From assembly GCF_900115345.1 (NCBI RefSeq), contig NZ_FOWC01000002.1, forward strand, positions 372,001 to 436,000: DNA of 64,000 bases, read 5' to 3'. A model generated the notes under the pieces. The model searched no databases, was not told the origin of the DNA, and was given only the letters and a program-made list of their open reading frames with translations. This document shows, piece after piece, positions 1 to 64,000 of the stretch. Each line of letters starts with the position of its first letter. Positions within the stretch are counted from its first letter, which is position 1. Both the position numbers and the translations under genes were made by a program. The DNA is from Amycolatopsis rubida. GTDB lineage: Bacteria > Actinomycetota > Actinomycetes > Mycobacteriales > Pseudonocardiaceae.

Positions 1-713
1 CGATGGTCGAACGCCTCAACGACCTGCCCGGCGTCGGCGCGGTTCTGCTGACGCCGTCGCACCAGTTCCCCACTGGCGTCGCCCTGCATCCGGACCGCCG
101 CGCCGCAGTGGTGGACTGGGCGCGCCGGACTGGCGGCCTGGTGCTGGAGGACGACTACGACGGCGAGTTCCGCTACGACCGCGGCCCGGTCGGCGCGATG
201 CAGGGACTCGATCCGGAGCACGTGATTTACCTGGGCACCACAAGCAAAGCGCTCGCCCCGGGGCTGCGGCTGGGCTGGATGGCGCTGCCGCCGCGGATCG
301 CCAGCGCCGCCGCTGAGATCAAGGGCGAACGCGACCCGTTCTCCGGCGTGCTCGACCAGCTCGCCATGGCCGAATTCATCACTTCGGGCAGCTACGACCG
401 GCACATCCGGGCGATGCGGCTGCACTACCGCCGCCGACGCGACCAGCTCGTCGCGGCGCTGGCCGAGCAGGCACCAAACACCCGGGTGACCGGGCTGGCC
501 GCCGGTTTGCAGGTACTGCTGAACGTCCCGTCCGGCGAGGAGGACGCGGTGGTGCAGGGGTCCGCATGGCAGGGGCTGGCCATGCACGGGCTCGGCGCGT
601 TCCGCCACCCCGACGCGCCCGCGGACCGCGACGCGCTGGTGATCGGCTACAGCACCCCGTCGGCCAGCGCGTGGGCGGGCGCGCTGGCCGCGTTGTGCCG
701 GGTGCTGCCTTAG
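1..713 (+). CDS. MocR/PdxR-type GntR-aminotransferase regulator, 3' part
   Basis: This is the C-terminal part of a fold-type I PLP aminotransferase domain of the MocR family, in which an N-terminal GntR winged helix is fused to an aminotransferase-like sensor. The gene starts left of the window, so the helix-turn-helix cannot be seen and a plain aminotransferase is not excluded. Visible motifs are a DDYDGEFRY segment, typical of MocR proteins, and GTTSKALAPGLRLGW, whose Lys (codon about 246) would form the PLP Schiff base. The reading frame ends at the TAG at 711. MocR regulators usually control vitamin B6, GABA or taurine genes next to them. The neighbour here is a convergent molbindin, so the target is probably on the unseen side. 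Confidence 0.85.
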   Translation, partial: MVERLNDLPGVGAVLLTPSHQFPTGVALHPDRRAAVVDWARRTGGLVLEDDYDGEFRYDRGPVGAMQGLDPEHVIYLGTTSKALAPGLRLGWMALPPRIASAAAEIKGERDPFSGVLDQLAMAEFITSGSYDRHIRAMRLHYRRRRDQLVAALAEQAPNTRVTGLAAGLQVLLNVPSGEEDAVVQGSAWQGLAMHGLGAFRHPDAPADRDALVIGYSTPSASAWAGALAALCRVLP

Positions 714-714
714 C

Positions 715-924
715 TCACTCGACGCCGAGCATGACCTCGGTCGACTTCACCAGCGCGGTGACCGGCTTGCCGACTTCGAGTTCGAGTTCCTCGGCGGCGT
801 CCTTGGTGATCGACGCGACGACGGACTGTCCGCCGTCGAGCTGAACTGTGACCACGGTCATGACCGCACCGGGCTGGACCGCGGACACGGTGCCGGTGAG
901 CTGGTTGCGTGTGGACAGACGCAT
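715..924 (-). CDS. Molbindin (single TOBE-domain molybdate/tungstate-binding protein)
   Basis: A 69-residue protein consisting of one TOBE/Mop domain. It starts MRLSTRNQLTGTV and carries the typical motif VVTVQLDGGQSVVASITKDA, followed by GKPVTALVKSTEVML. Such molbindins bind molybdate oligomerically in the cytoplasm and serve as storage or sensing modules. The ATG at 924 is chosen because GAAGGAG lies 7-8 bases upstream and because the family begins at this MRLS.RNQL sequence. A longer reading frame exists but has no homologous character. The stop lies one base from the stop of the convergent MocR-type gene. Confidence 0.85.
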   Translation of the reverse strand: MRLSTRNQLTGTVSAVQPGAVMTVVTVQLDGGQSVVASITKDAAEELELEVGKPVTALVKSTEVMLGVE

Positions 925-1153
925 GGCTGGGAACTCCTTCGAAACTGGACAGAACACGGCCACAGTAAAGGGAAATATCCGGTTTCGCTGGCACCGTCCC
1001 TGGCGGTCCGCAGCAGGTGCGGAGGCAGTCACCCGACCGTGCCCGCAGGTGCTGCCCGCCTGCCGGGGGCGTGCCGATTCCGCGTTTTCACAAGTTTGCC
1101 GCGCCGCGGAGCGGGTAGCCGAAGTGCGAGGGGCACGAAAGGGAGGACCCGTC

Positions 1154-1330
1154 GTGAACGACAAAGCCGAGAACAAGGCCGAAGAACTCAAGGGTCGCGC
1201 CAAGGAAGCCGTGGGCAACGCCACGGACAACGAGCAATGGCAGGCCGAAGGCAAGGCGGAGCAGGGCAAGAGCAACCTGAAGCAGGCCGCCGAGAAGGTG
1301 AAGGACGCGTTCAAGAGCAGCAAGGACTGA
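1154..1330 (+). CDS. CsbD-like general stress protein
   Basis: A 58-residue, highly charged, helix-forming protein. The order KAEELKGRAKEAVGNATDNEQW, then EGKAEQGKSNLKQAAEKVKDAF matches the CsbD family of small stress-induced proteins of unknown biochemical role. It begins at GTG 1154 with AGGGAGGA 6-8 bases upstream. A strong hairpin 12 bases after the stop makes it a monocistronic unit. In other bacteria csbD-type genes belong to the general stress regulon; no sigma-B-like promoter was firmly identified here. Confidence 0.85.
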   Translation: MNDKAENKAEELKGRAKEAVGNATDNEQWQAEGKAEQGKSNLKQAAEKVKDAFKSSKD

Positions 1331-1342
1331 CGCGACGCCAGC

Positions 1343-1372
1343 GAAGCCCGGGGCATCCATGCCCCGGGCTTC
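1343..1372 (+). terminator. Rho-independent-type terminator of the csbD-like gene
   Basis: A perfect 13-bp inverted repeat, GAAGCCCGGGGCA (1343-1355) and TGCCCCGGGCTTC (1360-1372), separated by a 4-base loop TCCA and followed by a short pyrimidine tract. It lies directly behind the csbD-like stop at 1330. Confidence 0.85.
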
Positions 1373-1385
1373 TTCTTGCCCGCAA

Positions 1386-1435
1386 ACTTGCGTGACAGGC
1401 AAACTTTGCGCGATACGCAAGTAACGCGCTACAGT
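1386..1435 (+). promoter_or_regulatory. TetR promoter with ACTTGCGT/ACGCAAGT operator
   Basis: A perfect 8-bp inverted repeat, ACTTGCGT (1386-1393) and ACGCAAGT (1415-1422), with a third related element ACTTTGCG in the spacer. A plausible -35 (TTGCGC, 1406-1411) and -10 (TACAGT, 1430-1435) lie 18 bp apart. The -10 ends 6 bases before the ATG at 1442, so the transcript is probably leaderless. The dyad overlapping the -35 is what an autorepressing TetR protein would bind; this is inference. Confidence 0.55.
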
Positions 1436-1441
1436 GGCCCC

Positions 1442-2050
1442 ATGACCGAGCGACCGAGCCTGCGAGACCGCCGCCGCCAAGAGACCCGGGTCGACATCTC
1501 CTGGGCGGCAGTCCGGCTCACCGTCGAGCGCGGTCTGTCGAACGTGACAATCGAGGACATCGCCCGCGAAGCGGGTGTTTCGCCGCGCACCGTCAACAAC
1601 TACTTCTCCAGCAAAGCCGAAGCGATCGTCGCGCGGCACCAGGACCGGGCTCGCGGGATCGCTGATCACCTCCGCGCGCGCCCGGCGTCGGAGCCGCTGT
1701 GGACCGCGCTGCGGGAAGCGTCGCTAGCGCAGCTCGACGCCGACCGCGGCACCTCCCCCGGCGGCGGGAACGATCCGCAATGGACAGCCGGGGTCCAGGT
1801 CATGATCGCCGAACCCGCACTGGCGGGCGAATTCCTCAAAGCCAATGTCGCGGCCGAAGAAGCACTGGCCGAGGCGATCGCGGAACGCCTCGGCGCGGAC
1901 GTCCACGATCTCCGCGTCCAGCTCATCGCCACCACCGCGGGCGGCGTGCTGCGGGCAGTCATCCAGGAGTGGCTGCGCACCGCCCCGTCCGCGGACTTGA
2001 CCGCCATCGTGCACCGGGCGTTCGACGCGCTCGCCGAGGTGCTTCCCTGA
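1442..2050 (+). CDS. TetR-family transcriptional regulator
   Basis: A 202-residue TetR/AcrR-type repressor. The N-terminal helix-turn-helix is clear at residues 14-60: VRLTVERGLSNVTIEDIAR followed by GVSPRTVNNYFSSKAEAI. The remainder is a helical ligand-binding domain that I cannot assign. The ATG at 1442 is preferred over upstream codons because the HTH then sits at the usual distance and a -10 box ends 6 bases before it. The gene is followed after 18 bases by an FAD-dependent monooxygenase, the likely co-transcribed and regulated target. TetR plus monooxygenase pairs typically handle aromatic or antibiotic-like compounds. Confidence 0.9.
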   Translation: MTERPSLRDRRRQETRVDISWAAVRLTVERGLSNVTIEDIAREAGVSPRTVNNYFSSKAEAIVARHQDRARGIADHLRARPASEPLWTALREASLAQLDADRGTSPGGGNDPQWTAGVQVMIAEPALAGEFLKANVAAEEALAEAIAERLGADVHDLRVQLIATTAGGVLRAVIQEWLRTAPSADLTAIVHRAFDALAEVLP

Positions 2051-2068
2051 TCCCGCAAGGAGATCTCC

Positions 2069-3604
2069 ATGTCCGACATCGTCATCGCGGGCGCCGGGCC
2101 GAACGGCCTGATGCTCGCCGCCGAACTCTGCCTCGCCGGGGTCCGCCCCGTCGTCCTGGAGCGGCTCGCCGAACCTGACGGGCTCCGCCGCGCCAACGGT
2201 CTCGTCGGCCAGGTGGTGCCGCTGCTGCACCGTCGCGGGCTGTTCGAGAAGCTCGCCGGGGCCGGCGAACCCACGCCGGCGCCGCGGTTCGTCTTCGGCG
2301 CTTTCCCGATCGAATTCGCCGACCTGCCCAGAAATCCGATGTATCTCGTGTCGCGGCCGCAGCACGAGATGGAGCAGATCCTGGCCGGACACGCCGCCTC
2401 GCTCGGCGCCGAAATCCGCCGCGGCCACGAAATCACCGGCTTCACCCAAGACGAGAACTCGGTGACCGCGCAGGTGCGGGGACCGGACGGGCCCTACGAG
2501 ATCGCCGCCGAGTACCTGGTCGGCGCGGACGGTGGACGCAGCACGGTGCGCAAGCTCGCCGGAATCGATTTCCCCGGCGTCACCTGGGACGAAACCGTGT
2601 CCCGCAGCGCGAATGTCCGGCTCCCGCGATCCTTCGCCGATCCGGTGACCGGCGGGCTGAAGCTGGCGACCGGCGTCCTCCCGCCGTTCCAGCACCACCG
2701 GATGGAAACCGGGTTGTTCGTGTTCGCGCCGTTCGACCCGGCGAACCCGGTGCTGTCGGTCACCGAACACAGCGGTGCCGCCGATTTCGCCGAGGACGAT
2801 CCGCTGACCATGGAAGAACTGCGCGGGAGCGTGCGGCGGGTGCTCGGGGTCGAGCTGCCGCTCGAACCGCCGTCCGGTCCCGGCCCGTTCCTGCTGCGCA
2901 GGCTGTCCGGCGGCAACACCCGGATCGCCGAGACGTACCGGCGGGGCCGGGTGCTGCTGGTCGGCGACGCGGCCCACGTGCACTCCGCGCTCGGCGGCCC
3001 CGGGCTCAACCTCGGTCTCCAGGACGCGGCGAACCTCGCGTGGAAGCTCGCCGCGGAGGTGCGGGGCTGGGCTCCGCCTGGGCTGCTCGACAGCTACCAG
3101 GCCGAACGCCGCCCGGTGAGCGAGCGCGTCGTGATGCACACCCAGGCACAGAGCGCACTCGTCGCGCCCGGCCCGGAAGTCACCGCGCTGCGCGAGTTCT
3201 TCGTCGAACTGCTCGCCTCTCCGGACACGCGGCAGCACATCGCCGACCTGATGTCCGGCGCGGACATCCACTACGGCACCGACCCGAACAGCGGCCGCTG
3301 GGCTCCCGACTTGCCGCTTGCCGACCCGGGCCCGCTCACCGCCGCCTACCAAGCGGCGCGCCCGGTGCTGCTGGATCTGACGCCGGGCGCTGTGCTCGCC
3401 GACGTGGCCGCGCCATGGGACGACCGCGTGACCACCGTGTCCGCCGCGGCAACTGACGAGGCACCCAGCGCGCTGCTCATCCGCCCGGACGGGTACGTCG
3501 CCTGGTCCTCCACCGACGCCGAGCCAGACGTCGAAGCGCTTCGGGCCGCGCTCACGCAGTGGTTCGGCGCACCGGTCAGGTCAGCCGTGTCGTCGCCACG
3601 TTGA
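2069..3604 (+). CDS. FAD-dependent aromatic/polyketide monooxygenase (PheA/TfdB family)
   Basis: A 511-residue class A flavoprotein monooxygenase. It has the N-terminal dinucleotide motif IAGAGPNGLMLA (residues 6-17), the middle GADGGRSTVRKLAG segment and the ribose-binding GD motif GRVLLVGDAAHVHSALGGPG near residue 295. The C-terminal thioredoxin-like domain of phenol-hydroxylase relatives is shortened to about 100 residues. It would hydroxylate an aromatic or polyketide substrate using NAD(P)H and O2; the substrate cannot be told. AAGGAG lies 7 bases before the ATG. It is probably co-transcribed with the TetR gene upstream. Its 3' end overlaps the convergent methyltransferase gene by 29 bases. 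Confidence 0.9.
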   Translation: MSDIVIAGAGPNGLMLAAELCLAGVRPVVLERLAEPDGLRRANGLVGQVVPLLHRRGLFEKLAGAGEPTPAPRFVFGAFPIEFADLPRNPMYLVSRPQHEMEQILAGHAASLGAEIRRGHEITGFTQDENSVTAQVRGPDGPYEIAAEYLVGADGGRSTVRKLAGIDFPGVTWDETVSRSANVRLPRSFADPVTGGLKLATGVLPPFQHHRMETGLFVFAPFDPANPVLSVTEHSGAADFAEDDPLTMEELRGSVRRVLGVELPLEPPSGPGPFLLRRLSGGNTRIAETYRRGRVLLVGDAAHVHSALGGPGLNLGLQDAANLAWKLAAEVRGWAPPGLLDSYQAERRPVSERVVMHTQAQSALVAPGPEVTALREFFVELLASPDTRQHIADLMSGADIHYGTDPNSGRWAPDLPLADPGPLTAAYQAARPVLLDLTPGAVLADVAAPWDDRVTTVSAAATDEAPSALLIRPDGYVAWSSTDAEPDVEALRAALTQWFGAPVRSAVSSPR

Positions 3605-4385
3605 CGAGCGCCCCGGCCGGGAGCGTGCCGTCCGGGGCCACCAGCGACCGGGACGCCACCTTGAACGCGGTCCGCAGCCCCATCAGCTGCGTCTCGTCCA
3701 GGGCTTCGACCTGGTAGTAGGTGTCGTGGCAGACCTGCCAGACCGAATCCGGCGCACCGGAGAGGTCCACCAGCAGCTGGTGCCATCCGACCGGTGCGAA
3801 CCCGGCCGGGCCGAGCAGCGCGTCGAGGCCTTCGCGGGTACGGCTGCGCGGATCGCCGGAGACCGGTACCTGCCGGTCCTCGGCCACCACCGCGAAAAGC
3901 GGCCGGGCGACCTTCAGGAACACCTCAAGGGCGTCGGTCCCGCCACCGCCCACACCGATCACGAAGGCGCCGCCGGGCCGCAGCACGCGGGCGGTTTCGG
4001 CGATCACCTTCTCGACGTCGGACATGAGCATCAGCGCCATGTGCGACACGACCGTGTCGTAGCTGTCGTCCTCGAACGGCAGCTCCTGCGCACGGCCTGG
4101 CCGAAGGTCTGCGTCGGCGAGCCCGGCCCGGCCGCGCGCGAGCTCCAGTTGCTTGGCGGAAAGGTCGATGCCGGCGAGCTTCCCGGTACCGCGACCGGCG
4201 AGCACCGCCAGCAGCGCGCCGTCCCCGCAGCCGAGGTCGAGCACGCTGCCGGGACGGCCGACGTGGTCGGCGAACGCCTCGTACACCGAGCGGCCGTCGA
4301 CCCGGCCCCGCCCGGCCAGTTCGGACGCGGCTGCCGGGTTCCGGTCGTGAAAATCGCGGAGGAACTCTTCGGCGGGCGTCATCAT
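3576..4385 (-). CDS. Class I SAM-dependent methyltransferase (paralogue 1)
   Basis: A 269-residue methyltransferase. The SAM-binding motif I is VLDLGCGDGALLAVL, followed by acidic loop GIDLS, then GRAQELPFEDDSYD and VSHMALMLM (motifs II-III), and VLRPGGAF. It is closely similar in sequence and layout to the gene immediately upstream (4409-5230) and to a third copy at 32496-33311, so these form a local paralogous family. The first of two adjacent ATGs (4385) is used. A TACCGT box lies 7 bases upstream, suggesting it also has its own leaderless promoter despite only 23 bases to the upstream stop. The substrate is unknown. Confidence 0.9.
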   Translation of the reverse strand: MMTPAEEFLRDFHDRNPAAASELAGRGRVDGRSVYEAFADHVGRPGSVLDLGCGDGALLAVLAGRGTGKLAGIDLSAKQLELARGRAGLADADLRPGRAQELPFEDDSYDTVVSHMALMLMSDVEKVIAETARVLRPGGAFVIGVGGGGTDALEVFLKVARPLFAVVAEDRQVPVSGDPRSRTREGLDALLGPAGFAPVGWHQLLVDLSGAPDSVWQVCHDTYYQVEALDETQLMGLRTAFKVASRSLVAPDGTLPAGALVNVATTRLT

Positions 4386-4408
4386 GCCCGAGACGGTAGC
4401 GCGAACCA

Positions 4409-5230
4409 TCACTTCAGCAGTTCGGTTTGGGCCAGGTCGACGCACAGCCCCGCCGGAAGCCGTCCGTCCGCGGTGCGCAGGTGCTCGGTTTCGGCGAGGA
4501 AGGCCGAGCGCAGCCGGGCCAGCTGAGCGTCGTCGAGGGTGTCGGTCGAGTAATACGATTCACAGCACAACGTCCACACCTCTTCCGGCTCGCCGGTCAG
4601 GTCGATCTCGTACGGCTCCCAGGAAACCGGCGCGAACCCGGCAGGAGCGAGCACCTCGTCAATCCCCTCGCGGTTCGACGTGCGCCGCTCGGCGGTGTAG
4701 GTGGCCTGCCGTTCTTCCGGCACCTCGCGGAACAGCGGCCGGGCCAATTCGAGAAACACCGGCGTCGCACCAGTCGATTCGGGACCACCGACGACGGCCG
4801 CGAAGGCCCCGCGCGCAACCAGCACCCGCGCGATCTCGGCAGCGACCGCCTCCGGATTGTCCATGAGCATGAAGGCCATGTGCGACACGACCGCGTCGTA
4901 GCTGTCGTCCTCGAACGGCAGTTCCTGCGCCCGTCCGTGATGCAGCTCCGCACCGGCCAGCTCGGGCCGTTGCCGGGCAAGGTCGAGCTGGCCGGAAGAC
5001 AGATCGACGCCAGCGAGCTTTTCCGCACCACGGCGGGCTAAAACGGCCAGCAGCGCACCGTCGCCGCAACCGAGATCGAGCACCCGCCGCGCGGGCGCGA
5101 CCCGATCGGCCAGCACCTCGTAACTCGTCCGGCCGTCCCCGGTCACCCGGCCGGACTCGATCAGCACGGACATCGCGTCCGGTTTGCGATCGTGGTACTC
5201 GCGCAGGTAACTCTCCGCGGCAGAGGTCAT
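4409..5230 (-). CDS. Class I SAM-dependent methyltransferase (paralogue 2)
   Basis: A 273-residue methyltransferase with RVLDLGCGDGALLAVLARRG, GVDLSSGQLDLAR, GRAQELPFEDDSYDAVVSHMAFMLM and LVARGAF. It shares long identical stretches with the downstream gene at 3576-4385, which marks a tandem duplication. The start at ATG 5230 gives the same N-terminal length as the paralogues (a short xxAAExxLRxxHDRxP segment). A TACCGT box 6 bases before the ATG points to a leaderless start. Transcription diverges from the FGGY kinase across a 36-bp gap. Function beyond SAM-dependent methylation cannot be inferred. Confidence 0.9.
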   Translation of the reverse strand: MTSAAESYLREYHDRKPDAMSVLIESGRVTGDGRTSYEVLADRVAPARRVLDLGCGDGALLAVLARRGAEKLAGVDLSSGQLDLARQRPELAGAELHHGRAQELPFEDDSYDAVVSHMAFMLMDNPEAVAAEIARVLVARGAFAAVVGGPESTGATPVFLELARPLFREVPEERQATYTAERRTSNREGIDEVLAPAGFAPVSWEPYEIDLTGEPEEVWTLCCESYYSTDTLDDAQLARLRSAFLAETEHLRTADGRLPAGLCVDLAQTELLK

Positions 5231-5266
5231 GCTCCGACGGTAGCGAATTCCTGGTACCCCTGTGGC
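5231..5266. promoter_or_regulatory. Compact divergent promoter region, probably leaderless on both sides
   Basis: Only 36 bp separate the two ATG codons. On the minus strand a TACCGT hexamer ends 6 bases before the methyltransferase ATG. On the plus strand a TACCCC hexamer ends 6 bases before the kinase ATG. Neither gene has a purine-rich ribosome-binding site. The -10-like boxes fit leaderless transcripts; -35 boxes would have to lie inside the opposite gene. Confidence 0.4.
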
Positions 5267-6697
5267 ATGGACGAAGAAGCTCTGCTCGGCATCGATGTCG
5301 GCACGACCGCGGTGAAAGTCGCGGCGTTCGCGCCGGACGGCCGGGAGCTCGCGGCGCACTCGGTGCCCTGCCCGATCGCGCGGCCGCGTCCCGGCTGGGC
5401 CGAACAGGACCCGGAAGACTGGTGGCACGCAACGGAAACCGCGCTGCACGCGGTCCTTTCCGGACTCCCCGCCGGCGCGGTGCGCGCGGCCGGGATCGTC
5501 AGCCAGGTCAACACCCATCTCCTCGCCGGCCGAGACCTGCGGCCGCTCACCCCGGCGGTGATCTGGCAGGACCAGCGTTGCGCGGAGCTCGCCGCGGAAC
5601 TCGACGCACGCTTCACTGACGACGACAAAAAACGCATCTGGGGCGGGCCGATCGTGCTCGATGCGTCGTTCGCCGGGGCCCGAGCAGCGTGGTTCGCACG
5701 CGAGCATCCGGAGCTGTGGTCCCGTGCGCGATGGATGCTGAGCCCCAAGGACTTCATCGGCGCGCGGCTCACCGGACGCGTCGCGACCGACCTGCTGTCC
5801 GGCGTGCGCATCGCGGGTGCGTCCGGCTATCTGCCCGAAGCGGTCGCGCTCGTGGACGGACTCGGCGACCGGCTGCCGGAACTGCTCGCGCCCGAGGAAC
5901 CCCTCGGTCACGCTGCCGTACTGGGCGACGCTCCGGTCGTCGTAGGGACCATGGACGCGTTCGGCACCGTTTTCGGTACCCGCACAACAGAACCGGGCCG
6001 CGCGATGGTCGCCTGCGGGACGTCGCTGGTCGTCGCGGCCGCCTCGCACCGGCACGAATCGGTCCGCGGCCTGGTCACCTTCCCGCCCCGCGGCGAACTC
6101 GTCGTGCACGCCGGACCCACTCAAGCCGCGGGCGACGCGGTGCGCTGGTGGAGCCGAGCGTCCGGACTGTCCGTACCGGACGTGTTCGCTTCCGCCGCGG
6201 AAGGCACGTCCGGTGTCGTATTCCTGCCGCACCTGCAAGGCGAACGCGCTCCGCTATGGGATCCGGATCTTCGCGGCAGTTTCCTCGGGCTGACCTCGTC
6301 CACCACCACCGCGGACCTGTCGCGAGCCGTCCTCACCGGAGTCGCGTTCTCCGCGCGGCACGTGCTGGAAACCGTCGAGGAAGCCTGCGGCGAACCCCTT
6401 CCGTCAGTGACGTTCTCCGGCGGCGGCGCACGCAGCGACCTCTGGACCCAACTCCACGCCGACGTGCTGTCCCTCCCCGTCGAACGCCTCCGCGTGCACG
6501 ACAGCGCCGCGCTCGGAGCCGCCCTGCTCGGCGCAGTCGGCGCAGGCCGGTACCCGGACGTCGAAACCGCCGCGGCCGCGACCGTCGCCGTCGAGCGCAC
6601 CTTCACCCCCGAGACAGACCTGACCGGCCTGTACGAGGCGTATCGCGCGGCGCACGAAGGGCTCGCAAGAGTGCACGAACGGCTGGCGCGATGGTGA
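5267..6697 (+). CDS. FGGY-family carbohydrate kinase (xylulokinase-like)
   Basis: A 476-residue ATP-dependent sugar kinase of the FGGY family. Domain I opens with LLGIDVGTTAVKVAAF (phosphate-1 motif) and GWAEQDPEDWW, typical of xylulokinases. The catalytic Asp is likely the one in GTMDAFGTVFGT. Domain II carries VACGTSLVV and FSGGGARSDLW, the adenosine motif. Length is normal for the family. It resembles xylulokinase most, but D-ribulose, L-fuculose or other sugars are possible since no sugar isomerase or transporter is adjacent. ATG 5267 is taken because the family begins right before LLGIDVGTT. A hydrolase follows after 4 bases. Confidence 0.85.
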   Translation: MDEEALLGIDVGTTAVKVAAFAPDGRELAAHSVPCPIARPRPGWAEQDPEDWWHATETALHAVLSGLPAGAVRAAGIVSQVNTHLLAGRDLRPLTPAVIWQDQRCAELAAELDARFTDDDKKRIWGGPIVLDASFAGARAAWFAREHPELWSRARWMLSPKDFIGARLTGRVATDLLSGVRIAGASGYLPEAVALVDGLGDRLPELLAPEEPLGHAAVLGDAPVVVGTMDAFGTVFGTRTTEPGRAMVACGTSLVVAAASHRHESVRGLVTFPPRGELVVHAGPTQAAGDAVRWWSRASGLSVPDVFASAAEGTSGVVFLPHLQGERAPLWDPDLRGSFLGLTSSTTTADLSRAVLTGVAFSARHVLETVEEACGEPLPSVTFSGGGARSDLWTQLHADVLSLPVERLRVHDSAALGAALLGAVGAGRYPDVETAAAATVAVERTFTPETDLTGLYEAYRAAHEGLARVHERLARW

Positions 6698-6701
6698 TCT
6701 A

Positions 6702-7382
6702 ATGGCCGGCATGGAGACCCTCCGCTACGGCAGCGAGCCCAGCCAGTTCGTCGAACTCCACGGGGACCCTGGCGGGCGGGGCACCGCGATCCTGCTGCAC
6801 GGCGGATGGTGGCGCGCCCGGCATGACCTGCACCAGCTCGACCCGATGGCGGCCGACCTGGTCGCCGCGGGCTGGTACGTGGCGAACGTCGAGTACCGCC
6901 GCATCGACGGCGACACCGGCGGCTGGCCGCAAACCCTGGACGACGTACGAGCCGCGATCGCCGCCGTCGAACGTCCGGCCGCGCTGCCGACGGTCGCGAT
7001 CGGACACTCCGCGGGCGGGCATCTGGCGCTGCTGGCTGGCGGACTTTCCGGGGTCGTCGCGTTGGCCCCGATCACCGACGTCCCGCGCGCCCGGGCCGAG
7101 GAACTGGGCGAAGGCGCCGCCGGGCTGTTCCTGACCGGCGACGACCCCGCGGCCTCGCCGATCCGGCGCCTCCCGATCGGGTGCCCGCAGCTCGTCGTGC
7201 AGGGCGACGCCGACGTCCGGGTCCCGGCGGCGCACAGCCGCGACTACGCGGCCGCGGCGAAGGCGGCCGGCGACGACGTGGACTACGTCGAACTTCCCGG
7301 CGTCGACCACTTCCGCCTGATCGACCCGGCGGACCAGCCGTGGCAGCCCGCCCGCGCATGGCTCGACCGGCGGTTCAGCTGA
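6702..7382 (+). CDS. Alpha/beta-hydrolase (BD-FAE/kynurenine-formamidase-like)
   Basis: A 226-residue cytoplasmic alpha/beta-hydrolase without signal peptide. The oxyanion region is LLHGGWWRARHDLHQ, the nucleophile elbow is IGHSAGGHLALL, and the acid and His of the triad are likely in QGDADVRVP and GVDHFRLIDP. The HGGWW motif is typical of small arylformamidase/BD-FAE-type esterases. It may start at ATG 6702 or at ATG 6711. It follows the kinase by only 4 bases and is probably co-transcribed. The stop overlaps the convergent anti-sigma gene by 8 bases. The substrate is unknown. Confidence 0.8.
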   Translation: MAGMETLRYGSEPSQFVELHGDPGGRGTAILLHGGWWRARHDLHQLDPMAADLVAAGWYVANVEYRRIDGDTGGWPQTLDDVRAAIAAVERPAALPTVAIGHSAGGHLALLAGGLSGVVALAPITDVPRARAEELGEGAAGLFLTGDDPAASPIRRLPIGCPQLVVQGDADVRVPAAHSRDYAAAAKAAGDDVDYVELPGVDHFRLIDPADQPWQPARAWLDRRFS

Positions 7383-8079
7383 CGTCCGCCTCGACGAACC
7401 GGCGCCCGGCGGTGTTCTCGACGACCACCGCCACCACCTGCGCCGGGTCGACGACCGCCGTGCCGTAGAGGTACGCACCGTCCCGGGCCGCCCGCTCCGA
7501 GACCATCCAGCCGCCCGCGACCTGGCGCTGGCCGTCCTTGCCGAGGACGACGAGCAGGCATTTCTCCCCGGCCGGAATCCCCGTCACCGAGCCGTCCACG
7601 CGCACCCAGCCGGGTTGCGGCACGATGTTCGCGGTGAGCCGGGTCCTCCCGCTGGCATCCGCGCCGGAAACGACCTTCGTGCCAGGAACCGCGCTGGTCA
7701 GCGGCGGCGTAGTCGGCACCGCCACCGCGGGCCCGGAAGAACTGCGCCCCACCATCACCCCGGCCCCCAACGCGACCGCGGCCACCACGACCGCGGCCAG
7801 GATCGCCATCGCCCGTCCCCGTCCAGCCCGCGCGCGCGACTCCGCGCGAACCCGGTCCACGGTCCGCTGCATCACCAGGTCCGCCCCCACCGGCGGACCT
7901 TCCAGCAACGCCTCCGGCGGCAGCTCGCCGAGGAAACTCTGCACCTCCCGCAGAGACGCGGCCTCCGCGCGGCACCGCTCGCAGCCGTCCAGATGCGCCT
8001 CGACCTCGCGCTGCTCGCCCGCCGCGAGCTGACCGGACAGGTATCCCGCCAGGTCGACGTGTTCGTCGGCGGTGTTCAT
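7375..8079 (-). CDS. Anti-sigma factor with zinc-finger (ZAS) domain, membrane-anchored
   Basis: A 234-residue protein of RskA-like layout. The cytoplasmic N-terminus (residues 1-45) carries the HLDGCERC zinc-binding motif (HxxxCxxC). A single transmembrane segment lies around residues 90-110 (AMAILAAVVVAAVALGAGVMVG). The extracytoplasmic domain, from about residue 130, includes VDGSVTGIPAGEKC and a C-terminal VVVENTAGRRF strand typical of RskA-type sensor domains. It would sequester the ECF sigma factor encoded immediately upstream. Its ATG overlaps that gene's stop in an ATGA, so production is translationally coupled. The signal sensed outside the cell is unknown. Confidence 0.9.
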   Translation of the reverse strand: MNTADEHVDLAGYLSGQLAAGEQREVEAHLDGCERCRAEAASLREVQSFLGELPPEALLEGPPVGADLVMQRTVDRVRAESRARAGRGRAMAILAAVVVAAVALGAGVMVGRSSSGPAVAVPTTPPLTSAVPGTKVVSGADASGRTRLTANIVPQPGWVRVDGSVTGIPAGEKCLLVVLGKDGQRQVAGGWMVSERAARDGAYLYGTAVVDPAQVVAVVVENTAGRRFVEADVS

Positions 8080-8615
8080 CCGGCCACCCCTTCCGCTCGC
8101 CGGAACTCTTCCCGCAACGCCCGCAACCCGTAATACGAGCGGGACTTGACCGTGCCCGGCGGAATCCCGAGCCGCTCCGCCGCTTCCGCGACACTGCGCC
8201 CCTGCAGATACATCTGCTCAAGCACCTCGCGATGCTCCGGAGAAAGCCCGTCGAGCGCGGCGAGCACCACCATCGAGTCCACGACCTGATCGGCATGATC
8301 CCGCTCGACCGGCCCGCCCGACGGCGACTCGGCCACCTCCTGCGGCCGCGCCTCCTTCGCCCGGACCCGGTCGATCACCAGGTTCCGCACGACAGTGAGC
8401 AACCACCCGCGCACCGACCCACGCCCGTTGACCAGGCTGTCCGGACTCCGCCACGCGCGGACGAGCGCCTCCTGCACCACGTCCTCCGCCGCCGCGCGGT
8501 CGCCGAGCAGCCGGGCGGCGTAGGCGAGCATCGCCCGCCCGTGCTCCTCGAAAAGCGTGCGGACCAGCGCCTCGTCCGCAACCGCCCGCCGGTGACGGGC
8601 CCTGAACCCGGCCAT
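8076..8615 (-). CDS. ECF-family RNA polymerase sigma factor
   Basis: A 179-residue sigma-70 of the extracytoplasmic-function class. Region 2 is at residues 18-85 (LFEEHGRAMLAYAARLLGDRAAAEDVVQEALVRAWR). Region 4 is at about 115-165 (LDGLSPEHREVLEQMYLQGRSVAEAAERLGIPPGTVKSR). ATG 8615 with GGGAGGA upstream gives a normal-length protein; the longer frame upstream is low-complexity. It forms an operon with its zinc-finger anti-sigma partner. A possible autoregulatory element on the minus strand (GGAAGCAACAC, 16-bp spacer, CGACAAT at 8643-8674) is only tentative. Confidence 0.92.
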   Translation of the reverse strand: MAGFRARHRRAVADEALVRTLFEEHGRAMLAYAARLLGDRAAAEDVVQEALVRAWRSPDSLVNGRGSVRGWLLTVVRNLVIDRVRAKEARPQEVAESPSGGPVERDHADQVVDSMVVLAALDGLSPEHREVLEQMYLQGRSVAEAAERLGIPPGTVKSRSYYGLRALREEFRRAEGVAG

Positions 8616-9571
8616 GCCCCGATCATCCTCCCGGGCAGGGCCGATTGTCGCGCGGCCGACGGGTGTTGCTTCCCGCCCGGTACCGCTGGCTCTTTGTCCG
8701 GGCGCTCCGGACGGTTCACCTCCGGTGATCGCTGGTGCAGTTCCCCGGCCGGACGCCGGACCTGTTCCGGACCGGGCGGCGGCTCCCCGATCGATACCCG
8801 CCCACCAGCGTGGTTCCGCCGACACGATCGGGGAACACACCGCCTGCGGGCCCCGGACGTGGGCTAAGTTCGCACCTGATCCAGCCGGAAGGCTTGCTCA
8901 CCAGGTCGGCGCACGCCGGTGCCGTGCACTGGGATCACCGTCCCGGCCGCCCGACCGCCCTGGAGCCGCCGGGAGCGCTGCGCACACCGCCCTCCCGGCG
9001 GCTCCGGGGAATCTTGGGCCTGTTCCGCTCCCGGCCTTCGCGGCTGTTTTCGGCTCCGACGGCACCGAGTTTCCGCGTCCGGGCGGGCTCTGCTGCAGTT
9101 CGTTCCGGGGGAGTTCGGGGTTGCGCCACCACGGCAACTCTCCCCGCCGCTCGCTCCAGCACATTCGAGACTGCCCGGCCACGGCAACGCTCACCGCCGC
9201 CCGCTCCAGCACATTCGAGACTGCCCGACCACAGCAACGCTCGCGGAAAGAGCGGCCCATCCCCATCGCGGCCGAGCAACTCTCGTCACCACCGCGATCC
9301 GGAACGGGCAACTCTCACTGGCACCGCAGCAAGCAACCATCGCGTCCGAGCAGCCCTCGCCAACCCCGCGATCCGGTACCCTCGCATCCCCGAAACTCCG
9401 GCAAGGCTGTGCTGCGGCCACACCGGAACGTAGCGATGCCCCCAGCAAACGTCCGCCGGCCGCCCACGAACGCGGGCGGTCATCCTCGGCTTGCCAGCTT
9501 CTCCGCAGGCCGCCGTTCAACGTCCAGCCACGCCGGCCCATCGCCCGCGAGCCTGTCGGTCCACAAAGGAC
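8616..9571. other. 956-bp intergenic stretch without a convincing gene
   Basis: Upstream of the sigma factor and downstream of the small protein at 9572. Several long open frames exist on both strands, but all are Pro/Arg/Ser-rich low-complexity sequences without recognisable domains, start signals or codon-position bias. The stretch holds the sigma-factor promoter at its left end and a 50-bp direct repeat in the middle, with scattered GCAAC-containing variants as far as about 9400. Confidence 0.6.
9131..9240. repeat. 50-bp tandem direct repeat (2.2 copies)
   Basis: Two adjacent 50-base units (9131-9180 and 9181-9230) share all but about five positions, including a run through CCAGCACATTCGAGACTGCC. 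A third, degenerate start (ACAGCAACGCTC) follows at 9231. No gene covers it. Confidence 0.8.
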
Positions 9572-9808
9572 TCAAGCGGCAGCCGCGCCGAGGTCCGTCA
9601 GCACAACCGGGCTCGCCGGCGCTCCTCGGCGGCGGGCGATTCGCACCAGGCCCCGGCGGCGCAGGCGGTCCATCGCCTGCGTCTCCCACAGCGGAACCCG
9701 TCCGCCGACCGACCACAGGTAACACTCCCCGGCGAATCCGTTGTGGACCACCACCAGCCCGCGCCGGACGTCGTCCAGTGCGTGTACGTCCTCCGCGACG
9801 AGCACCAT
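9572..9808 (-). CDS. Small uncharacterised protein, possible winged-helix fragment
   Basis: A 78-residue protein preceded by a good ribosome-binding site (GGAGGGAG, 6 bases before the ATG). It contains HALDDVRRGLVVVHNGFAGECYLW and ends WETQAMDRLRRRGLVRI and VVLTDLGAAA. The latter resembles the recognition-helix and wing end of PadR/MarR-like domains, but I do not recognise the family. The reading frame and ribosome-binding site support a real gene; the function is unknown. Confidence 0.55.
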   Translation of the reverse strand: MVLVAEDVHALDDVRRGLVVVHNGFAGECYLWSVGGRVPLWETQAMDRLRRRGLVRIARRRGAPASPVVLTDLGAAAA

Positions 9809-9935
9809 GACCGGCTCCCTCCGTCCCCTTCATGGTGAAACGTCCGGGGCCGCCGGCACATCCGGGAATCCACCTCAGGGGTCCCTGGAGAAATGGGGTC
9901 GCCCTCGCCTCGCGGACCTGGCAGGATCGGGCATT

Positions 9936-10820
9936 GTGCGGCCGCCGACGATCGCGTGCGACGAGTCCGGCTCCGAAGGCGTGAACCTGATCGGCGCGAA
10001 CACCGCGGTATTCGCGCACGCCGCCGTCCGGATGGAACCCGCGGCCGCCGCGGAATGCGTTGCGCGGCTGCGGGAACTCATCGGTTCGCCCGCGCTCGAG
10101 TACAAAGCCAACCACCTCCTGCGCGCCAAAAACCGCGCTGCCCTGGAGTGGCTGCTCACCGAGCCCCTCGCCGATGCCGCCAGCGTGCTGCTCGTCGACA
10201 AAGCCCTGTTCCTCGCCGGCAAAATCGTCGACCTGCTCGTCGACCAGGCCCCCTACCCGGAATGCCTGCGACACCGTCCGGACGCCCGCGCCCGCGCCTT
10301 GCACCAAGACGGCCCGCGCCTGCACGGCACCCAGCGCTGGAACGAATTCCTGCGCTCGTTCACCGGGCTGCTGCGTACCTCGAACCGCCGCCTCCCCGCG
10401 ACCACTCCGGCCGAGTTCTTCGCCCAGACGGACGTCCTCGGCGAACTGGCCGCGGCTCGCCCGCGGGTGACCGCGTTGCGCGCCGAACTCCTCGCCGGCC
10501 CCGGTCTCGTCTCGCCGATCGACCCGTTGATGCCCGCACTCGCCGACACGATCGCGTTCTGGCGGCCGGAAGAGGTCATCCACGACGAGCAGCCGTCTCT
10601 CACCTCGGCCCGGCTCGCCCAGCTGCTCGATCCGGTGCCGCGATGGCGATTCGTCGACTCGAGGGCCGAACCGCGGGTCCAGATAGCTGATTTCCTGGCG
10701 GGAGTCGCGCGGCGGCTGACCGAGGACACCCTGCACGGCGACGGGGACCCGGAGCTGGTCAAGCTACTGCGGCCGTATGTGCTTCCGGCATCGGTCTGGA
10801 TCGGGGATCCGGCGGACTAG
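9936..10820 (+). CDS. DUF3800-like protein
   Basis: A 294-residue protein beginning VRPPTIACDESGSEGVNLIG. The CDESGSEG segment matches the N-terminal (I)DESG signature of DUF3800-like, RNase-H-fold-related proteins of unknown role. Later motifs include an Asp in LLVDKALFLAGKIVDLL and IHDEQPSLT, and the C-terminal VQIADFLAG also fits this family (VQlADliAG). GTG 9936 is chosen because the family signature starts within 10 residues. No typical ribosome-binding site is present, so the start may be leaderless. It is not close to any defence or mobile genes here. Confidence 0.65.
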   Translation: MRPPTIACDESGSEGVNLIGANTAVFAHAAVRMEPAAAAECVARLRELIGSPALEYKANHLLRAKNRAALEWLLTEPLADAASVLLVDKALFLAGKIVDLLVDQAPYPECLRHRPDARARALHQDGPRLHGTQRWNEFLRSFTGLLRTSNRRLPATTPAEFFAQTDVLGELAAARPRVTALRAELLAGPGLVSPIDPLMPALADTIAFWRPEEVIHDEQPSLTSARLAQLLDPVPRWRFVDSRAEPRVQIADFLAGVARRLTEDTLHGDGDPELVKLLRPYVLPASVWIGDPAD

Positions 10821-10854
10821 CTGCCCGCGCCATCGCAGCGGTGGCTTGACGCGG

Positions 10855-11274
10855 TCACAAATCCCGCGGGTTGACGACGTGCACCGCGGCTTCCTCCGCC
10901 GAGGCCGCGCCGCCGTCGATGCCGATGTCCGAGGCGTACAGCTCGGCCTCGGCGTCTGGGCCGAAGCCCGCGTTGGCGGCCACCAGGCGGCCCGCGCGGA
11001 AGTCGCCGACCTCGTCGTCGACGAGCTCGCCGTCGGTGTCGTCGGTGTCGCCAAGGCCGTCGCCGCCGGTCGCGCGGATCTCCGGGAGTTCGCGGGCCAG
11101 CCTGCCCGCCCAGCTCTCCCCGGCGGCTTCTTCGGCGGCGGTAGTGCCCCAGTCGCGAGTCGCGAGCGGACGTTCCGGCGGCGAATAACCCTCGTCGTAG
11201 GGGTCGCCGTCCTCCAGGGTGTCTTCGGGATCCAGCACGCCGGTGTCGGCGTTGTCTTCGATGTCGTCGTCCAC
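10855..11274 (-). CDS. DUF5709 family acidic protein
   Basis: A 139-residue, very acidic protein. The N-terminal signature TGVLDPEDTLEDGDPYDEGYSPPERP followed by GESWAGRLARELPE is characteristic of the actinobacterial DUF5709 family, whose function is unknown. The start is GTG 11274 with AAGGAGGA 4-5 bases upstream. The gene is monocistronic and divergent from the VanZ-like gene. Confidence 0.85.
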   Translation of the reverse strand: MDDDIEDNADTGVLDPEDTLEDGDPYDEGYSPPERPLATRDWGTTAAEEAAGESWAGRLARELPEIRATGGDGLGDTDDTDGELVDDEVGDFRAGRLVAANAGFGPDAEAELYASDIGIDGGAASAEEAAVHVVNPRDL

Positions 11275-11345
11275 TGCTCCTCCTTTCCGCGTGCCCAGGC
11301 TACTGCCGCCCGCTAGCCTGTGCGCTCACGCCGGGTGGAGGAACG

Positions 11346-12419
11346 ATGACTCAGTGGAGCGGTCCCACGCTGATCGCCGTGTTCGCCGGATTCGGGCTGG
11401 CGTTAGTTTTGGTGGTCCCGTATGTCGCGATCAGCTATCGCAAACGCGGTGAACTCGGCCTGCTGCGCGCGATCGCCGCGCCGACTTTCCTCGTGTATTG
11501 CTTCGCGCTGGTCACCTACACGCTGCTGCCGCTGCCGGACGTCGACGCGGCGTACTGCGCGACGCACGAAGCGCTGCGGCACCCGGTGTGGAACCCGCTC
11601 CAGTTCCTCGAAGACATGCGGCAGTTCAACACCGGATTGCTGGACAATCCCGCGCTGCGCCAGGTGTTGTTCAACGTCGCGTTCTTCGTGCCGTGGGGCG
11701 TGTTCGTGCGGCGATTGTTCGTGCGGAGCATCGGTTTCGCCGTCGTCAGCGGGTTCTTCGTGTCGCTTGCCATCGAGACGACCCAGCTGACCGGCGTGTG
11801 GTTCCTGATGGAGTGCCCGTACCGGCTGTTCGACACCGGCGACCTGCTGTCCAACACCGTCGGCGCGGGGGCCGGCGCGCTTCTCGCGCCCGTGCTGCGG
11901 CGCTCCGGACGGCTGCGTCCCGCCGACGAACCACGCCCGGTCCTTGCCCGGCGACGACTGCTGGGCATGGTGCTCGACCTGATTTCGGTGACGCTGGCGG
12001 GCGTCGTGCTGAGCATGATCGCGCTCGCCGTGCAGTACGTCACCAAGGGCACGCTGCAGAACAACACGCTGATCGACGACGTCCTCGGCCGCTGGGTGCC
12101 CACCGCGGTCCTGTTGCTGCTCGTGCCACTGGCGGGCAACGGCGCGACGCCTGGTCAGCGCGCGGTTCTGCTGACGGTGGTGCGCGCGGACGGACGGCCA
12201 CCGTCGATGCTGCAGTCGATCGTCCGGTTCCTGATCGGTTCAGGCGGCTACTTCATCCTGGTCGGCTTGGACTCCGGGTGGACCTCGCTGTGGCTGCTGG
12301 CGCATCTGGTGTTCATGATCTTCACCCGGGGACATCGTGGCCTGACCGGGCTGGTGTGCGGGCTGTCCGTCGTCGACACGCGGGCGGTGGACCGGGAGCC
12401 GGTCGCCCCGCCAGGGTGA
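11346..12419 (+). CDS. VanZ-RDD fusion membrane protein
   Basis: A 357-residue integral membrane protein. The N-terminal half is a VanZ-like domain with several transmembrane helices and the conserved NxxxFxPWG-type segment (NVAFFVPWGVFV), then SLAIETTQL and FDTGDLLSNTVGAGAGALL. From about residue 205 a second domain begins RRRLLGMVLDLISVTLAGVVLSM and contains GATPGQRAVLLTVV, both typical of RDD domains. VanZ relatives confer low teicoplanin resistance or act in cell-envelope homeostasis. The ATG at 11346 follows GGAGGAAC. Its stop lies 50 bases before the Ada-AlkA gene. Confidence 0.85.
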   Translation: MTQWSGPTLIAVFAGFGLALVLVVPYVAISYRKRGELGLLRAIAAPTFLVYCFALVTYTLLPLPDVDAAYCATHEALRHPVWNPLQFLEDMRQFNTGLLDNPALRQVLFNVAFFVPWGVFVRRLFVRSIGFAVVSGFFVSLAIETTQLTGVWFLMECPYRLFDTGDLLSNTVGAGAGALLAPVLRRSGRLRPADEPRPVLARRRLLGMVLDLISVTLAGVVLSMIALAVQYVTKGTLQNNTLIDDVLGRWVPTAVLLLLVPLAGNGATPGQRAVLLTVVRADGRPPSMLQSIVRFLIGSGGYFILVGLDSGWTSLWLLAHLVFMIFTRGHRGLTGLVCGLSVVDTRAVDREPVAPPG

Positions 12420-12469
12420 TGTCGTTTTTTCGCGAGGTTTCGTGCGCGGGGCGGGGCAGACTGGTCGGC

Positions 12470-13951
12470 GTGTACGAGGAGACCGAACGCTGTATCCGCG
12501 CGGTGCAGTCGAAGGACGACCGGTTCGACGGGTGGTTTTTCACCGCGGTGCTGACCACGGGGATTTACTGTCGGCCGAGTTGTCCGGTGGTGCCGCCCAA
12601 GGTCGAGAACATGCGCTTCTACCCGAGCGCAGCAGCCGCGCAGGCCGCCGGATTCCGCGCCTGCAAACGCTGCCGGCCCGACGCGTCGCCCGGTTCGCCG
12701 CTGTGGAACGAACGCGCCGACGTCGTGGCACGCGCGATGCGCCTGATCGGCGACGGCGTCGTCGACCGCGAAGGAGTGCAGGGGTTGGCTACGCGACTGG
12801 GGTACAGCGTCCGGCAGGTGGAACGCCAGGTGCGGGCCGAACTGGGCGCGGGCCCGCTCGCGCTGGCTCGGGCCCAGCGCGCCGAGACCGCCCGGTTGCT
12901 GATCGAAACCACGACGATGCCGATGAGCGATATCGCGCACGCGGCGGGGTTTTCGAGCATCCGGACGTTCAACGAAACCGTGCGTGCGGTCTTCGCCCTG
13001 ACGCCGAGCGAACTGCGCTCCCGAGTCCGCGGCGGCAAGCGGACCAAGTCGCAGGGAGTGCTGTCGGTGCGGCTCCCGTTCCGCCGGCCGCTGTGCCCGG
13101 ACAACCTGTTCGGGCACCTGATCGCCACCGCGGTCCCGGGCGTCGAGGAATGGCGCGACGGCGCGTACCGCCGCACCCTGCGACTGCCGCACGGCCACGG
13201 CGTGGTGTCGCTCCGCCCGGAGCCGGACCACGTCGCATGCCGCCTGAGCCTGACCGACCAGCGCGACCTGGCCGCCGCGATCAGCCGTTGCCGCTGGCTC
13301 CTGGATCTGGACGCCGACCCGGTCGCCGTCGACGAACAACTCGCCACGGACCCGACCCTCGCTCCCCTGGTGGCCGCCGCACCCGGCAGACGCGTCCCGC
13401 GCACGACCGACTCGGCCGAGTTCGCCGTGCGTGCCGTCCTCGGCCAGCAGGTCTCGACCGCGGCCGCCCGCACCCACGCCGCGCGCCTGGTCCTGGCACA
13501 CGGCGCCCCGATCGAGGACCGCGAAGGCGGCCTGACGCACCTGTTCCCGTCGCCCGAGTCGCTGGCGGAACTGGACCCGGAAACGCTGGCCATGCCGAAG
13601 TCCCGCCGAGCGACCCTGCTGGGTCTCGTGTCAGCCCTGGTCTCCGGCGACGTCGATCTGACCGCAGGCGGCGATTGGGTCCACGCCCGCGCGCAGTTGG
13701 CCGCGCTGCCCGGCTTCGGCCCGTGGACGGTGGAGAGCATCGCCATGCGCGCCCTCGGCGACCCGGACGCCTTCGTCGCGAGTGACTTGGGTGTGAAAGT
13801 CGCCGCCGAAACCCTAGGCCTGCCACCAAGTCCAGCCGCCTTGATCGCGCACGCCAGCCGGTGGCAGCCGTGGCGCGCGTACGCGGTCCAGCACCTCTGG
13901 GCGACCGGTGACCACCCGATCAACCGTATCCCCGCGGAGGAATCGGCATGA
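12470..13951 (+). CDS. alkA: Ada-AlkA: methylphosphotriester sensor fused to 3-methyladenine DNA glycosylase II
   Basis: A 493-residue repair protein and regulator. The N-terminal Ada domain binds zinc through C34, C38, C65 and C68 (GIYCRPSC, CKRC); C34 is the expected methyl acceptor from phosphotriesters. An AraC-type helix-turn-helix follows at 85-185 (GLATRLGYSVRQVERQV; MSDIAHAAGFSSIRTFN). Residues 195-493 are an AlkA glycosylase with the helix-hairpin-helix LPGFGPWTVESIAMRAL and the catalytic Asp439 (FVASDLGVK). It removes 3-methyladenine-type lesions and probably autoregulates the operon. GTG 12470 is chosen over ATG 12419 because a CAGACT box 7 bases upstream fits a leaderless start and the family begins (V/M)YEETERC. 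It overlaps ogt by 4 bases. Confidence 0.9.
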   Translation: MYEETERCIRAVQSKDDRFDGWFFTAVLTTGIYCRPSCPVVPPKVENMRFYPSAAAAQAAGFRACKRCRPDASPGSPLWNERADVVARAMRLIGDGVVDREGVQGLATRLGYSVRQVERQVRAELGAGPLALARAQRAETARLLIETTTMPMSDIAHAAGFSSIRTFNETVRAVFALTPSELRSRVRGGKRTKSQGVLSVRLPFRRPLCPDNLFGHLIATAVPGVEEWRDGAYRRTLRLPHGHGVVSLRPEPDHVACRLSLTDQRDLAAAISRCRWLLDLDADPVAVDEQLATDPTLAPLVAAAPGRRVPRTTDSAEFAVRAVLGQQVSTAAARTHAARLVLAHGAPIEDREGGLTHLFPSPESLAELDPETLAMPKSRRATLLGLVSALVSGDVDLTAGGDWVHARAQLAALPGFGPWTVESIAMRALGDPDAFVASDLGVKVAAETLGLPPSPAALIAHASRWQPWRAYAVQHLWATGDHPINRIPAEESA

Positions 13952-14439
13952 CCGTGGTGCACACCGTCATCGACAGCCCTGAGGGCCCGCTGACCCTCAT
14001 GGCCCGCGACGGCGGACTGGCCGGCCTGTACATCGGCGACGAGCAGTACCGCCCACCACGCGCCGCCTTCGGCGACCGGGACGACCGCCCGTTCGCCGCG
14101 GCGGCCCGTCAGCTGAACGAGTACTTCGCCGGTGACCGGGTTGAGTTCGACCTTCCGTTAGCTTTCAGCGGCACTCCTTTCCAAGAGACGGTGTGGCGGG
14201 CGCTCCTGCAGATCCCGTACGGCGCGACGACGACCTACCGAGAGCTGGCGGAGTCGATCGGCCGCCCGACGGCGTCCCGTGCGGTCGGCCTGGCGAACGG
14301 CCGGAACCCCATCGGCATCGTGGTGCCGTGCCACCGGGTGCTGGGCAGCAACGGATCGCTGACCGGCTACGCGGCTGGGGTGGAGTGCAAGCGGAGGTTG
14401 CTGGAACTGGAGCGGGGCGGGCGGGTGGTTGCGGGGTGA
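13948..14439 (+). CDS. ogt: Methylated-DNA-protein-cysteine methyltransferase
   Basis: A 163-residue O6-alkylguanine-DNA alkyltransferase that directly reverses O6-methylguanine. The active-site motif is IVVPCHRVLGSNGSLTGYAAG with acceptor Cys128. The DNA-binding helix region is PYGATTTYRELAESIGRPTASRAVGLANG. The length is standard. The ATG overlaps the Ada-AlkA stop (ATGA), so the two alkylation-repair genes are translationally coupled and presumably induced together by the Ada domain. Confidence 0.95.
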   Translation: MTVVHTVIDSPEGPLTLMARDGGLAGLYIGDEQYRPPRAAFGDRDDRPFAAAARQLNEYFAGDRVEFDLPLAFSGTPFQETVWRALLQIPYGATTTYRELAESIGRPTASRAVGLANGRNPIGIVVPCHRVLGSNGSLTGYAAGVECKRRLLELERGGRVVAG

Positions 14440-15308
14440 GTTCGGGGGGCCGAGCGGCTGGCCGTGGCTCGGGTGAGTTGGTTCGGGTCGGCTCAGGGCG
14501 GCACCGGATTGGCTTGGGTCCGAGCGGGGCTCGCTCGGTTCGGCGCGAGGCTGACTCGGCTCGGCGCAGGACTGGCTCGGCTCGGCGCAGGACTGGCTCG
14601 ATTCGGCGCAGCGCTCGCTCGATTCGGCACAGCGCTGGCTCGGCTCGGCACAGGACTGGCTCGATTCGGCGCAGCGCTCGCTCGGCTCGGCACAGCGCTC
14701 GCTCGATTCGGCACAGCGCTGGCTCGGCTCGGCACAGCGCTCGCTCAGCTCGGCACAGCGCTCGCTCGATTCGGCACAGCGCTCGCTCAGCTCGGCACAG
14801 GACTGGCTCGATTCGGCGCAGCACTCGCTCAGCTCGGCGCAGGGCTGGCTCAGCTCGGTGCAACACTCCCTCCAGCTCGGCGCAGCACTGGCGCGGCTCG
14901 GCGCAGCACTCGCCAACCCGCGGCGGGTTCCGCGGCTGGCGGCCGGCACCGCGGGGCCGGGCACGGCTCGCCGAATCGGCGCGCGCGTGGCGCAGCTTCG
15001 CGTCCACTATCGAGCCGGGGCCAGACTGGCTCGGATCGGTGCGACGAACCGGGCTGGCATGGCTCAAGCCGGACTCGCTTGACTCTGGCCGGACGGAGCG
15101 AGGATGGCTGGGATTGGACCGAGCCGTCACCTGATTTCGTCCCACCTGCGCGGTTCGCTTCGCTCAGCTCGCCCGAAGGTCGGGCCCGGCTCGGGTATGG
15201 GCCCGTTTCAGGTTGTCTCGGCCGCTTGCCTTCACCGCTCATGCGGTGCGGTTCCGGCTCGTCTTCCACCATGGGGTTCGGCCGTTTCGCGCCAGCCGTG
15301 ACCGAGGC
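14440..15308. other. 869-bp intergenic stretch dominated by a minisatellite
   Basis: Between the convergent ogt and isocitrate-lyase-family genes. All frames are open over long distances because of the repeat period, but none has a recognisable domain or ribosome-binding site. To the right of the array the sequence remains rich in GGCTCGG/GGCTCGGG words up to about 15200. No clear terminator hairpin for ogt was found. Confidence 0.65.
14527..14907. repeat. 21-bp tandem repeat array (about 18 units)
   Basis: About 18 head-to-tail units of 21 bp. Two main types alternate: one with GGCTCGGCTCGGCGCA and one with CGCTCGATTCGGCACA. Positions 1-4 and 10-13 of the unit vary most. Because 21 is a multiple of 3, any frame gives a heptapeptide repeat, for example (A/G)LAR(F/L)G(A/T) on the plus strand and SERCAE-type on the minus strand. 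No start signal or domain supports translation. Confidence 0.9.
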
Positions 15309-16130
15309 TCAGCTGAACCAGCCGTTCACCGTTCCGAAGTCCAGGGCGCCGGTCACCTCCCCATAAGTCCCTTGCTTCAGCACCTCTGCCGCCGCGTGGT
15401 GGGCCAGGGAGTAGGCCGCCTGGGCGATCGACGTGCCGACACTCACCCGGCGCACGCCAGCCGCGGCCAGGTCTGACACCGGGGGTGCGCCGGGTCCAGC
15501 CATGGCGCTTACCGGGATCGGCGAGGACGTTGCCAGTTCCGCCAGTACCTCGACGTCCACCAGGCCCGGGACGAAGATGCTGTCCGCTCCGGCGTCGGCG
15601 TAGACACGGGCTCGGGTCAGTACATCGTCGAAGCGACCGGCGGGTTCGCCGACTCCGAAGAGGTACACGTCCGTCCGGGCGTTGATCCACAACTCCGAGA
15701 GACCGGCTGTCGCGGCGGCGCGGGCCGCGGTGAAGCGTTCTGCCTGTTCGTCGGGAGTGAAGAGAGTGGCAGTTCCGGCACGGGAGTCTTCCAGGTTCAC
15801 GCCTACTGCGCCCGCCTCGATGACGCCTCGCACGGTTTCGGCGACGGCTGAAGGGGCTAGGCCGTAGCCGCCTTCTACGTCGGCGGTTACCGGGACTTCT
15901 ACGGCTGCGGCGATTTGGGCGATCACCGTCAGCATTTCCGCGCGAGAAAGATGCTGGCCGTCGCCTCGGGCCAGGGCCCAGGAGACGCCTCCGCTGGTGG
16001 TGGCGATCGCGGGGGCGCCTGCGCGTTCGATAGCGACCGCACTGCCTGCGTCCCACGCGTTCGGCAGCACCAGGACATCAGTCGCGTGCAGTTCGCGGAA
16101 GAGATTTGCCTTGTCTTGCAACGAGTTCAC
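15309..16130 (-). CDS. Isocitrate lyase/PEP-mutase superfamily enzyme
   Basis: A 273-residue TIM-barrel enzyme of the ICL/PEPM superfamily. It carries LVLPNAWDAGSAVAIERAGAPAIATTS, the acidic metal-binding VTADVEGGYG, GVNLEDS, and WINARTDVY. Members in this subgroup act as oxaloacetate decarboxylase, 2-methylisocitrate-like lyase or phosphonate-related enzymes. It lacks the ICL KKCGH catalytic loop, so a lyase assignment to isocitrate is unlikely. The start is GTG 16130 with GGGGAGGA upstream rather than an earlier in-frame codon. It is monocistronic, with no pathway genes beside it. Confidence 0.85.
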   Translation of the reverse strand: MNSLQDKANLFRELHATDVLVLPNAWDAGSAVAIERAGAPAIATTSGGVSWALARGDGQHLSRAEMLTVIAQIAAAVEVPVTADVEGGYGLAPSAVAETVRGVIEAGAVGVNLEDSRAGTATLFTPDEQAERFTAARAAATAGLSELWINARTDVYLFGVGEPAGRFDDVLTRARVYADAGADSIFVPGLVDVEVLAELATSSPIPVSAMAGPGAPPVSDLAAAGVRRVSVGTSIAQAAYSLAHHAAAEVLKQGTYGEVTGALDFGTVNGWFS

Positions 16131-16217
16131 GAGGTTCCTCCCCAGTGGCGAGCCCCAGGCGGGGCAACTGCGGAGGAACGTATCAGCGGGCACCGACAAA
16201 AACCGGTGCGGAAAGAA

Positions 16218-16850
16218 TCAGGGGAGGTCGAAGCCCAGTTCGCGAGCGGCCTCGGCGGGGGTCGGCTGGGTCCAGCGGCGGGCGACGGCTTCGTGGGTGG
16301 ACAGCGAGCGCGGTTCGGCTCGGTCCAGGTACAGGACGCCGTGCAGATGGTCCGTCTCGTGCTGGACGATTCGTGCTGGCCAGCCGGACAATTCCGCGTC
16401 CAGCGCCGCGCCGGTTTCGCTGGTGCCGCGAAGCCGGATCCGCAGGGGCCGCGCGACGACGGCCTGCCATCCGCGCACGCTGAGGCAGCCCTCGAAGAAC
16501 GCGGCGGTTTCGTCGCCCACTCGGGTGTACTCGGGGTTCACCAGCACGCGGAACGGCAACGGGACGATCCCGCGGGTGGCGAGGGTGGATTCGGCGACGC
16601 CGGGGCGTTCTCGGGCACCGTCCTCGACGACCGCGATCCGGACCGACAAGCCGATCTGCGGCGCGGCGAGGCCGACGCCGGGTGCCGCGTGCATGGTCTC
16701 CTTCATGCCCTCGATCAGCGCGGAAAGCAGTTCGTCGCTCAGTTCGCCCTCGTACGGGCGGGCGGCAGCGCGCAGCACGGGGTCGCCTGCCTGCACGATC
16801 GGCCACGGCAACGGCTGGGCGAGCAGTTTCTCGACCTGTTCGGCAAGCAC
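16218..16850 (-). CDS. def: Peptide deformylase
   Basis: A 210-residue deformylase that removes the formyl group from nascent N-terminal fMet. All three signatures are present: GVGLAAPQIG (residues 58-67), EGCLS (120-124; metal ligand Cys122) and HETDH (164-168; two His ligands and the catalytic Glu165). GTG 16850 is preferred over the longer TTG start because GGAGAGGGG lies 7 bases before it. No fmt or rpm gene is adjacent, so this may be a secondary deformylase. It lies divergent from the class V aminotransferase. Confidence 0.93.
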   Translation of the reverse strand: MLAEQVEKLLAQPLPWPIVQAGDPVLRAAARPYEGELSDELLSALIEGMKETMHAAPGVGLAAPQIGLSVRIAVVEDGARERPGVAESTLATRGIVPLPFRVLVNPEYTRVGDETAAFFEGCLSVRGWQAVVARPLRIRLRGTSETGAALDAELSGWPARIVQHETDHLHGVLYLDRAEPRSLSTHEAVARRWTQPTPAEAARELGFDLP

Positions 16851-16943
16851 CAGCGAACCCCTCTCCAAGGGCAACGGGACAGCGGCATGATCGCACCCGC
16901 GCGGAGCACGACACTCGCCCGGGGATCAGGCAAGCTGGCAGCC

Positions 16944-18140
16944 GTGGCCTACGACGTGAACGCGATCCGCAAGCACTTCCCCGCGCTCGAGAACGGCGCT
17001 GCCCACTTCGACGGTCCCGGTGGCTCCCAGGTCCCGGACATGGTCGGCGAAGCAGTGTCCTCGACCCTCTGCGCCGCCATCGCGAACCGCGGCACCGTCA
17101 CGGCGGCGGAGCGCCGCGCGGACGGCGTCGTGCGCGAAGCCCGGCAAGCGGTCGCTGACCTGCTCGGCGCGCGTGCGGAGGGCGTCGTGTTCGGGCGCAG
17201 CATGACCCAGGTGACCTACGACTTCTCCCGCACGCTCGCGAAGAACTGGGGCCTAGGCGACGAGGTCGTGGTCACCCGCCTGGACCACGACGCCAACGTC
17301 CGGCCGTGGGTGCAGGCGGCCGAAGCGCGCGGCGCGACTGTTCGCTGGGCGGACTTCGATCCCGAGACGGGCGAGTTGCCGACGTCATCGGTCGCGGAAC
17401 TGCTTACTGACCGGACGCGGCTGGTAGCGGTCACTGCTGCTTCAAACCTGCTGGGCACGCGTCCGGACATTCCCGCGATTGCCGACGCGGTCCGCGAAGC
17501 AGGTGCGCTGAGTTACGTGGACGGCGTGCACCTGACGCCGCACGCGCTGGTCGACATCGCCGCACTGGGCGCGGACTTCTACGCCTGCTCGCCGTACAAG
17601 TTCCTCGGACCGCACCTCGGCCTTCTCGCCGCCGCACCGGGTCTTCTGGAGACGTTGCAGCCGGACAAGCTGTTGCCGTCGAGCAACGCGGTTCCGGAGC
17701 GTTTCGAGCTGGGTACGTTGCCGTACGAGCTTCTCGCGGGCACTACCGCAGCTATCGACTTCCTCGCCGAACTCGTGCCAAGTGAAGGCAGCCGTCGGGA
17801 ACGTTTGCGTACGTCGATGACGGCGCTTGAAGAGCACGAAGACGCGCTGTTACAGCGATTGGAAGACGGGCTCGCCGCTCTGCCGCGCGTCGTTCGGTAT
17901 GGCTCGCCGACGCGTCGCCGTACGCCGACAGTGTTGTTCTCGGTCGCCGGGCTGACGCCGCAAGCGGTGTACGAGCGTCTCGGCGCGCGCGGGGTCAACG
18001 CGCCTGCTTCGACGTTCTACGCCATCGAGTGCGCGCGGCACCTCGGTCTTGGCGACACTGGTGCCGTACGCGCTGGCATCGCGCCGTACACGACTCCAGC
18101 GGAAGTCGATCTGCTGCTCGCTGCTGTTGCGGAGCTGTGA
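16944..18140 (+). CDS. Cysteine-desulfurase-like class V aminotransferase (TIGR01976/VC1184-like)
   Basis: A 398-residue PLP enzyme. It has the PLP-contacting AASNLLGT, the Asp193/His196 pair in YVDGVHLTPH, and the Schiff-base Lys219 in ACSPYKFLGPHLG. The opening HFPALENGAAHFDGPGGSQVP is typical of the TIGR01976 subgroup of cysteine-desulfurase-like proteins. No SufS-type active-site loop Cys is visible, so true desulfurase activity is doubtful. GTG 16944 has a CAAGCT box 7 bases upstream and no ribosome-binding site, fitting a leaderless start. The stop is directly followed by the ATG of an enoyl-CoA hydratase, so the two form an operon. Confidence 0.85.
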   Translation: MAYDVNAIRKHFPALENGAAHFDGPGGSQVPDMVGEAVSSTLCAAIANRGTVTAAERRADGVVREARQAVADLLGARAEGVVFGRSMTQVTYDFSRTLAKNWGLGDEVVVTRLDHDANVRPWVQAAEARGATVRWADFDPETGELPTSSVAELLTDRTRLVAVTAASNLLGTRPDIPAIADAVREAGALSYVDGVHLTPHALVDIAALGADFYACSPYKFLGPHLGLLAAAPGLLETLQPDKLLPSSNAVPERFELGTLPYELLAGTTAAIDFLAELVPSEGSRRERLRTSMTALEEHEDALLQRLEDGLAALPRVVRYGSPTRRRTPTVLFSVAGLTPQAVYERLGARGVNAPASTFYAIECARHLGLGDTGAVRAGIAPYTTPAEVDLLLAAVAEL

Positions 18141-18875
18141 ATGAGCATTGAGACGACTGTCGACGGACAGGTCACCACCATCACCATCAACCGGCCGGAG
18201 AAGCGGAACGCGCTCACGAAGGCGATGTACGTCGCCCTCGCGGACGCCTTCGACGCTGTCCGCACGCCTATCGCTGTATTGAGCGGAGCCAGCGGTGCGT
18301 TCACTGCGGGTAACGACCTCGGCGACTTCCTCGCGCACGAAGCCGGTGACAGCGCGAAGACGCCCGCACGGGTCTTCCAGGAGGCGCTACTCGCGACGCA
18401 GGCAGTAGTCGTCGCATCAGTCGACGGCCCCGCTGTCGGCATCGGCGCAACTCTGCTGCTGCACTGCGACCTCGTCTACGCCACCGAACGCAGCTACCTG
18501 CAGTTCCCGTTCGTACCGTTGGGACTGGTGCCGGAGTTCGGCAGCAGTTACGCGCTGCCGCGTCGAGTCGGTCCGCAACGCGCGACGGAGCTGCTGCTGT
18601 TCGGAGAACGCCTGCCTGCGGTCGAAGCGGCGCAACTCGGGTTGGTCAATGAAGTGCTCCCTGACGAGACAGCGCTCGGTAAGCGCGTCTCAGAACGCGT
18701 CGCGACACTCGCCGAACGGTCGGTACGCGCGGTGACGACGACGCGCGCACTGTTGCATGACCGCACCGACGAGAGCGTCGAAGAGCGAATGGACTCGGAG
18801 TCCAAGCACTTCGCCGAACTGCTGCACGACCCGGTCACAGTCGCCACGTTGCGCGCGAAGCTCGACAGGCGTTAG
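18141..18875 (+). CDS. Enoyl-CoA hydratase/isomerase family protein
   Basis: A 244-residue crotonase-fold protein. It has NRPEKRNALTKAMY (CoA-binding N-terminus), the oxyanion-hole segments SGAFTAGNDLGDF and DGPAVGIGATLLLHCDLVYA, and FPFVPLGLVPEFGSS. The usual catalytic Glu pair of hydratase is replaced by PEFGSSY, with one acidic residue, so isomerase or hydrolase activity is possible. The ATG directly abuts the stop of the upstream aminotransferase. The 3' end overlaps the convergent TetR gene by 4 bases. The pathway is unknown. Confidence 0.88.
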   Translation: MSIETTVDGQVTTITINRPEKRNALTKAMYVALADAFDAVRTPIAVLSGASGAFTAGNDLGDFLAHEAGDSAKTPARVFQEALLATQAVVVASVDGPAVGIGATLLLHCDLVYATERSYLQFPFVPLGLVPEFGSSYALPRRVGPQRATELLLFGERLPAVEAAQLGLVNEVLPDETALGKRVSERVATLAERSVRAVTTTRALLHDRTDESVEERMDSESKHFAELLHDPVTVATLRAKLDRR

Positions 18876-19468
18876 CGACGGCGGCGCTTGTCCACGGCGG
18901 CGTCGAGAACTGGACCTAGCTCCTCGACAACGCTGTCGAGCGCCGTCACCGCGTGCTCGACCCGGGCCAGCACTAAGGCTCCTTCAAGCGCGCTGATCAT
19001 CAACACTGCCAACGAAGCAGCGCGCGCCGCCGGTACGCCCATCTGCTGCAGCGCGGACACGATGGGCTTTCGCCACTGCGCGAAAGCGTCGTTTGCGCGC
19101 TCACGCAACGGCTCGCTCGACGCCGCCGTGTCGGTGACGGTGGCCACCAACGGACAGCCGTAGTCGTAGCCGATCTCTAGGAACTCTGCGCGCCAGTACT
19201 CGACTACCTCAGCGAAGAGCGCGGACGGCGTCGGGTCTGTCAGAGAGTCCATCGCGCGCGTCACGCGACGTGCGGCGTAGCGGCCCGCCCAGTCGATCGC
19301 TTCGCCGAACAGCTGTTCCTTACCGCCCGGGAAGTAGTGCTGCAGCGACCCCCGCGGTGCCTCGGCATGCGCTACCACCTCGCGCATTCCGGTTCCGCTC
19401 AAACCCTGCGTACGCAGCAACTGCGCAGCGCTGAAGACCATCCGCTCGCGCGCCGGCCGTTCCGTCAT
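18872..19468 (-). CDS. TetR-family transcriptional regulator
   Basis: A 198-residue TetR repressor with the N-terminal helix-turn-helix AAQLLRTQGLSGTGMREVVAHAEAPRGSLQHYFPGGKEQL, resembling the LmrA/YxaF-type subgroup, and a C-terminal ligand domain with a YGCPLVATVTDTA segment typical of that subgroup. The ATG at 19468 has GGAGGAG 7-8 bases upstream. It lies inside the 3' end of the GNAT gene on the same strand, suggesting co-transcription. It may bind the twin palindromes at 19912-19967, but that is a guess. Confidence 0.9.
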   Translation of the reverse strand: MTERPARERMVFSAAQLLRTQGLSGTGMREVVAHAEAPRGSLQHYFPGGKEQLFGEAIDWAGRYAARRVTRAMDSLTDPTPSALFAEVVEYWRAEFLEIGYDYGCPLVATVTDTAASSEPLRERANDAFAQWRKPIVSALQQMGVPAARAASLAVLMISALEGALVLARVEHAVTALDSVVEELGPVLDAAVDKRRRR

Positions 19469-19925
19469 CGAGCGTCTCCTCCGTGACCGTCAGCTCGTAC
19501 TCGTTCTCGCCGCCGTACCCGGGCACGAAGCGGAACCCGCACGCCCGCAGCAATCCTTCCGCAGCGACATTGCCCTCCTGCACGGTGGCGTGCAGCTTCC
19601 AGCCGCGCCACCGCTCCGCGGCCAGCCGGACCAAGCCGCTGCCGATGCCCAGCCGCTGCCATCGGTCGGCGACGAGCAGCCCCAGTTCGACGCGGCGATC
19701 GTCCTCCGGGACCGCGTTCAGCAGCCCGGCGGGCACCTCCGAAACCTCGGCGACAAGGGCCGTGCCGACCAGGAGGAATCGCTGATACCTGGACAGGACC
19801 GCGGCCGGCTCGATCGGGCCGCCGAGGGTGAACCGGCGGCTCAGCGATGCCGGCGAGCAGGCGCGGACGAGATCGGCCACGGAACCGGCGGTGGCCGGTC
19901 GCACGGCGGTCATGACAGTCGTCAT
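19320..19925 (-). CDS. GNAT-family N-acetyltransferase
   Basis: Up to 201 residues. The GNAT core is visible: VAEVSEVPAGLLNAV (beta strands 2-3), VELGLLVADRWQRLGIGSGLVRLAAER (acetyl-CoA pyrophosphate loop Q/RxxGxG/A) and NVAAEGLLRACGFRF. The domain ends around ENEYELTVTEE, near 19480. The frame then runs another 50 codons into the TetR gene as non-domain sequence, giving a 149-base same-strand overlap. In the +1 frame a TGA sits exactly at the TetR ATG (ATGA), so a one-base shift near the 3' end is suspected. The start is ATG 19925 or ATG 19913; the first lies within a palindromic operator. Confidence 0.75.
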   Translation of the reverse strand: MTTVMTAVRPATAGSVADLVRACSPASLSRRFTLGGPIEPAAVLSRYQRFLLVGTALVAEVSEVPAGLLNAVPEDDRRVELGLLVADRWQRLGIGSGLVRLAAERWRGWKLHATVQEGNVAAEGLLRACGFRFVPGYGGENEYELTVTEETLDDGTAGARADGLQRCAVAAYAGFERNRNARGGSACRGTAGVAAALLPGR

Positions 19926-19967
19926 AACCCGAGGGTGGCACGCGGCTGCGGCTATGACAAGCGTCAT
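19912..19967. promoter_or_regulatory. Twin operators ATGAC-N4-GTCAT
   Basis: Two perfect 14-bp palindromic sites of the form ATGAC-N4-GTCAT, at 19912-19925 (centre AGTC) and 19954-19967 (centre AAGC). They are 42 bp apart, four helical turns. The first covers the GNAT start codon, the second lies just upstream. Cooperative repressor binding is likely; the TetR gene downstream of the GNAT is the obvious candidate regulator. Confidence 0.7.
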
Positions 19968-20151
19968 GGGAGATGTCACGCTGCCGACACGACCCGCGCG
20001 GCCCGCCGGTACCGGGACCGGCGGGCCGCCACCGGTTTCGGGCAAGGAGAATTCACTGATCGTATCCGCGATACCCCATCGGCGGTAATTCCACCGATTA
20101 ATCGGGACTTGACCACGATGCGTGTCCGCTGGGCCTCTTCGGGTGAAAACG

Positions 20152-20173
20152 GTTCCCGATACCTGCCGGGAAC
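20152..20173. promoter_or_regulatory. Inverted repeat upstream of the 20232 gene
   Basis: GTTCCCG (20152-20158) and CGGGAAC (20167-20173) with an 8-base spacer, about 60 bp before the start codon at 20232. The surrounding 20 kb gap region is unusually A/T-rich for this genome (for example CTTATATTTTCC at about 20183-20194), as expected for a promoter. A related repeat follows the gene at 20660. Confidence 0.4.
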
Positions 20174-20231
20174 GCGTTTCTTCCTTATATTTTCCTGGAC
20201 GCTCCGGCAGGCGAGCAAAGGAGACACGGCC

Positions 20232-20654
20232 ATGACCCAGTCGCTCGAGGTTCCGACGAAGGAATTCTGTCTCGACTGGACGATGGACGGGGCCAATGGC
20301 GGCAGGGTGCACTTCACCCTGTCCGGCCAGGTGAGCCTGTTGGACGGCAAGCGGTTCTACAAGGTCGACGGCGTGCTGTACATCGCCGACGGCAGCGCGT
20401 ACTGCCGGGAGATCGGGAACCCGCGGCTGCACGTGCGGCGCAACGGCGTCGAGGAGACCGGACGGCAATGGGGCTGGGAAGCGATCAGTTCCCGCAAGAG
20501 CGCGAACCGGCTCTGCACAATGGACGGTTATTTCGTGCGGACGGGCTACTGGGCACCCGCCGATCGCAGTATCCAACTCGGAATCGTCGCCGAACACGGG
20601 GTCATCCGGCGTCGTTCGCACAGCCCGACGGCGACCATTCGCCTGGTTGACTGA
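20232..20654 (+). CDS. Uncharacterised protein
   Basis: A 140-residue soluble protein starting MTQSLEVPTKEFCLDW at an ATG with AAGGAG 9 bases upstream. It is rich in beta-type alternation (GRVHFTLSGQVSLLDGKRFYKVDGVLYIADG) and contains three Cys residues. There is no signal peptide, transmembrane segment or motif I recognise. It stands alone between two long intergenic stretches with matching inverted repeats on both sides. Confidence 0.65.
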   Translation: MTQSLEVPTKEFCLDWTMDGANGGRVHFTLSGQVSLLDGKRFYKVDGVLYIADGSAYCREIGNPRLHVRRNGVEETGRQWGWEAISSRKSANRLCTMDGYFVRTGYWAPADRSIQLGIVAEHGVIRRRSHSPTATIRLVD

Positions 20655-21161
20655 ATGGTTCCCGGATATCGGGAGCGCACCCTCGGTTTGCGCTCGGCAA
20701 TGACCCGATTCCAGGCCGGACGGCAGTGAACTTTTCGCGAGCGGCCCCGGGCAGACGCGTCCGCCCGGGCTGTCCGCGACGGAAACCCCCGGTTGCCCGC
20801 CGGCGAACTTCCGGCGCACAGTCGTGCCCACCGCTGCCGCAAGATCGCTTGCCCGCCAACGCGAACCGCGCGAATCAGACGATCCGCCGAGCGACCGCGG
20901 CGCCGAACCGCCGGTGCCGCAACCCATCCAGGGCCGAACCCGGCGAAAGGTCAACCCGGGCAACGCACTGAACCCGCGAGACATTGGCCTGGACCACTCG
21001 GCGCACACCGCGAACCCGTGCCCGCGCAGCCGCAACCTCCGCTCGTCGTCACCCACACGGGTAATCGCTGGCCTGGAGGTAAGCGAAAACACACCGGATC
21101 CCCAGGAAAAACACGAAAAACGTTGTGCGGGACACAGCGCTCGCGCGCGCGAAAGAGGACC
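20655..21161. other. 507-bp intergenic stretch with a weak hairpin at 20660-20674
   Basis: Immediately after the 20232 gene there is a small hairpin TCCCG-GATAT-CGGGA (20660-20674), a possible weak terminator. The rest, to the start of the Rv1733c-like gene, shows only low-complexity open frames. Just before the next gene, CACGAAAAACG (21113-21123) is a local A-rich stretch that could belong to its promoter. Confidence 0.5.
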
Positions 21162-21794
21162 ATGAGAGGCATGCGGAACAGGACTCGGGCAGGCAGACCA
21201 CCACACCCTGGTAAACGATTGCTCCGACGGCTCGGCGCCGTGCGCAACCCGCTCGTGCGACGGTCGGACCGGATCGAAGGCGTGCTCGCCGGCATCGTCA
21301 CACTGCTGGCGCTCATCGCGATTCCCTTCGCCATGATGATCGGCAGCGAGGACGTCGCCGCGGAGACCGCCGCGTCGGACGCGCAACTGCAGTCGCGGCA
21401 TCAGGTCACCGCCACGGTGCTGACGACGGCCGCGCAGCCGGCCGCTTCCGTCGGCGACAGCGCGCCGATCGCCAACACCGCGCGCGTGAACGCGGTCTGG
21501 AAGCCGCCGCACGGCGTGCAGCGCACCGGCGTCATCACGGTGCCCGCCGCTTCCGCGACCGAGGGCTCGACCACCGACATCTGGCTGGACGACAGCGGCA
21601 AGCAGACCACCGCCCCGCTGACGCACGCGGACGCGGTCACCAACGGCGTGCTCGTCGCGGCCTTCTGCTGGCTGTGCGCGGTCGGCGTGCTGGGCGGCGC
21701 GTTCTGGATCGCGCGGCGAGTGCTCGACCACCGGCGTGCGGCGCGGTGGGCTGACGAATGGGCGCAGTTCGCCGGCCCGGAAGCGGTTCGCTGA
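21162..21794 (+). CDS. Rv1733c-family two-pass membrane protein
   Basis: A 210-residue membrane protein. The basic N-terminus ends RNPLVRRSDRIEGVLAG, followed by transmembrane segment 1 at about 42-64. An extracytoplasmic domain then contains SRHQVTATVLTTAA and STTDIWLDDSGKQTTAPL. Transmembrane segment 2 lies at about 165-187, with a short cytoplasmic tail RRVLDHRRAARWADEW. This order is that of the mycobacterial Rv1733c family, whose function is unknown. ATG 21162 follows AAAGAGGA; ATG 21171 is an alternative. Confidence 0.85.
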   Translation: MRGMRNRTRAGRPPHPGKRLLRRLGAVRNPLVRRSDRIEGVLAGIVTLLALIAIPFAMMIGSEDVAAETAASDAQLQSRHQVTATVLTTAAQPAASVGDSAPIANTARVNAVWKPPHGVQRTGVITVPAASATEGSTTDIWLDDSGKQTTAPLTHADAVTNGVLVAAFCWLCAVGVLGGAFWIARRVLDHRRAARWADEWAQFAGPEAVR

Positions 21795-22236
21795 CAGCCC
21801 CGCCAGCCGTGGTGCTCCCCTCTCGGCTGCCGGACGGGTGCGATCCGCCAATCCGGCGGCCGATCGCTGGCACCTAGGCACGCCGTGCACGGGCTTGGTG
21901 CCCACCGAAGTTCCGCGCAGCAAGTCCCCTGGCACTGGTACACGCGTTCTCGACAGCCCGGCCAGCAGCGTGGTGCGCCGGGTCCGGAGGCAGTTCGCTG
22001 ACACGTCTGCTGCCTCCGGACCCGGCCTCGGCGGACCGAGCGGGGCGACACCCCCAGCGTCGCCCCGGGCCGGTACTACGCCTGCCGCCCTGCCCGGAAT
22101 ATGTGGCGAGTTAGCCACCAGCTATCTCGTTGAGGGACAGTCTTGTGGAGCCCTCCGGCGATTGTCAACTGTGAGCTAATCTGAGATAGTCGCCTTAGCT
22201 GAGAGCAATCAGCTGCAACTGGAGGGGCGTAGCAGC
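21795..22236. other. 442-bp intergenic stretch with imperfect repeats
   Basis: Two imperfect copies of a GACAGCCC-GCCAGC-GTGGTGC block occur at about 21792 and 21951, each near a GTTCGCTGACA word (21788 and 21994). No gene was recognised. The right end holds the promoter of the EspR-like gene. Confidence 0.5.
22162..22200 (+). promoter_or_regulatory. Promoter and AGCTAA/TTAGCT operator of the EspR-like/ImmA operon
   Basis: -35 TTGTCA (22162-22167) and -10 GATAGT (22185-22190) with a 17-bp spacer, a good vegetative promoter. An inverted repeat AGCTAA (22174-22179) and TTAGCT (22195-22200) brackets the -10. Related words AGCTATCTCG (about 22121) and AGCTGAGAGC (22197) lie nearby. This is a likely autoregulatory site for the XRE-type regulator. 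Confidence 0.65.
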
Positions 22237-22686
22237 ATGTCCGAAGACACCCAGCCGGCGGATGACCGGCCCACCCTGGCCTCCAGACTCGACGATCTGT
22301 TCCGCACAGTGCGCCCGCAGGGGAGGCACTGGACGAACGCCGAGGTGGCAGCCGAACTGAAGCGGGCCACGCCGGAGCTGAAGGTCGGCGCGGTATACCT
22401 CTCTCAGCTACGCACGGGCAAACGGACCAATCCGTCTCAGGAGCTGCTGGCCGCACTGGCGAAGTTCTTCGGGGTCTCGGTCGCCTATTTCTTCGACGAC
22501 GAGGTCGCCGGGTCGGTACTGTCGGAGCTGGCGGCCGTGGAGGCGATGCGCCAGGCAGGCGTCCGCGCGGTCGCCATGCGCGCGGCGGGCATGCGCGAGG
22601 AGAACCTCCAGGCGATCACCACGATCATGGACCAGTACCGCAAAATGCAGGGGCTGCCCCCGATCACGGACGAAGCGGCGCGGTGA
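22237..22686 (+). CDS. EspR-like XRE-family transcriptional regulator
   Basis: A 149-residue DNA-binding protein. The layout matches mycobacterial EspR: LASRLDDLFRTVRPQGRHWTNAEVAAELKRAT, then VGAVYLSQLRTGKRTNPSQELLAALAKFFGVSVAYFFDDE (helix-turn-helix), then a C-terminal helical dimerisation part (MRQAGVRAVAMRAAGM...ITTIMDQYRKMQGLPP). It is inferred to bind DNA as a dimer and to control its own operon and perhaps neighbouring genes. The stop overlaps the GTG of the metalloprotease gene, so the pair is translationally coupled. Confidence 0.9.
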   Translation: MSEDTQPADDRPTLASRLDDLFRTVRPQGRHWTNAEVAAELKRATPELKVGAVYLSQLRTGKRTNPSQELLAALAKFFGVSVAYFFDDEVAGSVLSELAAVEAMRQAGVRAVAMRAAGMREENLQAITTIMDQYRKMQGLPPITDEAAR

Positions 22687-23225
22687 CCGGCACCCCGTCC
22701 GAAGCCCCGCAGCGGCGCGAGCAGCTGCGGCGGATGCGCGACGAAGGCGCCCAGCGGATCGGCGAACTCGATCTTCCGCCGAAGTACGACCTGGCCACCC
22801 TTTGCGCCCGCCTTGGCGAGATTCGCGAACGGCCGATCACCCTCGTGCCGCTGCCGATGCCCGCGTCGCACCCGTGCGGCATGTGGGTAGCCGCACGGGG
22901 CGAGGACCTGATCTTCTTCGACGCCAACACCACCGGGGCGCACCAGGAGCACATCATCTTGCACGAGCTGGGTCACATCATCTGCTGTCATCGCGGCTCG
23001 GGTCTCCTGGACGACGAGAGCGCCCGCTCGCTGTTCCCCAACCTGGACCCGGACATCGTCCGGGACATGCTGATGCGTGCCACCTACGACGACGCACAGG
23101 AGCAGGAAGCGGAGATCATCGCCTTCCTGCTCTCGGAACGCATGGGCACGCCAGCGAAACCCATCGCCCAAACCCCCAAAGCAGGGGAGAAACCGATGGA
23201 CCGAATCGAGCGCTCGCTCCTCTAG
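22683..23225 (+). CDS. ImmA/IrrE-family metallo-endopeptidase
   Basis: A 180-residue protein with the zinc-peptidase motif ILHELGHIICC (HELGH at residues 94-98) and downstream acidic residues in DAQEQEAEIIAFLLSERM, where a Glu is the likely third ligand. ImmA-type proteases cleave partner XRE repressors on a signal, as in ICEBs1 ImmA/ImmR, and IrrE does so in radiation response. Here the partner is the EspR-like protein encoded immediately upstream with a 4-base overlap. GTG 22683 is the start. No integrase or conjugation gene is nearby, so the pair probably controls chromosomal genes. Confidence 0.9.
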   Translation: MTGTPSEAPQRREQLRRMRDEGAQRIGELDLPPKYDLATLCARLGEIRERPITLVPLPMPASHPCGMWVAARGEDLIFFDANTTGAHQEHIILHELGHIICCHRGSGLLDDESARSLFPNLDPDIVRDMLMRATYDDAQEQEAEIIAFLLSERMGTPAKPIAQTPKAGEKPMDRIERSLL

Positions 23226-23234
23226 CCCCACCAA

Positions 23235-23259
23235 GTCCGTGAGGGCCACCCTCATGGAC
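23235..23259. terminator. Hairpin between convergent genes
   Basis: GTCCGTGAGGG-CCA-CCCTCATGGAC, an 11-bp stem with one mismatch and a 3-base loop, starting 10 bases after the ImmA stop. It may terminate both the ImmA operon and the convergent synthase gene. Its GTCCGTGA arm start is the same as that of the larger palindrome at 52144. Confidence 0.6.
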
Positions 23260-23260
23260 T

Positions 23261-23405
23261 CTGATTCCCTCAGGGTTCCCCAATGTGGCACCGGGTGCAT
23301 GCGACGCACCCAACCGCCGCCGATGCACCCACAGTCGAGGCACCCAGCCCCTCCTCCGCGCCCCCCTGCCCGTCAGCACACTCAACCTTCGGGGTGCCCC
23401 ACGCC
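23261..23405. repeat. Dispersed repeat, copy A
   Basis: This 145-bp stretch shares its left end CTGATTCCCTCAGGGTTCCC (23261-23280), an internal GAGGCACCCAGCCCCTCC (23337-23354) and its right end (CCCGTCA.CACACTCAA.CTTCGGGGTGCCCCACGC, 23369-23405) with the stretch at 57274-57642, in the same order and orientation. Confidence 0.8.
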
Positions 23406-23444
23406 AGCCCAAAGGCAAGGTCGCCCCCAGGCGACGAGCCACCC

Positions 23445-26400
23445 CTACCTCAACCCGCCCAACTCAGCCCCCACCACCCCCACCGCATACCGCAACTGAT
23501 CCTCCCGATGCTCACTGGTGATGAAGAACCGCAACCGAGCCAACTCCTCATCCACCGCCGGGTACAGAATCGGATCCACCACCACCCCCCGCTCGTACAG
23601 CGTCGTCGCCAGTCTCAGCGCGACATCCGAACTCCCCACCACGCAAGGCACAATCGGCGTATCCCCAGCCGACCCCGTCGGCAACCCCGCCGAAGTAGCC
23701 AGTTCCAGGAACAACCGGGAGTTCTCCCGCAGCCGTACCAACCTCTCCGGCTCCTCCTGCACAATCTTCAACGCCGCAAGCGAAGCAGCGGCATTAGCCG
23801 GAGTAATCCCCACGCTGTAAACAAACCCAGGCAGCGAATACCGCAACCACCGCACCGTCCGGGCCGACCCGGCCAGATACCCCCCGCACCCGGCCAACGA
23901 CTTCGACAGGGTCCCCATCCAAAGATCAACCCCGGACCGATCCACCGCGAAGTGGTCGCCGATCCCAGCTCCCCGAGGCCCCATCGTCCCGATACTGTGC
24001 GCCTCGTCAACCATCAGCAACGCCCCATAGCGCCGCTTGAGCTCAATCAACGCAGGCAGATCGGCGACATCACCGTCCATGCTGTACACGCCTTCGACCA
24101 CGATCAGCACCCGCCGGAACCGGGACCGCGACCGGCGCAGCACGTCCTCCAGCCGTGCCGTGTCGTTGTGCGGAAACGGCTGCCGCGTAGCCCCGGACAG
24201 CGCACACCCTTGCAGAATGCTGTCGTGCGCCAGCGAATCGTGCACGATCAGGTCACCGGGCCCGACCAGATGGCCGATCGCGCCCACATTCGTCGCGTGC
24301 CCGCTCACCAGGACGAGACTGTCCTCGACCCCCAGGAACGCCGCGAGCTCCGTCTCCAGGTCACGCGACAGATCCCGGTCCCCAGCGAGCAATCGGCTGC
24401 CGGACACGGAAGTCCCGTACCGCTCGACGGCATCGTGCACCGCCGCGGTCACCGCCGGATGCCCAGCCAGCCCAAGATAGTTGTAGCTGGAAAAGGACAG
24501 GTACTCCCGCCCGGAGACCGACGTCGTGGCGTCCATCCGTCCCTGATGCTTGCGGAAGTACGGATTGGGCACGCCAAGATCGTCAAACTCCTTCAGCCGC
24601 GCCTCGATGGCCGCCGCCTCCGGAAACTCCTCGATCGCCGCACTGGCCGGATCCCACGACGGAGCCGGAGCAGGCTGGGCCGGAGCAGCCGGGACCAAAG
24701 CCGTTGCCGGAGCGAGCATCCCGGCCACCGCCCCGACTGTCAGCGCCGCTGACTGCTCGACCTCCACCGGCGACCCCGGGAACCGCTTACGCAGCCGCCC
24801 CTCCAACTCGGTGAGCATCAACGAATCGAACCCGAGGTCGTCCACCAGCAACTGCCCGGCATACAACTCGCTGACCGGAAACGCCGTCGTCCGCGCGACT
24901 TCTTCGAGCACGACCGCCAACACGTCCCGCGCGGAAGTCGTCTCCTCCGCCTCCTCGACCGATGCCGCAGCAGCCCCGAGCGGCTCCAGCGTGTGTGCCT
25001 TGGCGAGCTTCGCGTCGTCGACCACCCAGTGCCGACGCGGGCTGAGCGGGCTCGGCGGCAGCGTGCAGCGCGGCAGGCCGTCCGCCACCGGGCGCAGCCC
25101 GGACCCGGTCACCGCGCGCGGAGCCAGCTCGGCTGGCAGACCGTCCTCGACCGGCTCCTCTCCCGGTGACACAACACCAGCGAAGACGCCAGGACCAAGC
25201 TCGCCGCCTTGGCCGGATTCGAGCGCGACCGACGCGGCGACGAGCTTGGAAACCGCGTCAGCGATGTCGTTCGCGGCCACCGCGAGCCGCTCCGGGAAGA
25301 GCGTTCGGCGGGCGAGTGTGCCCGCGACGGCGGCCAGCGGCGGGTTCTCGCTGCCGAGCGCCTCGGCCACTTCGCGGGCGTGCCTGGCCAGCCCGGCCCG
25401 GTCCCGTGCGGTGAGCAGCAGCAACCGCGGCGTCTCGGCTGGCGGCGTTTCCTGCGCCGTTTCCTCGACCACCACGTGCACGTTCGAGCCGCCGAAGCCG
25501 AACGCGCTCACCCCGGCCCGGCGCGGCCCGTCGCTGTTCCACGGCGTGACCTGGCCCGCTATCTGAAGCCCGGCGTCCCGCAGCGGCAGCTGCTCGGCCG
25601 GTTCGAAATCCGGCTGCGGCAGAATTTGTCCCTTGTGGACAGACAAAATGGACTTGATCAGCCCGGCGATTCCCGCGGTGCCAAGGGAATGCCCGACCAC
25701 CGACTTCGCCGCGCCGAGATACGCCGGGTTCTCCGCGCCGCGACGCAGCTCGGTCAGCGCGCTGATCTCCACGTCGTCGCCGACCGCGGTCGCGGTGCCG
25801 TGCGCTTCCAGGAACCCGACCGACGCCGGGTCGACCCCCGCGTCCCGGTACGCCCGCCGCAACGCTCGCAGCTGACCGGACTCCTGCGGCATCATGCCGC
25901 CCTTGACCGTGCCGTCGTTGGACAGCCCGACGCCGCGGATCACCGCGTACACCCGGTCGCCCGCCGCCCGTGCGTCCGCGAGCGGGCGCAGCACCAGGAC
26001 GCCGGCCCCCTCGCCGAGCACGAACCCGTCGGCCCGGCGGTCGAACGGCCGGCATTCGCCGGTGCGCGAGATCGCGCCGATCCGGCACAGGCCCACGAAC
26101 AGGTCCGGAGACAGCACGAGCTGTGCGCCGCCGGCGACGGCGATCCGGCAGCGGCCCGCCCGCAGGGCGAACACCGCGTTCGCCACCGCGGTCAGCCCGC
26201 CGGAGCAGGCCGAATCGAGCGCGTAGCTCTCTCCGTGCAGGTCGAAGACGCTGCTGATCGAACTCGGCCCCATGTTGAGCAGCAGCCCGGCCATCGCGGT
26301 GGCGTGCAGGCCGCTGACCGCGGATGCCGCCTCGGCCATCGCCGGATCGCCCGCCCGGCCGAATTCGCCGCCGATCAGCTGTTTCAGCCGCAGGTGCAGT

Positions 26401-26834
26401 GTGCTCATGTCGCGGTAGCCGCTGTCGCTGAGCGACATGATCACCGATGTGTCGTCGCGGTCGAAGCCCTCGGCCTCCCATCCCGCGTCCTGCAGCGCTT
26501 CGCGGGTCAGGTCGACCAGCAGCCGGTGCTGCGGGTCGAGCGATTTGGCCCGCCGCGGCGGGATCTTGTAGTGCCCGGCGTCGAAGTCGCCGACGTCCTC
26601 CAGCAGCGCCATGCGGTCGGAGTAGACCGCTCCGCTGTCCCGGAAATCGTCGTTGTAGAACGCTTCGCGCCGCCACCGCGAATCCGGCACTCGCCGAAAC
26701 TGCGGCTTGGGCTCGCTCAGCAGATCCCAGTACTCGTTGACGTTGCGCGCCCCCGGAAAACGGCATCCCATTCCGACAACGGCGATGTCCTGGCTATTTT
26801 CGGATTCTTCCCACTCAGATCTTGCAGACCCCAT
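23445..26834 (-). CDS. Ketosynthase-ACP-alpha-oxoamine synthase fusion (single-module PKS-AOS)
   Basis: An 1129-residue trimodular enzyme. Residues 15-455 are a type I ketosynthase with a complete triad: Cys210 (ALDSACSGG, replacing the usual DTACSSS), His345 (EAHGTAT) and His382 (GHSLGTAG). Residues 465-615 are a linker ending PRRHWVVDD, the usual post-AT sequence, but no acyltransferase domain is present. Residues 635-705 are an acyl carrier protein with phosphopantetheine Ser671 (DDLGFDSLMLTELE). Residues 735-1129 are an alpha-oxoamine synthase of the AONS/serine-palmitoyltransferase fold with DEAH (943-946) and PLP-Lys978 (GTLSKSLAG). The AOS would release the ACP-bound chain by decarboxylative condensation with an amino acid, giving an alpha-amino ketone. 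ATG 26834 follows AGGAAG. It is probably co-transcribed with the SDR gene upstream. Confidence 0.9.
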   Translation of the reverse strand: MGSARSEWEESENSQDIAVVGMGCRFPGARNVNEYWDLLSEPKPQFRRVPDSRWRREAFYNDDFRDSGAVYSDRMALLEDVGDFDAGHYKIPPRRAKSLDPQHRLLVDLTREALQDAGWEAEGFDRDDTSVIMSLSDSGYRDMSTLHLRLKQLIGGEFGRAGDPAMAEAASAVSGLHATAMAGLLLNMGPSSISSVFDLHGESYALDSACSGGLTAVANAVFALRAGRCRIAVAGGAQLVLSPDLFVGLCRIGAISRTGECRPFDRRADGFVLGEGAGVLVLRPLADARAAGDRVYAVIRGVGLSNDGTVKGGMMPQESGQLRALRRAYRDAGVDPASVGFLEAHGTATAVGDDVEISALTELRRGAENPAYLGAAKSVVGHSLGTAGIAGLIKSILSVHKGQILPQPDFEPAEQLPLRDAGLQIAGQVTPWNSDGPRRAGVSAFGFGGSNVHVVVEETAQETPPAETPRLLLLTARDRAGLARHAREVAEALGSENPPLAAVAGTLARRTLFPERLAVAANDIADAVSKLVAASVALESGQGGELGPGVFAGVVSPGEEPVEDGLPAELAPRAVTGSGLRPVADGLPRCTLPPSPLSPRRHWVVDDAKLAKAHTLEPLGAAAASVEEAEETTSARDVLAVVLEEVARTTAFPVSELYAGQLLVDDLGFDSLMLTELEGRLRKRFPGSPVEVEQSAALTVGAVAGMLAPATALVPAAPAQPAPAPSWDPASAAIEEFPEAAAIEARLKEFDDLGVPNPYFRKHQGRMDATTSVSGREYLSFSSYNYLGLAGHPAVTAAVHDAVERYGTSVSGSRLLAGDRDLSRDLETELAAFLGVEDSLVLVSGHATNVGAIGHLVGPGDLIVHDSLAHDSILQGCALSGATRQPFPHNDTARLEDVLRRSRSRFRRVLIVVEGVYSMDGDVADLPALIELKRRYGALLMVDEAHSIGTMGPRGAGIGDHFAVDRSGVDLWMGTLSKSLAGCGGYLAGSARTVRWLRYSLPGFVYSVGITPANAAASLAALKIVQEEPERLVRLRENSRLFLELATSAGLPTGSAGDTPIVPCVVGSSDVALRLATTLYERGVVVDPILYPAVDEELARLRFFITSEHREDQLRYAVGVVGAELGGLR

Positions 26835-26941
26835 GGCATGACTTCCTCGTGCCGATCCCCACCCAGTCGACACCGAGATTGCCCGTTCTTACCCAGTTTT
26901 TCAAGGGCATTGGGCAAGGTGCGGAGGAATGCACAGGCAAC

Positions 26942-27883
26942 TCAACTCACGGTAGCCAAGCGATCACGCCACCAGGCCACGGTACTGGCAAATTGATCTT
27001 TCTCTCCCGTCGGCGTAATATCGAAGAATTCCTGTGCCGCATGGGAATCGAGCACGTACGGACGGTCAAACTGGTAGCGGACCTCCCGCAGCTCGCGCAA
27101 CATCGGCGAAACGAGTGCGCCCGCCTTCAGTAACATCGGGGAAAGGCGTTGCACCGGCACCGGGGCCACTCCGGCCGCCTCGCACAACAGCGCGACCATC
27201 ACCCGAGCGGACCGCGGCGGACCAGTCGGCACATGCCACGTCCTGCCCCACGCCTTTTCTTCCCGCGCGGCCGCGACCAGCGTGCGCGCGACATCGGAAA
27301 TGTAGGTCCAGCTGTGCGCGGCGTCCGGATCGCCGAGTACCTGGACCTTCCGCCCGTGCAGCACGTTCGGCACCACTCGGGCGGCGAGATGGCCGCCGTC
27401 GGTCACTCCGGGACCGAAGAAATCGGAGGCACGCACCTCGACCACGCGGATGCGGCCCTCGTCGTGCAATGCGTGCAGTTGTTCGGACAGCAAAGCCCGG
27501 ATCCGGCCCTTTGTCCCGGTGGCCGCGAGCGGCAGATTCTCAGTGAGCGGACCATCGACCGGGCCGTAGCCGTACAAATTCCCCAGCGACACCAGCAGCG
27601 CGCCGTTCGCTTCGGCCGCGGCGCACATCGAGGCCTGCAACGGCGGCCAATCGGTCGCCCACCGATGATATGGCGGGCTGGCGCAGCTGTAGATCGCTGT
27701 CGCCCCCTCGGTCGCTTCGACGAGCGCGGCCTGGTCGGCGGCGTCGAGCGAGACGTGCTCCAGCCCCGGCTCGGGTTCCCGGGGCGAACGGCCGATCACC
27801 CGGACCCGCTCTCCTTGTTCAGCCAGCAGCGCGGCGGTGGCCGCCCCCGCCGGTCCGTGCCCGATCACCACCTGAAGACTCAT
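26942..27883 (-). CDS. NAD(P)-dependent epimerase/dehydratase-type (extended SDR-like) protein
   Basis: A 313-residue Rossmann-fold protein. It has the nucleotide-binding VVIGHGPAGAATAALLAEQGERVRVIGRS, AIYSCASPPYHRW, LVSLGNLYGYGP, and TKGRIRALLSEQL. The Tyr expected four residues before the catalytic Lys is not seen (ATGTK), so activity as a classic epimerase is uncertain. It may be an atypical reductase. A TAGGGT box 6 bases before ATG 27883 suggests a leaderless start. The gene lies 107 bases upstream of the KS-ACP-AOS gene on the same strand, and a role in reducing or modifying its product is inferred from position only. Confidence 0.8.
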   Translation of the reverse strand: MSLQVVIGHGPAGAATAALLAEQGERVRVIGRSPREPEPGLEHVSLDAADQAALVEATEGATAIYSCASPPYHRWATDWPPLQASMCAAAEANGALLVSLGNLYGYGPVDGPLTENLPLAATGTKGRIRALLSEQLHALHDEGRIRVVEVRASDFFGPGVTDGGHLAARVVPNVLHGRKVQVLGDPDAAHSWTYISDVARTLVAAAREEKAWGRTWHVPTGPPRSARVMVALLCEAAGVAPVPVQRLSPMLLKAGALVSPMLRELREVRYQFDRPYVLDSHAAQEFFDITPTGEKDQFASTVAWWRDRLATVS

Positions 27884-28074
27884 GGCGACACCCTAGCGAC
27901 GGGCGCATCCCGTCGCGGCCGTGCACGAGCCGGTCGCCCGCCGTTCACCGGAAGATCACCCCAGCGGTTCTCGAGCAGGCCGCCGACACCTGGCATCCAC
28001 TCGGAATTCGCCCAGGCCAGAACCAGTTTTCCGGCCCTAGTTCCGGCACTTGCGGTGGTGTATGGTCGCCGATC

Positions 28075-28128
28075 GTGAACAATTCCGCCAAGGTTGCCGC
28101 GCACACCGTTCCGCCCGCCGGGCGCTGA
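28075..28128 (+). CDS. Possible leaderless 17-codon leader ORF
   Basis: GTG-initiated reading frame encoding VNNSAKVAAHTVPPAGR and ending at TGA 28126, 19 bases before the membrane-protein start at 28148. A TATGGT -10-like box ends 8 bases before the GTG. It could be a coupled leader peptide. The evidence is positional only. Confidence 0.3.
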   Translation: MNNSAKVAAHTVPPAGR

Positions 28129-28147
28129 GGCCGTTCCGGGGGCGCGA

Positions 28148-29278
28148 GTGAACACTCTGAAGATCATCTTATTCTCTCTGTCGGCGGTATCCTCGTACGC
28201 GGCCTTGCTGTACAAGCTTTTCTCGATGCGCCGCTCGTGGCGCGACCCGGCCTACATCGTGCTGATGACGACGCTGATCCTGCAGTGCGTCACCTTCACC
28301 CTCGGCGCCCTCTCGCTCAGCATCGGCTCGCTGTTCGGGATCCCCAATCTGGCGATCTTGATCTTGCACCTGGCCGCGGTCGCGTACTGCATCAGCGCGC
28401 AGCTCCTGCTGATGCTGTGGGCGAATCCCCCGGCGGAAATCCGCACGCGGATCCGGGCGTGGATCGTCTCCGGCGCGGTGCTGTTCGTCGTGCTGACCGT
28501 GCTGTTCTTCATCGGCAACAAACCGGGCACCCCGGGCACCGCCTTCGCGGTGGGCAGCGGCGACCCGGTGATCCTCACCTACCTGCTGCTGTTCATCGTT
28601 TCGCAGGCCGTGCCGTGCGTGACGATCTACCTGCAATGCCTGCCGTACGCGCGAAGCACGTCGCGGGTGTGGCTGCGCCGGACCCTGAAGACGCTCGCGG
28701 TCGGTGCGGTCGTGCTGTTCTGCTACTGCGCCACGCGCGCGGTGAACATCGTGAGCCCGGCACTCGGCTGGCGCCTCGGCGCGTGGGCGATCGTGCCCTC
28801 TGTGTTCAGTGCGCTGGGCATCGTGATCGTGTCGTTCGGGCTGACCATGCCGTCGTGGGGCGAGCACGTCTCGTCGGTCGCGCGCTGGCAGCGCAATTAC
28901 CGTTCCTACCGCGCGCTCTACCCGCTGTGGCATTCGCTGTACGAATCCTCGCCGGGCATCGCGCTGGAACCGCCTGCCGAGGGAGACACCGATCGGCGCT
29001 GGTCGGACCTGCACTACCGGCTGCATCGCCGGGTGATCGAGATCCGTGACGGCTGGCGCGCGCTGCGGCCGTACATGGACCGCGCCGACACCCCGGACGG
29101 CGACCAGGCGATGGCCGAGGCTCGCAAGATCCGCCAGGCGCTGGAGGCGAAGACCTCCGGGCTGACCCCGGCGGAAAGCCAGGACAACGGCGCGTTCGAC
29201 GACCACGACGCGAAGACGTTCGAGGCCGAGGTCGCCTGGCTCACCCAGGTGTCGGCGGCTTACGGCAAGCTGGTCTGA
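28148..29278 (+). CDS. MAB_1171c/DUF6545-type membrane protein
   Basis: A 376-residue protein. The N-terminal 235 residues form about seven transmembrane helices (for example LKIILFSLSAVSSYAALLYKLF; IPNLAILILHLAAVAYCISAQLLLML; AVLFVVLTVLFFIGNK). A cytoplasmic region follows with WQRNYRSYRALYPLWHSLYESSPGIAL, DLHYRLHRRVIEIRDGWRALRPYM and a helical end. This WxxL..L....PgiaL pattern is typical of the actinobacterial MAB_1171c (DUF6545) group, which is often found near XRE and ImmA-type genes. GTG 28148 has a weak GGGGGCG upstream. No biochemical function is known. The 3' end overlaps the convergent gene by 19 bases. Confidence 0.8.
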   Translation: MNTLKIILFSLSAVSSYAALLYKLFSMRRSWRDPAYIVLMTTLILQCVTFTLGALSLSIGSLFGIPNLAILILHLAAVAYCISAQLLLMLWANPPAEIRTRIRAWIVSGAVLFVVLTVLFFIGNKPGTPGTAFAVGSGDPVILTYLLLFIVSQAVPCVTIYLQCLPYARSTSRVWLRRTLKTLAVGAVVLFCYCATRAVNIVSPALGWRLGAWAIVPSVFSALGIVIVSFGLTMPSWGEHVSSVARWQRNYRSYRALYPLWHSLYESSPGIALEPPAEGDTDRRWSDLHYRLHRRVIEIRDGWRALRPYMDRADTPDGDQAMAEARKIRQALEAKTSGLTPAESQDNGAFDDHDAKTFEAEVAWLTQVSAAYGKLV

Positions 29279-29892
29279 GGCTGGTCGCCCAGCAACGTCT
29301 CGCCTTTCGTCAGCCACGCGAAACCGAACGCGAACACCGCGAGCGACTCCAGCCAGAGCGTCGGATGCAGGTCCGCGGTGGCGGCGCTGAAGAACAGGCC
29401 GTTGACCACGATCAGCACCAGGCACGCGAGCATCACGATGCCGCACGTCCGGTAGACGGCATTGCGCGAACGTTTGCGCTTGGTCGGCGCCCCGTCGTCC
29501 TTGGTGAACAGGAAGAGGCAGAAGAACGCGAGGGTGAGGAAGAAGATCGCGGCGAACACCAGGTGCGCGACGCCGATCGTGTGTTCGGTCGGGGTCGGCG
29601 TTACCGGCTGGGCCGGGAACAGCGCGACGCCGATGCCGGCGATCGCCGCGACATTGGCCGCGATGTCGTCGACGCGTCCGTAACCGCGATAGGCGATCAG
29701 GAAGACGCCGATCGCGCACAACGTGCCGACGAAGACGTTCCGGAGATCGCTGTAGTAATAGCCGCTCAGCGAACCGAGCAAGCCACCGCCTTCGAGCAGT
29801 TCCTTGCCGATGATCACCACGATCGGCAGCAGGATCCCGAGCACCCCGATGGCGCGGCGAAGGAACAGGTAAGAGCGCACGAAAGCGGTCAT
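29260..29892 (-). CDS. Multi-pass membrane protein (DUF998-like)
   Basis: A 210-residue integral membrane protein with about six hydrophobic segments, starting MTAFVRSYLFLRRAIGVLGILLPIVVIIGKELL. A conserved-looking SGYYYSDLRNVFVG stretch and YGRVDDIAANVAAIAGIGVALFP follow. The YYYT/S.mRNvFVG motif is seen in a widespread family of uncharacterised membrane proteins. ATG 29892 follows GGGGAGG. The gene is followed by no co-directional partner. The role is unknown. Confidence 0.75.
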   Translation of the reverse strand: MTAFVRSYLFLRRAIGVLGILLPIVVIIGKELLEGGGLLGSLSGYYYSDLRNVFVGTLCAIGVFLIAYRGYGRVDDIAANVAAIAGIGVALFPAQPVTPTPTEHTIGVAHLVFAAIFFLTLAFFCLFLFTKDDGAPTKRKRSRNAVYRTCGIVMLACLVLIVVNGLFFSAATADLHPTLWLESLAVFAFGFAWLTKGETLLGDQPQTSLP

Positions 29893-29973
29893 GGCACGGC
29901 CTCCCCGAAAGTCGTGCACTCTTTGTACCTGCTTCGTCACCCGCCCACCGGGCAGACCGGGAAGGCCACCGGT

Positions 29974-30282
29974 TCAGCCCAGCAGACCGTCCAGTTCCGC
30001 GAGCAGTTTCGCCTTCGGCCGGGCACCGACGAACGACGCGACCGGGGCTCCGTCGCGAAACAGCATCAGCGTCGGCAGCGCCATCACCTGGTAGGCGCGC
30101 ATGGTTTCGGGGTTCTCGTCGGTGTTGAGTTCGCGCACGGTGAGGCCGGGCCGTTCCGCGGAGATCTCGGCGAGCACCGGGGCGAGCATCCGGCACGGCG
30201 GGCACCAGCCTGCGGTGAAGTCGACCAGGACGGGCTGGTCGTGGTCCAGGACGTCGGCGGCGAAGGTGGCGTCGGTGGTCAT
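29974..30282 (-). CDS. trxA: Thioredoxin
   Basis: A 102-residue thioredoxin-fold protein with VDFTAGWCPPCRMLAPVL (Cys27, Cys30; WCPPC in place of WCGPC) and the cis-Pro motif VMALPTLMLFRDG. It would reduce disulfides in cytoplasmic proteins. The Cys-Pro-Pro-Cys centre predicts a less reducing potential than standard Trx. The ATG overlaps the MerR stop (ATGA), so it is a translationally coupled target of that regulator, which suggests redox-responsive control. Confidence 0.88.
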   Translation of the reverse strand: MTTDATFAADVLDHDQPVLVDFTAGWCPPCRMLAPVLAEISAERPGLTVRELNTDENPETMRAYQVMALPTLMLFRDGAPVASFVGARPKAKLLAELDGLLG

Positions 30283-30671
30283 CGGGACTCCTCGGGTTCG
30301 GCAGTGCACGGGTCAACCGCGTGCCCGGTGGCGGCGGCGAGCTTGTCGAGCAGCGCGGAGCGGACCGCCGCGAGGTCGCGCATGCAGGCCTCGACCTCGT
30401 CCAGCTTCCGCCGGTACACCTCGACCGACGCCGGGCACGCGTCGCCCGCGTCGTGGCCGGTGCGGAGGCAGTCGACGAACGGGCGGGTGTCGTCGAGGCT
30501 GAACCCGACCGTGCGCAGGGTCTGGATTTCCTTGACGAGCCGCAGGTGGTCCTCGTCGTACTCGCGATAGCCGTTCGCCGCGCGCGCCGCCGGGAGCAGA
30601 CCCTGTGCCTCGTAGAAGCGCAGCGCCCGCGTGGTGGTCCCGGTCCGCTGGGCCAGTTCGCCGATCCGCAT
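30279..30671 (-). CDS. MerR-family transcriptional regulator (redox-type)
   Basis: A 130-residue MerR regulator. The N-terminal winged helix is RIGELAQRTGTTTRALRFYEAQGLLPAARAANGYREYDE. A coiled-coil dimerisation helix covers about 75-115. C-terminal Cys residues (CLRTGHDAGDACP, CMRDL, PCTAEP) are in positions like SoxR/CueR metal or redox sensors. It is encoded in an ATGA-coupled pair with thioredoxin. The ATG at 30671 is chosen because the MerR domain begins exactly there. Disulfide or thiol stress sensing is inferred from context. Confidence 0.88.
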   Translation of the reverse strand: MRIGELAQRTGTTTRALRFYEAQGLLPAARAANGYREYDEDHLRLVKEIQTLRTVGFSLDDTRPFVDCLRTGHDAGDACPASVEVYRRKLDEVEACMRDLAAVRSALLDKLAAATGHAVDPCTAEPEESR

Positions 30672-30678
30672 TTTTCCG

Positions 30679-30711
30679 ACGCTAAACCTTGCCCTCAGCG
30701 TCAAGGCAAGG
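30679..30711 (-). promoter_or_regulatory. MerR-type promoter with 19-bp spacer and dyad
   Basis: On the minus strand TTGCCT (30709-30704) and TAGCGT (30684-30679) are separated by 19 bp, the over-long spacer typical of MerR-activated promoters. A 7-bp dyad CCTTGCC/GGCAAGG (30687-30693 and 30705-30711) overlaps the -35 and spacer. It also overlaps the stop codon region of the adjacent monooxygenase gene. Confidence 0.6.
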
Positions 30712-31900
30712 CCTGCACGCGAGGCTGCGGATATTCGCGGAACTTGACCGAGTTCGCCGCGCGGCTGCCCATGTACTCGAAGACGCGGCGGCCGAGCGGA
30801 CCGGTCAGCGAGCGGTACATCCGGTTGCGCTTGCGCAGCTTCTCCTCGGTGGCCGGGACCAGGAAGCCGCCCGAACCGGCTCCGTTGCGCTGCCCGACGC
30901 GGGCGGGTTTGCGCAGCCGCTGCTCGTAGCGGGCGAACGCGGTCACGTGGTCGCCGCCGGCCGCGGCGAGTTCCCCGGCCAGGACCTGCGCCCCCATCAT
31001 CGCGAGGCCGGTGCCGGATCCGCCCGGCCCGGCGCACCAGGCGGCGTCGCCCAGCAGCACGATCCGGCCGCGCGACCAGCTGTCGAGCTTGATCTGGCCG
31101 ACGGTGTCGAAGTACAGGTCAGGCGCGTCGGCGACGGCGGTGAGCAGCTGCGGGAGTTCCCATCCGGCGTTGGCGAAGACCTCGGTGACAATGTCCTTCT
31201 GCCGGGCCAGGCCGGGACGGCCGTACCCGTCCGTGTCGCCGCGGAAGGTGAGGCCGACGGTGACTGTCTCCGGGTCTCGGTGGCTGGTGACGATCGCGCC
31301 GAGGCCGGGTTCGTTGTAAAGCAGGCCCGCGCGGTCGAGGCGGAGGTGGTTGGGCGCGGTGAACCCGGCGACGTGGTAACCGAGGTCGGTGCGGAATTTC
31401 GCCTCCGGACCGAAGGCTGCCGTGCGCACGCCGGAGTGGATCCCGTCCGCGCCGGCCACCAGGTCGAACCGCCGCGGGGCGCCGTGGCGGAAGGTGACGT
31501 CGACGCCGTCGGAGGTCTCGGCGAGCGAGGTGACACGGTCGCCGAAGACGTACTCGGTGTAGTCCTTGGTGTGGTCGTAGAGGACGCGGGCGAGGTCGCC
31601 GCGCAGGACCTCCAGCTCGCCGTTGGTGAACCCGCTCGGCAAGGTGAACGCGGGTTGTCCGGCCGGGTCGAGCTGCACCTGCTCGCGCAGCGCGGTCTCG
31701 TGCTCCCGCAGGTCGTCGAGCAGGCCCATCGCTTCGACGAGTTTCATCTGCTCGCCGCGGAAGTCGACGGCCTGCCCGCCCGGCCGCAGCCGCGGCGCGG
31801 CCTCGACGACGGTCACCGAATAGCCGTAACGGTGCAGCCAGTAGGCGGCGGACGGACCCGCGACGCTGGCACCGGACACGAGAACGGTCTTGCTGGTCAT
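30701..31900 (-). CDS. FAD-dependent monooxygenase (TetX/PgaE-like fold)
   Basis: A 399-residue class A flavoprotein monooxygenase. The N-terminus is KTVLVSGASVAGPSAAYWLHRYG, with Ala/Ser variation in the GxGxxG loop common in this subgroup. It continues with AVDFRGEQM, AGADGIHSGVRTAAFG (DG motif) and GRIVLLGDAAWCAGPGGSGTGLAMMGA (GD motif). It lacks a C-terminal thioredoxin-like domain. The ATG is preceded by GGGGAG. It is probably controlled by the MarR regulator 84 bases upstream on the same strand. The substrate is likely a small aromatic or antibiotic; it cannot be told which. Confidence 0.88.
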   Translation of the reverse strand: MTSKTVLVSGASVAGPSAAYWLHRYGYSVTVVEAAPRLRPGGQAVDFRGEQMKLVEAMGLLDDLREHETALREQVQLDPAGQPAFTLPSGFTNGELEVLRGDLARVLYDHTKDYTEYVFGDRVTSLAETSDGVDVTFRHGAPRRFDLVAGADGIHSGVRTAAFGPEAKFRTDLGYHVAGFTAPNHLRLDRAGLLYNEPGLGAIVTSHRDPETVTVGLTFRGDTDGYGRPGLARQKDIVTEVFANAGWELPQLLTAVADAPDLYFDTVGQIKLDSWSRGRIVLLGDAAWCAGPGGSGTGLAMMGAQVLAGELAAAGGDHVTAFARYEQRLRKPARVGQRNGAGSGGFLVPATEEKLRKRNRMYRSLTGPLGRRVFEYMGSRAANSVKFREYPQPRVQALP

Positions 31901-31984
31901 CTCTGCTCCCCTGGGTCGGTAGGCGATGCGGCAAGACTGCGGCGCACCGCTTACCGCGCCCGCACGGAGCGCTGACGATCTTGG

Positions 31985-32440
31985 TCAGTCCTGCGCCAGC
32001 CGGGTGAGCATCCGGGAGAAAACGCGGCCGAGCAGCTCCAGCTCGGGGCCGCTGACCTGGTCGAAGAAATACCGGCGCACGAGTTCGCCGTGCTGCTGCC
32101 TGGCCGCCGCGACCGCCGCGCGCCCGGCTTCGGTGAGCCGGACGTTCGCCCCGCGCGCGTCCTCGGTGCAGTTCTCCCGCGTGACCAGCCCGCGCTTGCA
32201 CATCCGGCTCACGTGATGCGACAGCCGGCTGCGGTCCCATTCGACGGTCGCGCCGAGTTCGCGCATCCGCAGCACGCCGTCCGGTTCGTTCGCGAGCGGG
32301 ACGAGGAGGGCGTAGTCGGCTCCGGAGATCCCGGCGTCGCGCTCCAGCTGCCGGTCGAGCGCGCTGCCGAGCGCCCGCTGCACGCGCTGGTAGGAACACC
32401 AGACCTCGGCCTCGCGCCGGTCGGTCGCCACGTCCGCCAT
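31985..32440 (-). CDS. MarR-family transcriptional regulator
   Basis: A 151-residue MarR protein. The winged helix lies at residues 35-105 (DYALLVPLANEPDGVLRMRELGATVEWDRSRLSHHVSRMCKRGLVTRENC, then GANVRLTEAGRAAV wing). The TAGAAT box ending 6 bases before the ATG points to a leaderless start. It is upstream of the FAD-monooxygenase on the same strand and divergent from the methyltransferase at 32496, so it may control both. Confidence 0.9.
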   Translation of the reverse strand: MADVATDRREAEVWCSYQRVQRALGSALDRQLERDAGISGADYALLVPLANEPDGVLRMRELGATVEWDRSRLSHHVSRMCKRGLVTRENCTEDARGANVRLTEAGRAAVAAARQQHGELVRRYFFDQVSGPELELLGRVFSRMLTRLAQD

Positions 32441-32495
32441 CCGGTGATTCTACAAAGACAAGGCGGGATTTCGCGCCGGTGCGTAAGTGGGGAGA

Positions 32496-33311
32496 GTGAC
32501 CAGGTCCGCGCAAGAAACCTTCTTTCGTGCCTTCCACGCAAGCCATCCGGCGGTGACGTCGCGCGCGTTCGGCGACGGCCGAAGCGCCGACGGACGGTCG
32601 AGTTACGAGCTTCTCCGGGACGAGATCACCGCTCCGGGACGTGTGCTCGATCTGGCCTGCGGCGACGGATTTCTGCTCGAACTCCTTTCCTCGGCGGGAC
32701 ATCAGGCGGTCGGGGTCGATGTGTCGAGCACGGATCTGGCTCTGGCCAAGAAGCGTTCGACGACAGTGGCGGAAGGCCGGGCACAGCGACTGCCGTTCGC
32801 GGACCACGCGTTCGATGCCTGCGTGTCGCACATGGCGTTCATGCTGATGACTGACATCGACGAGGTGTCCGCGGAGCTGGCCCGCGTGCTCCGGACGGGC
32901 GGGCAGCTCTCTCTCGTCCTCGGCGGCGGGGCGGCCGGAGACGGGGCTCGTGCCCTGTTCGGCAAGCTGCTGCGGGAAATCCTCGCCGACGTCCCGGCCG
33001 AACAGCGGTTGCCTCCGCTCGGCGACAAGCGCACCCGGACCCGGGCCGGGCTGGACGAAATTCTCGTTCCGGCCGGATTCGCTCCCGTTCAGTGGCGCGT
33101 CGAGACGATCGACGTCAGCGGTCCGCTCGATCAGGTCTGGGAGTTCGTGTCGACCTTCTACAACCTCTTCCCTCTCGGCGAACCCGCTTGCCAGGCGCTG
33201 AAAACCGCTTTTCTCTCCCAGGCTCCGGCACTGACCCGGCCCGACGGGCTGATTCCGCTTGTCTTCCCAGTACAGCTGGCCAGCACCCACACTGTCCACA
33301 AAGGACAGTAA
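32496..33311 (+). CDS. Class I SAM-dependent methyltransferase (paralogue 3)
   Basis: A 271-residue methyltransferase clearly related to the tandem pair at 3576-5230. It shares RVLDLACGDGFLLELL, GVDVSS, GRAQRLPFADHAFDACVSHMAFMLM and the C-terminal LDEILVPAGFAPVQW. The Gly of motif I is changed to Ala. GTG 32496 is chosen over GTG 32487 because the N-terminus then aligns with both paralogues (VTRSAQETFF with MTSAAESYL). It starts 55 bp from the divergent MarR gene, its probable regulator. Confidence 0.88.
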   Translation: MTRSAQETFFRAFHASHPAVTSRAFGDGRSADGRSSYELLRDEITAPGRVLDLACGDGFLLELLSSAGHQAVGVDVSSTDLALAKKRSTTVAEGRAQRLPFADHAFDACVSHMAFMLMTDIDEVSAELARVLRTGGQLSLVLGGGAAGDGARALFGKLLREILADVPAEQRLPPLGDKRTRTRAGLDEILVPAGFAPVQWRVETIDVSGPLDQVWEFVSTFYNLFPLGEPACQALKTAFLSQAPALTRPDGLIPLVFPVQLASTHTVHKGQ

Positions 33312-33391
33312 ACCCGCACTAGTGGCACCCGGCACCTTCTGGCAAGATCGAAGGCTCTGACGTCTCCAGTTCACGCCGAAGGGGCAGGGCA

Positions 33392-34876
33392 TTGGGTCTG
33401 GGCAGGAAACTGGCCGTCGCCGCCACCGCGGTCACCGCGGCGACGGCGTTGTTCACCGCGGCACCGGCGAACGCCGCTCCCGCGGCCATCGACTGGAAAC
33501 CGTGTCCTACCGGGCAGGGAGCCGAATGCGGCAAGCTCACCGTGCCGCTCGACTGGGACCGTCCCGGCGACGGCACGATTCAGCTCGCGCTCGCGCGGCG
33601 CAAGGCCACCGATCCCGCGCACCGGATCGGCTCGGTGCTCATGGATCCCGGCGGGCCGGGTGGTGCGGGCGCGGGCGAGGTGCAGAGCGGCTGGACGCTG
33701 TCGCCGAAGGTCGCCGCGCGGTTCGACACGGTCGGGTTCGATCCGCGCGGGGTCGGGGAAAGCACCGCGATCAAGTGCGGGCTCGACGAGCTCACCGCGA
33801 AAAACCCGGTGCTGCCGAAGGATTCCGGCGAATTCCGGCAGCTGCTCGCGTACAACCGCGCGCTCGGGCGCAGCTGCGACCGGATCACCGGGCCGCTCGC
33901 CAGCCGTTCGGACACCCGCGGCGTCGTGCGCGACATGGACGCGATCCGTGCCGCGCTCGGCGACAAGAAGCTCACCTACTACGGCGTTTCCTACGGCACG
34001 CTGATGGGCCAGCAGTACGCCGAGGCGTACCCGGACCGGGTGCGCGCGCTCGTGCTGGACAGCAACATGGACCACTCGATCCGCAGCACCTGGGAGTTCC
34101 TGAAGACGGAAACCCAGGCCACGCAGGAGCTGTTCGAGCAGTTCACCGGCTGGTGCGACCGGACGCCGTCGTGCGCGCTGCACGACCAGGACGTCAGCGC
34201 GGTGGTGGCCGGCCTGTACGCCCGCGCCGAACGCGGCGAACTCGGCACCCCGGACGACCGGCTCGACCCGATGGCGTTCGTCGGCCTGATCTCGCAGAAC
34301 TTCTACGGCCCCACCTGGGGCAAGCTCGCGAAGAGCCTGGTCGACCTGCGCGACGGGAAACCGGCCGAGGCGTCCTTCGGCAAGGACGACATCCCCATTC
34401 CGAACCCGTTCAACAGCATCTTCTGCTCCGACTGGCGGCTGCCGGTCACCAGCTATCCGCAACTCGACAGCTACCGGCGCGCGCTCGCCAGGGTGTCGCC
34501 TGACCTGCACTTCTCGCCGCTGGGCTGGAGCGCGGCGGCGGGCTGCGCCGGCTGGCCGAGCCCGGTGCGCAACCCGCAGCATCCGCTGTCGGTCCGGCCG
34601 GGCGTGCCGATGTTGATGCTGAACAGCCGTTACGACCCGGCCACGCCGTACGGCTGGGCGGTGCGCGCGTCGCAGCAGTCCGGTGCTCCGCTGCTCACCT
34701 ACGAGGGCTGGGGCCACGGCGCGTACTTCAAGAAGAGCCAGTGCGTCACCGACGCCGCGGACGCCTTCCTGATCGACGGCACGAGCCCGGGTCGCGGCAA
34801 GCACTGCCCGGCGGTCGAGCCGAGTGTTCAGTCCAGGATGGACGGTGTGCGGCCACCGGCTACCCAGCTGTACTGA
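33392..34876 (+). CDS. Secreted alpha/beta-hydrolase, tripeptidyl-aminopeptidase-like (SlpD/SlpE/TAP)
   Basis: A 494-residue exported protein. A Sec signal peptide is at residues 1-29 (RKLAVAATAVTAATALFTAAPANAA), followed by IDWKPCP, ECGKLTVPLDWDRP, the oxyanion segment MDPGGPGGAGAG, the nucleophile elbow YGVSYGTLMGQQYA, and the triad Asp and His in NSRYDPATP and EGWGHGAYF. This is the layout of Streptomyces tripeptidyl aminopeptidases of the S33-like group. Paired Cys residues suit an extracellular enzyme. The start is TTG 33392 with AAGGGGCAGG upstream; no better in-frame start exists. It is closed by a strong terminator. Confidence 0.9.
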   Translation: MGLGRKLAVAATAVTAATALFTAAPANAAPAAIDWKPCPTGQGAECGKLTVPLDWDRPGDGTIQLALARRKATDPAHRIGSVLMDPGGPGGAGAGEVQSGWTLSPKVAARFDTVGFDPRGVGESTAIKCGLDELTAKNPVLPKDSGEFRQLLAYNRALGRSCDRITGPLASRSDTRGVVRDMDAIRAALGDKKLTYYGVSYGTLMGQQYAEAYPDRVRALVLDSNMDHSIRSTWEFLKTETQATQELFEQFTGWCDRTPSCALHDQDVSAVVAGLYARAERGELGTPDDRLDPMAFVGLISQNFYGPTWGKLAKSLVDLRDGKPAEASFGKDDIPIPNPFNSIFCSDWRLPVTSYPQLDSYRRALARVSPDLHFSPLGWSAAAGCAGWPSPVRNPQHPLSVRPGVPMLMLNSRYDPATPYGWAVRASQQSGAPLLTYEGWGHGAYFKKSQCVTDAADAFLIDGTSPGRGKHCPAVEPSVQSRMDGVRPPATQLY

Positions 34877-34880
34877 GCAA

Positions 34881-34923
34881 CGAAAAAGCGGGGCCCTGAT
34901 CGGATCAGTGCCCCGCTTTTTCG
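34881..34923 (+). terminator. Strong bidirectional terminator
   Basis: A perfect 14-bp stem CGAAAAAGCGGGGC (34881-34894) and GCCCCGCTTTTTCG (34910-34923) with a 15-base loop that itself contains CTGATC-GGATCAG pairing. A/T runs on both outer sides allow termination in both directions between the convergent genes. Confidence 0.92.
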
Positions 34924-34936
34924 TGGCTGCGGCCGC

Positions 34937-35344
34937 TCAGTAGTCGTCACGCCCGGTGAACTGCTGTTCCAGCAGCTCGGCCGAACCGGCGACGAGTTCG
35001 AGCGGATCGGTGAACTCGTTGAGGTCGAGGTTCAGCAGCGGCAGCGAATGGCGCAGCACGAGGTGCTCGCCCATCACCACGAGCCCGCCGACCACCAGCG
35101 TCTGGCCTACCTCGCTCAGCACGGTGAGCAGATCGACCTCGTCCACGCGGGCGAACGGGGTCGCGATCTGCACCCAGTCCTCGCGCTGGTCGAAGATCTC
35201 CCTGGCGATCACCACGACCTGCGCCCGCCCGGTCGTCTCCGCGTCGTCGCCGAACAGGACCCGGATCCGGATCTCGCCCGGGTCGTCCCGGATCACCCGG
35301 TAGGTCTGCCTGATGTAGGCGACCAGGTCATTCCACTGCGCCAC
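34937..35344 (-). CDS. YbjN/T3SS-chaperone-like protein
   Basis: A 135-residue protein, starting VAQWNDLVAYIRQTYRV. It contains ETTGRAQVVVIAREIFDQREDWVQIATPFARV and ALRHSLPLLNLDLNEF-like segments (LRHSLPLLNLD). This beta-alpha pattern and the LVVGGLVVMGEHLVLRHSLPL stretch resemble the YbjN/type III secretion chaperone-like fold found in many actinobacterial single-domain proteins. GTG 35344 is chosen because GGGAGGAA lies 6 bases upstream. The function is unknown. Confidence 0.7.
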   Translation of the reverse strand: MAQWNDLVAYIRQTYRVIRDDPGEIRIRVLFGDDAETTGRAQVVVIAREIFDQREDWVQIATPFARVDEVDLLTVLSEVGQTLVVGGLVVMGEHLVLRHSLPLLNLDLNEFTDPLELVAGSAELLEQQFTGRDDY

Positions 35345-35409
35345 GCGCTTCCTCCCGTTGGTAGGCAACGAAGATCAGCGTAGCGGGACAACCAGTGCGG
35401 CAGCGGGCG

Positions 35410-36798
35410 TCAGAGCAACTTCCACGCTCCGGTGAGCGCCTCGCGCAGGATCTGCTCCATCTCGTCGAACTGCGGCTGGTCGCAGATCAGCGGCGGCGAC
35501 AGCTGGACCACCGGCTCGGCGCGGTCGTCGGCGCGGCAGTAGAGACCGCCTTCGAACAGTGCGTTCGAGAGATAACCGCGCAAAATGCGTTCCGATTCCC
35601 CGGCGGTGAAGGTCTCCTTGGTCGCTTTGTCCTTGACGAGTTCGATGCCGTAGAAGAAACCGGTGCCGCGCACGTCGCCGACGATCGGCAGATCGGTCAG
35701 CCGGTCGAGGGTCGCCCGGAAGGCGGTTTCCTTGTCCAGTACATGGCCGTAAAGGTTCTCGCGCTCGATGAGGTCGAGGTTGGCCAGCGCGACCGCGCAC
35801 GAAACCGGGTGCCCGCCGTAGGTCGAGCCGTGCATGAAGGTCGCCTCGCCGCCGGCGAACGGCTCCATCAGCCGGTCGCTCGCGAGCACCGCGCCGAGCG
35901 GGGCGTAGCCCGAGGTCAGCCCCTTGGCGGTGGTGATGATGTCCGGCTGGTAGCCGTACCGTTTGGCCGCGAAGTCGTAGCCGACCCGGCCGAAGGCGCA
36001 AATCACCTCGTCGGACACCAGCAGCACGTCGTGTTTGTCGCAAATCTCGCGAACCCGCTCGAAATAACCCGGCGGCGGGACAAAGCAGCCACCGGTGTTT
36101 TGCACGGGTTCGAGGAATACCGCGGCGACAGTGTCCGCGCCCTCGAATTCGATCGCTTGCTCGATTTGGTCAGCAGCCCACCGGCCGTAAGCCTGGTAAT
36201 CGTCGGCATGTTCGGGTGCCCGATAGAAGTTCGTGTTCGGCACGCGCAGCGTACTCGGCACGAGCGGCTCGAAATCTGCCTTCGCCCCAGGAATTCCGGT
36301 GATCGAAAGTGCGCCCTGCGACGTGCCGTGATACGCCAGCGCGCGGCTGATCACCTTGTGTTTGGCGGGTTTTCCGGTCAGCTTGAAATACTGCTTCGCG
36401 AGCTTCCACGCCGTTTCCACGGATTCGCCGCCGCTCACGGTGAAGAAAACGCGGTTAAGGTCGCCCGGCGACGCGGCGGCAAGGCGTTCGGCCAGTTCGA
36501 GCGCGGGTGGATGCGCGTGGCCCCAAAGCGGGAAGTACGCGAGCTGCTTCGTTTGGCGCGCAGCGGCTTCGGCCAGTTCCTCGCGACCGTGGCCGACCTG
36601 CACCGCGAACAGCCCCGCGAGGCCGTCGAGGTAGCGCTTGCCGGTGTCGTCCCAGATGTAGGTGCCCTCGCCGCGCACGATCACCGGGATGTCGGCGGTG
36701 TCGGCGCGGCTGTGGCGCGTGAAGTGCAGCCAGAGGTTGTCGCGTGCGGCAGTGCCCGAGCCGGTGGTGATCCCGGCGGGTTCGGCGGTCGTGGTCAT
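35410..36798 (-). CDS. Class III omega-aminotransferase (putrescine/beta-alanine-pyruvate type)
   Basis: A 462-residue PLP aminotransferase of class III. Visible are RYLDGLAGLFAVQVGHGR, FFTVSGGESVETAWKLAKQY, the PLP-stacking Asp in SDEVICAFGRVGYDFAAKRYG, and the Schiff-base Lys292 in TTAKGLTSGYAPLGAV. The family (aspartate aminotransferase family protein) converts omega-amino acids or diamines to semialdehydes. ATG 36798 follows GAGGAG. An Lrp/AsnC regulator gene lies upstream on the same strand, and an amino-acid permease diverges from that, indicating a catabolic unit for an amine or beta/gamma-amino acid such as GABA or putrescine. Confidence 0.9.
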   Translation of the reverse strand: MTTTAEPAGITTGSGTAARDNLWLHFTRHSRADTADIPVIVRGEGTYIWDDTGKRYLDGLAGLFAVQVGHGREELAEAAARQTKQLAYFPLWGHAHPPALELAERLAAASPGDLNRVFFTVSGGESVETAWKLAKQYFKLTGKPAKHKVISRALAYHGTSQGALSITGIPGAKADFEPLVPSTLRVPNTNFYRAPEHADDYQAYGRWAADQIEQAIEFEGADTVAAVFLEPVQNTGGCFVPPPGYFERVREICDKHDVLLVSDEVICAFGRVGYDFAAKRYGYQPDIITTAKGLTSGYAPLGAVLASDRLMEPFAGGEATFMHGSTYGGHPVSCAVALANLDLIERENLYGHVLDKETAFRATLDRLTDLPIVGDVRGTGFFYGIELVKDKATKETFTAGESERILRGYLSNALFEGGLYCRADDRAEPVVQLSPPLICDQPQFDEMEQILREALTGAWKLL

Positions 36799-36898
36799 GG
36801 CTCCTCGAAACGGGCCTCGAAGCTGCCGGCGCGCACTGTGGCGCACCGGCCGGACCTCTCGGTTATCGCACGAGCCGACGCCGATTGGCAAGCGGATC

Positions 36899-36924
36899 AG
36901 TCGTTGATACCACACACAACGACT
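36899..36924. promoter_or_regulatory. Probable Lrp-type operator AGTCGTTG-N10-CAACGACT
   Basis: A perfect 8-bp inverted repeat, AGTCGTTG (36899-36906) and CAACGACT (36917-36924), with A/C-rich spacer. It sits 100 bp upstream of the aminotransferase ATG and just downstream of the Lrp stop. Related words CAACG and GTTGACAACG recur at about 37549 and 37576, upstream of the permease. It is an expected site for the Lrp/AsnC regulator encoded next to it. Confidence 0.65.
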
Positions 36925-36966
36925 AATTTAGGCTGTCTCATCCGGACAGACCTTCGGATTTCGTCG

Positions 36967-37452
36967 TCACCGGCGGTGCGTGCCCCACTCGTACGACTGC
37001 TTCCGCAGCTTGAGGTACACGAGCGTCTCCGCGGTGCGCACTCCGGGCAGCGTCCGGATGCGGTTGGAGATCACGTCGAGCAGTGCCTCATCGTCGGCGC
37101 AGAGCACCTCGCACAGCACGTCGAAGCGGCCGGCGCAGAGCACGACGTAGTCGATCTCGTCCATTTCGGCCAGTGCGTCGGCGACCGGATCGAGCGGGCC
37201 GTCGACGGTGATCGCGACCATCGCCTGGCGGAAAAGCCCGACCTGCAAGGGATCCGACACCGCGACGATCTGGATGACGCCCGAATCGGACAGTCGCTGC
37301 ACCCGCTGGCGGACCGCCGCCTCGGACAATCCGACCGCCTTGCCGATCGTGGCGTACGGCCGCCGTCCGTCCTCTTGCAACTGCGCGATGATCTGCTTCG
37401 AAATGTCGTCGACCACCGGCGGCGCCGGCCGGTTCGGGTCCTGGCTCTGCAT
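36967..37452 (-). CDS. Lrp/AsnC-family transcriptional regulator
   Basis: A 161-residue Lrp/AsnC protein. The N-terminal helix-turn-helix is DDISKQIIAQLQEDGRRPYATIGKAVGLSEAAVRQRVQRLSDSGVIQIVAV. The C-terminal RAM ligand domain covers about 85-155 (YVVLCAGRFDVLCEVLCADDEALLDVI; RTLPGVRTAETLVYLKLRKQSYEW). It lies between the aminotransferase it presumably controls and the divergent permease. This trio is a common amine-utilisation arrangement in actinomycetes. ATG 37452 gives the usual length. Confidence 0.92.
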   Translation of the reverse strand: MQSQDPNRPAPPVVDDISKQIIAQLQEDGRRPYATIGKAVGLSEAAVRQRVQRLSDSGVIQIVAVSDPLQVGLFRQAMVAITVDGPLDPVADALAEMDEIDYVVLCAGRFDVLCEVLCADDEALLDVISNRIRTLPGVRTAETLVYLKLRKQSYEWGTHRR

Positions 37453-37637
37453 CCCGGGATCATCGCGGGTCGACCCTGTCGCAGGCAACCGTGGGCGTGG
37501 CAAGCGGTCGCCCTGAGTGTCCAGATGGACCGTCTGCCGGGGTTCCGAGCAACGGATTTCGTCGTCTTTCCGGCGTTGACAACGGCAAACCCGTCCTGTT
37601 CCCTCCGTCGAATTCCAGCGCCGACGGAGGGAGCCCC

Positions 37638-39023
37638 ATGCCGCCTCATCCAGTCCCCGTCCAGACCGACCCTGCCGTCGGTTCGCCCGCGCCCCGCTCG
37701 CTGACCAGATCGATCGGGGTCGGCGGCGGCACCCTGCTGACGCTGAGCTGTGTGACTCCCGCGTCGTCGTTGTTCGTTCTCGTCCCGCCGCTGTTCGGTT
37801 CGCTCGGCACCGGCACCGCGCTGGCCATCGGGCTCGCCGTGCTGCTGTGCGTGGGGATCGCGTTCTGCTATTCCGAGCTCGGCACGCTGGTGCCGAGCTC
37901 GGGCGGCGAGTACGCCATGGTGTCCACCGTGGTCAGCCGGTTCGCCGGGTGGATCACGTTCATGCTGTCGTTCATCGTGATCCTGGTGGTGCCGCCGATC
38001 ATCGCGCTCGGAGTCGCCGGCTACCTGGCGGTGCTCGGGCACGTCGATCCGTCCGTGGCGGGTGCGCTGGTGATGCTGGCGGCCACCGGGATGGGCCTGG
38101 TGAACCTGCGGTCGAATGCGTGGCTGACCGGGATCTTCCTGGTGATCGAGATCCTCGCGATCGTCGTGGTGTCCGTGCTCGGGTTCGCCCACACCGACCG
38201 CCCGGCCGCGGTGCTCGGGCGACCCAGCATGGACGGCGTGCATCCGATCGCGCTGGTCTCGGTGGTCGCCGGGCTGGCGGTCGCGTTGTTCGTGGTGCAG
38301 GGGTTCTCGACCGCGGTGTACCTGGCGGAGGAGATGCGCGAGCCGCACAAGACGGTCTCGCGGACCGTGTTCTGGACGCTCGGTATCAGCGCGGTCGTGA
38401 TCCTGGTGCCGGTCGTCGCGATCACGCTGGGCGTGCCGGACCTCGCGATCCTGCAGAACCTCGACCTGACCGCGCTCGTGGTGAGCTGGAGCAGTTCGGC
38501 CTTCGGCACCGTCGTGAGCCTGTGCATCGCGGCGGCGATCGTGAACGCGGTGATCGTGATGGTGATCCAGAACTCGCGCGTGCTGTACGCGTCGGGGCGG
38601 GATCGCGCTTGGCCGGAGCCGGTGAATCGCGCGTTGAGCGTGGTGAGTCCGCGGTTTGGCGCGCCCTGGGTGGCGACGCTCGTAGTCGGCGTCTCGGAAG
38701 CGGTGCTGTGCTTTGTGCCGGTGGAAACGCTGAGCGGTGTGACCGGGGTGGCCGTGGTCGCGCTGTACCTGGCGATTTCGGTGAGCGTGCTGTGGGCGCG
38801 GCGGCCAGCACACCGGCGTCCGCAGGTATGGCGGATGCCGGGATGGCCGGTGGTGCCCGTTGCGGCGGTGCTGGCGCTCGGCTACGTACTGGTGTCGCAG
38901 AGCCTGCTGGACCTGGCGATTACCGCCGGGGTGCTGGTGGTTTCGGCCGGGTACTGGTGGGGCTACCTGCGGCGGCGGCCGGATCGGTGGCTGGTGACGA
39001 TTCCCTCACCCGTACCCGGGTGA
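37638..39023 (+). CDS. APC-family amino acid/polyamine permease
   Basis: A 461-residue transporter with about twelve transmembrane segments. It has the APC-type first helix with GVGGGTLLTLSCVTPASSLFVLVP, FCYSELGTLVPSSGGEYAMVS, and FSTAVYLAEEMREPHKTVSRTVFWTL (the conserved E-E-x-x-x-P loop). It is inferred to import the amine or amino acid that the neighbouring aminotransferase degrades. ATG 37638 follows GGAGGGAG. It is divergent from the Lrp gene. Confidence 0.9.
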   Translation: MPPHPVPVQTDPAVGSPAPRSLTRSIGVGGGTLLTLSCVTPASSLFVLVPPLFGSLGTGTALAIGLAVLLCVGIAFCYSELGTLVPSSGGEYAMVSTVVSRFAGWITFMLSFIVILVVPPIIALGVAGYLAVLGHVDPSVAGALVMLAATGMGLVNLRSNAWLTGIFLVIEILAIVVVSVLGFAHTDRPAAVLGRPSMDGVHPIALVSVVAGLAVALFVVQGFSTAVYLAEEMREPHKTVSRTVFWTLGISAVVILVPVVAITLGVPDLAILQNLDLTALVVSWSSSAFGTVVSLCIAAAIVNAVIVMVIQNSRVLYASGRDRAWPEPVNRALSVVSPRFGAPWVATLVVGVSEAVLCFVPVETLSGVTGVAVVALYLAISVSVLWARRPAHRRPQVWRMPGWPVVPVAAVLALGYVLVSQSLLDLAITAGVLVVSAGYWWGYLRRRPDRWLVTIPSPVPG

Positions 39024-39105
39024 GGACGGACAGCTCGGTCGGGCGCAGTGCCGCCGCGATCCCCTCTGGCGCGCAGGAGGGCGGCCATCGATAAGTTCCG
39101 GGGGC

Positions 39106-39402
39106 TTACCCGCTGATCGCGTGGCGAGTTTGGCTGATCGTTTCCTCGGTGCGGTCCATCGTGACGCCGAGCCAGCTGACCAGCGCCGGGCGGTCGGGGT
39201 CGAATCCGCCTTGGCCGAGGTGGCCGGTCAGCGACTGCTCTTGCCGGTATCGGCTAGCAGTCTTTGCTTGCAGCGCCGGGTGGCGGGTTTGTCCACTTCG
39301 AACACGCGGGCGTGGCTGGCTCCGCGGTAGGCGTAGAAATCGAGTTCTGCGCCGAGAATCACGTATTGCTCGACGCCCATTTCCGTGTAGCTCAGCGGTT
39401 CC
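39106..39402 (-). pseudogene. Remnant of a TIGR00027-type SAM-dependent methyltransferase
   Basis: Two pieces of a SAM-dependent methyltransferase (TIGR00027, leucine-carboxyl-methyltransferase-like fold) lie in different frames. The first, about 39402 to 39231, reads GVEQYVILGAELDFYAYR and ARVFEVDKPATRRCKQRLLAD, then stops at 39228. The second, about 39236 to 39109, reads GFDPDRPALVSWLGVTM and ends at TAA 39106. Intact members have about 30 residues between these blocks and a further 80-100 residues on each side. Gly of the GAGLD motif is Glu (GAELD). No start codon in frame precedes the first block. It is a decayed gene. Confidence 0.8.
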
Positions 39403-39420
39403 GCTTCGGCAACGGAGGGA

Positions 39421-39782
39421 TCAACTGGCGAGGGCGATTGTGTAGAGAGCGAACGGTTCGCCTCGGTGCGGGACATCGTCGCGGTAGGTGAAGCCGAGCC
39501 GCTCCATCACCGCACGGGAACGGACGTTGTGCACCTCGGTGAAGGCGACGACTTCCGCCGCGCCGAGTTCTCGTGCCCGGGCCAGCGAGGCCGATTTCGG
39601 TGGCGAGGAGTTCTCCGGATTCCCGGTGCCGGGCCAGCCATTTGCCGACACGGTCGAGCTTCCGCGTCGGCGCGGGTCCATTCGCCGTACCAGCGGGCGA
39701 TGCCGGGGTCCAGATGCAGCCGGTACAACTCGTCGGCGAGGTCCGGACCGATCGGGGTGAGGCGCAGGCGTTCGGTTTCCAA
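39421..39782 (-). pseudogene. Frameshifted, internally deleted GNAT acetyltransferase gene
   Basis: Three frames must be joined to recover a RimJ/RimL-like GNAT. The ATG-initiated part METERLRLTPIGPDLADELYRLHLD is followed, after one shift, by VGKWLARHRESGE and LLATEIGLAG, and after another shift by ARELGAAEVVAFTEVHN and SRAVMERLGFTYRDD to TGA 39421. About 35 codons that should carry the beta-4 strand and the acetyl-CoA loop are missing between RESGE and LLATEIG. The total of about 120 codons compares with about 170 in intact members. It directly follows rho (2 bases) on the same strand. Confidence 0.8.
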
Positions 39783-39783
39783 C

Positions 39784-40851
39784 TCAGGCGGCCGCAGCGG
39801 TCGGAACTGCCAGCGAGGCGTTTACCCGGGCGATGAATTCCGCATTGGACTTCGTCGTGCGGACCTGTTCCAGAAACTGTTCCGCGGCCCGCTTCGGATC
39901 CTGCGTGGACAGCGCGCGGCGGACCTCGTTCAGCACGGCGAGTTCCTGTGGCGGGACGATCAGCTCGTCGCGGCGGGTGCCGGAGCCGAAGAAATCTACC
40001 GCGGGGAAAACGCGGTGGTCGGCGAGCACTCGGTCCAGGCGGAGTTCCGAGTTGCCGGTGCTTTTCAGTTCCTCGAAGAATACCGTGTCCGCCAGCGAAC
40101 CCGTGCCGACCAGTGCGGTGGCGATGATGGTGAGCGAGCCGCCTTCCTCGATGTTCCTTGCCGCGCCTAGGATTTTCTTCATCGGGTGCAGTGCGCTGGC
40201 GTCGACACCGCCGGACAGGATCCGGCCCGAGGTGCGGGCCGCCAGGTTGTACGCGCGGCCGAGGCGGGTCAGGGAATCCAGCAGCAGTACGACGTCGCGG
40301 CCGGTTTCGACCAGGCGTTTCGCGCGTTCCAGCGCCAGTTCGGCGACGGCGGTGTGCTCGGCTGGTTTGCGGTCGAAAGTGGACGCTACGACCTCGCCGT
40401 GCACCGAGCGGGTCATGTCCGTGACTTCTTCGGGGCGTTCGTCGGCGAGTAGTACCATGAGGTGCGCCTCGGGATGGTTGACCGCCACCGCTTGCGCGAT
40501 CGCTTGCAGCACAGTGGTTTTGCCGGTGCGCGGCGGCGCGACGATCAACGCGCGCTGGCCTTTGCCCAGCGGCGCGACCAGATCCAGGACGCGCGTGGTG
40601 AGCTGGTGCCTGCTGGTTTCGAGGACCAGTCGCTGGTTGGGGTGAATGGGGGTGAGTTTGTCGAAATCGGGACGCCGTTGCCCGGGCGGGCGGCCGTTGA
40701 CCGAGACGAGTTCGCCGTTGCCGAGGACGAGTTCGTCGCCGCGGCGCAGGCCGTGGGCGCGGACCAGGGATAGCGGAACGGGCGGGCCGCCGGGGGTGTA
40801 GCCCAGTGTGGCGGTCTTGCCGTGGATATCGAGAATTCCTTGCTGTGTCAT
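39784..40851 (-). CDS. Short Rho-type transcription termination factor
   Basis: A 355-residue RecA-type hexameric helicase. The ATPase core is complete: Walker A APPRTGKTT (residues 105-113, K111), LLADERPEEVTDM, Walker B VVLLLDSLTRLGRAYN (188-202), the Q/R-loop SGGVDASALHPMKKILGAARNIEEGG and STGNSELRLDR. Only a reduced RNA-binding fold precedes it (residues 1-75). The arginine-rich N-terminal extension of actinobacterial Rho, which usually makes the protein 600-700 residues, is absent. It is therefore likely a second Rho-like factor and not the housekeeping one. ATG 40851 follows AAGGAG. Its cellular role is unknown. Confidence 0.85.
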   Translation of the reverse strand: MTQQGILDIHGKTATLGYTPGGPPVPLSLVRAHGLRRGDELVLGNGELVSVNGRPPGQRRPDFDKLTPIHPNQRLVLETSRHQLTTRVLDLVAPLGKGQRALIVAPPRTGKTTVLQAIAQAVAVNHPEAHLMVLLADERPEEVTDMTRSVHGEVVASTFDRKPAEHTAVAELALERAKRLVETGRDVVLLLDSLTRLGRAYNLAARTSGRILSGGVDASALHPMKKILGAARNIEEGGSLTIIATALVGTGSLADTVFFEELKSTGNSELRLDRVLADHRVFPAVDFFGSGTRRDELIVPPQELAVLNEVRRALSTQDPKRAAEQFLEQVRTTKSNAEFIARVNASLAVPTAAAA

Positions 40852-41160
40852 GGTTTGTGGCTCCTTGAGCAGTGACAGTCGACGCGAAAAACACGGACCG
40901 CCGGATGAGACGAAGCGGGTCAGGTGACGGGCTTCGGGAAAGACGCCGATCCTCGTCGCGTTGACTCACGCTGGCCGAGAGGGCGGAACCCCTGGGCGGC
41001 GGGGCCGACTTCCTGGGGTATGCGGCGAGAGTAACGCATCGGTTCCGGCCGCACAAGCGAGAGGGGCCTGGTGAGTGGTTACGCCGGTGAGAACCGGCAT
41101 CGCCACTCACCAGGCCCCAACGCACCCGGTCGCTGATTTATTCCCGGCGGCCCGCGCCGG
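40852..41160. other. 309-bp stretch: rho leader region and a terminator
   Basis: Upstream of the short rho gene. The segment 40852-41040 has no gene and could be a long 5' leader, as is common for autoregulated rho genes. No promoter was firmly placed. The right end holds the hairpin at 41063-41118. Confidence 0.5.
41063..41118. terminator. Large hairpin terminator of the ArsR-SRPBCC gene
   Basis: A perfect 16-bp outer stem GGGGCCTGGTGAGTGG (41063-41078) and CCACTCACCAGGCCCC (41103-41118) encloses an inner stem GCCGGT/ACCGGC (41083-41088, 41093-41098). It lies 43 bases after the minus-strand stop at 41161. The core CCGGTGAGAACCGG and its right flank recur on the opposite strand at 62540-62580. 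Confidence 0.85.
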
Positions 41161-41925
41161 TCACGGCATCTCCCACGGAGCCCGCGGCAGCACGTGCCCG
41201 GTCTCCAGCAACGACTTGAGATTCGACAGCACAGCCGCCCAGCCGCCGGACACGTCCTGGTGCGCCTTCTCGTCGGGCAGGTCCTCGTGCGTCACCGTCA
41301 GCCGGACGATGCCCTCGTGCGCTTCGATGTCGAACGTCGCGCGGGACGGCTCCTGATCCTTCGGACCGTTCGGGTCGAACCAGGTGGTGACCAGGCGTTT
41401 CGGCGGGACCGCCTCGATCACCTCGCCCTCGACGTCGGCGATCCCGGACCCGTCGGTCCGCACGTGCGCCCAGCGCGAACCCTTGTTCCAGTCGGATTCG
41501 TTGCGGTGGCCCCAGTACTGCCCGGTCAGCTCGGGGTCGGTGAGCGCGTGCCACACCTGCTCCGGCGTGGCATGGATGTAGGTCACATACACGAAACTCG
41601 GCTTCATGGCTTCCTCTGCTCGACGTTTGACGGCACTGAGCATCCGCAGCCGCGGCTGCTCGAACCGGTTCACCCACCGCTCCCGCATCTCGTGCAGCGG
41701 CACCGGATTGAGGTAGTGCAGCTTTTCCCGGCCGCGGCGCACGCTGCTCACCAGGTTCGCCGCCTCCAGCACGGCGAGGTGCTGGGTCGCGGACTGCCGC
41801 GTCATCTCCAGCCGGCGGCACAGTTCGCCCAGCGTTTGCCCGTTGTCCTCGCGCAACTGGTCGAGCAGGTACCGGCGAGTCGGATCCGCCAGCGCCTTGA
41901 ACACTTTGTCCAGGTCAGGTGACAC
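41161..41925 (-). CDS. ArsR winged-helix fused to SRPBCC (AHSA1-like) domain
   Basis: A 254-residue two-domain protein. Residues 1-95 are an ArsR/SmtB helix-turn-helix (VFKALADPTRRYLLDQLREDNGQTLGELCRRLEMTRQSATQHLAVLEAANLVSS with wing RRGREKLHYLNPVPL), lacking metal-binding Cys pairs. Residues 108-250 are an SRPBCC/AHSA1 domain beginning MKPSFVYVTYIHATPEQVWHALTDPEL and ending GWAAVLSNLKSLLETG. The two are usually separate adjacent genes, and here they are fused. A hydrophobic ligand in the SRPBCC cavity may control DNA binding. GTG 41925 is used. The promoter carries a CAGGCA-N6-TGCCTG operator. Confidence 0.9.
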   Translation of the reverse strand: MSPDLDKVFKALADPTRRYLLDQLREDNGQTLGELCRRLEMTRQSATQHLAVLEAANLVSSVRRGREKLHYLNPVPLHEMRERWVNRFEQPRLRMLSAVKRRAEEAMKPSFVYVTYIHATPEQVWHALTDPELTGQYWGHRNESDWNKGSRWAHVRTDGSGIADVEGEVIEAVPPKRLVTTWFDPNGPKDQEPSRATFDIEAHEGIVRLTVTHEDLPDEKAHQDVSGGWAAVLSNLKSLLETGHVLPRAPWEMP

Positions 41926-41929
41926 ACTT

Positions 41930-41960
41930 ACAGTAAGGCAGGCAAATGGCTGCCTGTCAA
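41930..41960 (-). promoter_or_regulatory. Promoter and operator of the ArsR-SRPBCC gene
   Basis: On the minus strand, -35 TTGACA (41960-41955) and -10 TACTGT (41935-41930) with a 19-bp spacer (18 if TTACTG is used). A perfect dyad CAGGCA-N6-TGCCTG (41939-41956) fills the spacer, as expected for ArsR autorepression. The -10 ends 4 bases before the GTG, so there is little or no leader. Confidence 0.7.
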
Positions 41961-42032
41961 GGCGGCCGGGATAGAAACAGGTCAGCGCCGAGGCGAGTTG
42001 GTGACCGCCTCGGCGCTGACTACTGAGAGTGC

Positions 42033-43487
42033 TTAGAAGACCTCCGGGGTGAGCGAAGGAGCCGCCATGTCGGCGTCGAACGGGAACATCGGGCGGACGA
42101 TGCCGGAGTGGCCGAGCCGGAGCAGGTCCTGGTCGACGCCGCCGGGGGTGAGGGCCAGCAGCCAGTCCGCGGCCATGTCGTACAGCTCCGGTTCGAGGTA
42201 ACCGATCTTCACGATCACCACGTCCGCCTCGCGCGGGTGCAGGCCGAGCGCGCGGAAGTCGGATTCGAGGTGATACGGCTTGCGGCGTGCGGTCACGATC
42301 ACCCGCAGGCCGCCGGCGGCGAGCGCCACCGCGGTTCCGGCCACCGGGTCGTCGGCGTCGATCGCGGCGACCTGTGCGGTGAGTGCGACCGGGCCGTGCG
42401 GGCCGGAATCGACTTTCCCGCCCAGTTCAACCGAAATCTTCGCGCCGACGCCAGCCGCGACCGCCATTGCGACGGCTTCCGGGTCCACAATGGCCGCGTA
42501 CAAAGTGGTCAGCGAAGAATCCACAATGGCCGGAGTGTTCAGCAGGACGTCGAGACTCCACGATGTGTCCCCAGCACCGCCAGCGGTCGGGTTGTCGCCG
42601 GAATCGCTGATGAAGAACGGTCGCGACGGAGAAGCGAACGCCTGCTCAAGGCATTCCGGGAGGGTGCCGGTCGGGGCAACGAAAGCGAAGTCGTGGCGAG
42701 CGTCCCAATAGGACTGGGCCAGCCGCTCGGCTTCCTTGGTGATCAGCGAAACGTCGTCACCCATCACTACCACCGCGGCCTGGCAGCGCGGTTCGTCCGC
42801 CCAGGCGTAACCGACCCACATCGCCGCGTCCAGAACTCCGTCCAGCGCTTCGACGGAATCCACTGCCGCGTAAACGCTCTTCGCCGGTTCGAGCCGGGTG
42901 CTGGTCTTCTCCCCCGGCAACAGGACCGGAACCTGCACCCACGCCTTCTTCGGCCGACCGCCGGACCGCAACCGCGACACCAGATTCCGCGCGGCCCGCT
43001 CACGGGTCTCCCACGCGTCCTCGTGCGGGGCCATCCGATAGCAGGTGATCAGGTCCAGCGCGGTGACCAGTTCCCGGGAAACGTTGCCGTGCAAGTCCAT
43101 CGATGCCGACACCAGGACCTCCGGACCGACGATCGAACGGATCTCCTGCGCGAGCGAAGCCTCCACATCGGACCGTCCGACGACACTCATCGCGCCGTGG
43201 ATGTCGAAGAACAGCCCGTCCAGCTCGCCCGCCGAACGCAACCGGTCCAGGATTTCCCCGGACAGCTCCGCGTACGCCTCTTCGGTGACCGCGCCGCCGG
43301 GGAGCGATCGCGCGTCGACCAGCGGAACCCATTCCACCTCGGCGGCCCAGTCCGCGTCGAGAAAGTCGTAGCGGCCAAGCAGCTCGTCCCCGCGCAGCAC
43401 CCGGAAGTCGTCCACTGTGGACCGATGCGGCGAGAAGGTACTCGATTCGATGGCGATTCCGGTGATCCCGACCCGCAGCTTCTTCAT
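42033..43487 (-). CDS. M81-family metallopeptidase (MlrC/microcystinase C-like)
   Basis: A 484-residue protein of the M81/MlrC family. Recognisable are RVGITGIAIESSTFSPHRST, GLFFDIHGAMSVVGRSDVEA, VSASMDLHGNVSRELV, YRMAPHEDAWETRERAARNL (metal ligands Asp and His) and ISDSGDNPTAGGAGDT. The type member opens linearised microcystin-derived peptides. Environmental relatives are found next to oligopeptide ABC importers, as here. The ATG overlaps the ROK regulator's stop (ATGA). It probably degrades a peptide or related compound taken up by the divergent transporter. Confidence 0.9.
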   Translation of the reverse strand: MKKLRVGITGIAIESSTFSPHRSTVDDFRVLRGDELLGRYDFLDADWAAEVEWVPLVDARSLPGGAVTEEAYAELSGEILDRLRSAGELDGLFFDIHGAMSVVGRSDVEASLAQEIRSIVGPEVLVSASMDLHGNVSRELVTALDLITCYRMAPHEDAWETRERAARNLVSRLRSGGRPKKAWVQVPVLLPGEKTSTRLEPAKSVYAAVDSVEALDGVLDAAMWVGYAWADEPRCQAAVVVMGDDVSLITKEAERLAQSYWDARHDFAFVAPTGTLPECLEQAFASPSRPFFISDSGDNPTAGGAGDTSWSLDVLLNTPAIVDSSLTTLYAAIVDPEAVAMAVAAGVGAKISVELGGKVDSGPHGPVALTAQVAAIDADDPVAGTAVALAAGGLRVIVTARRKPYHLESDFRALGLHPREADVVIVKIGYLEPELYDMAADWLLALTPGGVDQDLLRLGHSGIVRPMFPFDADMAAPSLTPEVF

Positions 43488-44629
43488 CGTCCACTCCGTT
43501 TGATCGCTTGCTCGAACACCGCGTCCAGCGCGAGCGCGCCCGCGCCGTAAAGTCCCGCGTCCGCACCGAAGCGCACCCGGTCGATCCGCAGTTCCCTGGT
43601 AGCCAAGGGAAGGCACCGTTCGTACAGCGCACCGCGCACGGCCGCGACGAACGCCTCCGAACCGGACAGTGCGCCGCCGAGCAGCACCTCGTCCGGGTTG
43701 CTGAAGTTGACCACCGTGGCCAGCACCTCGCCGAGCCGCAGCCCGGCGCGCCGGACGGCCGTGGTCGCTTCGGGGTGTCCGTCTTCCGCAGTGGCCATCA
43801 CCTGTGCGGTCGTCTCCAGCTTCAGCCCCTGCGCCCGCAGCTGTCCGACGAGCGCCGCGCCGCTGGCCACCACTTCCAGGCAGCCACGGTTCCCGCAGGT
43901 GCACGGCTGATCCTCGGCGGCAGGCACGCGCACGTGGCTGATATCGCCCGCGACTCCGGCCCGGCCGCGATAAAGCTCGCCGCCCAGCACGATTCCGGAC
44001 CCGATGCCGGTACCGGCCTTCACCACCAGCAACGTCCGGCCGGGCGCGCCGGCCACGGATTCGCCCAACGCCAGCATGTTCGCGTCGTTGTCCACGACGA
44101 CCGGCAGCTCGAAGTGCTCCGCCAGCGCTTCCCGCACCGCGAAACCGCGCCAGCCGGGCATCCGCGACGGCAGCGTGATGGTGCCCGCGTTGACGTCCAC
44201 CGGGCCCGGGAAAGCGACGCCGAGACCGAGCGCGCGGCCGGGACAATCCGCGCCTGCCATCACATCGCGCACCGCCGCCGCGAGCCCGGCGACCAGTTCG
44301 CGAGGCTCCTGGCTGATGTCCAGCGGCCGCTCGTGCGCTTCCAGCAGGTTGCCCGCGATGTCGAGCGCGCCGATCCGCACGTGCCGGGAGCCGACGTCGG
44401 CGGCCCAGACGTGGCCGAACTCCGCGTTGACCGACAGCAGCTTCGGCCGCCGCCCGCCCGCGGACCGGCCCTCGCCGGACTCGCTCAGCACCCCGGCGGA
44501 CATCAGCGCCTGCGTGCGCACCGACACCGTCGACTGCGGCAGCCCGAGTGCTCGCGCCAGGTCCATGCGCGACGTCGCGTGGCCGTGCGCGACCAGCCAC
44601 AACAGCCGCAGCGGTCCGGCCGGATCCAC
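43484..44629 (-). CDS. ROK-family transcriptional regulator
   Basis: A 381-residue NagC/Mlc/XylR-type regulator. The N-terminal winged helix is at 8-60 (LLWLVAHGHATSRMDLARALGLPQSTVSVRTQALMSAGVL). The ROK kinase-like domain has VAFPGPVDVNAGTI, VVVDNDANMLALGE, KAGTGIGSGIVLGGELYRG, and the zinc cluster CTCGNRGCLE. Ligand sensing of a sugar or amino sugar is inferred. The start is GTG 44629 with AGAGGTGA upstream. It is divergent from the ABC transporter operon and coupled to the M81 gene, so it very likely controls both. Confidence 0.92.
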   Translation of the reverse strand: MDPAGPLRLLWLVAHGHATSRMDLARALGLPQSTVSVRTQALMSAGVLSESGEGRSAGGRRPKLLSVNAEFGHVWAADVGSRHVRIGALDIAGNLLEAHERPLDISQEPRELVAGLAAAVRDVMAGADCPGRALGLGVAFPGPVDVNAGTITLPSRMPGWRGFAVREALAEHFELPVVVDNDANMLALGESVAGAPGRTLLVVKAGTGIGSGIVLGGELYRGRAGVAGDISHVRVPAAEDQPCTCGNRGCLEVVASGAALVGQLRAQGLKLETTAQVMATAEDGHPEATTAVRRAGLRLGEVLATVVNFSNPDEVLLGGALSGSEAFVAAVRGALYERCLPLATRELRIDRVRFGADAGLYGAGALALDAVFEQAIKRSGR

Positions 44630-44640
44630 CGCGTCACCTC

Positions 44641-44758
44641 TTTCATCAAAGCTGATGTAACTAAACTGTTCGAAAGGACTCTTGGCAATTCCCGTCTCGC
44701 GTGCAAGATTACCCGACAGCCGGGACGCGGCATACCACCTGGCACTGGTCTTTCATCA
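44641..44758. promoter_or_regulatory. Divergent control region: ROK operator candidates and importer promoter
   Basis: CATCA-AAGC-TGATG (44644-44657) is a perfect 5-bp dyad preceded by TTT. TTTCATCA recurs at 44751-44758. A promoter for the importer operon is TTGGCA (44682-44687), 17-bp spacer, AAGATT (44705-44710). The TTTCATCA elements flank it, as repressor sites would. Confidence 0.55.
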
Positions 44759-44779
44759 GAGTTGTTGGAAGTGATGCGA

Positions 44780-46576
44780 ATGGCTCGACGCCCGTGGCGC
44801 ACCGCGCTCGGGGTCACGCTCGCCGCCGCGCTGGCGCTGTCCGGCTGCGCGGCGAGCCGGGAACAGCACGGCGGCGGTTCCGGCACCCCGAAAACCGGCG
44901 GGACCGTGCGGTTCGCGATGCCCCCGTCGGCGACGCCGAACTGGATCATGCCGTTCTCGATCCCCGGCTACGGCGGGTCGTACAACGGCATGATCCGGTC
45001 GACCATGTACGTGCCGCTCTACAGCTACGACGGCAGTTCCGGTTCGGTCAACCTCGACGACGCCGCGAGCGCCGCGAACCTGCCGAGCTACTCCCCCGAC
45101 GGCAAGACCGTGACGATCACGCTCAAGCCGCTGACCTGGTCCACCGGCGAGCCGCTGACCAGCCGCGACGTCGAGTTCTGGCTCAACCTCGCCCGCGCGG
45201 GCAAGGACAACTGGGGCAAGTACTCGAAGGGCCTGATCCCGGACAGCATCACCGGGTTCCACGCCGTGGACGACCGCACCTTCACCTTCACCCTGGACAA
45301 GGCGTACAACCCGGACTGGTTCACCGCCAACCAGCTCAGCCTGATCGTCCCGATGCCGCACGTGTGGGACCGCACGAGCGCCGCAGGCCCGGTCGGCGAC
45401 CACGACCGCACTCCGGACGGCGCGAAACAGGTCTTCGACTTCCTGGTCAGCCAAGGGAAACAGCTCGGCACGTACGCGACTAATCCACTGTGGAAAGTCG
45501 TGAACGGACCGTTCACACTGGCCGGGTTCACCACGTCCGGCGAGGTGACGCTGCGGAAGAACCCGAAGTACACCGGACCGGACCCGGCAAAGCTCGACAC
45601 CGTCCGGTTCCTGACCTTCACCGGGTCGTCGGCGGAGTACAACGTGCTGCGCGCGGGCGGCGTCGACTACGGCTACCTGCCGACGTCGAACCTCGGCCAG
45701 CGCTCGAAGCTGGCGGAGCAGGGCTACCGGGTCGAACCGTGGAACGGCTGGTCCATCACGTATTCGCCGTACAACTTCAACAATCCCAAGCTGGGCAAGG
45801 TGTTCTCCCAGCTGTACGTGCGGCAGGCGATCCAGCACGCGGTCGACCAGGACGCCATCACCTCGGTGATCTGGCGCGGCGCCGCGCGTGTCGGCTACGG
45901 CCCGGTCCCGCAGGACAACGACACGAAGTACCTGTCGCCTGAGCAAAAGACCAATCCGTACCCGTTCGACCTGAACAAATCGAAGCAGCTGCTCGCCGAC
46001 CACGGCTGGAAGCCCGGCTCCGACGGCGTCCTCCTCTGCGCGGACCCGGCGAAATGCGGCGAGGGCATCGCCGAAGGCACCCGCCTGTCGCTGACCATGC
46101 TGACCGAATCCGGTTCCGACGAGACCGACGGCACGATGCAGGAGCTGCGCTCGGAGCTGTCGAGGGTCGGCATTGAGATGAAGATCAACGCGCAGCCGCT
46201 GAACACCGTGCTGGCCAACGGAACCACGTGCGAACCGCGGGACCCCGCGTGCGGCTGGCAGCTGTCCTACTTCGGCACGCAAGGCAGCTGGTACTTCTCG
46301 GCGAACCCGAGCGGCGAGGAACTGTTCGCGACCGGGGCGGGCACGAACTTCGGCGGCTACACCGATCCGAAGGCGGACAAGCTGATCGCCGCCACCAACC
46401 TGGCGTCGGACAACCGGGCGATGCTCGAGTACAGCGCCTATCTGGCCGAGCAGCTTCCGGTGCTGTGGCTGCCGAATCCGCCGTACCAGGTGTCGGCGAT
46501 CGACACCGCGCTGCACGGCGTGACCCAGGACCCGATGGCCGGGCTGCTTCCGCAACGCTGGTTCTGGACGAGGTGA
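44780..46576 (+). CDS. Peptide/nickel-type ABC transporter substrate-binding lipoprotein (SBP_bac_5)
   Basis: A 598-residue extracytoplasmic lipoprotein. The signal peptide ends in the lipobox LALSGCAAS (Cys23). It continues with GGTVRFAMPPSATPNWIMPF, LKPLTWSTGEPLTSRDVEFWLNL (the family 5 D-V-x-F-S/W motif) and VRQAIQHAVDQDAITSVIW. It delivers the substrate to the permease pair encoded downstream. ATG 44780 is chosen because GGAA lies 9 bases upstream; ATG 44774 is possible. Family 5 proteins bind di- or oligopeptides, nickel complexes or oligosaccharides. The adjacent M81 peptidase favours a peptide, the ROK genes favour a sugar-containing compound. Confidence 0.92.
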   Translation: MARRPWRTALGVTLAAALALSGCAASREQHGGGSGTPKTGGTVRFAMPPSATPNWIMPFSIPGYGGSYNGMIRSTMYVPLYSYDGSSGSVNLDDAASAANLPSYSPDGKTVTITLKPLTWSTGEPLTSRDVEFWLNLARAGKDNWGKYSKGLIPDSITGFHAVDDRTFTFTLDKAYNPDWFTANQLSLIVPMPHVWDRTSAAGPVGDHDRTPDGAKQVFDFLVSQGKQLGTYATNPLWKVVNGPFTLAGFTTSGEVTLRKNPKYTGPDPAKLDTVRFLTFTGSSAEYNVLRAGGVDYGYLPTSNLGQRSKLAEQGYRVEPWNGWSITYSPYNFNNPKLGKVFSQLYVRQAIQHAVDQDAITSVIWRGAARVGYGPVPQDNDTKYLSPEQKTNPYPFDLNKSKQLLADHGWKPGSDGVLLCADPAKCGEGIAEGTRLSLTMLTESGSDETDGTMQELRSELSRVGIEMKINAQPLNTVLANGTTCEPRDPACGWQLSYFGTQGSWYFSANPSGEELFATGAGTNFGGYTDPKADKLIAATNLASDNRAMLEYSAYLAEQLPVLWLPNPPYQVSAIDTALHGVTQDPMAGLLPQRWFWTR

Positions 46577-46580
46577 GGAC

Positions 46581-47540
46581 ATGACGCGCTACATCCTTCG
46601 CCGGATCGTGCTGGCCGTGGTGGTCGTGCTGCTGGTCACCGTGGTGACGTTCGTGCTGCTGCATTTGCTGCCCGGCGGACCGGCTCGCGGCGTCCTCGGC
46701 GTGAAGGCCACCGAGGCACAGATCGCCGCGTTCAACCACGCGCAGGGTTTCGACCAGCCGCTTCCGGTGCAGTACTGGGATTACCTGCTGCGGCTGCTCC
46801 AAGGCGACCTCGGCGACTCCTACACCCAGAACTCGCCGGTGAGCACCCTGCTGGCCGAGCGGATGCCGAAGACCTTGCTGCTCACCGTGGTGTCCACGGC
46901 GCTCGCGATCCTCGTCGCGCTGCCGCTCGGCGTGTGGCAAGCGGTCCGCCGCGGCCGTACCGCGGACGTGCTCACCACAGCGATCACCTTCGTGCTCTAC
47001 GCGACGCCGGTGTTCTTCCTGTCGCTGGTGCTGATCATCCTGTTCGCGCAGGTCCTGCCGTGGTTCCCAGCGCAAGCCGCGCAGGGCGAAACGATCGGCG
47101 AACTGCTGTCCCAACCGGGTGCGCTGGTGCTGCCGGTGCTCGCCGGGACCGGAGCCGCGCTCGCCGCGTTCAGCCGGTACATGCGGGCGTCCACTCTGGA
47201 CAGCCTGTCCGAGGATTTCGTGCGCACCGCGCGCGCGAAGGGAACGCCGGAGCGCACGATCATCTGGCGGCACGTCTGGCCGAACTCGCTGACCTCGGTG
47301 GTCTCCATGCTCGGCTACTACGTGCCGGTGGTGTTCGGCGGTTCGCTGGTCGTCGAATCGATGTTCAACTACCCCGGCATCGGCCTGCTGTTCTGGACCG
47401 CGACCCGCACCGCCGATTTCCCGGTGCTGCTGGGCGTCGTGCTCGTGATCGCCGTGGCGACCGTGCTCGGCTCCCTGCTCGCGGACCTGGTCCAGCTGGC
47501 GATCGACCCGCGGGTGCGGGTGAAGGGAGCACGGTCGTGA
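46581..47540 (+). CDS. ABC transporter permease, DppB-type
   Basis: A 319-residue inner-membrane permease. It starts MTRYILRRIVLAVVVVLLVTVVTFVLLHLLPGGPAR, the conserved N-terminus of DppB/OppB, and carries the cytoplasmic EAA-type loop DFVRTARAKGTPERTIIWRHVWPNSLTSVV. About six transmembrane helices are present. It starts 4 bases after the lipoprotein stop and overlaps the next permease gene by 4 bases (GTGA). Confidence 0.93.
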   Translation: MTRYILRRIVLAVVVVLLVTVVTFVLLHLLPGGPARGVLGVKATEAQIAAFNHAQGFDQPLPVQYWDYLLRLLQGDLGDSYTQNSPVSTLLAERMPKTLLLTVVSTALAILVALPLGVWQAVRRGRTADVLTTAITFVLYATPVFFLSLVLIILFAQVLPWFPAQAAQGETIGELLSQPGALVLPVLAGTGAALAAFSRYMRASTLDSLSEDFVRTARAKGTPERTIIWRHVWPNSLTSVVSMLGYYVPVVFGGSLVVESMFNYPGIGLLFWTATRTADFPVLLGVVLVIAVATVLGSLLADLVQLAIDPRVRVKGARS

Positions 47541-48367
47541 CTGTCCTTTCGCGGCTGGTTGCCCGCAAATCCGCGGTCGCGGGCGCGGTCCTGCTGCTGC
47601 TGGTCGTGGCGTTCTGTTTCCTCGGGCCGGTGTTCTACGGCACCGACCAATCGCACACCGACCTCGCCTCGGCCCGCCTCGGGCCGGGCGGCGGGCATCC
47701 GCTCGGCACCGACGACCTCGGCTACGACGTGCTCGGCAGGCTCATGGTCGCCGGCCGGACGTCGCTGATCATCGGCGTGCTCGCCGGGCTCATCGCGACC
47801 GCGATCGGCGCGGTGTGGGGCGCGGTCGCCGGGTACACCGGCGGCTGGCTGGACACTGTGCTGATGCGGATCGTCGACACCGGCGTCGCGATCCCCGCGC
47901 TGTTCCTGCTGCTGGTGGCGGCTACGCTGGTGACGCCGAGCGTCGGCGTGCTGGCGCTGCTGATCGGCGCGGTGTCGTGGCTGGTGCCCGCGCGGCTGAT
48001 GCGCGCGGAGACGGTGAGCCTGCGCGAACGCGACTACATCCGCGCGATCACCGTGCTCGGCGCGAGCCGCACGCGCGTGGTGTTCCGGCACATCATCCCG
48101 AACGCGATCGGCACCGTGGTGGTGAACGCGACGTTCCAGATCGCCGACGCGATCCTGCTCGTGGCGTACGTCAGCTTCCTCGGCCTCGGTGTGCCCGCGC
48201 CCGACACCGACTGGGGCGCGATGCTCTCCAAAGGAATTACCTACACCTTCGACGGCGCGTGGTGGCTGATCCTGCCGCCGGGCATCGCGATCGTCCTGGT
48301 GGTGTGCGCGATCAACTTCCTCGGCGACGGGCTGCGCGACGCGTTCGCGGTGAAGGGGCGACGATGA
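47537..48367 (+). CDS. ABC transporter permease, DppC-type
   Basis: A 276-residue inner-membrane permease with an N-terminal helix (VAGAVLLLLVVAFCFLGPVFYG), HPLGTDDLGYDVLGRLMVAGRTSLIIG, typical of DppC/OppC, and the EAA loop ERDYIRAITVLGASRTRVVFRHIIPNAIG. It pairs with the DppB-type subunit upstream. GTG 47537 overlaps the previous stop and the end overlaps the ATPase start (ATGA), so the operon is tightly coupled. Confidence 0.93.
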   Translation: MTVLSRLVARKSAVAGAVLLLLVVAFCFLGPVFYGTDQSHTDLASARLGPGGGHPLGTDDLGYDVLGRLMVAGRTSLIIGVLAGLIATAIGAVWGAVAGYTGGWLDTVLMRIVDTGVAIPALFLLLVAATLVTPSVGVLALLIGAVSWLVPARLMRAETVSLRERDYIRAITVLGASRTRVVFRHIIPNAIGTVVVNATFQIADAILLVAYVSFLGLGVPAPDTDWGAMLSKGITYTFDGAWWLILPPGIAIVLVVCAINFLGDGLRDAFAVKGRR

Positions 48368-49989
48368 GCGAAGCAGTGCTGGACATCCGCGACCTGCGGG
48401 TGTCCTATACGGACGGTTCGGCGGCCGTCGACGGGCTGAGCCTGTCGGTCGCGCCCGGCGAGATCGTGGCGGTGGTCGGCGAGTCCGGCTCCGGCAAGAG
48501 CACGGCCGCGCTCGCGGTGCTGGGGCTGCTGCCGGGCTCCGCGCGGGTCACCGGGTCGATCGAGCTGGCCGGGCAGAACATCCTCGACCTGCGCGGCGAG
48601 GACCTGCGGAAGCTGCGCGGCCCGGCCGCCGGGATGGTGTTCCAGGAACCGATGACCGCGCTGAACCCGTTGCGGACCATCGGTTTCCAGCTCGCCGAGG
48701 CGATCCGCAACCACGACCCGGAGAAACTGCGCCACCGCCGCTACTACGACCGCTGCGCCGAACTGCTCGACCGCGTCGGCGTTCCGGAACCGGCGGCACG
48801 GCTGAAGCAGTATCCGCACGAGCTGTCCGGCGGGCTGCGGCAGCGCGTGATGATCGCGATCGCGATCGCGGCCGGACCCAAGCTGATCATCGCGGACGAG
48901 CCGACCACCGCGCTCGACGTCACGGTGCAGCAGCAGATTCTCGACCTGCTTCGCGACATCCGCGAACACGAGGGCACCGCGACACTGCTGATCACGCATA
49001 ACATGGGTGTCGTCGCGGATGTCGCGGATCGCGTCGCGGTGCTGCGGAACGGCAGGCTCGTCGAACAAGCTCCGGCGGCGGAACTGTTCGCGTCGCCGAA
49101 GGCGGATTACACCCGGGAACTGCTGGCCGCGGTTCCGCGACTGGGTTCGTTCGCGCACGAAGCGGCCGCCGGGGAAACCCGGAAGCCGGTGCTCGCGCTG
49201 TCGAATGTGGTGGTCGAGTACGGCGGGCGACAGGTGGTCAACGACGTTTCCCTCTCCGTCTCACCCGGTGAGATCGTCGGGCTGGTCGGCGAATCCGGTT
49301 CCGGGAAAACGACGCTCGGGAACTGTGCGCTGGGCCTGGTCACGCCGAAATCCGGCACCGTCGAAGTGCTCGGCGGGCCGCTGCCGAACGGCACCGGCCG
49401 CTCGGCGCGGGCGGTCCGGCGGCAGATCGGCGCGGTGTTCCAGGACCCGGCGTCGTCACTCGACCCGCGGATGACGGTCGCGCAGACTGTCGCCGAACCG
49501 CTGGTCGTCCACACCTCGACCGGCCGCGGCGAGCGGCAGCGGCGGGTGCGGGAACTCCTCGACGCGGTGGAGCTGCCGAAAAGCGTGCTGGACCGGTACG
49601 GGCACGAGCTGTCCGGCGGGCAACGGCAGCGAGTGAGCCTCGCCCGCGCGCTGGTGCTGGGCCCGAAGCTGCTGATCGCCGACGAACCGACGAGCGCACT
49701 GGACGTATCCGTGCAGGCAGCGGTGCTGGAGGTGTTCCGGCGACTGCATCGCCAGTTCGGTTTCGGCTGCCTGTTCGTGAGCCACGACCTCGCGGTGGTG
49801 GACAGCCTGTGCGACCGGGTGGCCGTGCTGCGCGCGGGCGAACTCGTGGAGGAAGGCCCGGCGGAAACGGTGTTGCGCACTCCGGAACACTCCTACACCC
49901 AAGCGTTGCTGCTGTCCTCGCCGGTGCCGGATCCGCAGTTGCAGCGGAGCCGGCGCGAGGCGCTGGCCGGCGCGGACCCCGCGGCGTGA
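48364..49989 (+). CDS. Fused double ABC ATPase (DppD-DppF type)
   Basis: A 541-residue protein with two complete nucleotide-binding domains. The first has Walker A GESGSGKST (39-47), signature ELSGGLRQRV and Walker B LIIADEPTTALD. The second has Walker A GESGSGKT (from residue 309), signature ELSGGQRQRVSLARAL and Walker B LLIADEPTSALD. DppD and DppF are separate in enterobacteria; the fusion is common in actinobacteria and rhizobia. It supplies energy to the two permeases encoded upstream. The short form of the C-terminal oligopeptide signature (AVPRLGSF; SYTQALLLSSPVPDP) is present in both halves. Confidence 0.94.
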   Translation: MSEAVLDIRDLRVSYTDGSAAVDGLSLSVAPGEIVAVVGESGSGKSTAALAVLGLLPGSARVTGSIELAGQNILDLRGEDLRKLRGPAAGMVFQEPMTALNPLRTIGFQLAEAIRNHDPEKLRHRRYYDRCAELLDRVGVPEPAARLKQYPHELSGGLRQRVMIAIAIAAGPKLIIADEPTTALDVTVQQQILDLLRDIREHEGTATLLITHNMGVVADVADRVAVLRNGRLVEQAPAAELFASPKADYTRELLAAVPRLGSFAHEAAAGETRKPVLALSNVVVEYGGRQVVNDVSLSVSPGEIVGLVGESGSGKTTLGNCALGLVTPKSGTVEVLGGPLPNGTGRSARAVRRQIGAVFQDPASSLDPRMTVAQTVAEPLVVHTSTGRGERQRRVRELLDAVELPKSVLDRYGHELSGGQRQRVSLARALVLGPKLLIADEPTSALDVSVQAAVLEVFRRLHRQFGFGCLFVSHDLAVVDSLCDRVAVLRAGELVEEGPAETVLRTPEHSYTQALLLSSPVPDPQLQRSRREALAGADPAA

Positions 49990-50903
49990 CGGGGTTGCGG
50001 GCCGGAGTCGACATCGGCGGGACGAAAACCCTGGTGGTGGTGTGCGACGAGGAAGGCAGGGAGCTGGGCTCGGCGTCCGCGCCGTCGCAGTCGCACCGGG
50101 GCGGCGCGGCGATCCTCGACCGCGCGGCCGAGCTGGTCAGCTCACTGGTGCCGGACCACGCGGCGCTCGCCGGCGTCGGCGTCGGGGCGGCGGGCGTCGT
50201 TGATCCGGTGACCGGAACAGTGCTGGTCACCGGGGATTCGTTCACCGGATGGGCGGGCACGCCGGTCAACGCCGAGCTGTCCGCACGGCTGGGCGGAGTG
50301 CCGGTGCGCACCGTCAACGACGTGGACGGATTCCTGCTCGGCGAACTGCTGCCGGGCGAGCGGAACGTGCTCGGCGTCGCGGTCGGGACCGGGGTCGGCG
50401 GTGCGCTGTTCGTCGACGGGCGGCTGCTCTACGGCGGTGCGACCGGGGCCGGCGAGATCGGGCACGTCGGCCGCTACGGGGAGGAACGCTGCAGTTGCGG
50501 GCAGATCGGACATCTTGAGGCGTACGCGGCCGGACGCGCCCTGGCCCGCCGTTATGCCGAAGCGACCGGCCGGACCCGCACCGCGGAGGCGGTCGCCGAG
50601 GAAGCGCTCGCCGGGGACCGAGCCGCTCAGGCGGTGTTCACGGACGCGGGCCGGTTCCTCGGCCAGGCGGTCGCGCACGCGGCCGGACTGCTCGGCCTCG
50701 CGACCTGCGTGCTCGGCGGCTCGGTGGTCCGGTCCTGGGCACTGCTGGAGAAACCGGTGCGGGAAGCGCTGGCGGAACGGCCGCTGCTGTCCGGGGAACC
50801 GGTGTCGATCCGGCTCTCCCGGCACGGGGCGAAATCCGTGGCGCTCGGCGCGGCCAGTCTCACTGCCGGTATTCAGCGATCACCGGACGTGAGCAACCCC
50901 TGA
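49986..50903 (+). CDS. ROK-family sugar kinase
   Basis: A 305-residue ROK kinase with no DNA-binding domain. The ATP site is RAGVDIGGTKTLVVV. The sugar-binding and catalytic part is VRTVNDVDGFLLGE (Asp base), GVAVGTGVGGALFVDGRLLYGG and GEIGHVGRYGEERCSCGQIGHLEAYA (zinc motif with a shorter Cys set than usual). It would phosphorylate glucose, N-acetylglucosamine or N-acetylmannosamine. GTG 49986 overlaps the ATPase stop, making it the last gene of the importer operon. This suggests the imported compound contains a sugar. Confidence 0.88.
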   Translation: MTGLRAGVDIGGTKTLVVVCDEEGRELGSASAPSQSHRGGAAILDRAAELVSSLVPDHAALAGVGVGAAGVVDPVTGTVLVTGDSFTGWAGTPVNAELSARLGGVPVRTVNDVDGFLLGELLPGERNVLGVAVGTGVGGALFVDGRLLYGGATGAGEIGHVGRYGEERCSCGQIGHLEAYAAGRALARRYAEATGRTRTAEAVAEEALAGDRAAQAVFTDAGRFLGQAVAHAAGLLGLATCVLGGSVVRSWALLEKPVREALAERPLLSGEPVSIRLSRHGAKSVALGAASLTAGIQRSPDVSNP

Positions 50904-51075
50904 ACCAGTCCTCTGTGGACCATCGAGAAAACCGTGGCCTCGGGGTATACGCTGTCGGGCACCGACGGAGCCGGGGGCAACGATGCGCGCGAAACTGGGC
51001 GGAACGGGACGGGCGAGAACTGCGGCGGGCCATGCGCGTGAGCGTGGTCTCGACCCCGCTGACAGCAGGTGACTT

Positions 51076-51087
51076 GGTCTATACCAT
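51076..51087 (+). promoter_or_regulatory. TGGTCTATACCA palindrome upstream of the MBL gene
   Basis: TGGT-CTAT-ACCA is a 12-bp site of the TGGTN4ACCA type bound by FadR-subfamily GntR regulators. It lies 43 bp upstream of the ATG at 51130 and contains a TATACC -10-like hexamer. No GntR gene is adjacent. Confidence 0.4.
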
Positions 51088-51129
51088 CCCGGTGATCAAT
51101 TCCCGTCCGGTGGCCAACGAGGGGATCCC

Positions 51130-52074
51130 ATGCCCGTCATCAGGCGCAACATCGTCCCGCTCCGGTACTCCGACCCGAGCGTCGTCGCGTACGTGCGCAG
51201 CCCGAGCGACTGGATGGTGTCCAACTGCGGCTGGATCCGGGGCCGGGAAGGCGTTCTGCTCGTCGACACCTGCGGCACCGAACGCGACACGCTCGACCTG
51301 GTCAGCGACGTCCGCAAGTACTCGACCGTCGAAATGCCGCTCACGCTCGTGCTGACCCACGCGCACGGCACCCACCACAACGGGGCCGGGGTCGCGCTGC
51401 GCAACGGCGGCCGGATCCTCGCCGCGCCCACCGCGGTGCCGATCATCCGGTCCGGCCCGCAGTGCCACGAGGAAATCTTCGCCTGCGCGAACTGGGGCAA
51501 GCTCGAAGCGCCGCGGCCCGAGGCGGTGCACGCGGTGATCGAACCGGTCGAGGTGGACCTCGGCGGCGTGGTCGTGGAGGTCGTCCCGTTTCCCGGGACC
51601 GCGCACACCGACGGCGACCTGGTGCTGTTCGAACCGCGCACCGGGACGCTCTTCACCGGCGATCTGCTGTCGGTCGGGTCGACGCCGTTCGCCGTGCACG
51701 GTTCGATCCCTGGCTGGCTGACCGCATTGGACTGGCTCGACAAAATGTTCCCGGACGTCCGCACCTTCGTGCCAGGGCACGGCGGGCTCAGCCATCCGGG
51801 CAGTTTCCCGGTCGCGGTGCTGCGCACTTATCTGCACTGGCTGCTCGACGCGACCGCGGGCGCGGGCACGCCGGACTTTTCCGAACTCGCCACGATCGCC
51901 CGCCGCCGCTGGCCCACGTGGACAGTCCCGGAACGGCACATCGGGAATCTGCTGCGCGCGCACGCCGACCAGCACGGGGAGCAGCTCGCGTCCGCCGAAG
52001 CGATGCGCGCGATCCGCGATGCCGCGGGCGGCAAGATCGACCTGGACACGCTGCTCGGACTCGGCAAGTCTTAA
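51130..52074 (+). CDS. Metallo-beta-lactamase-fold hydrolase
   Basis: A 314-residue MBL-fold protein. The metal motif is LTHAHGTHHNGAG (His77, His79, His82), in which the usual Asp of HxHxDH is Thr81. Later ligands are present in PFPGTAHTDGDLVLFEP and FTGDLLSVGS (Asp), and VPGHGG (His). Loss of the Asp would weaken the second metal site. The C-terminal helical part with TYLHWLLDA resembles Class B-like hydrolases of unknown substrate. ATG 51130 follows GAGGGG. It stands alone in its transcription unit. Confidence 0.85.
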   Translation: MPVIRRNIVPLRYSDPSVVAYVRSPSDWMVSNCGWIRGREGVLLVDTCGTERDTLDLVSDVRKYSTVEMPLTLVLTHAHGTHHNGAGVALRNGGRILAAPTAVPIIRSGPQCHEEIFACANWGKLEAPRPEAVHAVIEPVEVDLGGVVVEVVPFPGTAHTDGDLVLFEPRTGTLFTGDLLSVGSTPFAVHGSIPGWLTALDWLDKMFPDVRTFVPGHGGLSHPGSFPVAVLRTYLHWLLDATAGAGTPDFSELATIARRRWPTWTVPERHIGNLLRAHADQHGEQLASAEAMRAIRDAAGGKIDLDTLLGLGKS

Positions 52075-52143
52075 CACCGGGAAATCGATTCCCCGAAACG
52101 GCGGACACGGATCTTTCCCGGCATCGGCTCCGCTCCCGAAGAG

Positions 52144-52198
52144 GTCCGTGAAGGGCTCCTTGCGGGAATCCGGTTCCCGCGAGGAGCCCTTCACGGAC
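52144..52198. terminator. Large palindromic hairpin between convergent genes
   Basis: A 55-base palindrome. GTCCGTGAAGGGCTCCT pairs with AGGAGCCCTTCACGGAC, then GCGGGAA with TTCCCGC, with one T/G mismatch and a 5-base loop. It lies 70 bases after the MBL gene stop. Its outer arm starts with the same GTCCGTGA as the hairpin at 23235. Confidence 0.8.
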
Positions 52199-52247
52199 GT
52201 CCACATCGCCTCGATGCGGGAAGGCGCTATTTCCCCCGGACAGCCAG

Positions 52248-52280
52248 AAGGGCGCCGCCGGGATTCCCGGCGGCGCCCTT
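52248..52280. terminator. Terminator hairpin of lsr2
   Basis: A perfect 15-bp stem AAGGGCGCCGCCGGG (52248-52262) and CCCGGCGGCGCCCTT (52266-52280) with a 3-base loop, 51 bases beyond the lsr2 stop. There is no long T-run, so it may act as a stabilising 3' end. Confidence 0.75.
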
Positions 52281-52330
52281 ACCGCTGATCACTAGCCGCG
52301 GCCCCCGCGGCACAGCTGCCGAAGAAAACG

Positions 52331-52732
52331 TCAGGCGCTGGTCTTCTTGCGCGTCGCGCGCTTGCGAGCCGGCTTGGCCGGAGCCTCGGTGTCGCGCTCT
52401 TCGTACGCCTTCACGATCTCCGCCGGGAGCCGGCCCCGGTCGGAAACGGTGAAACCGTTGTTCTCGGCCCACTCGCGCATCGCCTTGTTGCGCTCGCGGT
52501 CCGCGGCGGTCGAAGCGGGCCGCGGGGACTGCCCGGCGGCCATCCGGACCTTGCGGCCGCCGACCCGGCGCGAGGCGGCGACGTAACGGGCCAGCTCGTC
52601 CCGAAGTGCGGCAGCGTTGTCTTCGGACAGATCGATCTCGTAGCTCACGCCGTCAAGACTGAACGGGACGGTCTGTTCGGCGATGCTGCCGTCGATGTCG
52701 TCCACCATCTCGACATGGACTTTTTGCGCCAT
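52331..52732 (-). CDS. lsr2: Lsr2 nucleoid-associated protein
   Basis: A 133-residue Lsr2, the actinobacterial H-NS analogue that bridges A/T-rich DNA and silences acquired genes. The N-terminal dimerisation domain is MAQKVHVEMVDDIDGSIAEQTVPFSLDGVSYEIDLSEDNAAALRDEL. The DNA-binding domain has REWAENNGFTVSDRGRLPAEIVKAYEE, in which RGRLP corresponds to the usual AT-hook-like R-G-R. A basic tail KPARKRATRKKTSA is added after it. AAGGA lies 12 bases before the ATG. It is monocistronic. Confidence 0.95.
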   Translation of the reverse strand: MAQKVHVEMVDDIDGSIAEQTVPFSLDGVSYEIDLSEDNAAALRDELARYVAASRRVGGRKVRMAAGQSPRPASTAADRERNKAMREWAENNGFTVSDRGRLPAEIVKAYEERDTEAPAKPARKRATRKKTSA

Positions 52733-52892
52733 GATTCGCGTTCCTTCACCTTCTACAGGATGTGCCTGCGATTACCCTATCGTGTCGAGTGACGGTGCGC
52801 GCAGCGCGACTCCATTCCGGTTGCGCCGCCCGCGCTTTCCCGGCCGGTTCCCGAACACCTTCGGCGCCCAATCCGCGACTGCGCGCACAGTT

Positions 52893-52923
52893 CCGCCGCA
52901 CTGGAAATTTTCCAGTGCGGCGG
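52893..52923. repeat. Perfect 14-bp inverted repeat upstream of lsr2
   Basis: CCGCCGCACTGGAA (52893-52906) and TTCCAGTGCGGCGG (52910-52923) with a 3-base ATT loop. It lies about 160 bp upstream of the lsr2 ATG. It could be a second terminator for leftward transcription from the phospholipase gene or a regulatory hairpin. Confidence 0.7.
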
Positions 52924-52975
52924 TATTCGCACGCGGTTTCCCGCTGAGCGGACTGGGAGACCGGCCTCGAAACGG

Positions 52976-53011
52976 CCGAAGGCCACCGGGTCGAAACCCG
53001 ATGGCCTTCGG
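52976..53011 (-). terminator. Terminator of the EfeO-EfeB-phospholipase operon
   Basis: CCGAAGGCCA (52976-52985) pairs with TGGCCTTCGG (53002-53011), with an inner GGGT-CGAA-ACCC stem. It lies 22 bases after the phospholipase stop. Confidence 0.8.
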
Positions 53012-53032
53012 TGCGGTGCGGAGAAACGCGAG

Positions 53033-54658
53033 CTAGTTCGCCCCGGCGGGCGCACCCGTCTCCGGGTCGAGCGGGAGCTTGCCCGCCTGCGGCCACCAGA
53101 AGTTGAACATGTTCCAGAGTCCGCCCGCGCGAGTGTCGAACGAGCCGTTCCCGACCCGGCCGGAGAACCAGTTGTCCTCGATGAACTTCAGCACCGAGGT
53201 CTGGTCGGTCCGGGTGTGGTCGACGTAGTTCACCTTGCTGTAGGGCGAGATGACCAGCAGCGGCAGGCGCGGACCGTAGCCGCAGCGGTCGGCGTGCCCG
53301 CCGAGACCGGACGGCTTCCCGGTGCACACGGCCTGGTCCTGCGAAGCGTCCTGCGAACCGTTGACGATCTTCGAGTTCTCGTGGTCGTACCAGCCGTCGG
53401 AGTCGTCATAGGCGAGCACGACCGCGGTCGAACGCCACTCCGGCGACTGCTGGATCTTGTTGATCTCGTCCACGACGAAATGCTGTTCGTCGAGCGGGTC
53501 GGAATAGCCCGCGTGCCCGTCCTGGTACTCCGGCGCCTTCAGGAAGCTCACCGCGGGCATCGAACCGGCCTTGAGCGCGTCGTTGAAGTCGCTCGTGTCG
53601 TACTGGTGGTTGGCCTGGTCGGTCTGCCCGATCGCCTGCACCGAGGACGGCGGCAGGTGGTGCGGGTTCGAAGTGGACTTGTAGTACTGGAACGGCTGGT
53701 GGTGCGGGCTGTAGTCCACGGAGGACTGATTGCCGACGTTCGCGTGCTTCTGTCCGCAGACCGCGTAGCCGTTCTGCGTGCCGGTCGGCTTGAAGCCGCC
53801 CTGGAACCAGCCCCACGTGACGTGCCGGTCGTTCAGCAGGTCGCCGACGTTGCGGCCCCGCATCGCGCCGAGGTTGTCCTTCGCGGTGTGGTTCTTGTCC
53901 GAACAGTCGTCCCACGCCGGGTCCGGGTCGTTGATCACGGTGCCGACACCGTCGCCGTCCGGCGACGCGGTGACGTACGGGTCGCTCTTCGGCTCGTGCG
54001 TCACCGGGTCGACCGCCTGGATCCCGTGCGTCTGCCCGGAGATCAGGTTGATCGCACCGGGGGTGGACGGGCCGAAGACGGTGTTGAACGAGTTGTCGCT
54101 CAGCGAGTAGTGCTGCGCGTAGTTCCACATGCCGGTGACGGTGTTGCCGTCGTAGTAGTCCATCACCAGACCCGGCTCGCCGAACAGGACCGGCTGGCCG
54201 GTGCACTTGTCGGTCTCGGTCTTCTCGACGAACTTGTCCATCTTGCCGCCGTTGAACGCGGCCTGCTCGGCGCCGTAGCTGTGGTTCTGGTCGCAGGTGA
54301 GCGCCTGGTCCGGCCCGAGCCGCTTCGGGTTGTAGGCGTTCGGGTTCCGGGTGAGCAGCTTGTCGTCGAGGCCGTTGACCTTCGGCGTGTGCTTCGCGGC
54401 CTGGAACGGGGTGCCGTTCTCGTTGGTGGCCTCCGGGTAGGTGCCGAAGTAGTGGTCGAACGAAATGTTCTCGCCGAAGATCACCACGACGTGCTTGATC
54501 GGGGTGAGCGTGGGCAGCCACGACGCCGGCAGCGGGTGCAGCGGCTGGGCCTGCGCGGACGACGCCGCGGACCCGGTGACGATCGCGAGCACGGCCGCCG
54601 AGACGAGCGCGCCCGCACCGAGCAGGCGACGGCGCCGCCTGCCGAATGCTGTGTCCAC
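53033..54658 (-). CDS. Secreted phospholipase C-type phosphoesterase
   Basis: A 541-residue exported phosphoesterase of the PlcA-D/AcpA family. The N-terminus DTAFGRRRRRLLGAGALVSAAVLAIVTGSAASSAQAQ is a twin-arginine-like signal. The catalytic metal centre includes HVVVIFGENISFDHYFGTYPEA (Asn/Glu ligands), SGQTHGIQA, YDDSDGWYDHE and GYGPRLPLLVISPYSK. It would cleave phosphodiesters such as phosphatidylcholine outside the cell. GTG 54658 follows AGGAGGAA. It is 44 bases downstream of efeB and probably co-transcribed, with a terminator behind it. Confidence 0.9.
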   Translation of the reverse strand: MDTAFGRRRRRLLGAGALVSAAVLAIVTGSAASSAQAQPLHPLPASWLPTLTPIKHVVVIFGENISFDHYFGTYPEATNENGTPFQAAKHTPKVNGLDDKLLTRNPNAYNPKRLGPDQALTCDQNHSYGAEQAAFNGGKMDKFVEKTETDKCTGQPVLFGEPGLVMDYYDGNTVTGMWNYAQHYSLSDNSFNTVFGPSTPGAINLISGQTHGIQAVDPVTHEPKSDPYVTASPDGDGVGTVINDPDPAWDDCSDKNHTAKDNLGAMRGRNVGDLLNDRHVTWGWFQGGFKPTGTQNGYAVCGQKHANVGNQSSVDYSPHHQPFQYYKSTSNPHHLPPSSVQAIGQTDQANHQYDTSDFNDALKAGSMPAVSFLKAPEYQDGHAGYSDPLDEQHFVVDEINKIQQSPEWRSTAVVLAYDDSDGWYDHENSKIVNGSQDASQDQAVCTGKPSGLGGHADRCGYGPRLPLLVISPYSKVNYVDHTRTDQTSVLKFIEDNWFSGRVGNGSFDTRAGGLWNMFNFWWPQAGKLPLDPETGAPAGAN

Positions 54659-54702
54659 TGAGGATTCCTCCTGGTTTCGCGGGGTGGGGATCGGGGCGCG
54701 CC

Positions 54703-55899
54703 TCAGGCGAGGAGCGCCCGGCCGAAGTGGTCGCTGGGACCGGTGACGCCGGGCAGCGCGAAGAAATAGCCGCCGCCGAACGGGGAGATGTAGTCGACCA
54801 GCGGTTCGTCGATCAGCCGCTTCTGCACCGCCTCGAACTGACGCTCAAGATCCTGCTGGTAGCAGGTGAAGACGAGGCCCATGTCGAGGTTTCCGTTGGC
54901 GTCGACACCGCGGTCGTAGTTGACCGCGCGGCGCAGGATCCGCTGCCCGTCGGTCTGCGGCGTGCGCGGATTCGCCTTGCGGATGTGGCTGGTCAGCGGG
55001 ATGACGGTACCGATCGGATCGTCGGCGTAGCGTGGTTCGTCCTGTTCGGACGCCCCGTCCAGCGGCGCGCCGGTGTCCCGGCGGCGGCCGAACATGTTCT
55101 CCTGCTCGGTGATCGAGACCCGGTCCCAGAACTCGACCAGCATCCGGATCAGCCGGATCACCTGGTAACTGCCGCCAGCCGTCCACCCGGGCTCGCCCGC
55201 CCCCGACACCCACACCAGCCGGTCCATTTCGGACTCTCCCGGATTCGCGGTGCCGTCCTTGAACCCCATCAGATTGCGCGGCGTGCCAGCCGGCCTGGAC
55301 GGCGAACTGAACCCGTTGATCTTCCAGCGCAACTGCATTCCGCCACGCGTCGCGCGGGTCAGGTCGCGCAGCGCGTGCAGCACGGTGTCGGTCTCGCTCG
55401 CGGACAGCGTGAGCGACAGGTCGCCGTGGCATTGCGGCGTGTCGAGCGCGTCGTTGGGGAACATGGTCATCGGCTTGAGCTTTTTGGGCTTGCGATCGGC
55501 CAACCCGTACCGTCCGTCGAAAAGAGACGATCCGACACCGACGATCACGCCAAGGTCGCTCTGCGGAACGACCGGACCGAGCACCCCGGAGTCAGCGGGC
55601 GGGGCGGTAATCCCGAGCGCAGCCGGAGCACCGCCGTTCGTGAGAAACCGCGCGCGTCCGGTTATTTCCTGAAACAGCTGAGTCAATTCGGCGCGATTCT
55701 CAGCGACCACGTCGAAGGAAGCGATCACACTCTGAGCCGGCGGCTGGCGGAGAATCGCCGCCTGCCTGGGACCATGGAAGGAAACGGTGTTCGTCCCTTC
55801 ACTCGCACTGGCTGTTACCCCTATTCCGGCTGCCGCAGTGATTCCCGCGCCCACGACGGTACGACGCAGGAAGGACCGGCGAGAGGATTCCGTCGTCAC
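54703..55899 (-). CDS. efeB: Deferrochelatase/Dyp-type peroxidase EfeB
   Basis: A 398-residue Dyp-type haem peroxidase exported by the Tat system: signal [28 protein letters not shown]. It has the family signature [11 protein letters not shown] (the distal Asp of GxxDG) and the proximal His-Arg region SHIRKANPR. EfeB in EfeUOB systems helps to release or oxidise iron for uptake. The GTG overlaps the efeO stop (GTGA) and has GGAGGAT upstream. It is followed by the phospholipase gene. Confidence 0.93.
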
Positions 55900-57065
55900 G
55901 AGATCCTCCTCGGCTCCGCGATCGCAGCGATCGGAGCGAGCAACTCAGTCAACTCACTCACGTCGGCATTGAGTTTTCGCCGCTGCGACGCGGACAACTG
56001 ACTCACCGGCGTCCACGAACCGTCCGGCTTCCTGGCGCTGTCGAGCGTGGCTTTGGTGCGCTTCATCCAGTTGTCCACCTTGGACAGTGCTGGATAGCGC
56101 GGAGCGAGAACCGGACGCAGTACATCGAGGACAGCTTGCGTCCCGTCAAGATTCGCCCGAGCGGTGGCAAGGTTGGTGCCGCTGCCGTAATCGGTGCGGG
56201 CAGTCAGTTCGAATTGCAGGGTATTCTCCACGATCTCGTGCGCGCGCAGACCGAGGTCGTTCGGGTCGACCTGGCTGTCCGCAAAGGACTTGCGGAGCTT
56301 CTGCACGTCGCTGTCCAACTGCTCAGCCACCGGAACAAGGCCGGCGAGGTCTTCGTTGTGCCACAAACCGGATTCGAGCCGATGGAACCCAGTGAAGTCC
56401 GGACTCTTGACTCCGTCCGGCACACCGTCAGCCGTGCCGTTGATGGCCTTGTCCGAGTCGCCAAAGGCGTTGTAAGCCGCACCGAGCCGTTCGTAGTCGA
56501 GATGTGCCACCAGCCAAGCAGCCTGGCTCGCACCGCGATCGTTGCCGCGAATGGCGTCCTCCACCTTGCCGACATCGGCCGCCAACTGGTCGAGCCCTTG
56601 CGTCACCTGCGCCTGATAGGCCTTCAACGGACCGAGCAGATCGTTCTGCGTCACCGGCGCGACGCCCGGACCGCGTTCCGCACCGCCGCTCACGGTGACG
56701 ACCGGCCCGACAATCGCCGACGAATCCTCAGGGAGACAACGGAATGCGTAAGCCCCGTTGCCAAGCGTCACCTGCATCGGCCGGACAGTCCCACTGCCGA
56801 GCCCCTCGACCTCGCCGTAAACCACACCGGTGGCCGGGTCGATCAAATCCACCTCGGCGGTCACGGATCCGGTGTTGTGCAGATGAAAGGTCTGGACCCC
56901 AGCCCGCGGATCCGCCCAGCCCTGCCCGCAGGCAGACCGCGAGATCTGAATCTCCGGATCCCGCGCAGAAGCCCGCTCCGGCCACACCGCGACCACGATG
57001 CCCGCCGCCACGACCGCAATCGCGACCCCGCCGCCCATCCAGCGGGCACGCACAGACCCCGGCAC
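55896..57065 (-). CDS. efeO: Iron uptake protein EfeO (cupredoxin + M75 domains)
   Basis: A 389-residue protein anchored by an N-terminal hydrophobic segment ([21 protein letters not shown]). Residues 35-125 are an EfeO-type cupredoxin domain. From about 140 an M75 domain follows with the metal-binding [19 protein letters not shown] (HxxE) and [13 protein letters not shown]. It is the periplasmic-type iron-binding part of EfeUOB. GTG 57065 is preferred over GTG 57077 because GGAGG lies 5 bases before it. The permease EfeU is missing from this operon, so iron must pass through a permease encoded elsewhere. Confidence 0.9.
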
Positions 57066-57420
57066 TCTTTCCTCCACTCACACGTTCGGGCTACCGGGAG
57101 GGAATTATGCGTGCGGAAAGTGAAGAAACCCTGGTCGAGAACATCGCCTAGCCGGGAATTCACCAGGACTTCAACCAGGCAACGGAAGAAACCGGATATA
57201 GCCGCCAAAGCGCGCAGTAACCCCTCGCCCGTTTCGCCGCATATGACACTTTCCGCAGTACGTGAGGGGAAATCTGATTCCCTCAGGGTTCCCCTCGCGA
57301 CCCGCCACCGCGCCCCGCCGCTGCCCGCAAGCCCACGCCGCGAACCCACCGCCGCCAGCCCCAAGCACGCTCCGCGTGCGAGAACCCGCGCACCCCAACA
57401 CCCACCGCAGCAGACGCATC

Positions 57421-57516
57421 CACCCATCGAGGCACCCACCCATCGAGGCACCCACCCATCGAGGCACCCACCCACCGACGCACCCACCCGCCAACGCACC
57501 CAACGATCGAGGCACC
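57421..57516. repeat. 16-bp degenerate tandem repeat (about 6 units)
   Basis: Units of the form CACCCACCCATCGAGG, the first four nearly identical and the last two diverged (CACCCACCCGCCAACG, CACCCAACGATCGAGG). The array is within dispersed repeat copy B. Confidence 0.85.
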
Positions 57517-57561
57517 CAGCCCCTCCCCCGCACCCCGATACGAAGCCTCCCTGCGGGCGGC

Positions 57562-57602
57562 GAGTGCTTGTCAAGGCATCTTTCCCGCCTTGACAAGCAC
57601 TC
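57562..57602. repeat. Perfect 16-bp-stem hairpin
   Basis: GAGTGCTTGTCAAGGC (57562-57577) and GCCTTGACAAGCACTC (57587-57602) with a 9-base loop ATCTTTCCC. Flanking GGCGG and CCGCC extend the stem with one mismatch. It resembles a terminator but lies between divergent genes. Confidence 0.85.
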
Positions 57603-57716
57603 ACCGCCCGTCAACACACTCAAGCTTCGGGGTGCCCCACGCAACCACCAAAAACCGGCGACCAACCCCCCGAATCCCCGCTAGCGTGAACCAACTACGC
57701 AAGAAGGGCGGGTACC

Positions 57717-58424
57717 ATGGACCACACCGAACTAACGAAGCGTTTCGCCACCCTGACCACCGCCCACCTGGCCGATGCCTGCCTGCGCGCCCGCCTGACC
57801 GTGCGATGCGCACCGGCCGGGACCAGGGGCGTTATCCCAGGACTCAAGCTAGGCGGAAGAGTCCGCCCAGCCAGACACTCCGGCAGCGTCGACGTCTTCC
57901 TGGAAGCGATCACCGCAGCCCGCCCAGGCGACGTCCTGGTAGCGGACAACCAAGGCCGCCAGGACGAGAGCTGCGTAGGCGACCTCATCACCGCCGAAGT
58001 CGCGTCAGCCGGACTCAGCGGCATCGTCATCTGGGGCCTGCACCGGGACACCGCCGAACTCCGCGAAATCGGTCTCCCCGTCTACAGCCTCGGATCGCTC
58101 CCCACCGGCCCTCTGCACCTCCACGACCGCGCCGCCAGCGCGCTCGAGTCCGCCACCGTCGGCGAATGGACCGTGACCACCGACGACCTGGTGTTCGGCG
58201 ACGACGACGGCGTCCTCTTCGTCCCGGCGGCCCAAGCCGACGACGTATTCCGGCTAGCCGAATCCATCCGCGACACCGAACACCGGCAAGCGGCGAAGAT
58301 CCGCGACGGCGTCACCCTCCGCGAACAGGTCCGCTTCAGCGAATTCCTGTCCCACCGGGAAACCGACCCGTCCTACACGTTCCGTCGGCACCTCCGCGTG
58401 AAAGACAGCGCCATTGAAGAATAA
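57717..58424 (+). CDS. RraA-family protein (HMG/oxaloacetate aldolase-like)
   Basis: A 235-residue RraA-fold protein. It has TTAHLADACLRARL, GRVRPARHSGSVDVFLEAI, PGDVLVADNQGRQDESCVGDLITAEVASAGLSGIVIWGLHRDT (the conserved G-D-x(20)-R-D core) and VFGDDDGVLFVP. Class II relatives cleave 4-hydroxy-4-methyl-2-oxoglutarate or decarboxylate oxaloacetate; RraA itself inhibits RNase E. The acidic D-x20-R-D residues favour an aldolase-type enzyme. The gene starts an operon; the next gene overlaps its 3' end by 11 bases. Confidence 0.87.
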   Translation: MDHTELTKRFATLTTAHLADACLRARLTVRCAPAGTRGVIPGLKLGGRVRPARHSGSVDVFLEAITAARPGDVLVADNQGRQDESCVGDLITAEVASAGLSGIVIWGLHRDTAELREIGLPVYSLGSLPTGPLHLHDRAASALESATVGEWTVTTDDLVFGDDDGVLFVPAAQADDVFRLAESIRDTEHRQAAKIRDGVTLREQVRFSEFLSHRETDPSYTFRRHLRVKDSAIEE

Positions 58425-59115
58425 GAAAACCGCCCTGGTCACCGGAGTCGGCAGGAAAGCCGGAATCGGCGCCGCAATCGCCAGCCGGCTGCGGGAGGAC
58501 GGCTGGACCGTCATCACCACCTACTGGTCCGGCTACGACCGCCGGATGCCCTGGGGTGCCGACGAAAACGTCCAGGGCATCGAAGCCGACCTAGCCGATC
58601 CGGCAACCCCGGCGAGGCTGTTCGACCAGATCGACGACGACGTCCAAGCACTGGTGCTGGCCCACTGCGAGTCGGTGAATTCCAGCCTGCTCGACACCAC
58701 AGTGGACAGTTTCGACCGGCACTTCGCGGTGAACGCCCGCGCAAGCTGGCTGTTGATCCGAGAGTTCGCCCAACGCTACCGCGGACCGCACGGCGCGGGC
58801 CGGATCGTCACGCTGACCAGCGATCACGTGGTGCACAACCTGCCGTACGGGGCAAGCAAGGGCGCGCTCGACCGGATTACTCTCGCCGCGGCCGGGGAAC
58901 TCGGCCACCTCGGCATCACAGCGAACGCGGTAAACCCCGGCCCGACCGACACCGGCTGGATCCCCGAAGCCCACCGCGACGCGTTCGCACAGCACAACCC
59001 GCTGGGCCGGATCGGCACCCCACGCGACTGCGCGAGTCTCGTCGCGTTCCTGTGCGGTCCGGAAGGCGGCTGGGTGAACGGTCAGGTCCTCGTCTCCAAC
59101 GGAGGTGCGCAGTGA
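58414..59115 (+). CDS. Short-chain dehydrogenase/reductase
   Basis: A 233-residue classical SDR. It has TALVTGVGRKAGIGAAIASRL (cofactor loop), FAVNARASWLLIREFA, VTLTSDHV (catalytic Ser), YGASKGALDRI (YxxxK) and AVNPGPTDTGWI. The start appears to be TTG 58414, overlapping the RraA gene; no in-frame ATG or GTG before the cofactor loop was seen. It is similar to 3-oxoacyl-ACP reductase-like SDRs. Its reaction in this operon is unknown. Confidence 0.88.
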   Translation: MKNKKTALVTGVGRKAGIGAAIASRLREDGWTVITTYWSGYDRRMPWGADENVQGIEADLADPATPARLFDQIDDDVQALVLAHCESVNSSLLDTTVDSFDRHFAVNARASWLLIREFAQRYRGPHGAGRIVTLTSDHVVHNLPYGASKGALDRITLAAAGELGHLGITANAVNPGPTDTGWIPEAHRDAFAQHNPLGRIGTPRDCASLVAFLCGPEGGWVNGQVLVSNGGAQ

Positions 59116-59504
59116 ACGACAAACATCTCGCGTACGTCCTGCTCCCCCGCGGCGAAACCGTGCTGCTGATCCGCCGCGCGCCAGGGACTTTCCTGGGCGG
59201 GCACTGGGAATTCCCCGGCGGGACCGTCGAACCCGGCGAAGCCTCGGAGACGACCGCGGTGCGGGAAGCCGCCGAGGAAACCGGGCTGCGCGTACGGCTC
59301 GCGGGCGAACGGGCCCGCCAATCCTGGCCGGGCCGCACCGGCAAACCGTTCACCGTGCACGCCGCCTACTACGACGCGCACCCGGAGTTCCTCGGCGACC
59401 TTCAGCTCAACCCGGCCGAACACGACGACCACCGCTGGCTGACCCCCGCCGACGCGGCCGGACTCCCCCTGTCCGACCACGTCAGGCAGGTATTGCTCGG
59501 CTGA
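59112..59504 (+). CDS. NUDIX hydrolase
   Basis: A 130-residue NUDIX protein with the complete box GGTVEPGEASETTAVREAAEETGL preceded by GGHWEFP, as in MutT/8-oxo-dGTPases. The GTG overlaps the SDR stop with GGAGG upstream, so it is the third gene of the RraA-SDR-NUDIX operon. A substrate such as 8-oxo-dGTP or another nucleoside diphosphate derivative is likely. The end overlaps the convergent glycerate kinase gene by 23 bases. Confidence 0.92.
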   Translation: MNDKHLAYVLLPRGETVLLIRRAPGTFLGGHWEFPGGTVEPGEASETTAVREAAEETGLRVRLAGERARQSWPGRTGKPFTVHAAYYDAHPEFLGDLQLNPAEHDDHRWLTPADAAGLPLSDHVRQVLLG

Positions 59505-60582
59505 AATCCCGAGCCAGCTGTGCGGCCCGGTCGGCCAGCAACGACCGGGCCTCGGCCACACACCGGTACTCGTCCGGCTCCACGTCCGTCAGCGCGTAAA
59601 CCCCGGCGAAGCCCGCTTCCCGCCATTCCGGCGCGGACAGCAGACACCGCCCGGCCACGGCGACGACCGGTGTGCCGCCCGCTGCCCGGAGAACGCCCAC
59701 TGGCGCTTTTCCATGCAGCGACTGGGTGTCCAGCGATCCTTCGCCGGTGACGACGAGCCGGGCATCGCGGGCCGCGGCCGGGAAACCCAGCAGCTCCAGC
59801 AGCAACTCGATCCCGGGCCGGATGCGAGCGCCGAGTCCGGTGAGCACACCGAACCCGACGCCGCCTGCCGCGCCAGCGCCCGGGGTGGTGGCGTGCGCGG
59901 AGCCCACAACTTCGGCCCACCGAGTCAGCCCGCGTTCCAGCGCCGCGATCTCGGCAGGACCAGCACCCTTCTGCGGTCCGTAAACCGCGGCGGCGCCATC
60001 CACACCCAGCAGCGGGTTGTCCACATCGGACGCCAGAACCATGTCCACTTCGGGCAGTCCAGACAGATCCACTGTGGACAACTCCGTCAACGCCGCACCG
60101 CCCGGGGCAAGCGGCGCACCGGAAGCGTCGAGCAATCGCGCACCCAAGGCGGTCAGCAATCCGGCTCCGCCGTCGGTGCAGGCACTGCCGCCGGCCCCGA
60201 GCACGATCTGCGTCGCCCCGGCAGCACAGGCGGCCGCGATCAGCTCGCCCGTGCCGTAGCTGGACGCGCTCAGCGGTTCCAGCCTGCCGCCGGGCAGCCG
60301 GTGCAGCCCGGATGCCTCCGCCAGCTCGATCACGGCGACCGTCTCGCGCAGCGCGTAGTACGCGGTGGTCCGGCGGCCGGTCGGGCCGGAAACCCGCACC
60401 GGAATCCGCTGGAACCCGGCGGCGACCGCAGCGGCGACTGTCCCGTCGCCGCCGTCCGCCACCGGCAGCTGCCGTACTGGCTCGCCCGGTGCGACTTCAG
60501 CGAACGCGGAGGCCACCACCTCCGCGACCTCCGCCGCGGTGAGCGAGCCCTTGAACTTGTCCGGAGCGACCAGAACAGTCAC
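59482..60582 (-). CDS. Glycerate kinase (GlxK/GarK family)
   Basis: A 366-residue glycerate kinase. Signatures include VLVAPDKFKGSLTAAEVA, QLPVADGGDGT, ASSYGTGELI, LGAGGSACTDGGAGLL, VASDVDNPLLG and VVTGEGSLDTQSL. It phosphorylates D-glycerate for entry into glycolysis. It lies last in a group of purine-degradation genes. Since allantoin breakdown yields glyoxylate, which bacteria convert to glycerate via tartronate semialdehyde, the position fits. The GTG overlaps the upstream stop (GTGA). Confidence 0.93.
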   Translation of the reverse strand: MTVLVAPDKFKGSLTAAEVAEVVASAFAEVAPGEPVRQLPVADGGDGTVAAAVAAGFQRIPVRVSGPTGRRTTAYYALRETVAVIELAEASGLHRLPGGRLEPLSASSYGTGELIAAACAAGATQIVLGAGGSACTDGGAGLLTALGARLLDASGAPLAPGGAALTELSTVDLSGLPEVDMVLASDVDNPLLGVDGAAAVYGPQKGAGPAEIAALERGLTRWAEVVGSAHATTPGAGAAGGVGFGVLTGLGARIRPGIELLLELLGFPAAARDARLVVTGEGSLDTQSLHGKAPVGVLRAAGGTPVVAVAGRCLLSAPEWREAGFAGVYALTDVEPDEYRCVAEARSLLADRAAQLARDFSRAIPA

Positions 60583-60956
60583 GCCGTGGCCTTGAACGCT
60601 CGCCAGTCGCCGATTTCCGTGATGTCCCGCAGCTGCACGTGCGAGGTCTGCGGCCGCCGCAGCAGCATCGCGAACGCCGAACTGCCGTCGGCCAGCTCGA
60701 TCACGCCCAGTTCCAGCTCCGGCGGTTCGGACGGGAGCACGCGGTCGCGCAGCTGGTCCAGCGTCAGGTCGTAAACCTCGCCGGAGATCGCCGCGCCGCC
60801 GTGCGCTACCGGGACCAGCGCCGGGCATTGCCCGCCTACCGAATAGAACCGGTACTTCGCGGCCGTCGTCGTTTCGGCCACCAGCGGCGCGCCGTCGAGC
60901 AAATGGTGCAGAGGTTCGCCGCGCATCGCGCCGCCGTTGAGGAACATCAGAGGCAT
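60579..60956 (-). CDS. Gamma-glutamylcyclotransferase-like/allophanate-hydrolase C-domain protein
   Basis: A 125-residue stand-alone AIG2/GGCT-like domain: MPLMFLNGGAMRGEPLHHLLDGAPLV, AKYRFYSVGGQCPALVPVAHGGAAISGEVYDL and EIGDWRAFK. Such proteins resemble the C-terminal domain of allophanate hydrolase (AtzF), which acts on the N-carboxyurea breakdown product. Its place between an NCS2 permease and glycerate kinase supports a role in ureide or urea-derived nitrogen release. ATG 60956 is used. Confidence 0.82.
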   Translation of the reverse strand: MPLMFLNGGAMRGEPLHHLLDGAPLVAETTTAAKYRFYSVGGQCPALVPVAHGGAAISGEVYDLTLDQLRDRVLPSEPPELELGVIELADGSSAFAMLLRRPQTSHVQLRDITEIGDWRAFKATA

Positions 60957-60972
60957 GGTGGTCCCTTTCTGG

Positions 60973-62415
60973 TTAGAGGATCGCCTTCACCACGTCGATT
61001 CCGAAATAGACGGTGAACACGAGCGCGAGCACAGTGAGGATCCACCCCGCTTCACGCCACTTCCCGCGGAAGGTCTTGATCAGCACGAACGCGATGAGCC
61101 CCGCGCCGATGCCGTTGGTGATGGAGTAGGTGAACGGAATGAGTGCGACCGTCAGGAACACCGGGATCGTGTAGTCCGGGTCGTGCCACGGGATAGTGCG
61201 GCACTGCGCCACCATCATCCCGCCGATCACCACGAGCGCGGGCGCGGCGGCCTGCGCCGGGACGATGCCCGCGATCGGCGTGAACAGCAGCGTCGCCCCG
61301 AACAAGAGTCCGGTCACGACACTCGCCAACCCGGTCCGCGCGCCCTCCCCGACACCGGCCGCGGACTCCAGGAACACGGTGTTCGGCGACGAGCCGGACA
61401 TCCCGCCCGCGATCGCCCCGGCCCCGTCCACGAACAGGATCCGGCCCATCCGCGGCACCCGGCCGTTCTTCGACAGCCCGGCCTCGGCCGACACGCTGGT
61501 GATGGTGCCCATCGCGTCGAAGAAGCCGGACAGCACCAGGGTGAACAGGAAAATCGTCGCGGTCAGCGCGCCCGCCTTGGCGAATCCGCCGAACAGGTCG
61601 ACGTGCCCGAGCAGGCCGAAGTCGGGAGCGGCGACGACGGAATGCGGCAGCGTCGGAGTCGTCAAACCCCATTCGCCGACACCGAATCCGTCGTGCAGCA
61701 CCACCGCGAGCACGGTGGCGGCGGCGATGCTGATCAGCACCGCGCCAGGCACCTTCCGCGACATCAGCACGGTCATCAGCAGCAGGCCGAAGCAGAACAC
61801 CGCGATCGGCCAGCCGTCGAGATGCCCGTCGAGCCCGAGCCGCACCGGGACGGTCGAATGCGCCGCGTCCGGGGTCCGCGTCACGAACCCGGCGCTCACC
61901 AGGCCGACCAGCGCGATGTACAAGCCGATGCCGACGGTGATCGCGGTTTTCAGCGGCCCGGGAATCGCGTTCATAATGCGTTCCCGGAGCCCGCTGACCG
62001 CCAACAGCACAATGCAGACACCTTCGAGCACTACCAGCCCGAAAGCCTGTGGCCACGTCATCGCCGGGGCCATCTGGAAGGCGACGATGCCGTTGATGCC
62101 GAGACCGGCGGCGAGCGCGAGCGGCGCGTTGCCGACGAGTCCCATGAGGACAGTCATCACGGCGGCGGCGAGTGCGGTCGCCGTGGTCACTTGCGTGGCG
62201 CTGAGTTTCGCGCCGGTGATGTCGGCGGAAGCGCCGAGGATGAGCGGGTTGAGCAAAACGATGTAGGCCATCGCGACGAAGGTGGTCAAGCCACCGCGTA
62301 CTTCCCGGCCTACCGTGGTTTCGCGGGCGCGTAGTTCAAAGAGACGCTCCACAATGGACTTGCGGTGCGGTCCGGGAGCCGAGGTCACCGCTTCGTCGAG
62401 GCGTACCTGGGTCAT
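60973..62415 (-). CDS. NCS2-family purine permease (guanine/hypoxanthine type)
   Basis: A 480-residue AzgA/GhxP-like permease. It starts with ERLFELRARETTVGREVRGGLTTFVAMAYIVLLNPLIL and carries GLGINGIVAF, LSGFFDAMGTI (the conserved F-D-x-x-G-T), GRILFVDGAGAIAGGMSGSSPNTVFLESAAGVGEGARTGLASVV and FTYSITNGIGAG. It imports guanine, hypoxanthine or adenine by proton symport. ATG 62415 follows GGGGAGGA. The next gene upstream is a nucleoside deaminase, then uricase, so imported purines feed urate oxidation. Confidence 0.93.
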   Translation of the reverse strand: MTQVRLDEAVTSAPGPHRKSIVERLFELRARETTVGREVRGGLTTFVAMAYIVLLNPLILGASADITGAKLSATQVTTATALAAAVMTVLMGLVGNAPLALAAGLGINGIVAFQMAPAMTWPQAFGLVVLEGVCIVLLAVSGLRERIMNAIPGPLKTAITVGIGLYIALVGLVSAGFVTRTPDAAHSTVPVRLGLDGHLDGWPIAVFCFGLLLMTVLMSRKVPGAVLISIAAATVLAVVLHDGFGVGEWGLTTPTLPHSVVAAPDFGLLGHVDLFGGFAKAGALTATIFLFTLVLSGFFDAMGTITSVSAEAGLSKNGRVPRMGRILFVDGAGAIAGGMSGSSPNTVFLESAAGVGEGARTGLASVVTGLLFGATLLFTPIAGIVPAQAAAPALVVIGGMMVAQCRTIPWHDPDYTIPVFLTVALIPFTYSITNGIGAGLIAFVLIKTFRGKWREAGWILTVLALVFTVYFGIDVVKAIL

Positions 62416-62545
62416 GCGTCCTCCCCTTGCCGGTGGGTGTGCCGAACGACGCCCCTGGCAGCAGGCAAGGGGCGGGGCGGCGGGACGGTTGCGTTTTTCT
62501 GGTGCTCCGGTCAGCACCGGGAGGGTGGCCCGGTGGGGTGGGGGC

Positions 62546-62588
62546 TCGTGAGTGCCGATCCCGGTTCTCACCGGGATCGGCCTCACGA
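62546..62588 (-). terminator. Hairpin after the deaminase gene
   Basis: TCGTGAG (62546-62552)/CTCACGA (62582-62588) and the inner CCGATCCCGG (62555-62564)/CCGGGATCGG (62571-62580). It lies 5 bases beyond the deaminase stop. The minus-strand core CCGGTGAGAACCGG equals that of the hairpin at 41063-41118. Confidence 0.85.
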
Positions 62589-62592
62589 CGGC

Positions 62593-63081
62593 TCAGTACT
62601 CGATCCGGTCGGAACGGTTGAGCCAGGCGGAGAACGGGGCGAAAGCCTCCGGTGTGGACACTCGCGAAACCGGGGTCTGCCAAGTTTCGCGCGGGTGCTC
62701 GAACAGCTCGTAGAAGGCCCGGTCGTCGAAACCGGCGCGGGCGGCGTCGTCGCGGTCGGCCGTGTACAGCACGCGGTCCACGCGCGCCCACAGCGACGAC
62801 GCGAGGCACATCGGGCACGGCTCGCACGAGGAGACGAGCACGCAGCCGGCCAGGGTGAACGTGCCGAGCGCCTGGCAGGCCGCGCGGATCGCGACCACCT
62901 CGGCGTGCGCGGTCGGGTCGAGCGACGGGGTGACGCGGTTGACGCCGGTCGCGACGATCTCGCCGTCCTTCACCACGAGCGCGCCGAACGGGCCGCCGCC
63001 GTCGGCGACGTTCTTCTCGGCGATCCGCACGCATTCGGCGAGCCAGGCGCGTTCGACGTCGGCATCGATGGACACGGTCAT
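62593..63081 (-). CDS. Nucleoside/guanine deaminase (CDA-fold)
   Basis: A 162-residue zinc-dependent deaminase of the GuaD type. The zinc site is TAHAEVVAI (His59, catalytic Glu61) and SSCEPCPMCLAS (Cys89, Cys92). The middle GGGPFGALVV and the ending WLNRSDRIEY are typical of guanine deaminases. It would turn guanine into xanthine, feeding the urate pathway. The ATG at 63081 is 38 bases downstream of the uricase stop, so the two are probably co-transcribed. Confidence 0.92.
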   Translation of the reverse strand: MTVSIDADVERAWLAECVRIAEKNVADGGGPFGALVVKDGEIVATGVNRVTPSLDPTAHAEVVAIRAACQALGTFTLAGCVLVSSCEPCPMCLASSLWARVDRVLYTADRDDAARAGFDDRAFYELFEHPRETWQTPVSRVSTPEAFAPFSAWLNRSDRIEY

Positions 63082-63118
63082 GACAGTACTGCTCCCAACA
63101 GCTCGCGTTTCGGTGTGC

Positions 63119-64000
63119 TCAGGACCAGGCCGGACCGGCGGGCGGGGCGTCGTCGCGCAGGACGGTGCCCTCGATCAGGCCGTAGGGCCGGTCGGCGGCG
63201 TAGAACACCTCGCCGGGGTTGTCGAGGCCGAACGGCTGGAGGTCGACGAGGAAGTGGTGTTTGTTCGGCAGCGCGAACCGGATCTCCGCGATCTCCGGAA
63301 CGGCCTCCAGCACCGCCTGGCCCATCGCGTACAGCGTCTGCTGGAGGGACTGGCTGTGCGTGCCGCCGAACGCGTCGAGCAGGGTGGCGAGCGCGGTCTC
63401 GTGCGCGTGCGCCCAGTCGGTCTCCTCGACCGAGTACCGCCAGGTCGCGGACACCGCGGTGGCGAGAATCCGGTCCTTGACCTCGGCCAGCGTGGTGTAT
63501 TCGTCGCGCGGGAAGCCCCAGAATTCGGATCCGGTCGAGTTGAGCACGGTCAGGTCTTCGACCCCGCCGAGCACCCAGGCCCGCTCGCCGTCGTAGGTGA
63601 CGCGCGTGGTGCGGGTGCCCGCCCCGGAACGGGCGAACGAGTGATGCGCCGGCCGGCCGCCGACCCGCAGCCGTTCCCACGGGTGAGCCACGACCCCGAC
63701 CCGGGCCGCGTGGATGCTCTCCTGCGTGGACACGAAATGCCGCGCCAGCCGCAGCGCGAAGTCCTCGATCTCGCCGATGCCGTCGCGGGCGAAGGCGAAC
63801 ACGGTGTTCTTCTGCGTGTCGGTGGCCAGCACCTTGTCGTTGGCCCCGGTCAGGTGGGTGTCGCTCATGTCGCCCGACAACGACACGCTGACGGTGAGGT
63901 CGGTGATCCGGTGTTCACCGCCGGCACTGCCTTCACGGTCGATGCGGACCAGCCGGTTTTCGGCCTTCCCGTAGCGGTTGTCGCCAAGAACGATCGCCAT
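63119..64000 (-). CDS. pucL: Urate oxidase (uricase)
   Basis: A 293-residue factor-independent urate hydroxylase, complete, its ATG being the last three bases of the window. It has MAIVLGDNRYGKAENRLVRI, the catalytic Thr and Lys region DNRYGKA and LATDTQKNTVFAFARDG, the T-fold FVSTQESIHAARV, and NKHHFLVDLQPFGLDNPGEVFYAADRPYGLIEGTV. It oxidises urate to 5-hydroxyisourate with O2 in the cytoplasm. The hydrolases and allantoin genes are probably to the right of the window. Confidence 0.95.
   Translation of the reverse strand: MAIVLGDNRYGKAENRLVRIDREGSAGGEHRITDLTVSVSLSGDMSDTHLTGANDKVLATDTQKNTVFAFARDGIGEIEDFALRLARHFVSTQESIHAARVGVVAHPWERLRVGGRPAHHSFARSGAGTRTTRVTYDGERAWVLGGVEDLTVLNSTGSEFWGFPRDEYTTLAEVKDRILATAVSATWRYSVEETDWAHAHETALATLLDAFGGTHSQSLQQTLYAMGQAVLEAVPEIAEIRFALPNKHHFLVDLQPFGLDNPGEVFYAADRPYGLIEGTVLRDDAPPAGPAWS

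Follow-up and report, generated by a model that had tools for sequence, protein, structure and literature searches.

What does a fused ketosynthase (KS)-acyl carrier protein (ACP)-alpha-oxoamine synthase (AOS) enzyme make when it has no acyltransferase (AT), and what does its locus serve? The question was raised by an 1129-aa protein whose gene lies in the genome of the soil bacterium Amycolatopsis rubida, on the minus strand of the 64,000-nucleotide stretch analyzed here (the window). The KS triad, the ACP serine, and the PLP lysine of this synthase were intact, and no AT was present. The initial annotation had described a single protein with one ACP, an intact KS triad, and an AONS/serine-palmitoyltransferase-like domain, and both Pfam and our alignment agreed with that description. 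The open reading frame spanned window positions 23445-26873 on the minus strand; an ATG at 26834 behind GAGGAA yielded exactly the 1129 residues annotated earlier, while the residue numbers used here are those of the longer GTG form (1142 aa). Nearby were the genes for an XRE regulator, an HExxH M78-like peptidase, and a 7-TM MAB_1171c protein, together called the trio below, and an SDR-like gene (Table 1).

Table 1. Positions of the synthase, its domains, and neighboring features in the window
Feature	Position	Strand	Details
Conserved element upstream of XRE gene	22160..22206	+	GATTGTCAACTGNNNGCTAATCTG, then TTAGCTGAGAGC
XRE-type regulator	22237..22686	+	149 aa; HTH_3; PADLOC capH 4e-8
HExxH peptidase, ImmA/IrrE-like	22683..23225	+	180 aa; overlaps XRE gene by 4 bases
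KS-ACP-AOS fusion gene	23445..26834	-	1129 aa; GTG at 26873 would give 1142 aa
Alpha-oxoamine synthase domain	23478..24506	-	PLP Lys991 in TLSKS; PF00155
Acyl carrier protein domain	24723..24914	-	Ser684 in LGFDSLML; PF00550
Post-AT linker remnant	25023..25067	-	CTLPPSPLSPRRHWV; marks site of missing AT core; alignment with AT-bearing L140
KS-AT linker domain (CurL-like)	25242..25424	-	PF22621, 20.6 bits, below cut-off of 27; kept despite absent AT
Ketosynthase domain and C-terminal extension	25329..26792	-	PF00109, PF02801, PF16197
KS active-site Cys motif	26196-26222	-	ALDSACSGG
Atypical extended SDR	26942..27883	-	313 aa; K-G-R-x-R replacing YxxxK; PF01370 1.6e-18
MAB_1171c/DUF6545 membrane protein	28148..29278	+	NF042915 358 bits, cut-off 100

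Pfam matched the ketoacyl-synt family (2e-68), its C-terminal half (1.6e-30), the KS C-terminal extension, PP-binding (21.2 bits against a cut-off of 20.8), and, in the AOS part, Aminotran_1_2 (PF00155; 5e-43). The AOS domain scored 345 bits against TIGR00858, below the equivalog cut-off of 426, and structures of CqsA, from the AOS-made autoinducer systems (CqsA/LqsA), were distant matches (103 bits); the best PDB match of the KS was 7zma, a putative PKS. Residue conservation was read from an alignment of 33 clade members (the window and 32 loci), one row of which was gapped at the KS columns; we took this row to be L128, in which the KS and the remaining domains fell into separate gene calls. 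Cys223, His358, His395, and Lys390 of the KS were kept in all 32 rows having those columns, and the motif around the cysteine read ALDSACSGG in 27 of them, ALDAACSGG in 4, and ALDSACSSG in 1. Ser684 of the ACP and Lys991, Asp956, and His959 of the AOS were present in 33/33 rows, and His859 in 32/33. By sequence, the KS is thus a type I PKS ketosynthase, with a Cys-His-His triad and an active-site lysine, and the AOS part is an alpha-oxoamine synthase of the BioF/Kbl/SPT kind, with the fold-type I PLP domain and the catalytic Lys, Asp, and His.

A Pfam profile search of the synthase at E<=0.01 found no acyltransferase, KR, DH, ER, or TE family; the initial annotation had seen no acyltransferase, reductase, or thioesterase. 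An AT concealed between KS and ACP was ruled out, as no AT profile matched and the stretch aligned as linkers only. Throughout the aligned clade the AT core was absent, with the KS-AT and post-AT linkers flanking the gap, so that the synthase resembles trans-AT PKSs in having no integrated AT while keeping linker remnants; its KS grouped with AT-bearing PKS-AOS proteins, in a tree that held no reference trans-AT KS. A phmmer search with one AT query matched no discrete AT gene in the flanks of the synthase at 32 loci, each flank covering up to seven called genes.

The AT-less synthases formed one well-supported clade (AOS tree support 100/99 for the 32 rows from the window and 31 loci), which bears out the earlier suggestion of a lineage distinct from known systems. 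A truncated AOS match kept L040 (G018) out of the AOS tree, and the separately called KS of L128 kept that locus out of the KS clade. The nearest KS and AOS relatives were KS-AT-ACP-AOS proteins of actinomycetes (L044-L049, L092, L140-L142, L144-L155, L161, L179-L190, and others), which have the same domain order except for the AT but differ in having that AT and in having no trio. At such loci of a Streptomyces-like genus, an MmpL-like transporter gene adjoined in 14 of 17 cases and a PPTase-like gene in 9 of 17, families being judged by eye. Because the AT-less clade sits among AT-bearing relatives and the linkers are kept on both sides, the AT was probably excised. L050, AT-less and with no trio, fell outside the clade and was counted among the controls. 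One search for relatives gave 16 loci, comprising 6 named Amycolatopsis orthologues, 9 AOS-only loci, and 1 KS-only locus; the latter 10 were left out of further counts.

The trio accompanied the AT-less clade almost without exception. XRE and peptidase genes were found at 41/41 AT-less loci and the 7-TM gene at 40/41, the remaining contig ending first; of the 67 other AOS loci fetched, none had the trio. In the first fetched set, the trio was present at 32/32 clade loci (SDR at 29/32) and at 0/32 other AOS loci; among loci fetched once the pattern was known, XRE, peptidase, and SDR genes were present at 8/8 AT-less loci and the trio at 0/18 AT-bearing ones. The synthase and the linked 7-TM gene shared the same 14 of 80 Amycolatopsis genomes, and the synthase and the linked 7-TM subclade shared the same 22 of 343 Streptomyces-like genomes, 19 of them seen to be AT-less and 3 with the KS lost to contig ends. 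Linked 7-TM and peptidase genes formed their own clades relative to paralogues (SH-aLRT 100 and 99). Gene order differed between the two families, and therefore the linkage has outlasted rearrangement. The linkage of the synthase to the XRE, peptidase, and 7-TM genes is conserved and co-inherited.

Several loci were handled separately in these counts. L191-L193 (G912, G984, G1141) had an AOS and the trio on contigs that ended before the KS and were excluded from the 41. No KS was seen at L194 (G854), L198 (G973), L202 (G1052), and L209 (G1141, second match), of which three lie at contig ends; all four sit among the 67 controls with their AT status unseen. L093, a stand-alone AOS whose gene encodes no KS, was left out of the trio test, and weak 7-TM matches in G032 and G047 (about 5e-51, 33-34% identity) were treated as paralogues. 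The AT-bearing L205 had a paralogue-like peptidase gene (43% identity) 4.7 kb from the KS; the 16 kb fetched for this locus gave no match to the XRE or 7-TM genes.

An SDR-like gene upstream on the same strand, atypical in lacking the YxxxK tyrosine, had been noted before and was confirmed. At the YxxxK position, K125, G126, and R129 were kept in 30/30 sequences (the window and 29 orthologues) and R127 in 29/30. RedK was ruled out as its identity, as four RedK-type proteins read YNRSK there. The synthase-SDR pair recurred at 38 of 41 AT-less loci, but the SDR was missing at L037, L041, and L139, whereas every locus had the XRE and peptidase genes and the one gap in the 7-TM count fell at a contig end; the two-gene route that had been proposed is therefore too small a frame.

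As for the trio itself, the peptidase motif HELGH was found in 32/32 sequences, and its best match was PF06114 (M78), sub-threshold at 18.3 bits (cut-off 22). The 7-TM gene product scores over the NF042915 cut-off and by this profile belongs to the MAB_1171c family; a hydropathy count gave seven hydrophobic segments and a soluble C-terminal domain. Our literature search found no paper on DUF6545 and one on MAB_1171c. A TetR gene was often a further neighbor in the AT-less locus. The element upstream of the XRE gene occurred as one strong site per locus at 32/32 loci and is possibly an autoregulatory operator or promoter. It was looked for upstream of the synthase, SDR, and 7-TM genes and not found; a shared site therefore gives no support for XRE control of the synthase. 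Trio-type cassettes were also found at 14 of 16 other 7-TM loci, without a KS-AOS, and the trio may therefore be a general control module; elsewhere, trios stood beside unrelated enzymes.

We favor, with moderate confidence, a minimal PKS-AOS synthase that has lost its built-in AT and serves one conserved small-molecule locus, with the following chemistry and control. The KS would take an acyl chain from an acyl-ACP of primary metabolism and would most likely extend it once, malonate being loaded in trans by FabD of fatty acid synthesis or by a discrete AT. The extended chain would be held on the ACP until the AOS condensed it decarboxylatively with an amino acid, and the resulting alpha-aminoketone would cyclize to a 3-pyrrolinone if a beta-ketone were present; the SDR, where present, would modify the product. 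If one KS elongation does occur, RedL, the nearest precedent in chemistry, predicts a pyrrolinone by cyclization rather than a free amino ketone. The product would likely be an aminoketone or pyrrolinone lipid. On the side of control, the M78-like peptidase would cut the XRE repressor in the manner of ImmA with ImmR and CapP with CapH, the 7-TM protein would export or sense the product or a related cue, and TetR, where present, would be an additional ligand-responsive repressor.

The control could also be of another kind. ImmA/ImmR is a precedent for a peptidase-repressor pair (excerpts of PMC2701414), and in CapH/CapP an HTH repressor gene likewise adjoins an M78-type peptidase gene; here, the putative pair of this kind comes with a 7-TM gene and a biosynthetic enzyme. 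CapP is activated by ssDNA and then cleaves CapH (excerpts of PMC13373217). We tentatively entertain the trio as a CapH/CapP-like stress switch for a toxic or protective metabolite, with the 7-TM protein as an exporter or immunity part and not a receptor. The XRE protein's match to PADLOC capH, the M78 family as the peptidase's best match, and the unrelated enzymes beside trios elsewhere are consistent with such a switch, but the XRE and synthase promoter regions have no common site.

The favored chemistry, extension followed by decarboxylative release, has three competitors. It is somewhat unlikely that the chain arrives at the AOS with no beta-ketone and that serine is used; the product would then be a 3-ketosphinganine-like base, a possible substrate for reduction by the SDR. 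Among solved structures, the bacterial serine palmitoyltransferase 3a2b came closest to the AOS domain by sequence (241 bits), with the G-S-R stretch in common. In Pseudomonas, SgaA, an iterative PKS, feeds a separate, serine-specific AOS, SgaB, and lipid bases (sphinganines) are made, an SDR being proposed for the next step (excerpts of PMC12134224). SgaAB are, however, two proteins, while the synthase here is one without a reductase domain; full reduction would therefore need enzymes in trans, and the SDR lacks the catalytic tyrosine.

Rather doubtful is a RedL-like route, in which one KS extension and AOS condensation with glycine would give, on cyclization, a 4-keto-2-alkylpyrroline, reduced by the SDR toward a 2-alkylpyrrole. 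RedL-type proteins (L042, L051, L156-L160) have the same KS-ACP-AOS core in one protein, and an extended-SDR gene adjoined four of the seven (L042, L157, L158, L160). However, they form a separate clade (AOS 100/99) and carry acyl ligase and AT domains (A-ACP-KS-AT-ACP-AOS), which the synthase does not fit; no XRE, peptidase, or 7-TM genes were found at the seven loci. We presume L157-L160 to be RedL/RedK of prodiginine clusters, by gene order. The SDR is not RedK-like, and the synthase reads GSRLLAG where two RedL-type proteins have ATPLLFG or ATPLLCG, a stretch that we take, weakly, to be tied to the choice of amino acid substrate. Like the chemistry proposed here, that of RedL frees the chain through decarboxylative condensation with an amino acid; RedL gives the 4-keto-2-alkylpyrroline and RedK acts toward the 2-alkylpyrrole (excerpts of PMC12654105 and PMC11188435).

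We also think it rather unlikely that the KS does not elongate at all and acts purely in transfer, passing the acyl chain of a fatty-acid carrier protein on to the fused ACP; the missing AT would then reflect a loss of elongation. The AT core missing in all of the aligned clade, the lack of a discrete AT nearby, and SGG after the active-site cysteine, where the aligned AT-bearing relatives have SSS, SSA, or SGS, would suit such a KS, but the Cys, both His, and the Lys of elongating enzymes are all kept.

A bolder extension of the favored reading, and a quite unlikely one, is actinobacterial signaling of a new class, in which an aminoketone or pyrrolinone lipid hormone from the AT-less PKS-AOS would be sensed by the 7-TM protein, the M78-type peptidase would relay the signal by destroying its XRE repressor, and TetR would be a second receptor; XRE-peptidase-7TM cassettes beside other enzymes would then be receptors for other small molecules. 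That the neighborhood reflects plain common ancestry of one chromosomal region, with no functional link, is extremely improbable, for although most Amycolatopsis loci share one region and its outer neighbors, L041 has the trio in other surroundings, and the rearranged orders, matching genome sets, separate clades, and later-fetched loci led us to reject chance synteny as the source of the trio.

One member of the family has probably been listed before. G2P368, a beta-ketoacyl synthase of Streptomyces violaceusniger with 1136 residues, was reported to have a fold-type I PLP domain and a central region of about 400 residues without a Pfam domain, and was listed as an exception without a recognized carrier protein and with neither function nor neighboring genes given (excerpts of PMC3870968); L127 is also 1136 aa by gene call. 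In the literature searched, most subscription journals being outside its scope, we found no description of the conserved synthase locus and no assignment of its architecture to a known product. The parts are known, and their combination was not found in that literature.

As the enzyme is inherited, in the close relatives covered, with genes for the same DNA-binding protein, protease, and membrane protein, its product may serve as a signal or weapon under control. A short, self-contained synthase not seen without the trio in the searched Amycolatopsis and Streptomyces-like genomes is a good entry to a controlled metabolite, and would throw light on the working of fused PKS-AOS enzymes that have lost the AT. 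The locus may also reveal the wiring of actinomycete XRE-peptidase-MAB_1171c cassettes.

The acyltransferase (AT)-less synthase, which fuses a ketosynthase (KS), an ACP and an alpha-oxoamine synthase (AOS), was accompanied by the same three genes wherever its clade was found on a long enough contig, namely an XRE regulator, an HExxH peptidase and a seven-transmembrane (7-TM) MAB_1171c protein. By tblastn, this trio was present at 32/32 fetched loci of the clade (13 from Amycolatopsis and 19 from a large genus of the same class, in all likelihood Streptomyces and termed Streptomyces-like here), or 33/33 with the window, and at 0/32 other fetched AOS loci. The SDR gene was present at 29 of the 32 loci (30/33 with the window). 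The synthase and trio genes covered 4.3-8.9 kb; for L037 the gene calls did not include the peptidase, and L128 was entered by its AOS half alone. Gene order was XRE> PEP> <AOS <SDR 7TM> in Amycolatopsis (PEP, peptidase) and 7TM> XRE> PEP> <AOS <SDR in the Streptomyces-like loci, with L139 as a variant. A TetR gene was conserved at 18/19 Streptomyces-like loci and lay upstream of the 7-TM gene at 3/13 Amycolatopsis loci (L038, L039 and L041); the window held no TetR match. At L041 the trio was kept despite different outer neighbours.

Features of the window and of related loci
Feature	Location	Strand	Remarks
Rv1733c-family protein	window 20793-21794	+	near locus
Conserved DNA element upstream of XRE gene	window 22160-22206		conserved across two bacterial families
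KS-ACP-AOS gene	window 23445-26834	-	ATG behind GAGGAA; 1129 residues
SDR-like gene	window 26942-27883	-	313 aa; upstream of synthase, same strand
FAD monooxygenase	window 30701-31900	-	related to families of tetracycline-destructase type (scores under the cut-offs); near locus
Ten KS domains in a row	G000:C24:279873-342269		own genome, outside window; long open frames
RedL-type gene with neighbours	L042:7477-15666		Amycolatopsis genome
KS-AT-DH-ER-KR-AOS protein	L043:9173-16705		Amycolatopsis genome
AT-less KS-AOS protein	L050:7665-10709		1014 aa

The synthase and the linked 7-TM subclade occurred in the same 14 of 80 Amycolatopsis genomes (own included), with the weaker 7-TM matches of G032 and G047 counted as paralogues. 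Among 343 Streptomyces-like genomes, the linked 7-TM gene was found in 22, comprising the 19 fetched AT-less loci and G912, G984 and G1141, in which the AOS, XRE, peptidase, 7-TM and TetR genes were present and the contig ended before the KS. Some AOS relative occurred in 55/343 of these genomes (E<=1e-85); 30 of the other 33 had an AT at the same locus, and the remainder (G854, G973 and G1052) had an AOS relative without a visible KS, two of the three at contig ends. The chance of identical sets was approximately 7e-16 (Amycolatopsis) and 4e-35 (Streptomyces-like) assuming independent genomes, which they are not, making these figures indicative only. In trees, a single branch separated the linked 7-TM genes (33 rows) from 14 paralogues and another the linked peptidases (32 rows) from 15, with SH-aLRT values of 100 and 99, respectively.

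Two further families were searched after the pattern emerged, with 12/170 and 15/170 genomes matching at E<=1e-150, and all 26 new matches were fetched (8 AT-less and 18 AT-bearing loci). The AT-less loci, from five genera, carried the SDR, XRE and peptidase genes at 8/8 and the 7-TM and TetR genes at 7/8, the exception (L176) being on an 8.5-kb contig that ended first. The trio was found at 0/18 of the AT-bearing loci, where the KS and AT of L214 matched only partly, and at 0/67 other fetched AOS loci in total (32 + 12 + 23; AT status was unseen in four of the 23). Across all AT-less clade loci, XRE and peptidase genes were present at 41/41 and the 7-TM gene at 40/41. The synthase-SDR pair, which the initial annotation proposed to look for in other actinomycetes, held at 38/41 and failed at L037, L041 and L139, where the SDR was absent. 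L205 had a trio-family peptidase gene (43% identity, match at 14330, plus strand) 4.7 kb from the KS of an AT-bearing KS-AT-AOS gene; the 16 kb fetched there gave no match to XRE or 7-TM.

In the synthase, Pfam matched a KS with its C-terminal extension, a single ACP and Aminotran_1_2, together with a weakly scoring KS-AT linker domain; no acyltransferase or other PKS domain came up (E<=0.01). The architecture read by the initial annotation, with an SDR-like gene upstream on the same strand, was thereby confirmed, and the AT domain that it named as counter-evidence was not recognised. Six named Amycolatopsis orthologues matched at 84-96% identity, which places the window in an Amycolatopsis genome. 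Across 33 aligned clade members (window and 32 loci; residues numbered on a 1142-residue form from a GTG 13 codons upstream of the ATG), KS Cys223, His358, His395 and Lys390 were conserved in 32/32 rows having these columns, ACP Ser684 and AOS Lys991, Asp956 and His959 in 33/33, and AOS His859 in 32/33. The KS motif ALDSACSGG (27/32 rows; ALDAACSGG in 4/32, ALDSACSSG in 1/32) is a lineage mark of the clade. The KS-AOS gene of L040 (G018) was matched as two pieces near the gene end, and the KS and AOS of L128 (G1111) were called as separate genes; either the copies are broken or the assembly or gene calling is at fault. The SDR proved atypical, as had been noted from its missing YxxxK Tyr: K-G-R-x-R stood at that position, with K125, G126 and R129 conserved in 30/30 sequences (window and 29 orthologues) and R127 in 29/30. 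A search with the window SDR found no second copy in its own genome at E<=1e-6.

When AT-bearing relatives, L140 among them, were aligned with the synthase, both of its linkers (KS-AT and post-AT) proved to be retained, and the AT core that separates them in those relatives was absent. The post-AT linker in the window was CTLPPSPLSPRRHWV, and its TLPP-P-W pattern was common to the 32 listed rows of the 33-row alignment. The separate lineage anticipated by the initial annotation was recovered in both phylogenies, as a single group of 32 rows with support of 100/99 in the AOS tree (window and 31 loci, with L128 in and L040, a short AOS match, out) and SH-aLRT 100 in the KS tree, which was built by a quick method giving SH-aLRT support alone (window and 31 loci, L128 out). 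There the clade was nested beside AT-bearing L155/L161 (81) and with other AT-bearing Streptomyces-like proteins (87); therefore, a change from AT-bearing to AT-less is likely, with moderate support. L050, outside the clade and without the trio, had only 99 residues from KS end to ACP motif and may have lost its AT in a separate, second event.

AOS relatives were rare, occurring in 10/397 genomes of the order-level sample (E<=1e-100) and 7/396 of the phylum-level sample (E<=1e-85), and the AT-less clade among these matches was confined to Amycolatopsis and genome G803 of the Streptomyces-like genus. The relatives comprised AT-less synthases with the trio, KS-AT-ACP-AOS proteins, RedL-type proteins (A, ACP, KS, AT, AOS; RedL is the prodiginine-cluster PKS-AOS), L043 and L050. 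KS-AT-ACP-AOS sister genes (L092, L140-L142, L144-L155 and L161) adjoined an MmpL-like transporter at 14/17 loci and a PPTase-like gene at 9/17 (families by eye), neighbours that suggest an exported lipid. At L042, an A-ACP-KS-AT-AOS gene lay with a RedK-like SDR and a thioesterase-like gene, and no further red-like genes were recognised by eye in 20 kb; its product is possibly a 2-alkylpyrrole not yet known. In L043 the AOS was fused to a fully reducing PKS. The run of KS domains on C24, about 30 kb from where the window begins, makes up a large modular PKS cluster of type I.

The 7-TM protein matched the MAB_1171c family (NF042915, 358 bits against a cut-off of 100), with seven hydrophobic segments in 27/33 members and six in 6/33. 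The sole MAB_1171c account found in the literature searched calls the protein a transporter and reports approximately half the biofilm mass in a knockout (PMC8707978). The peptidase carried HELGH in 32/32, and M78/IrrE was its best match, sub-threshold in 5/5 family members tried. The XRE protein matched PADLOC capH (4e-8). ImmR inactivation requires the peptidase ImmA (PMC2701414), and CapH is cleaved by CapP on ssDNA (PMC13373217); by analogy with these peptidase/repressor pairs, cleavage of XRE by the peptidase is a natural guess. A 24-base element preceded the XRE gene at 32/32 loci, with best scores of 24.7-33.5 and next scores of <=11.9, high values that are partly built in because the matrix derived from the same sites; none of the 32 loci had a second strong copy. 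Out of sample, it preceded the XRE gene at 7/8 loci with <=2 mismatches in the first 12 bases (L177 was without it), and stray matches elsewhere were few: two AT-less loci had three between them, and three of 12 AT-bearing loci had four. No copy of the element was found in front of the synthase, SDR or 7-TM gene, an argument against XRE controlling the synthase in a simple way. Of 16 other 7-TM loci (L068-L083, from five genomes), 14 had XRE, peptidase and 7-TM genes together without KS-AOS, beside genes that resemble, by eye, amidohydrolases (L069, L074, L078), a P450 (L082), a methyltransferase (L081) or an ammonia-lyase/ACP/KS set. The trio is therefore a recurrent cassette, with the KS-AOS form as one of its subclades.

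AOS enzymes are established to join acyl thioesters to amino acids by condensation, as described for RedL (PMC12654105, PMC11188435) and demonstrated with serine for SgaB (PMC12134224). In the proposed route, malonate would be loaded in trans, the KS would carry out one elongation, the AOS would release the chain from the ACP, the SDR may tailor the product and the 7-TM protein may sense or export it. One elongation under RedL logic would predict a pyrrolinone, and a chain arriving reduced or unextended, under logic like that of serine palmitoyltransferase, would predict a sphingoid base. Among solved structures, serine palmitoyltransferase 3a2b was the closest relative of the AOS domain (241 bits), which hints weakly at serine as a possible substrate.

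Surveying the PLP domains of PKS and NRPS proteins, a 2013 study (PMC3870968) lists as an atypical exception a 1136-residue Streptomyces violaceusniger beta-ketoacyl synthase with an unknown centre of approximately 400 residues and no recognised carrier domain; it is probably a member of the same family. No account of the synthase-trio locus was found in the literature searched. PKS-AOS fusions are already known and the synthase is a new form of them; what is new is its constant association with the regulator genes.
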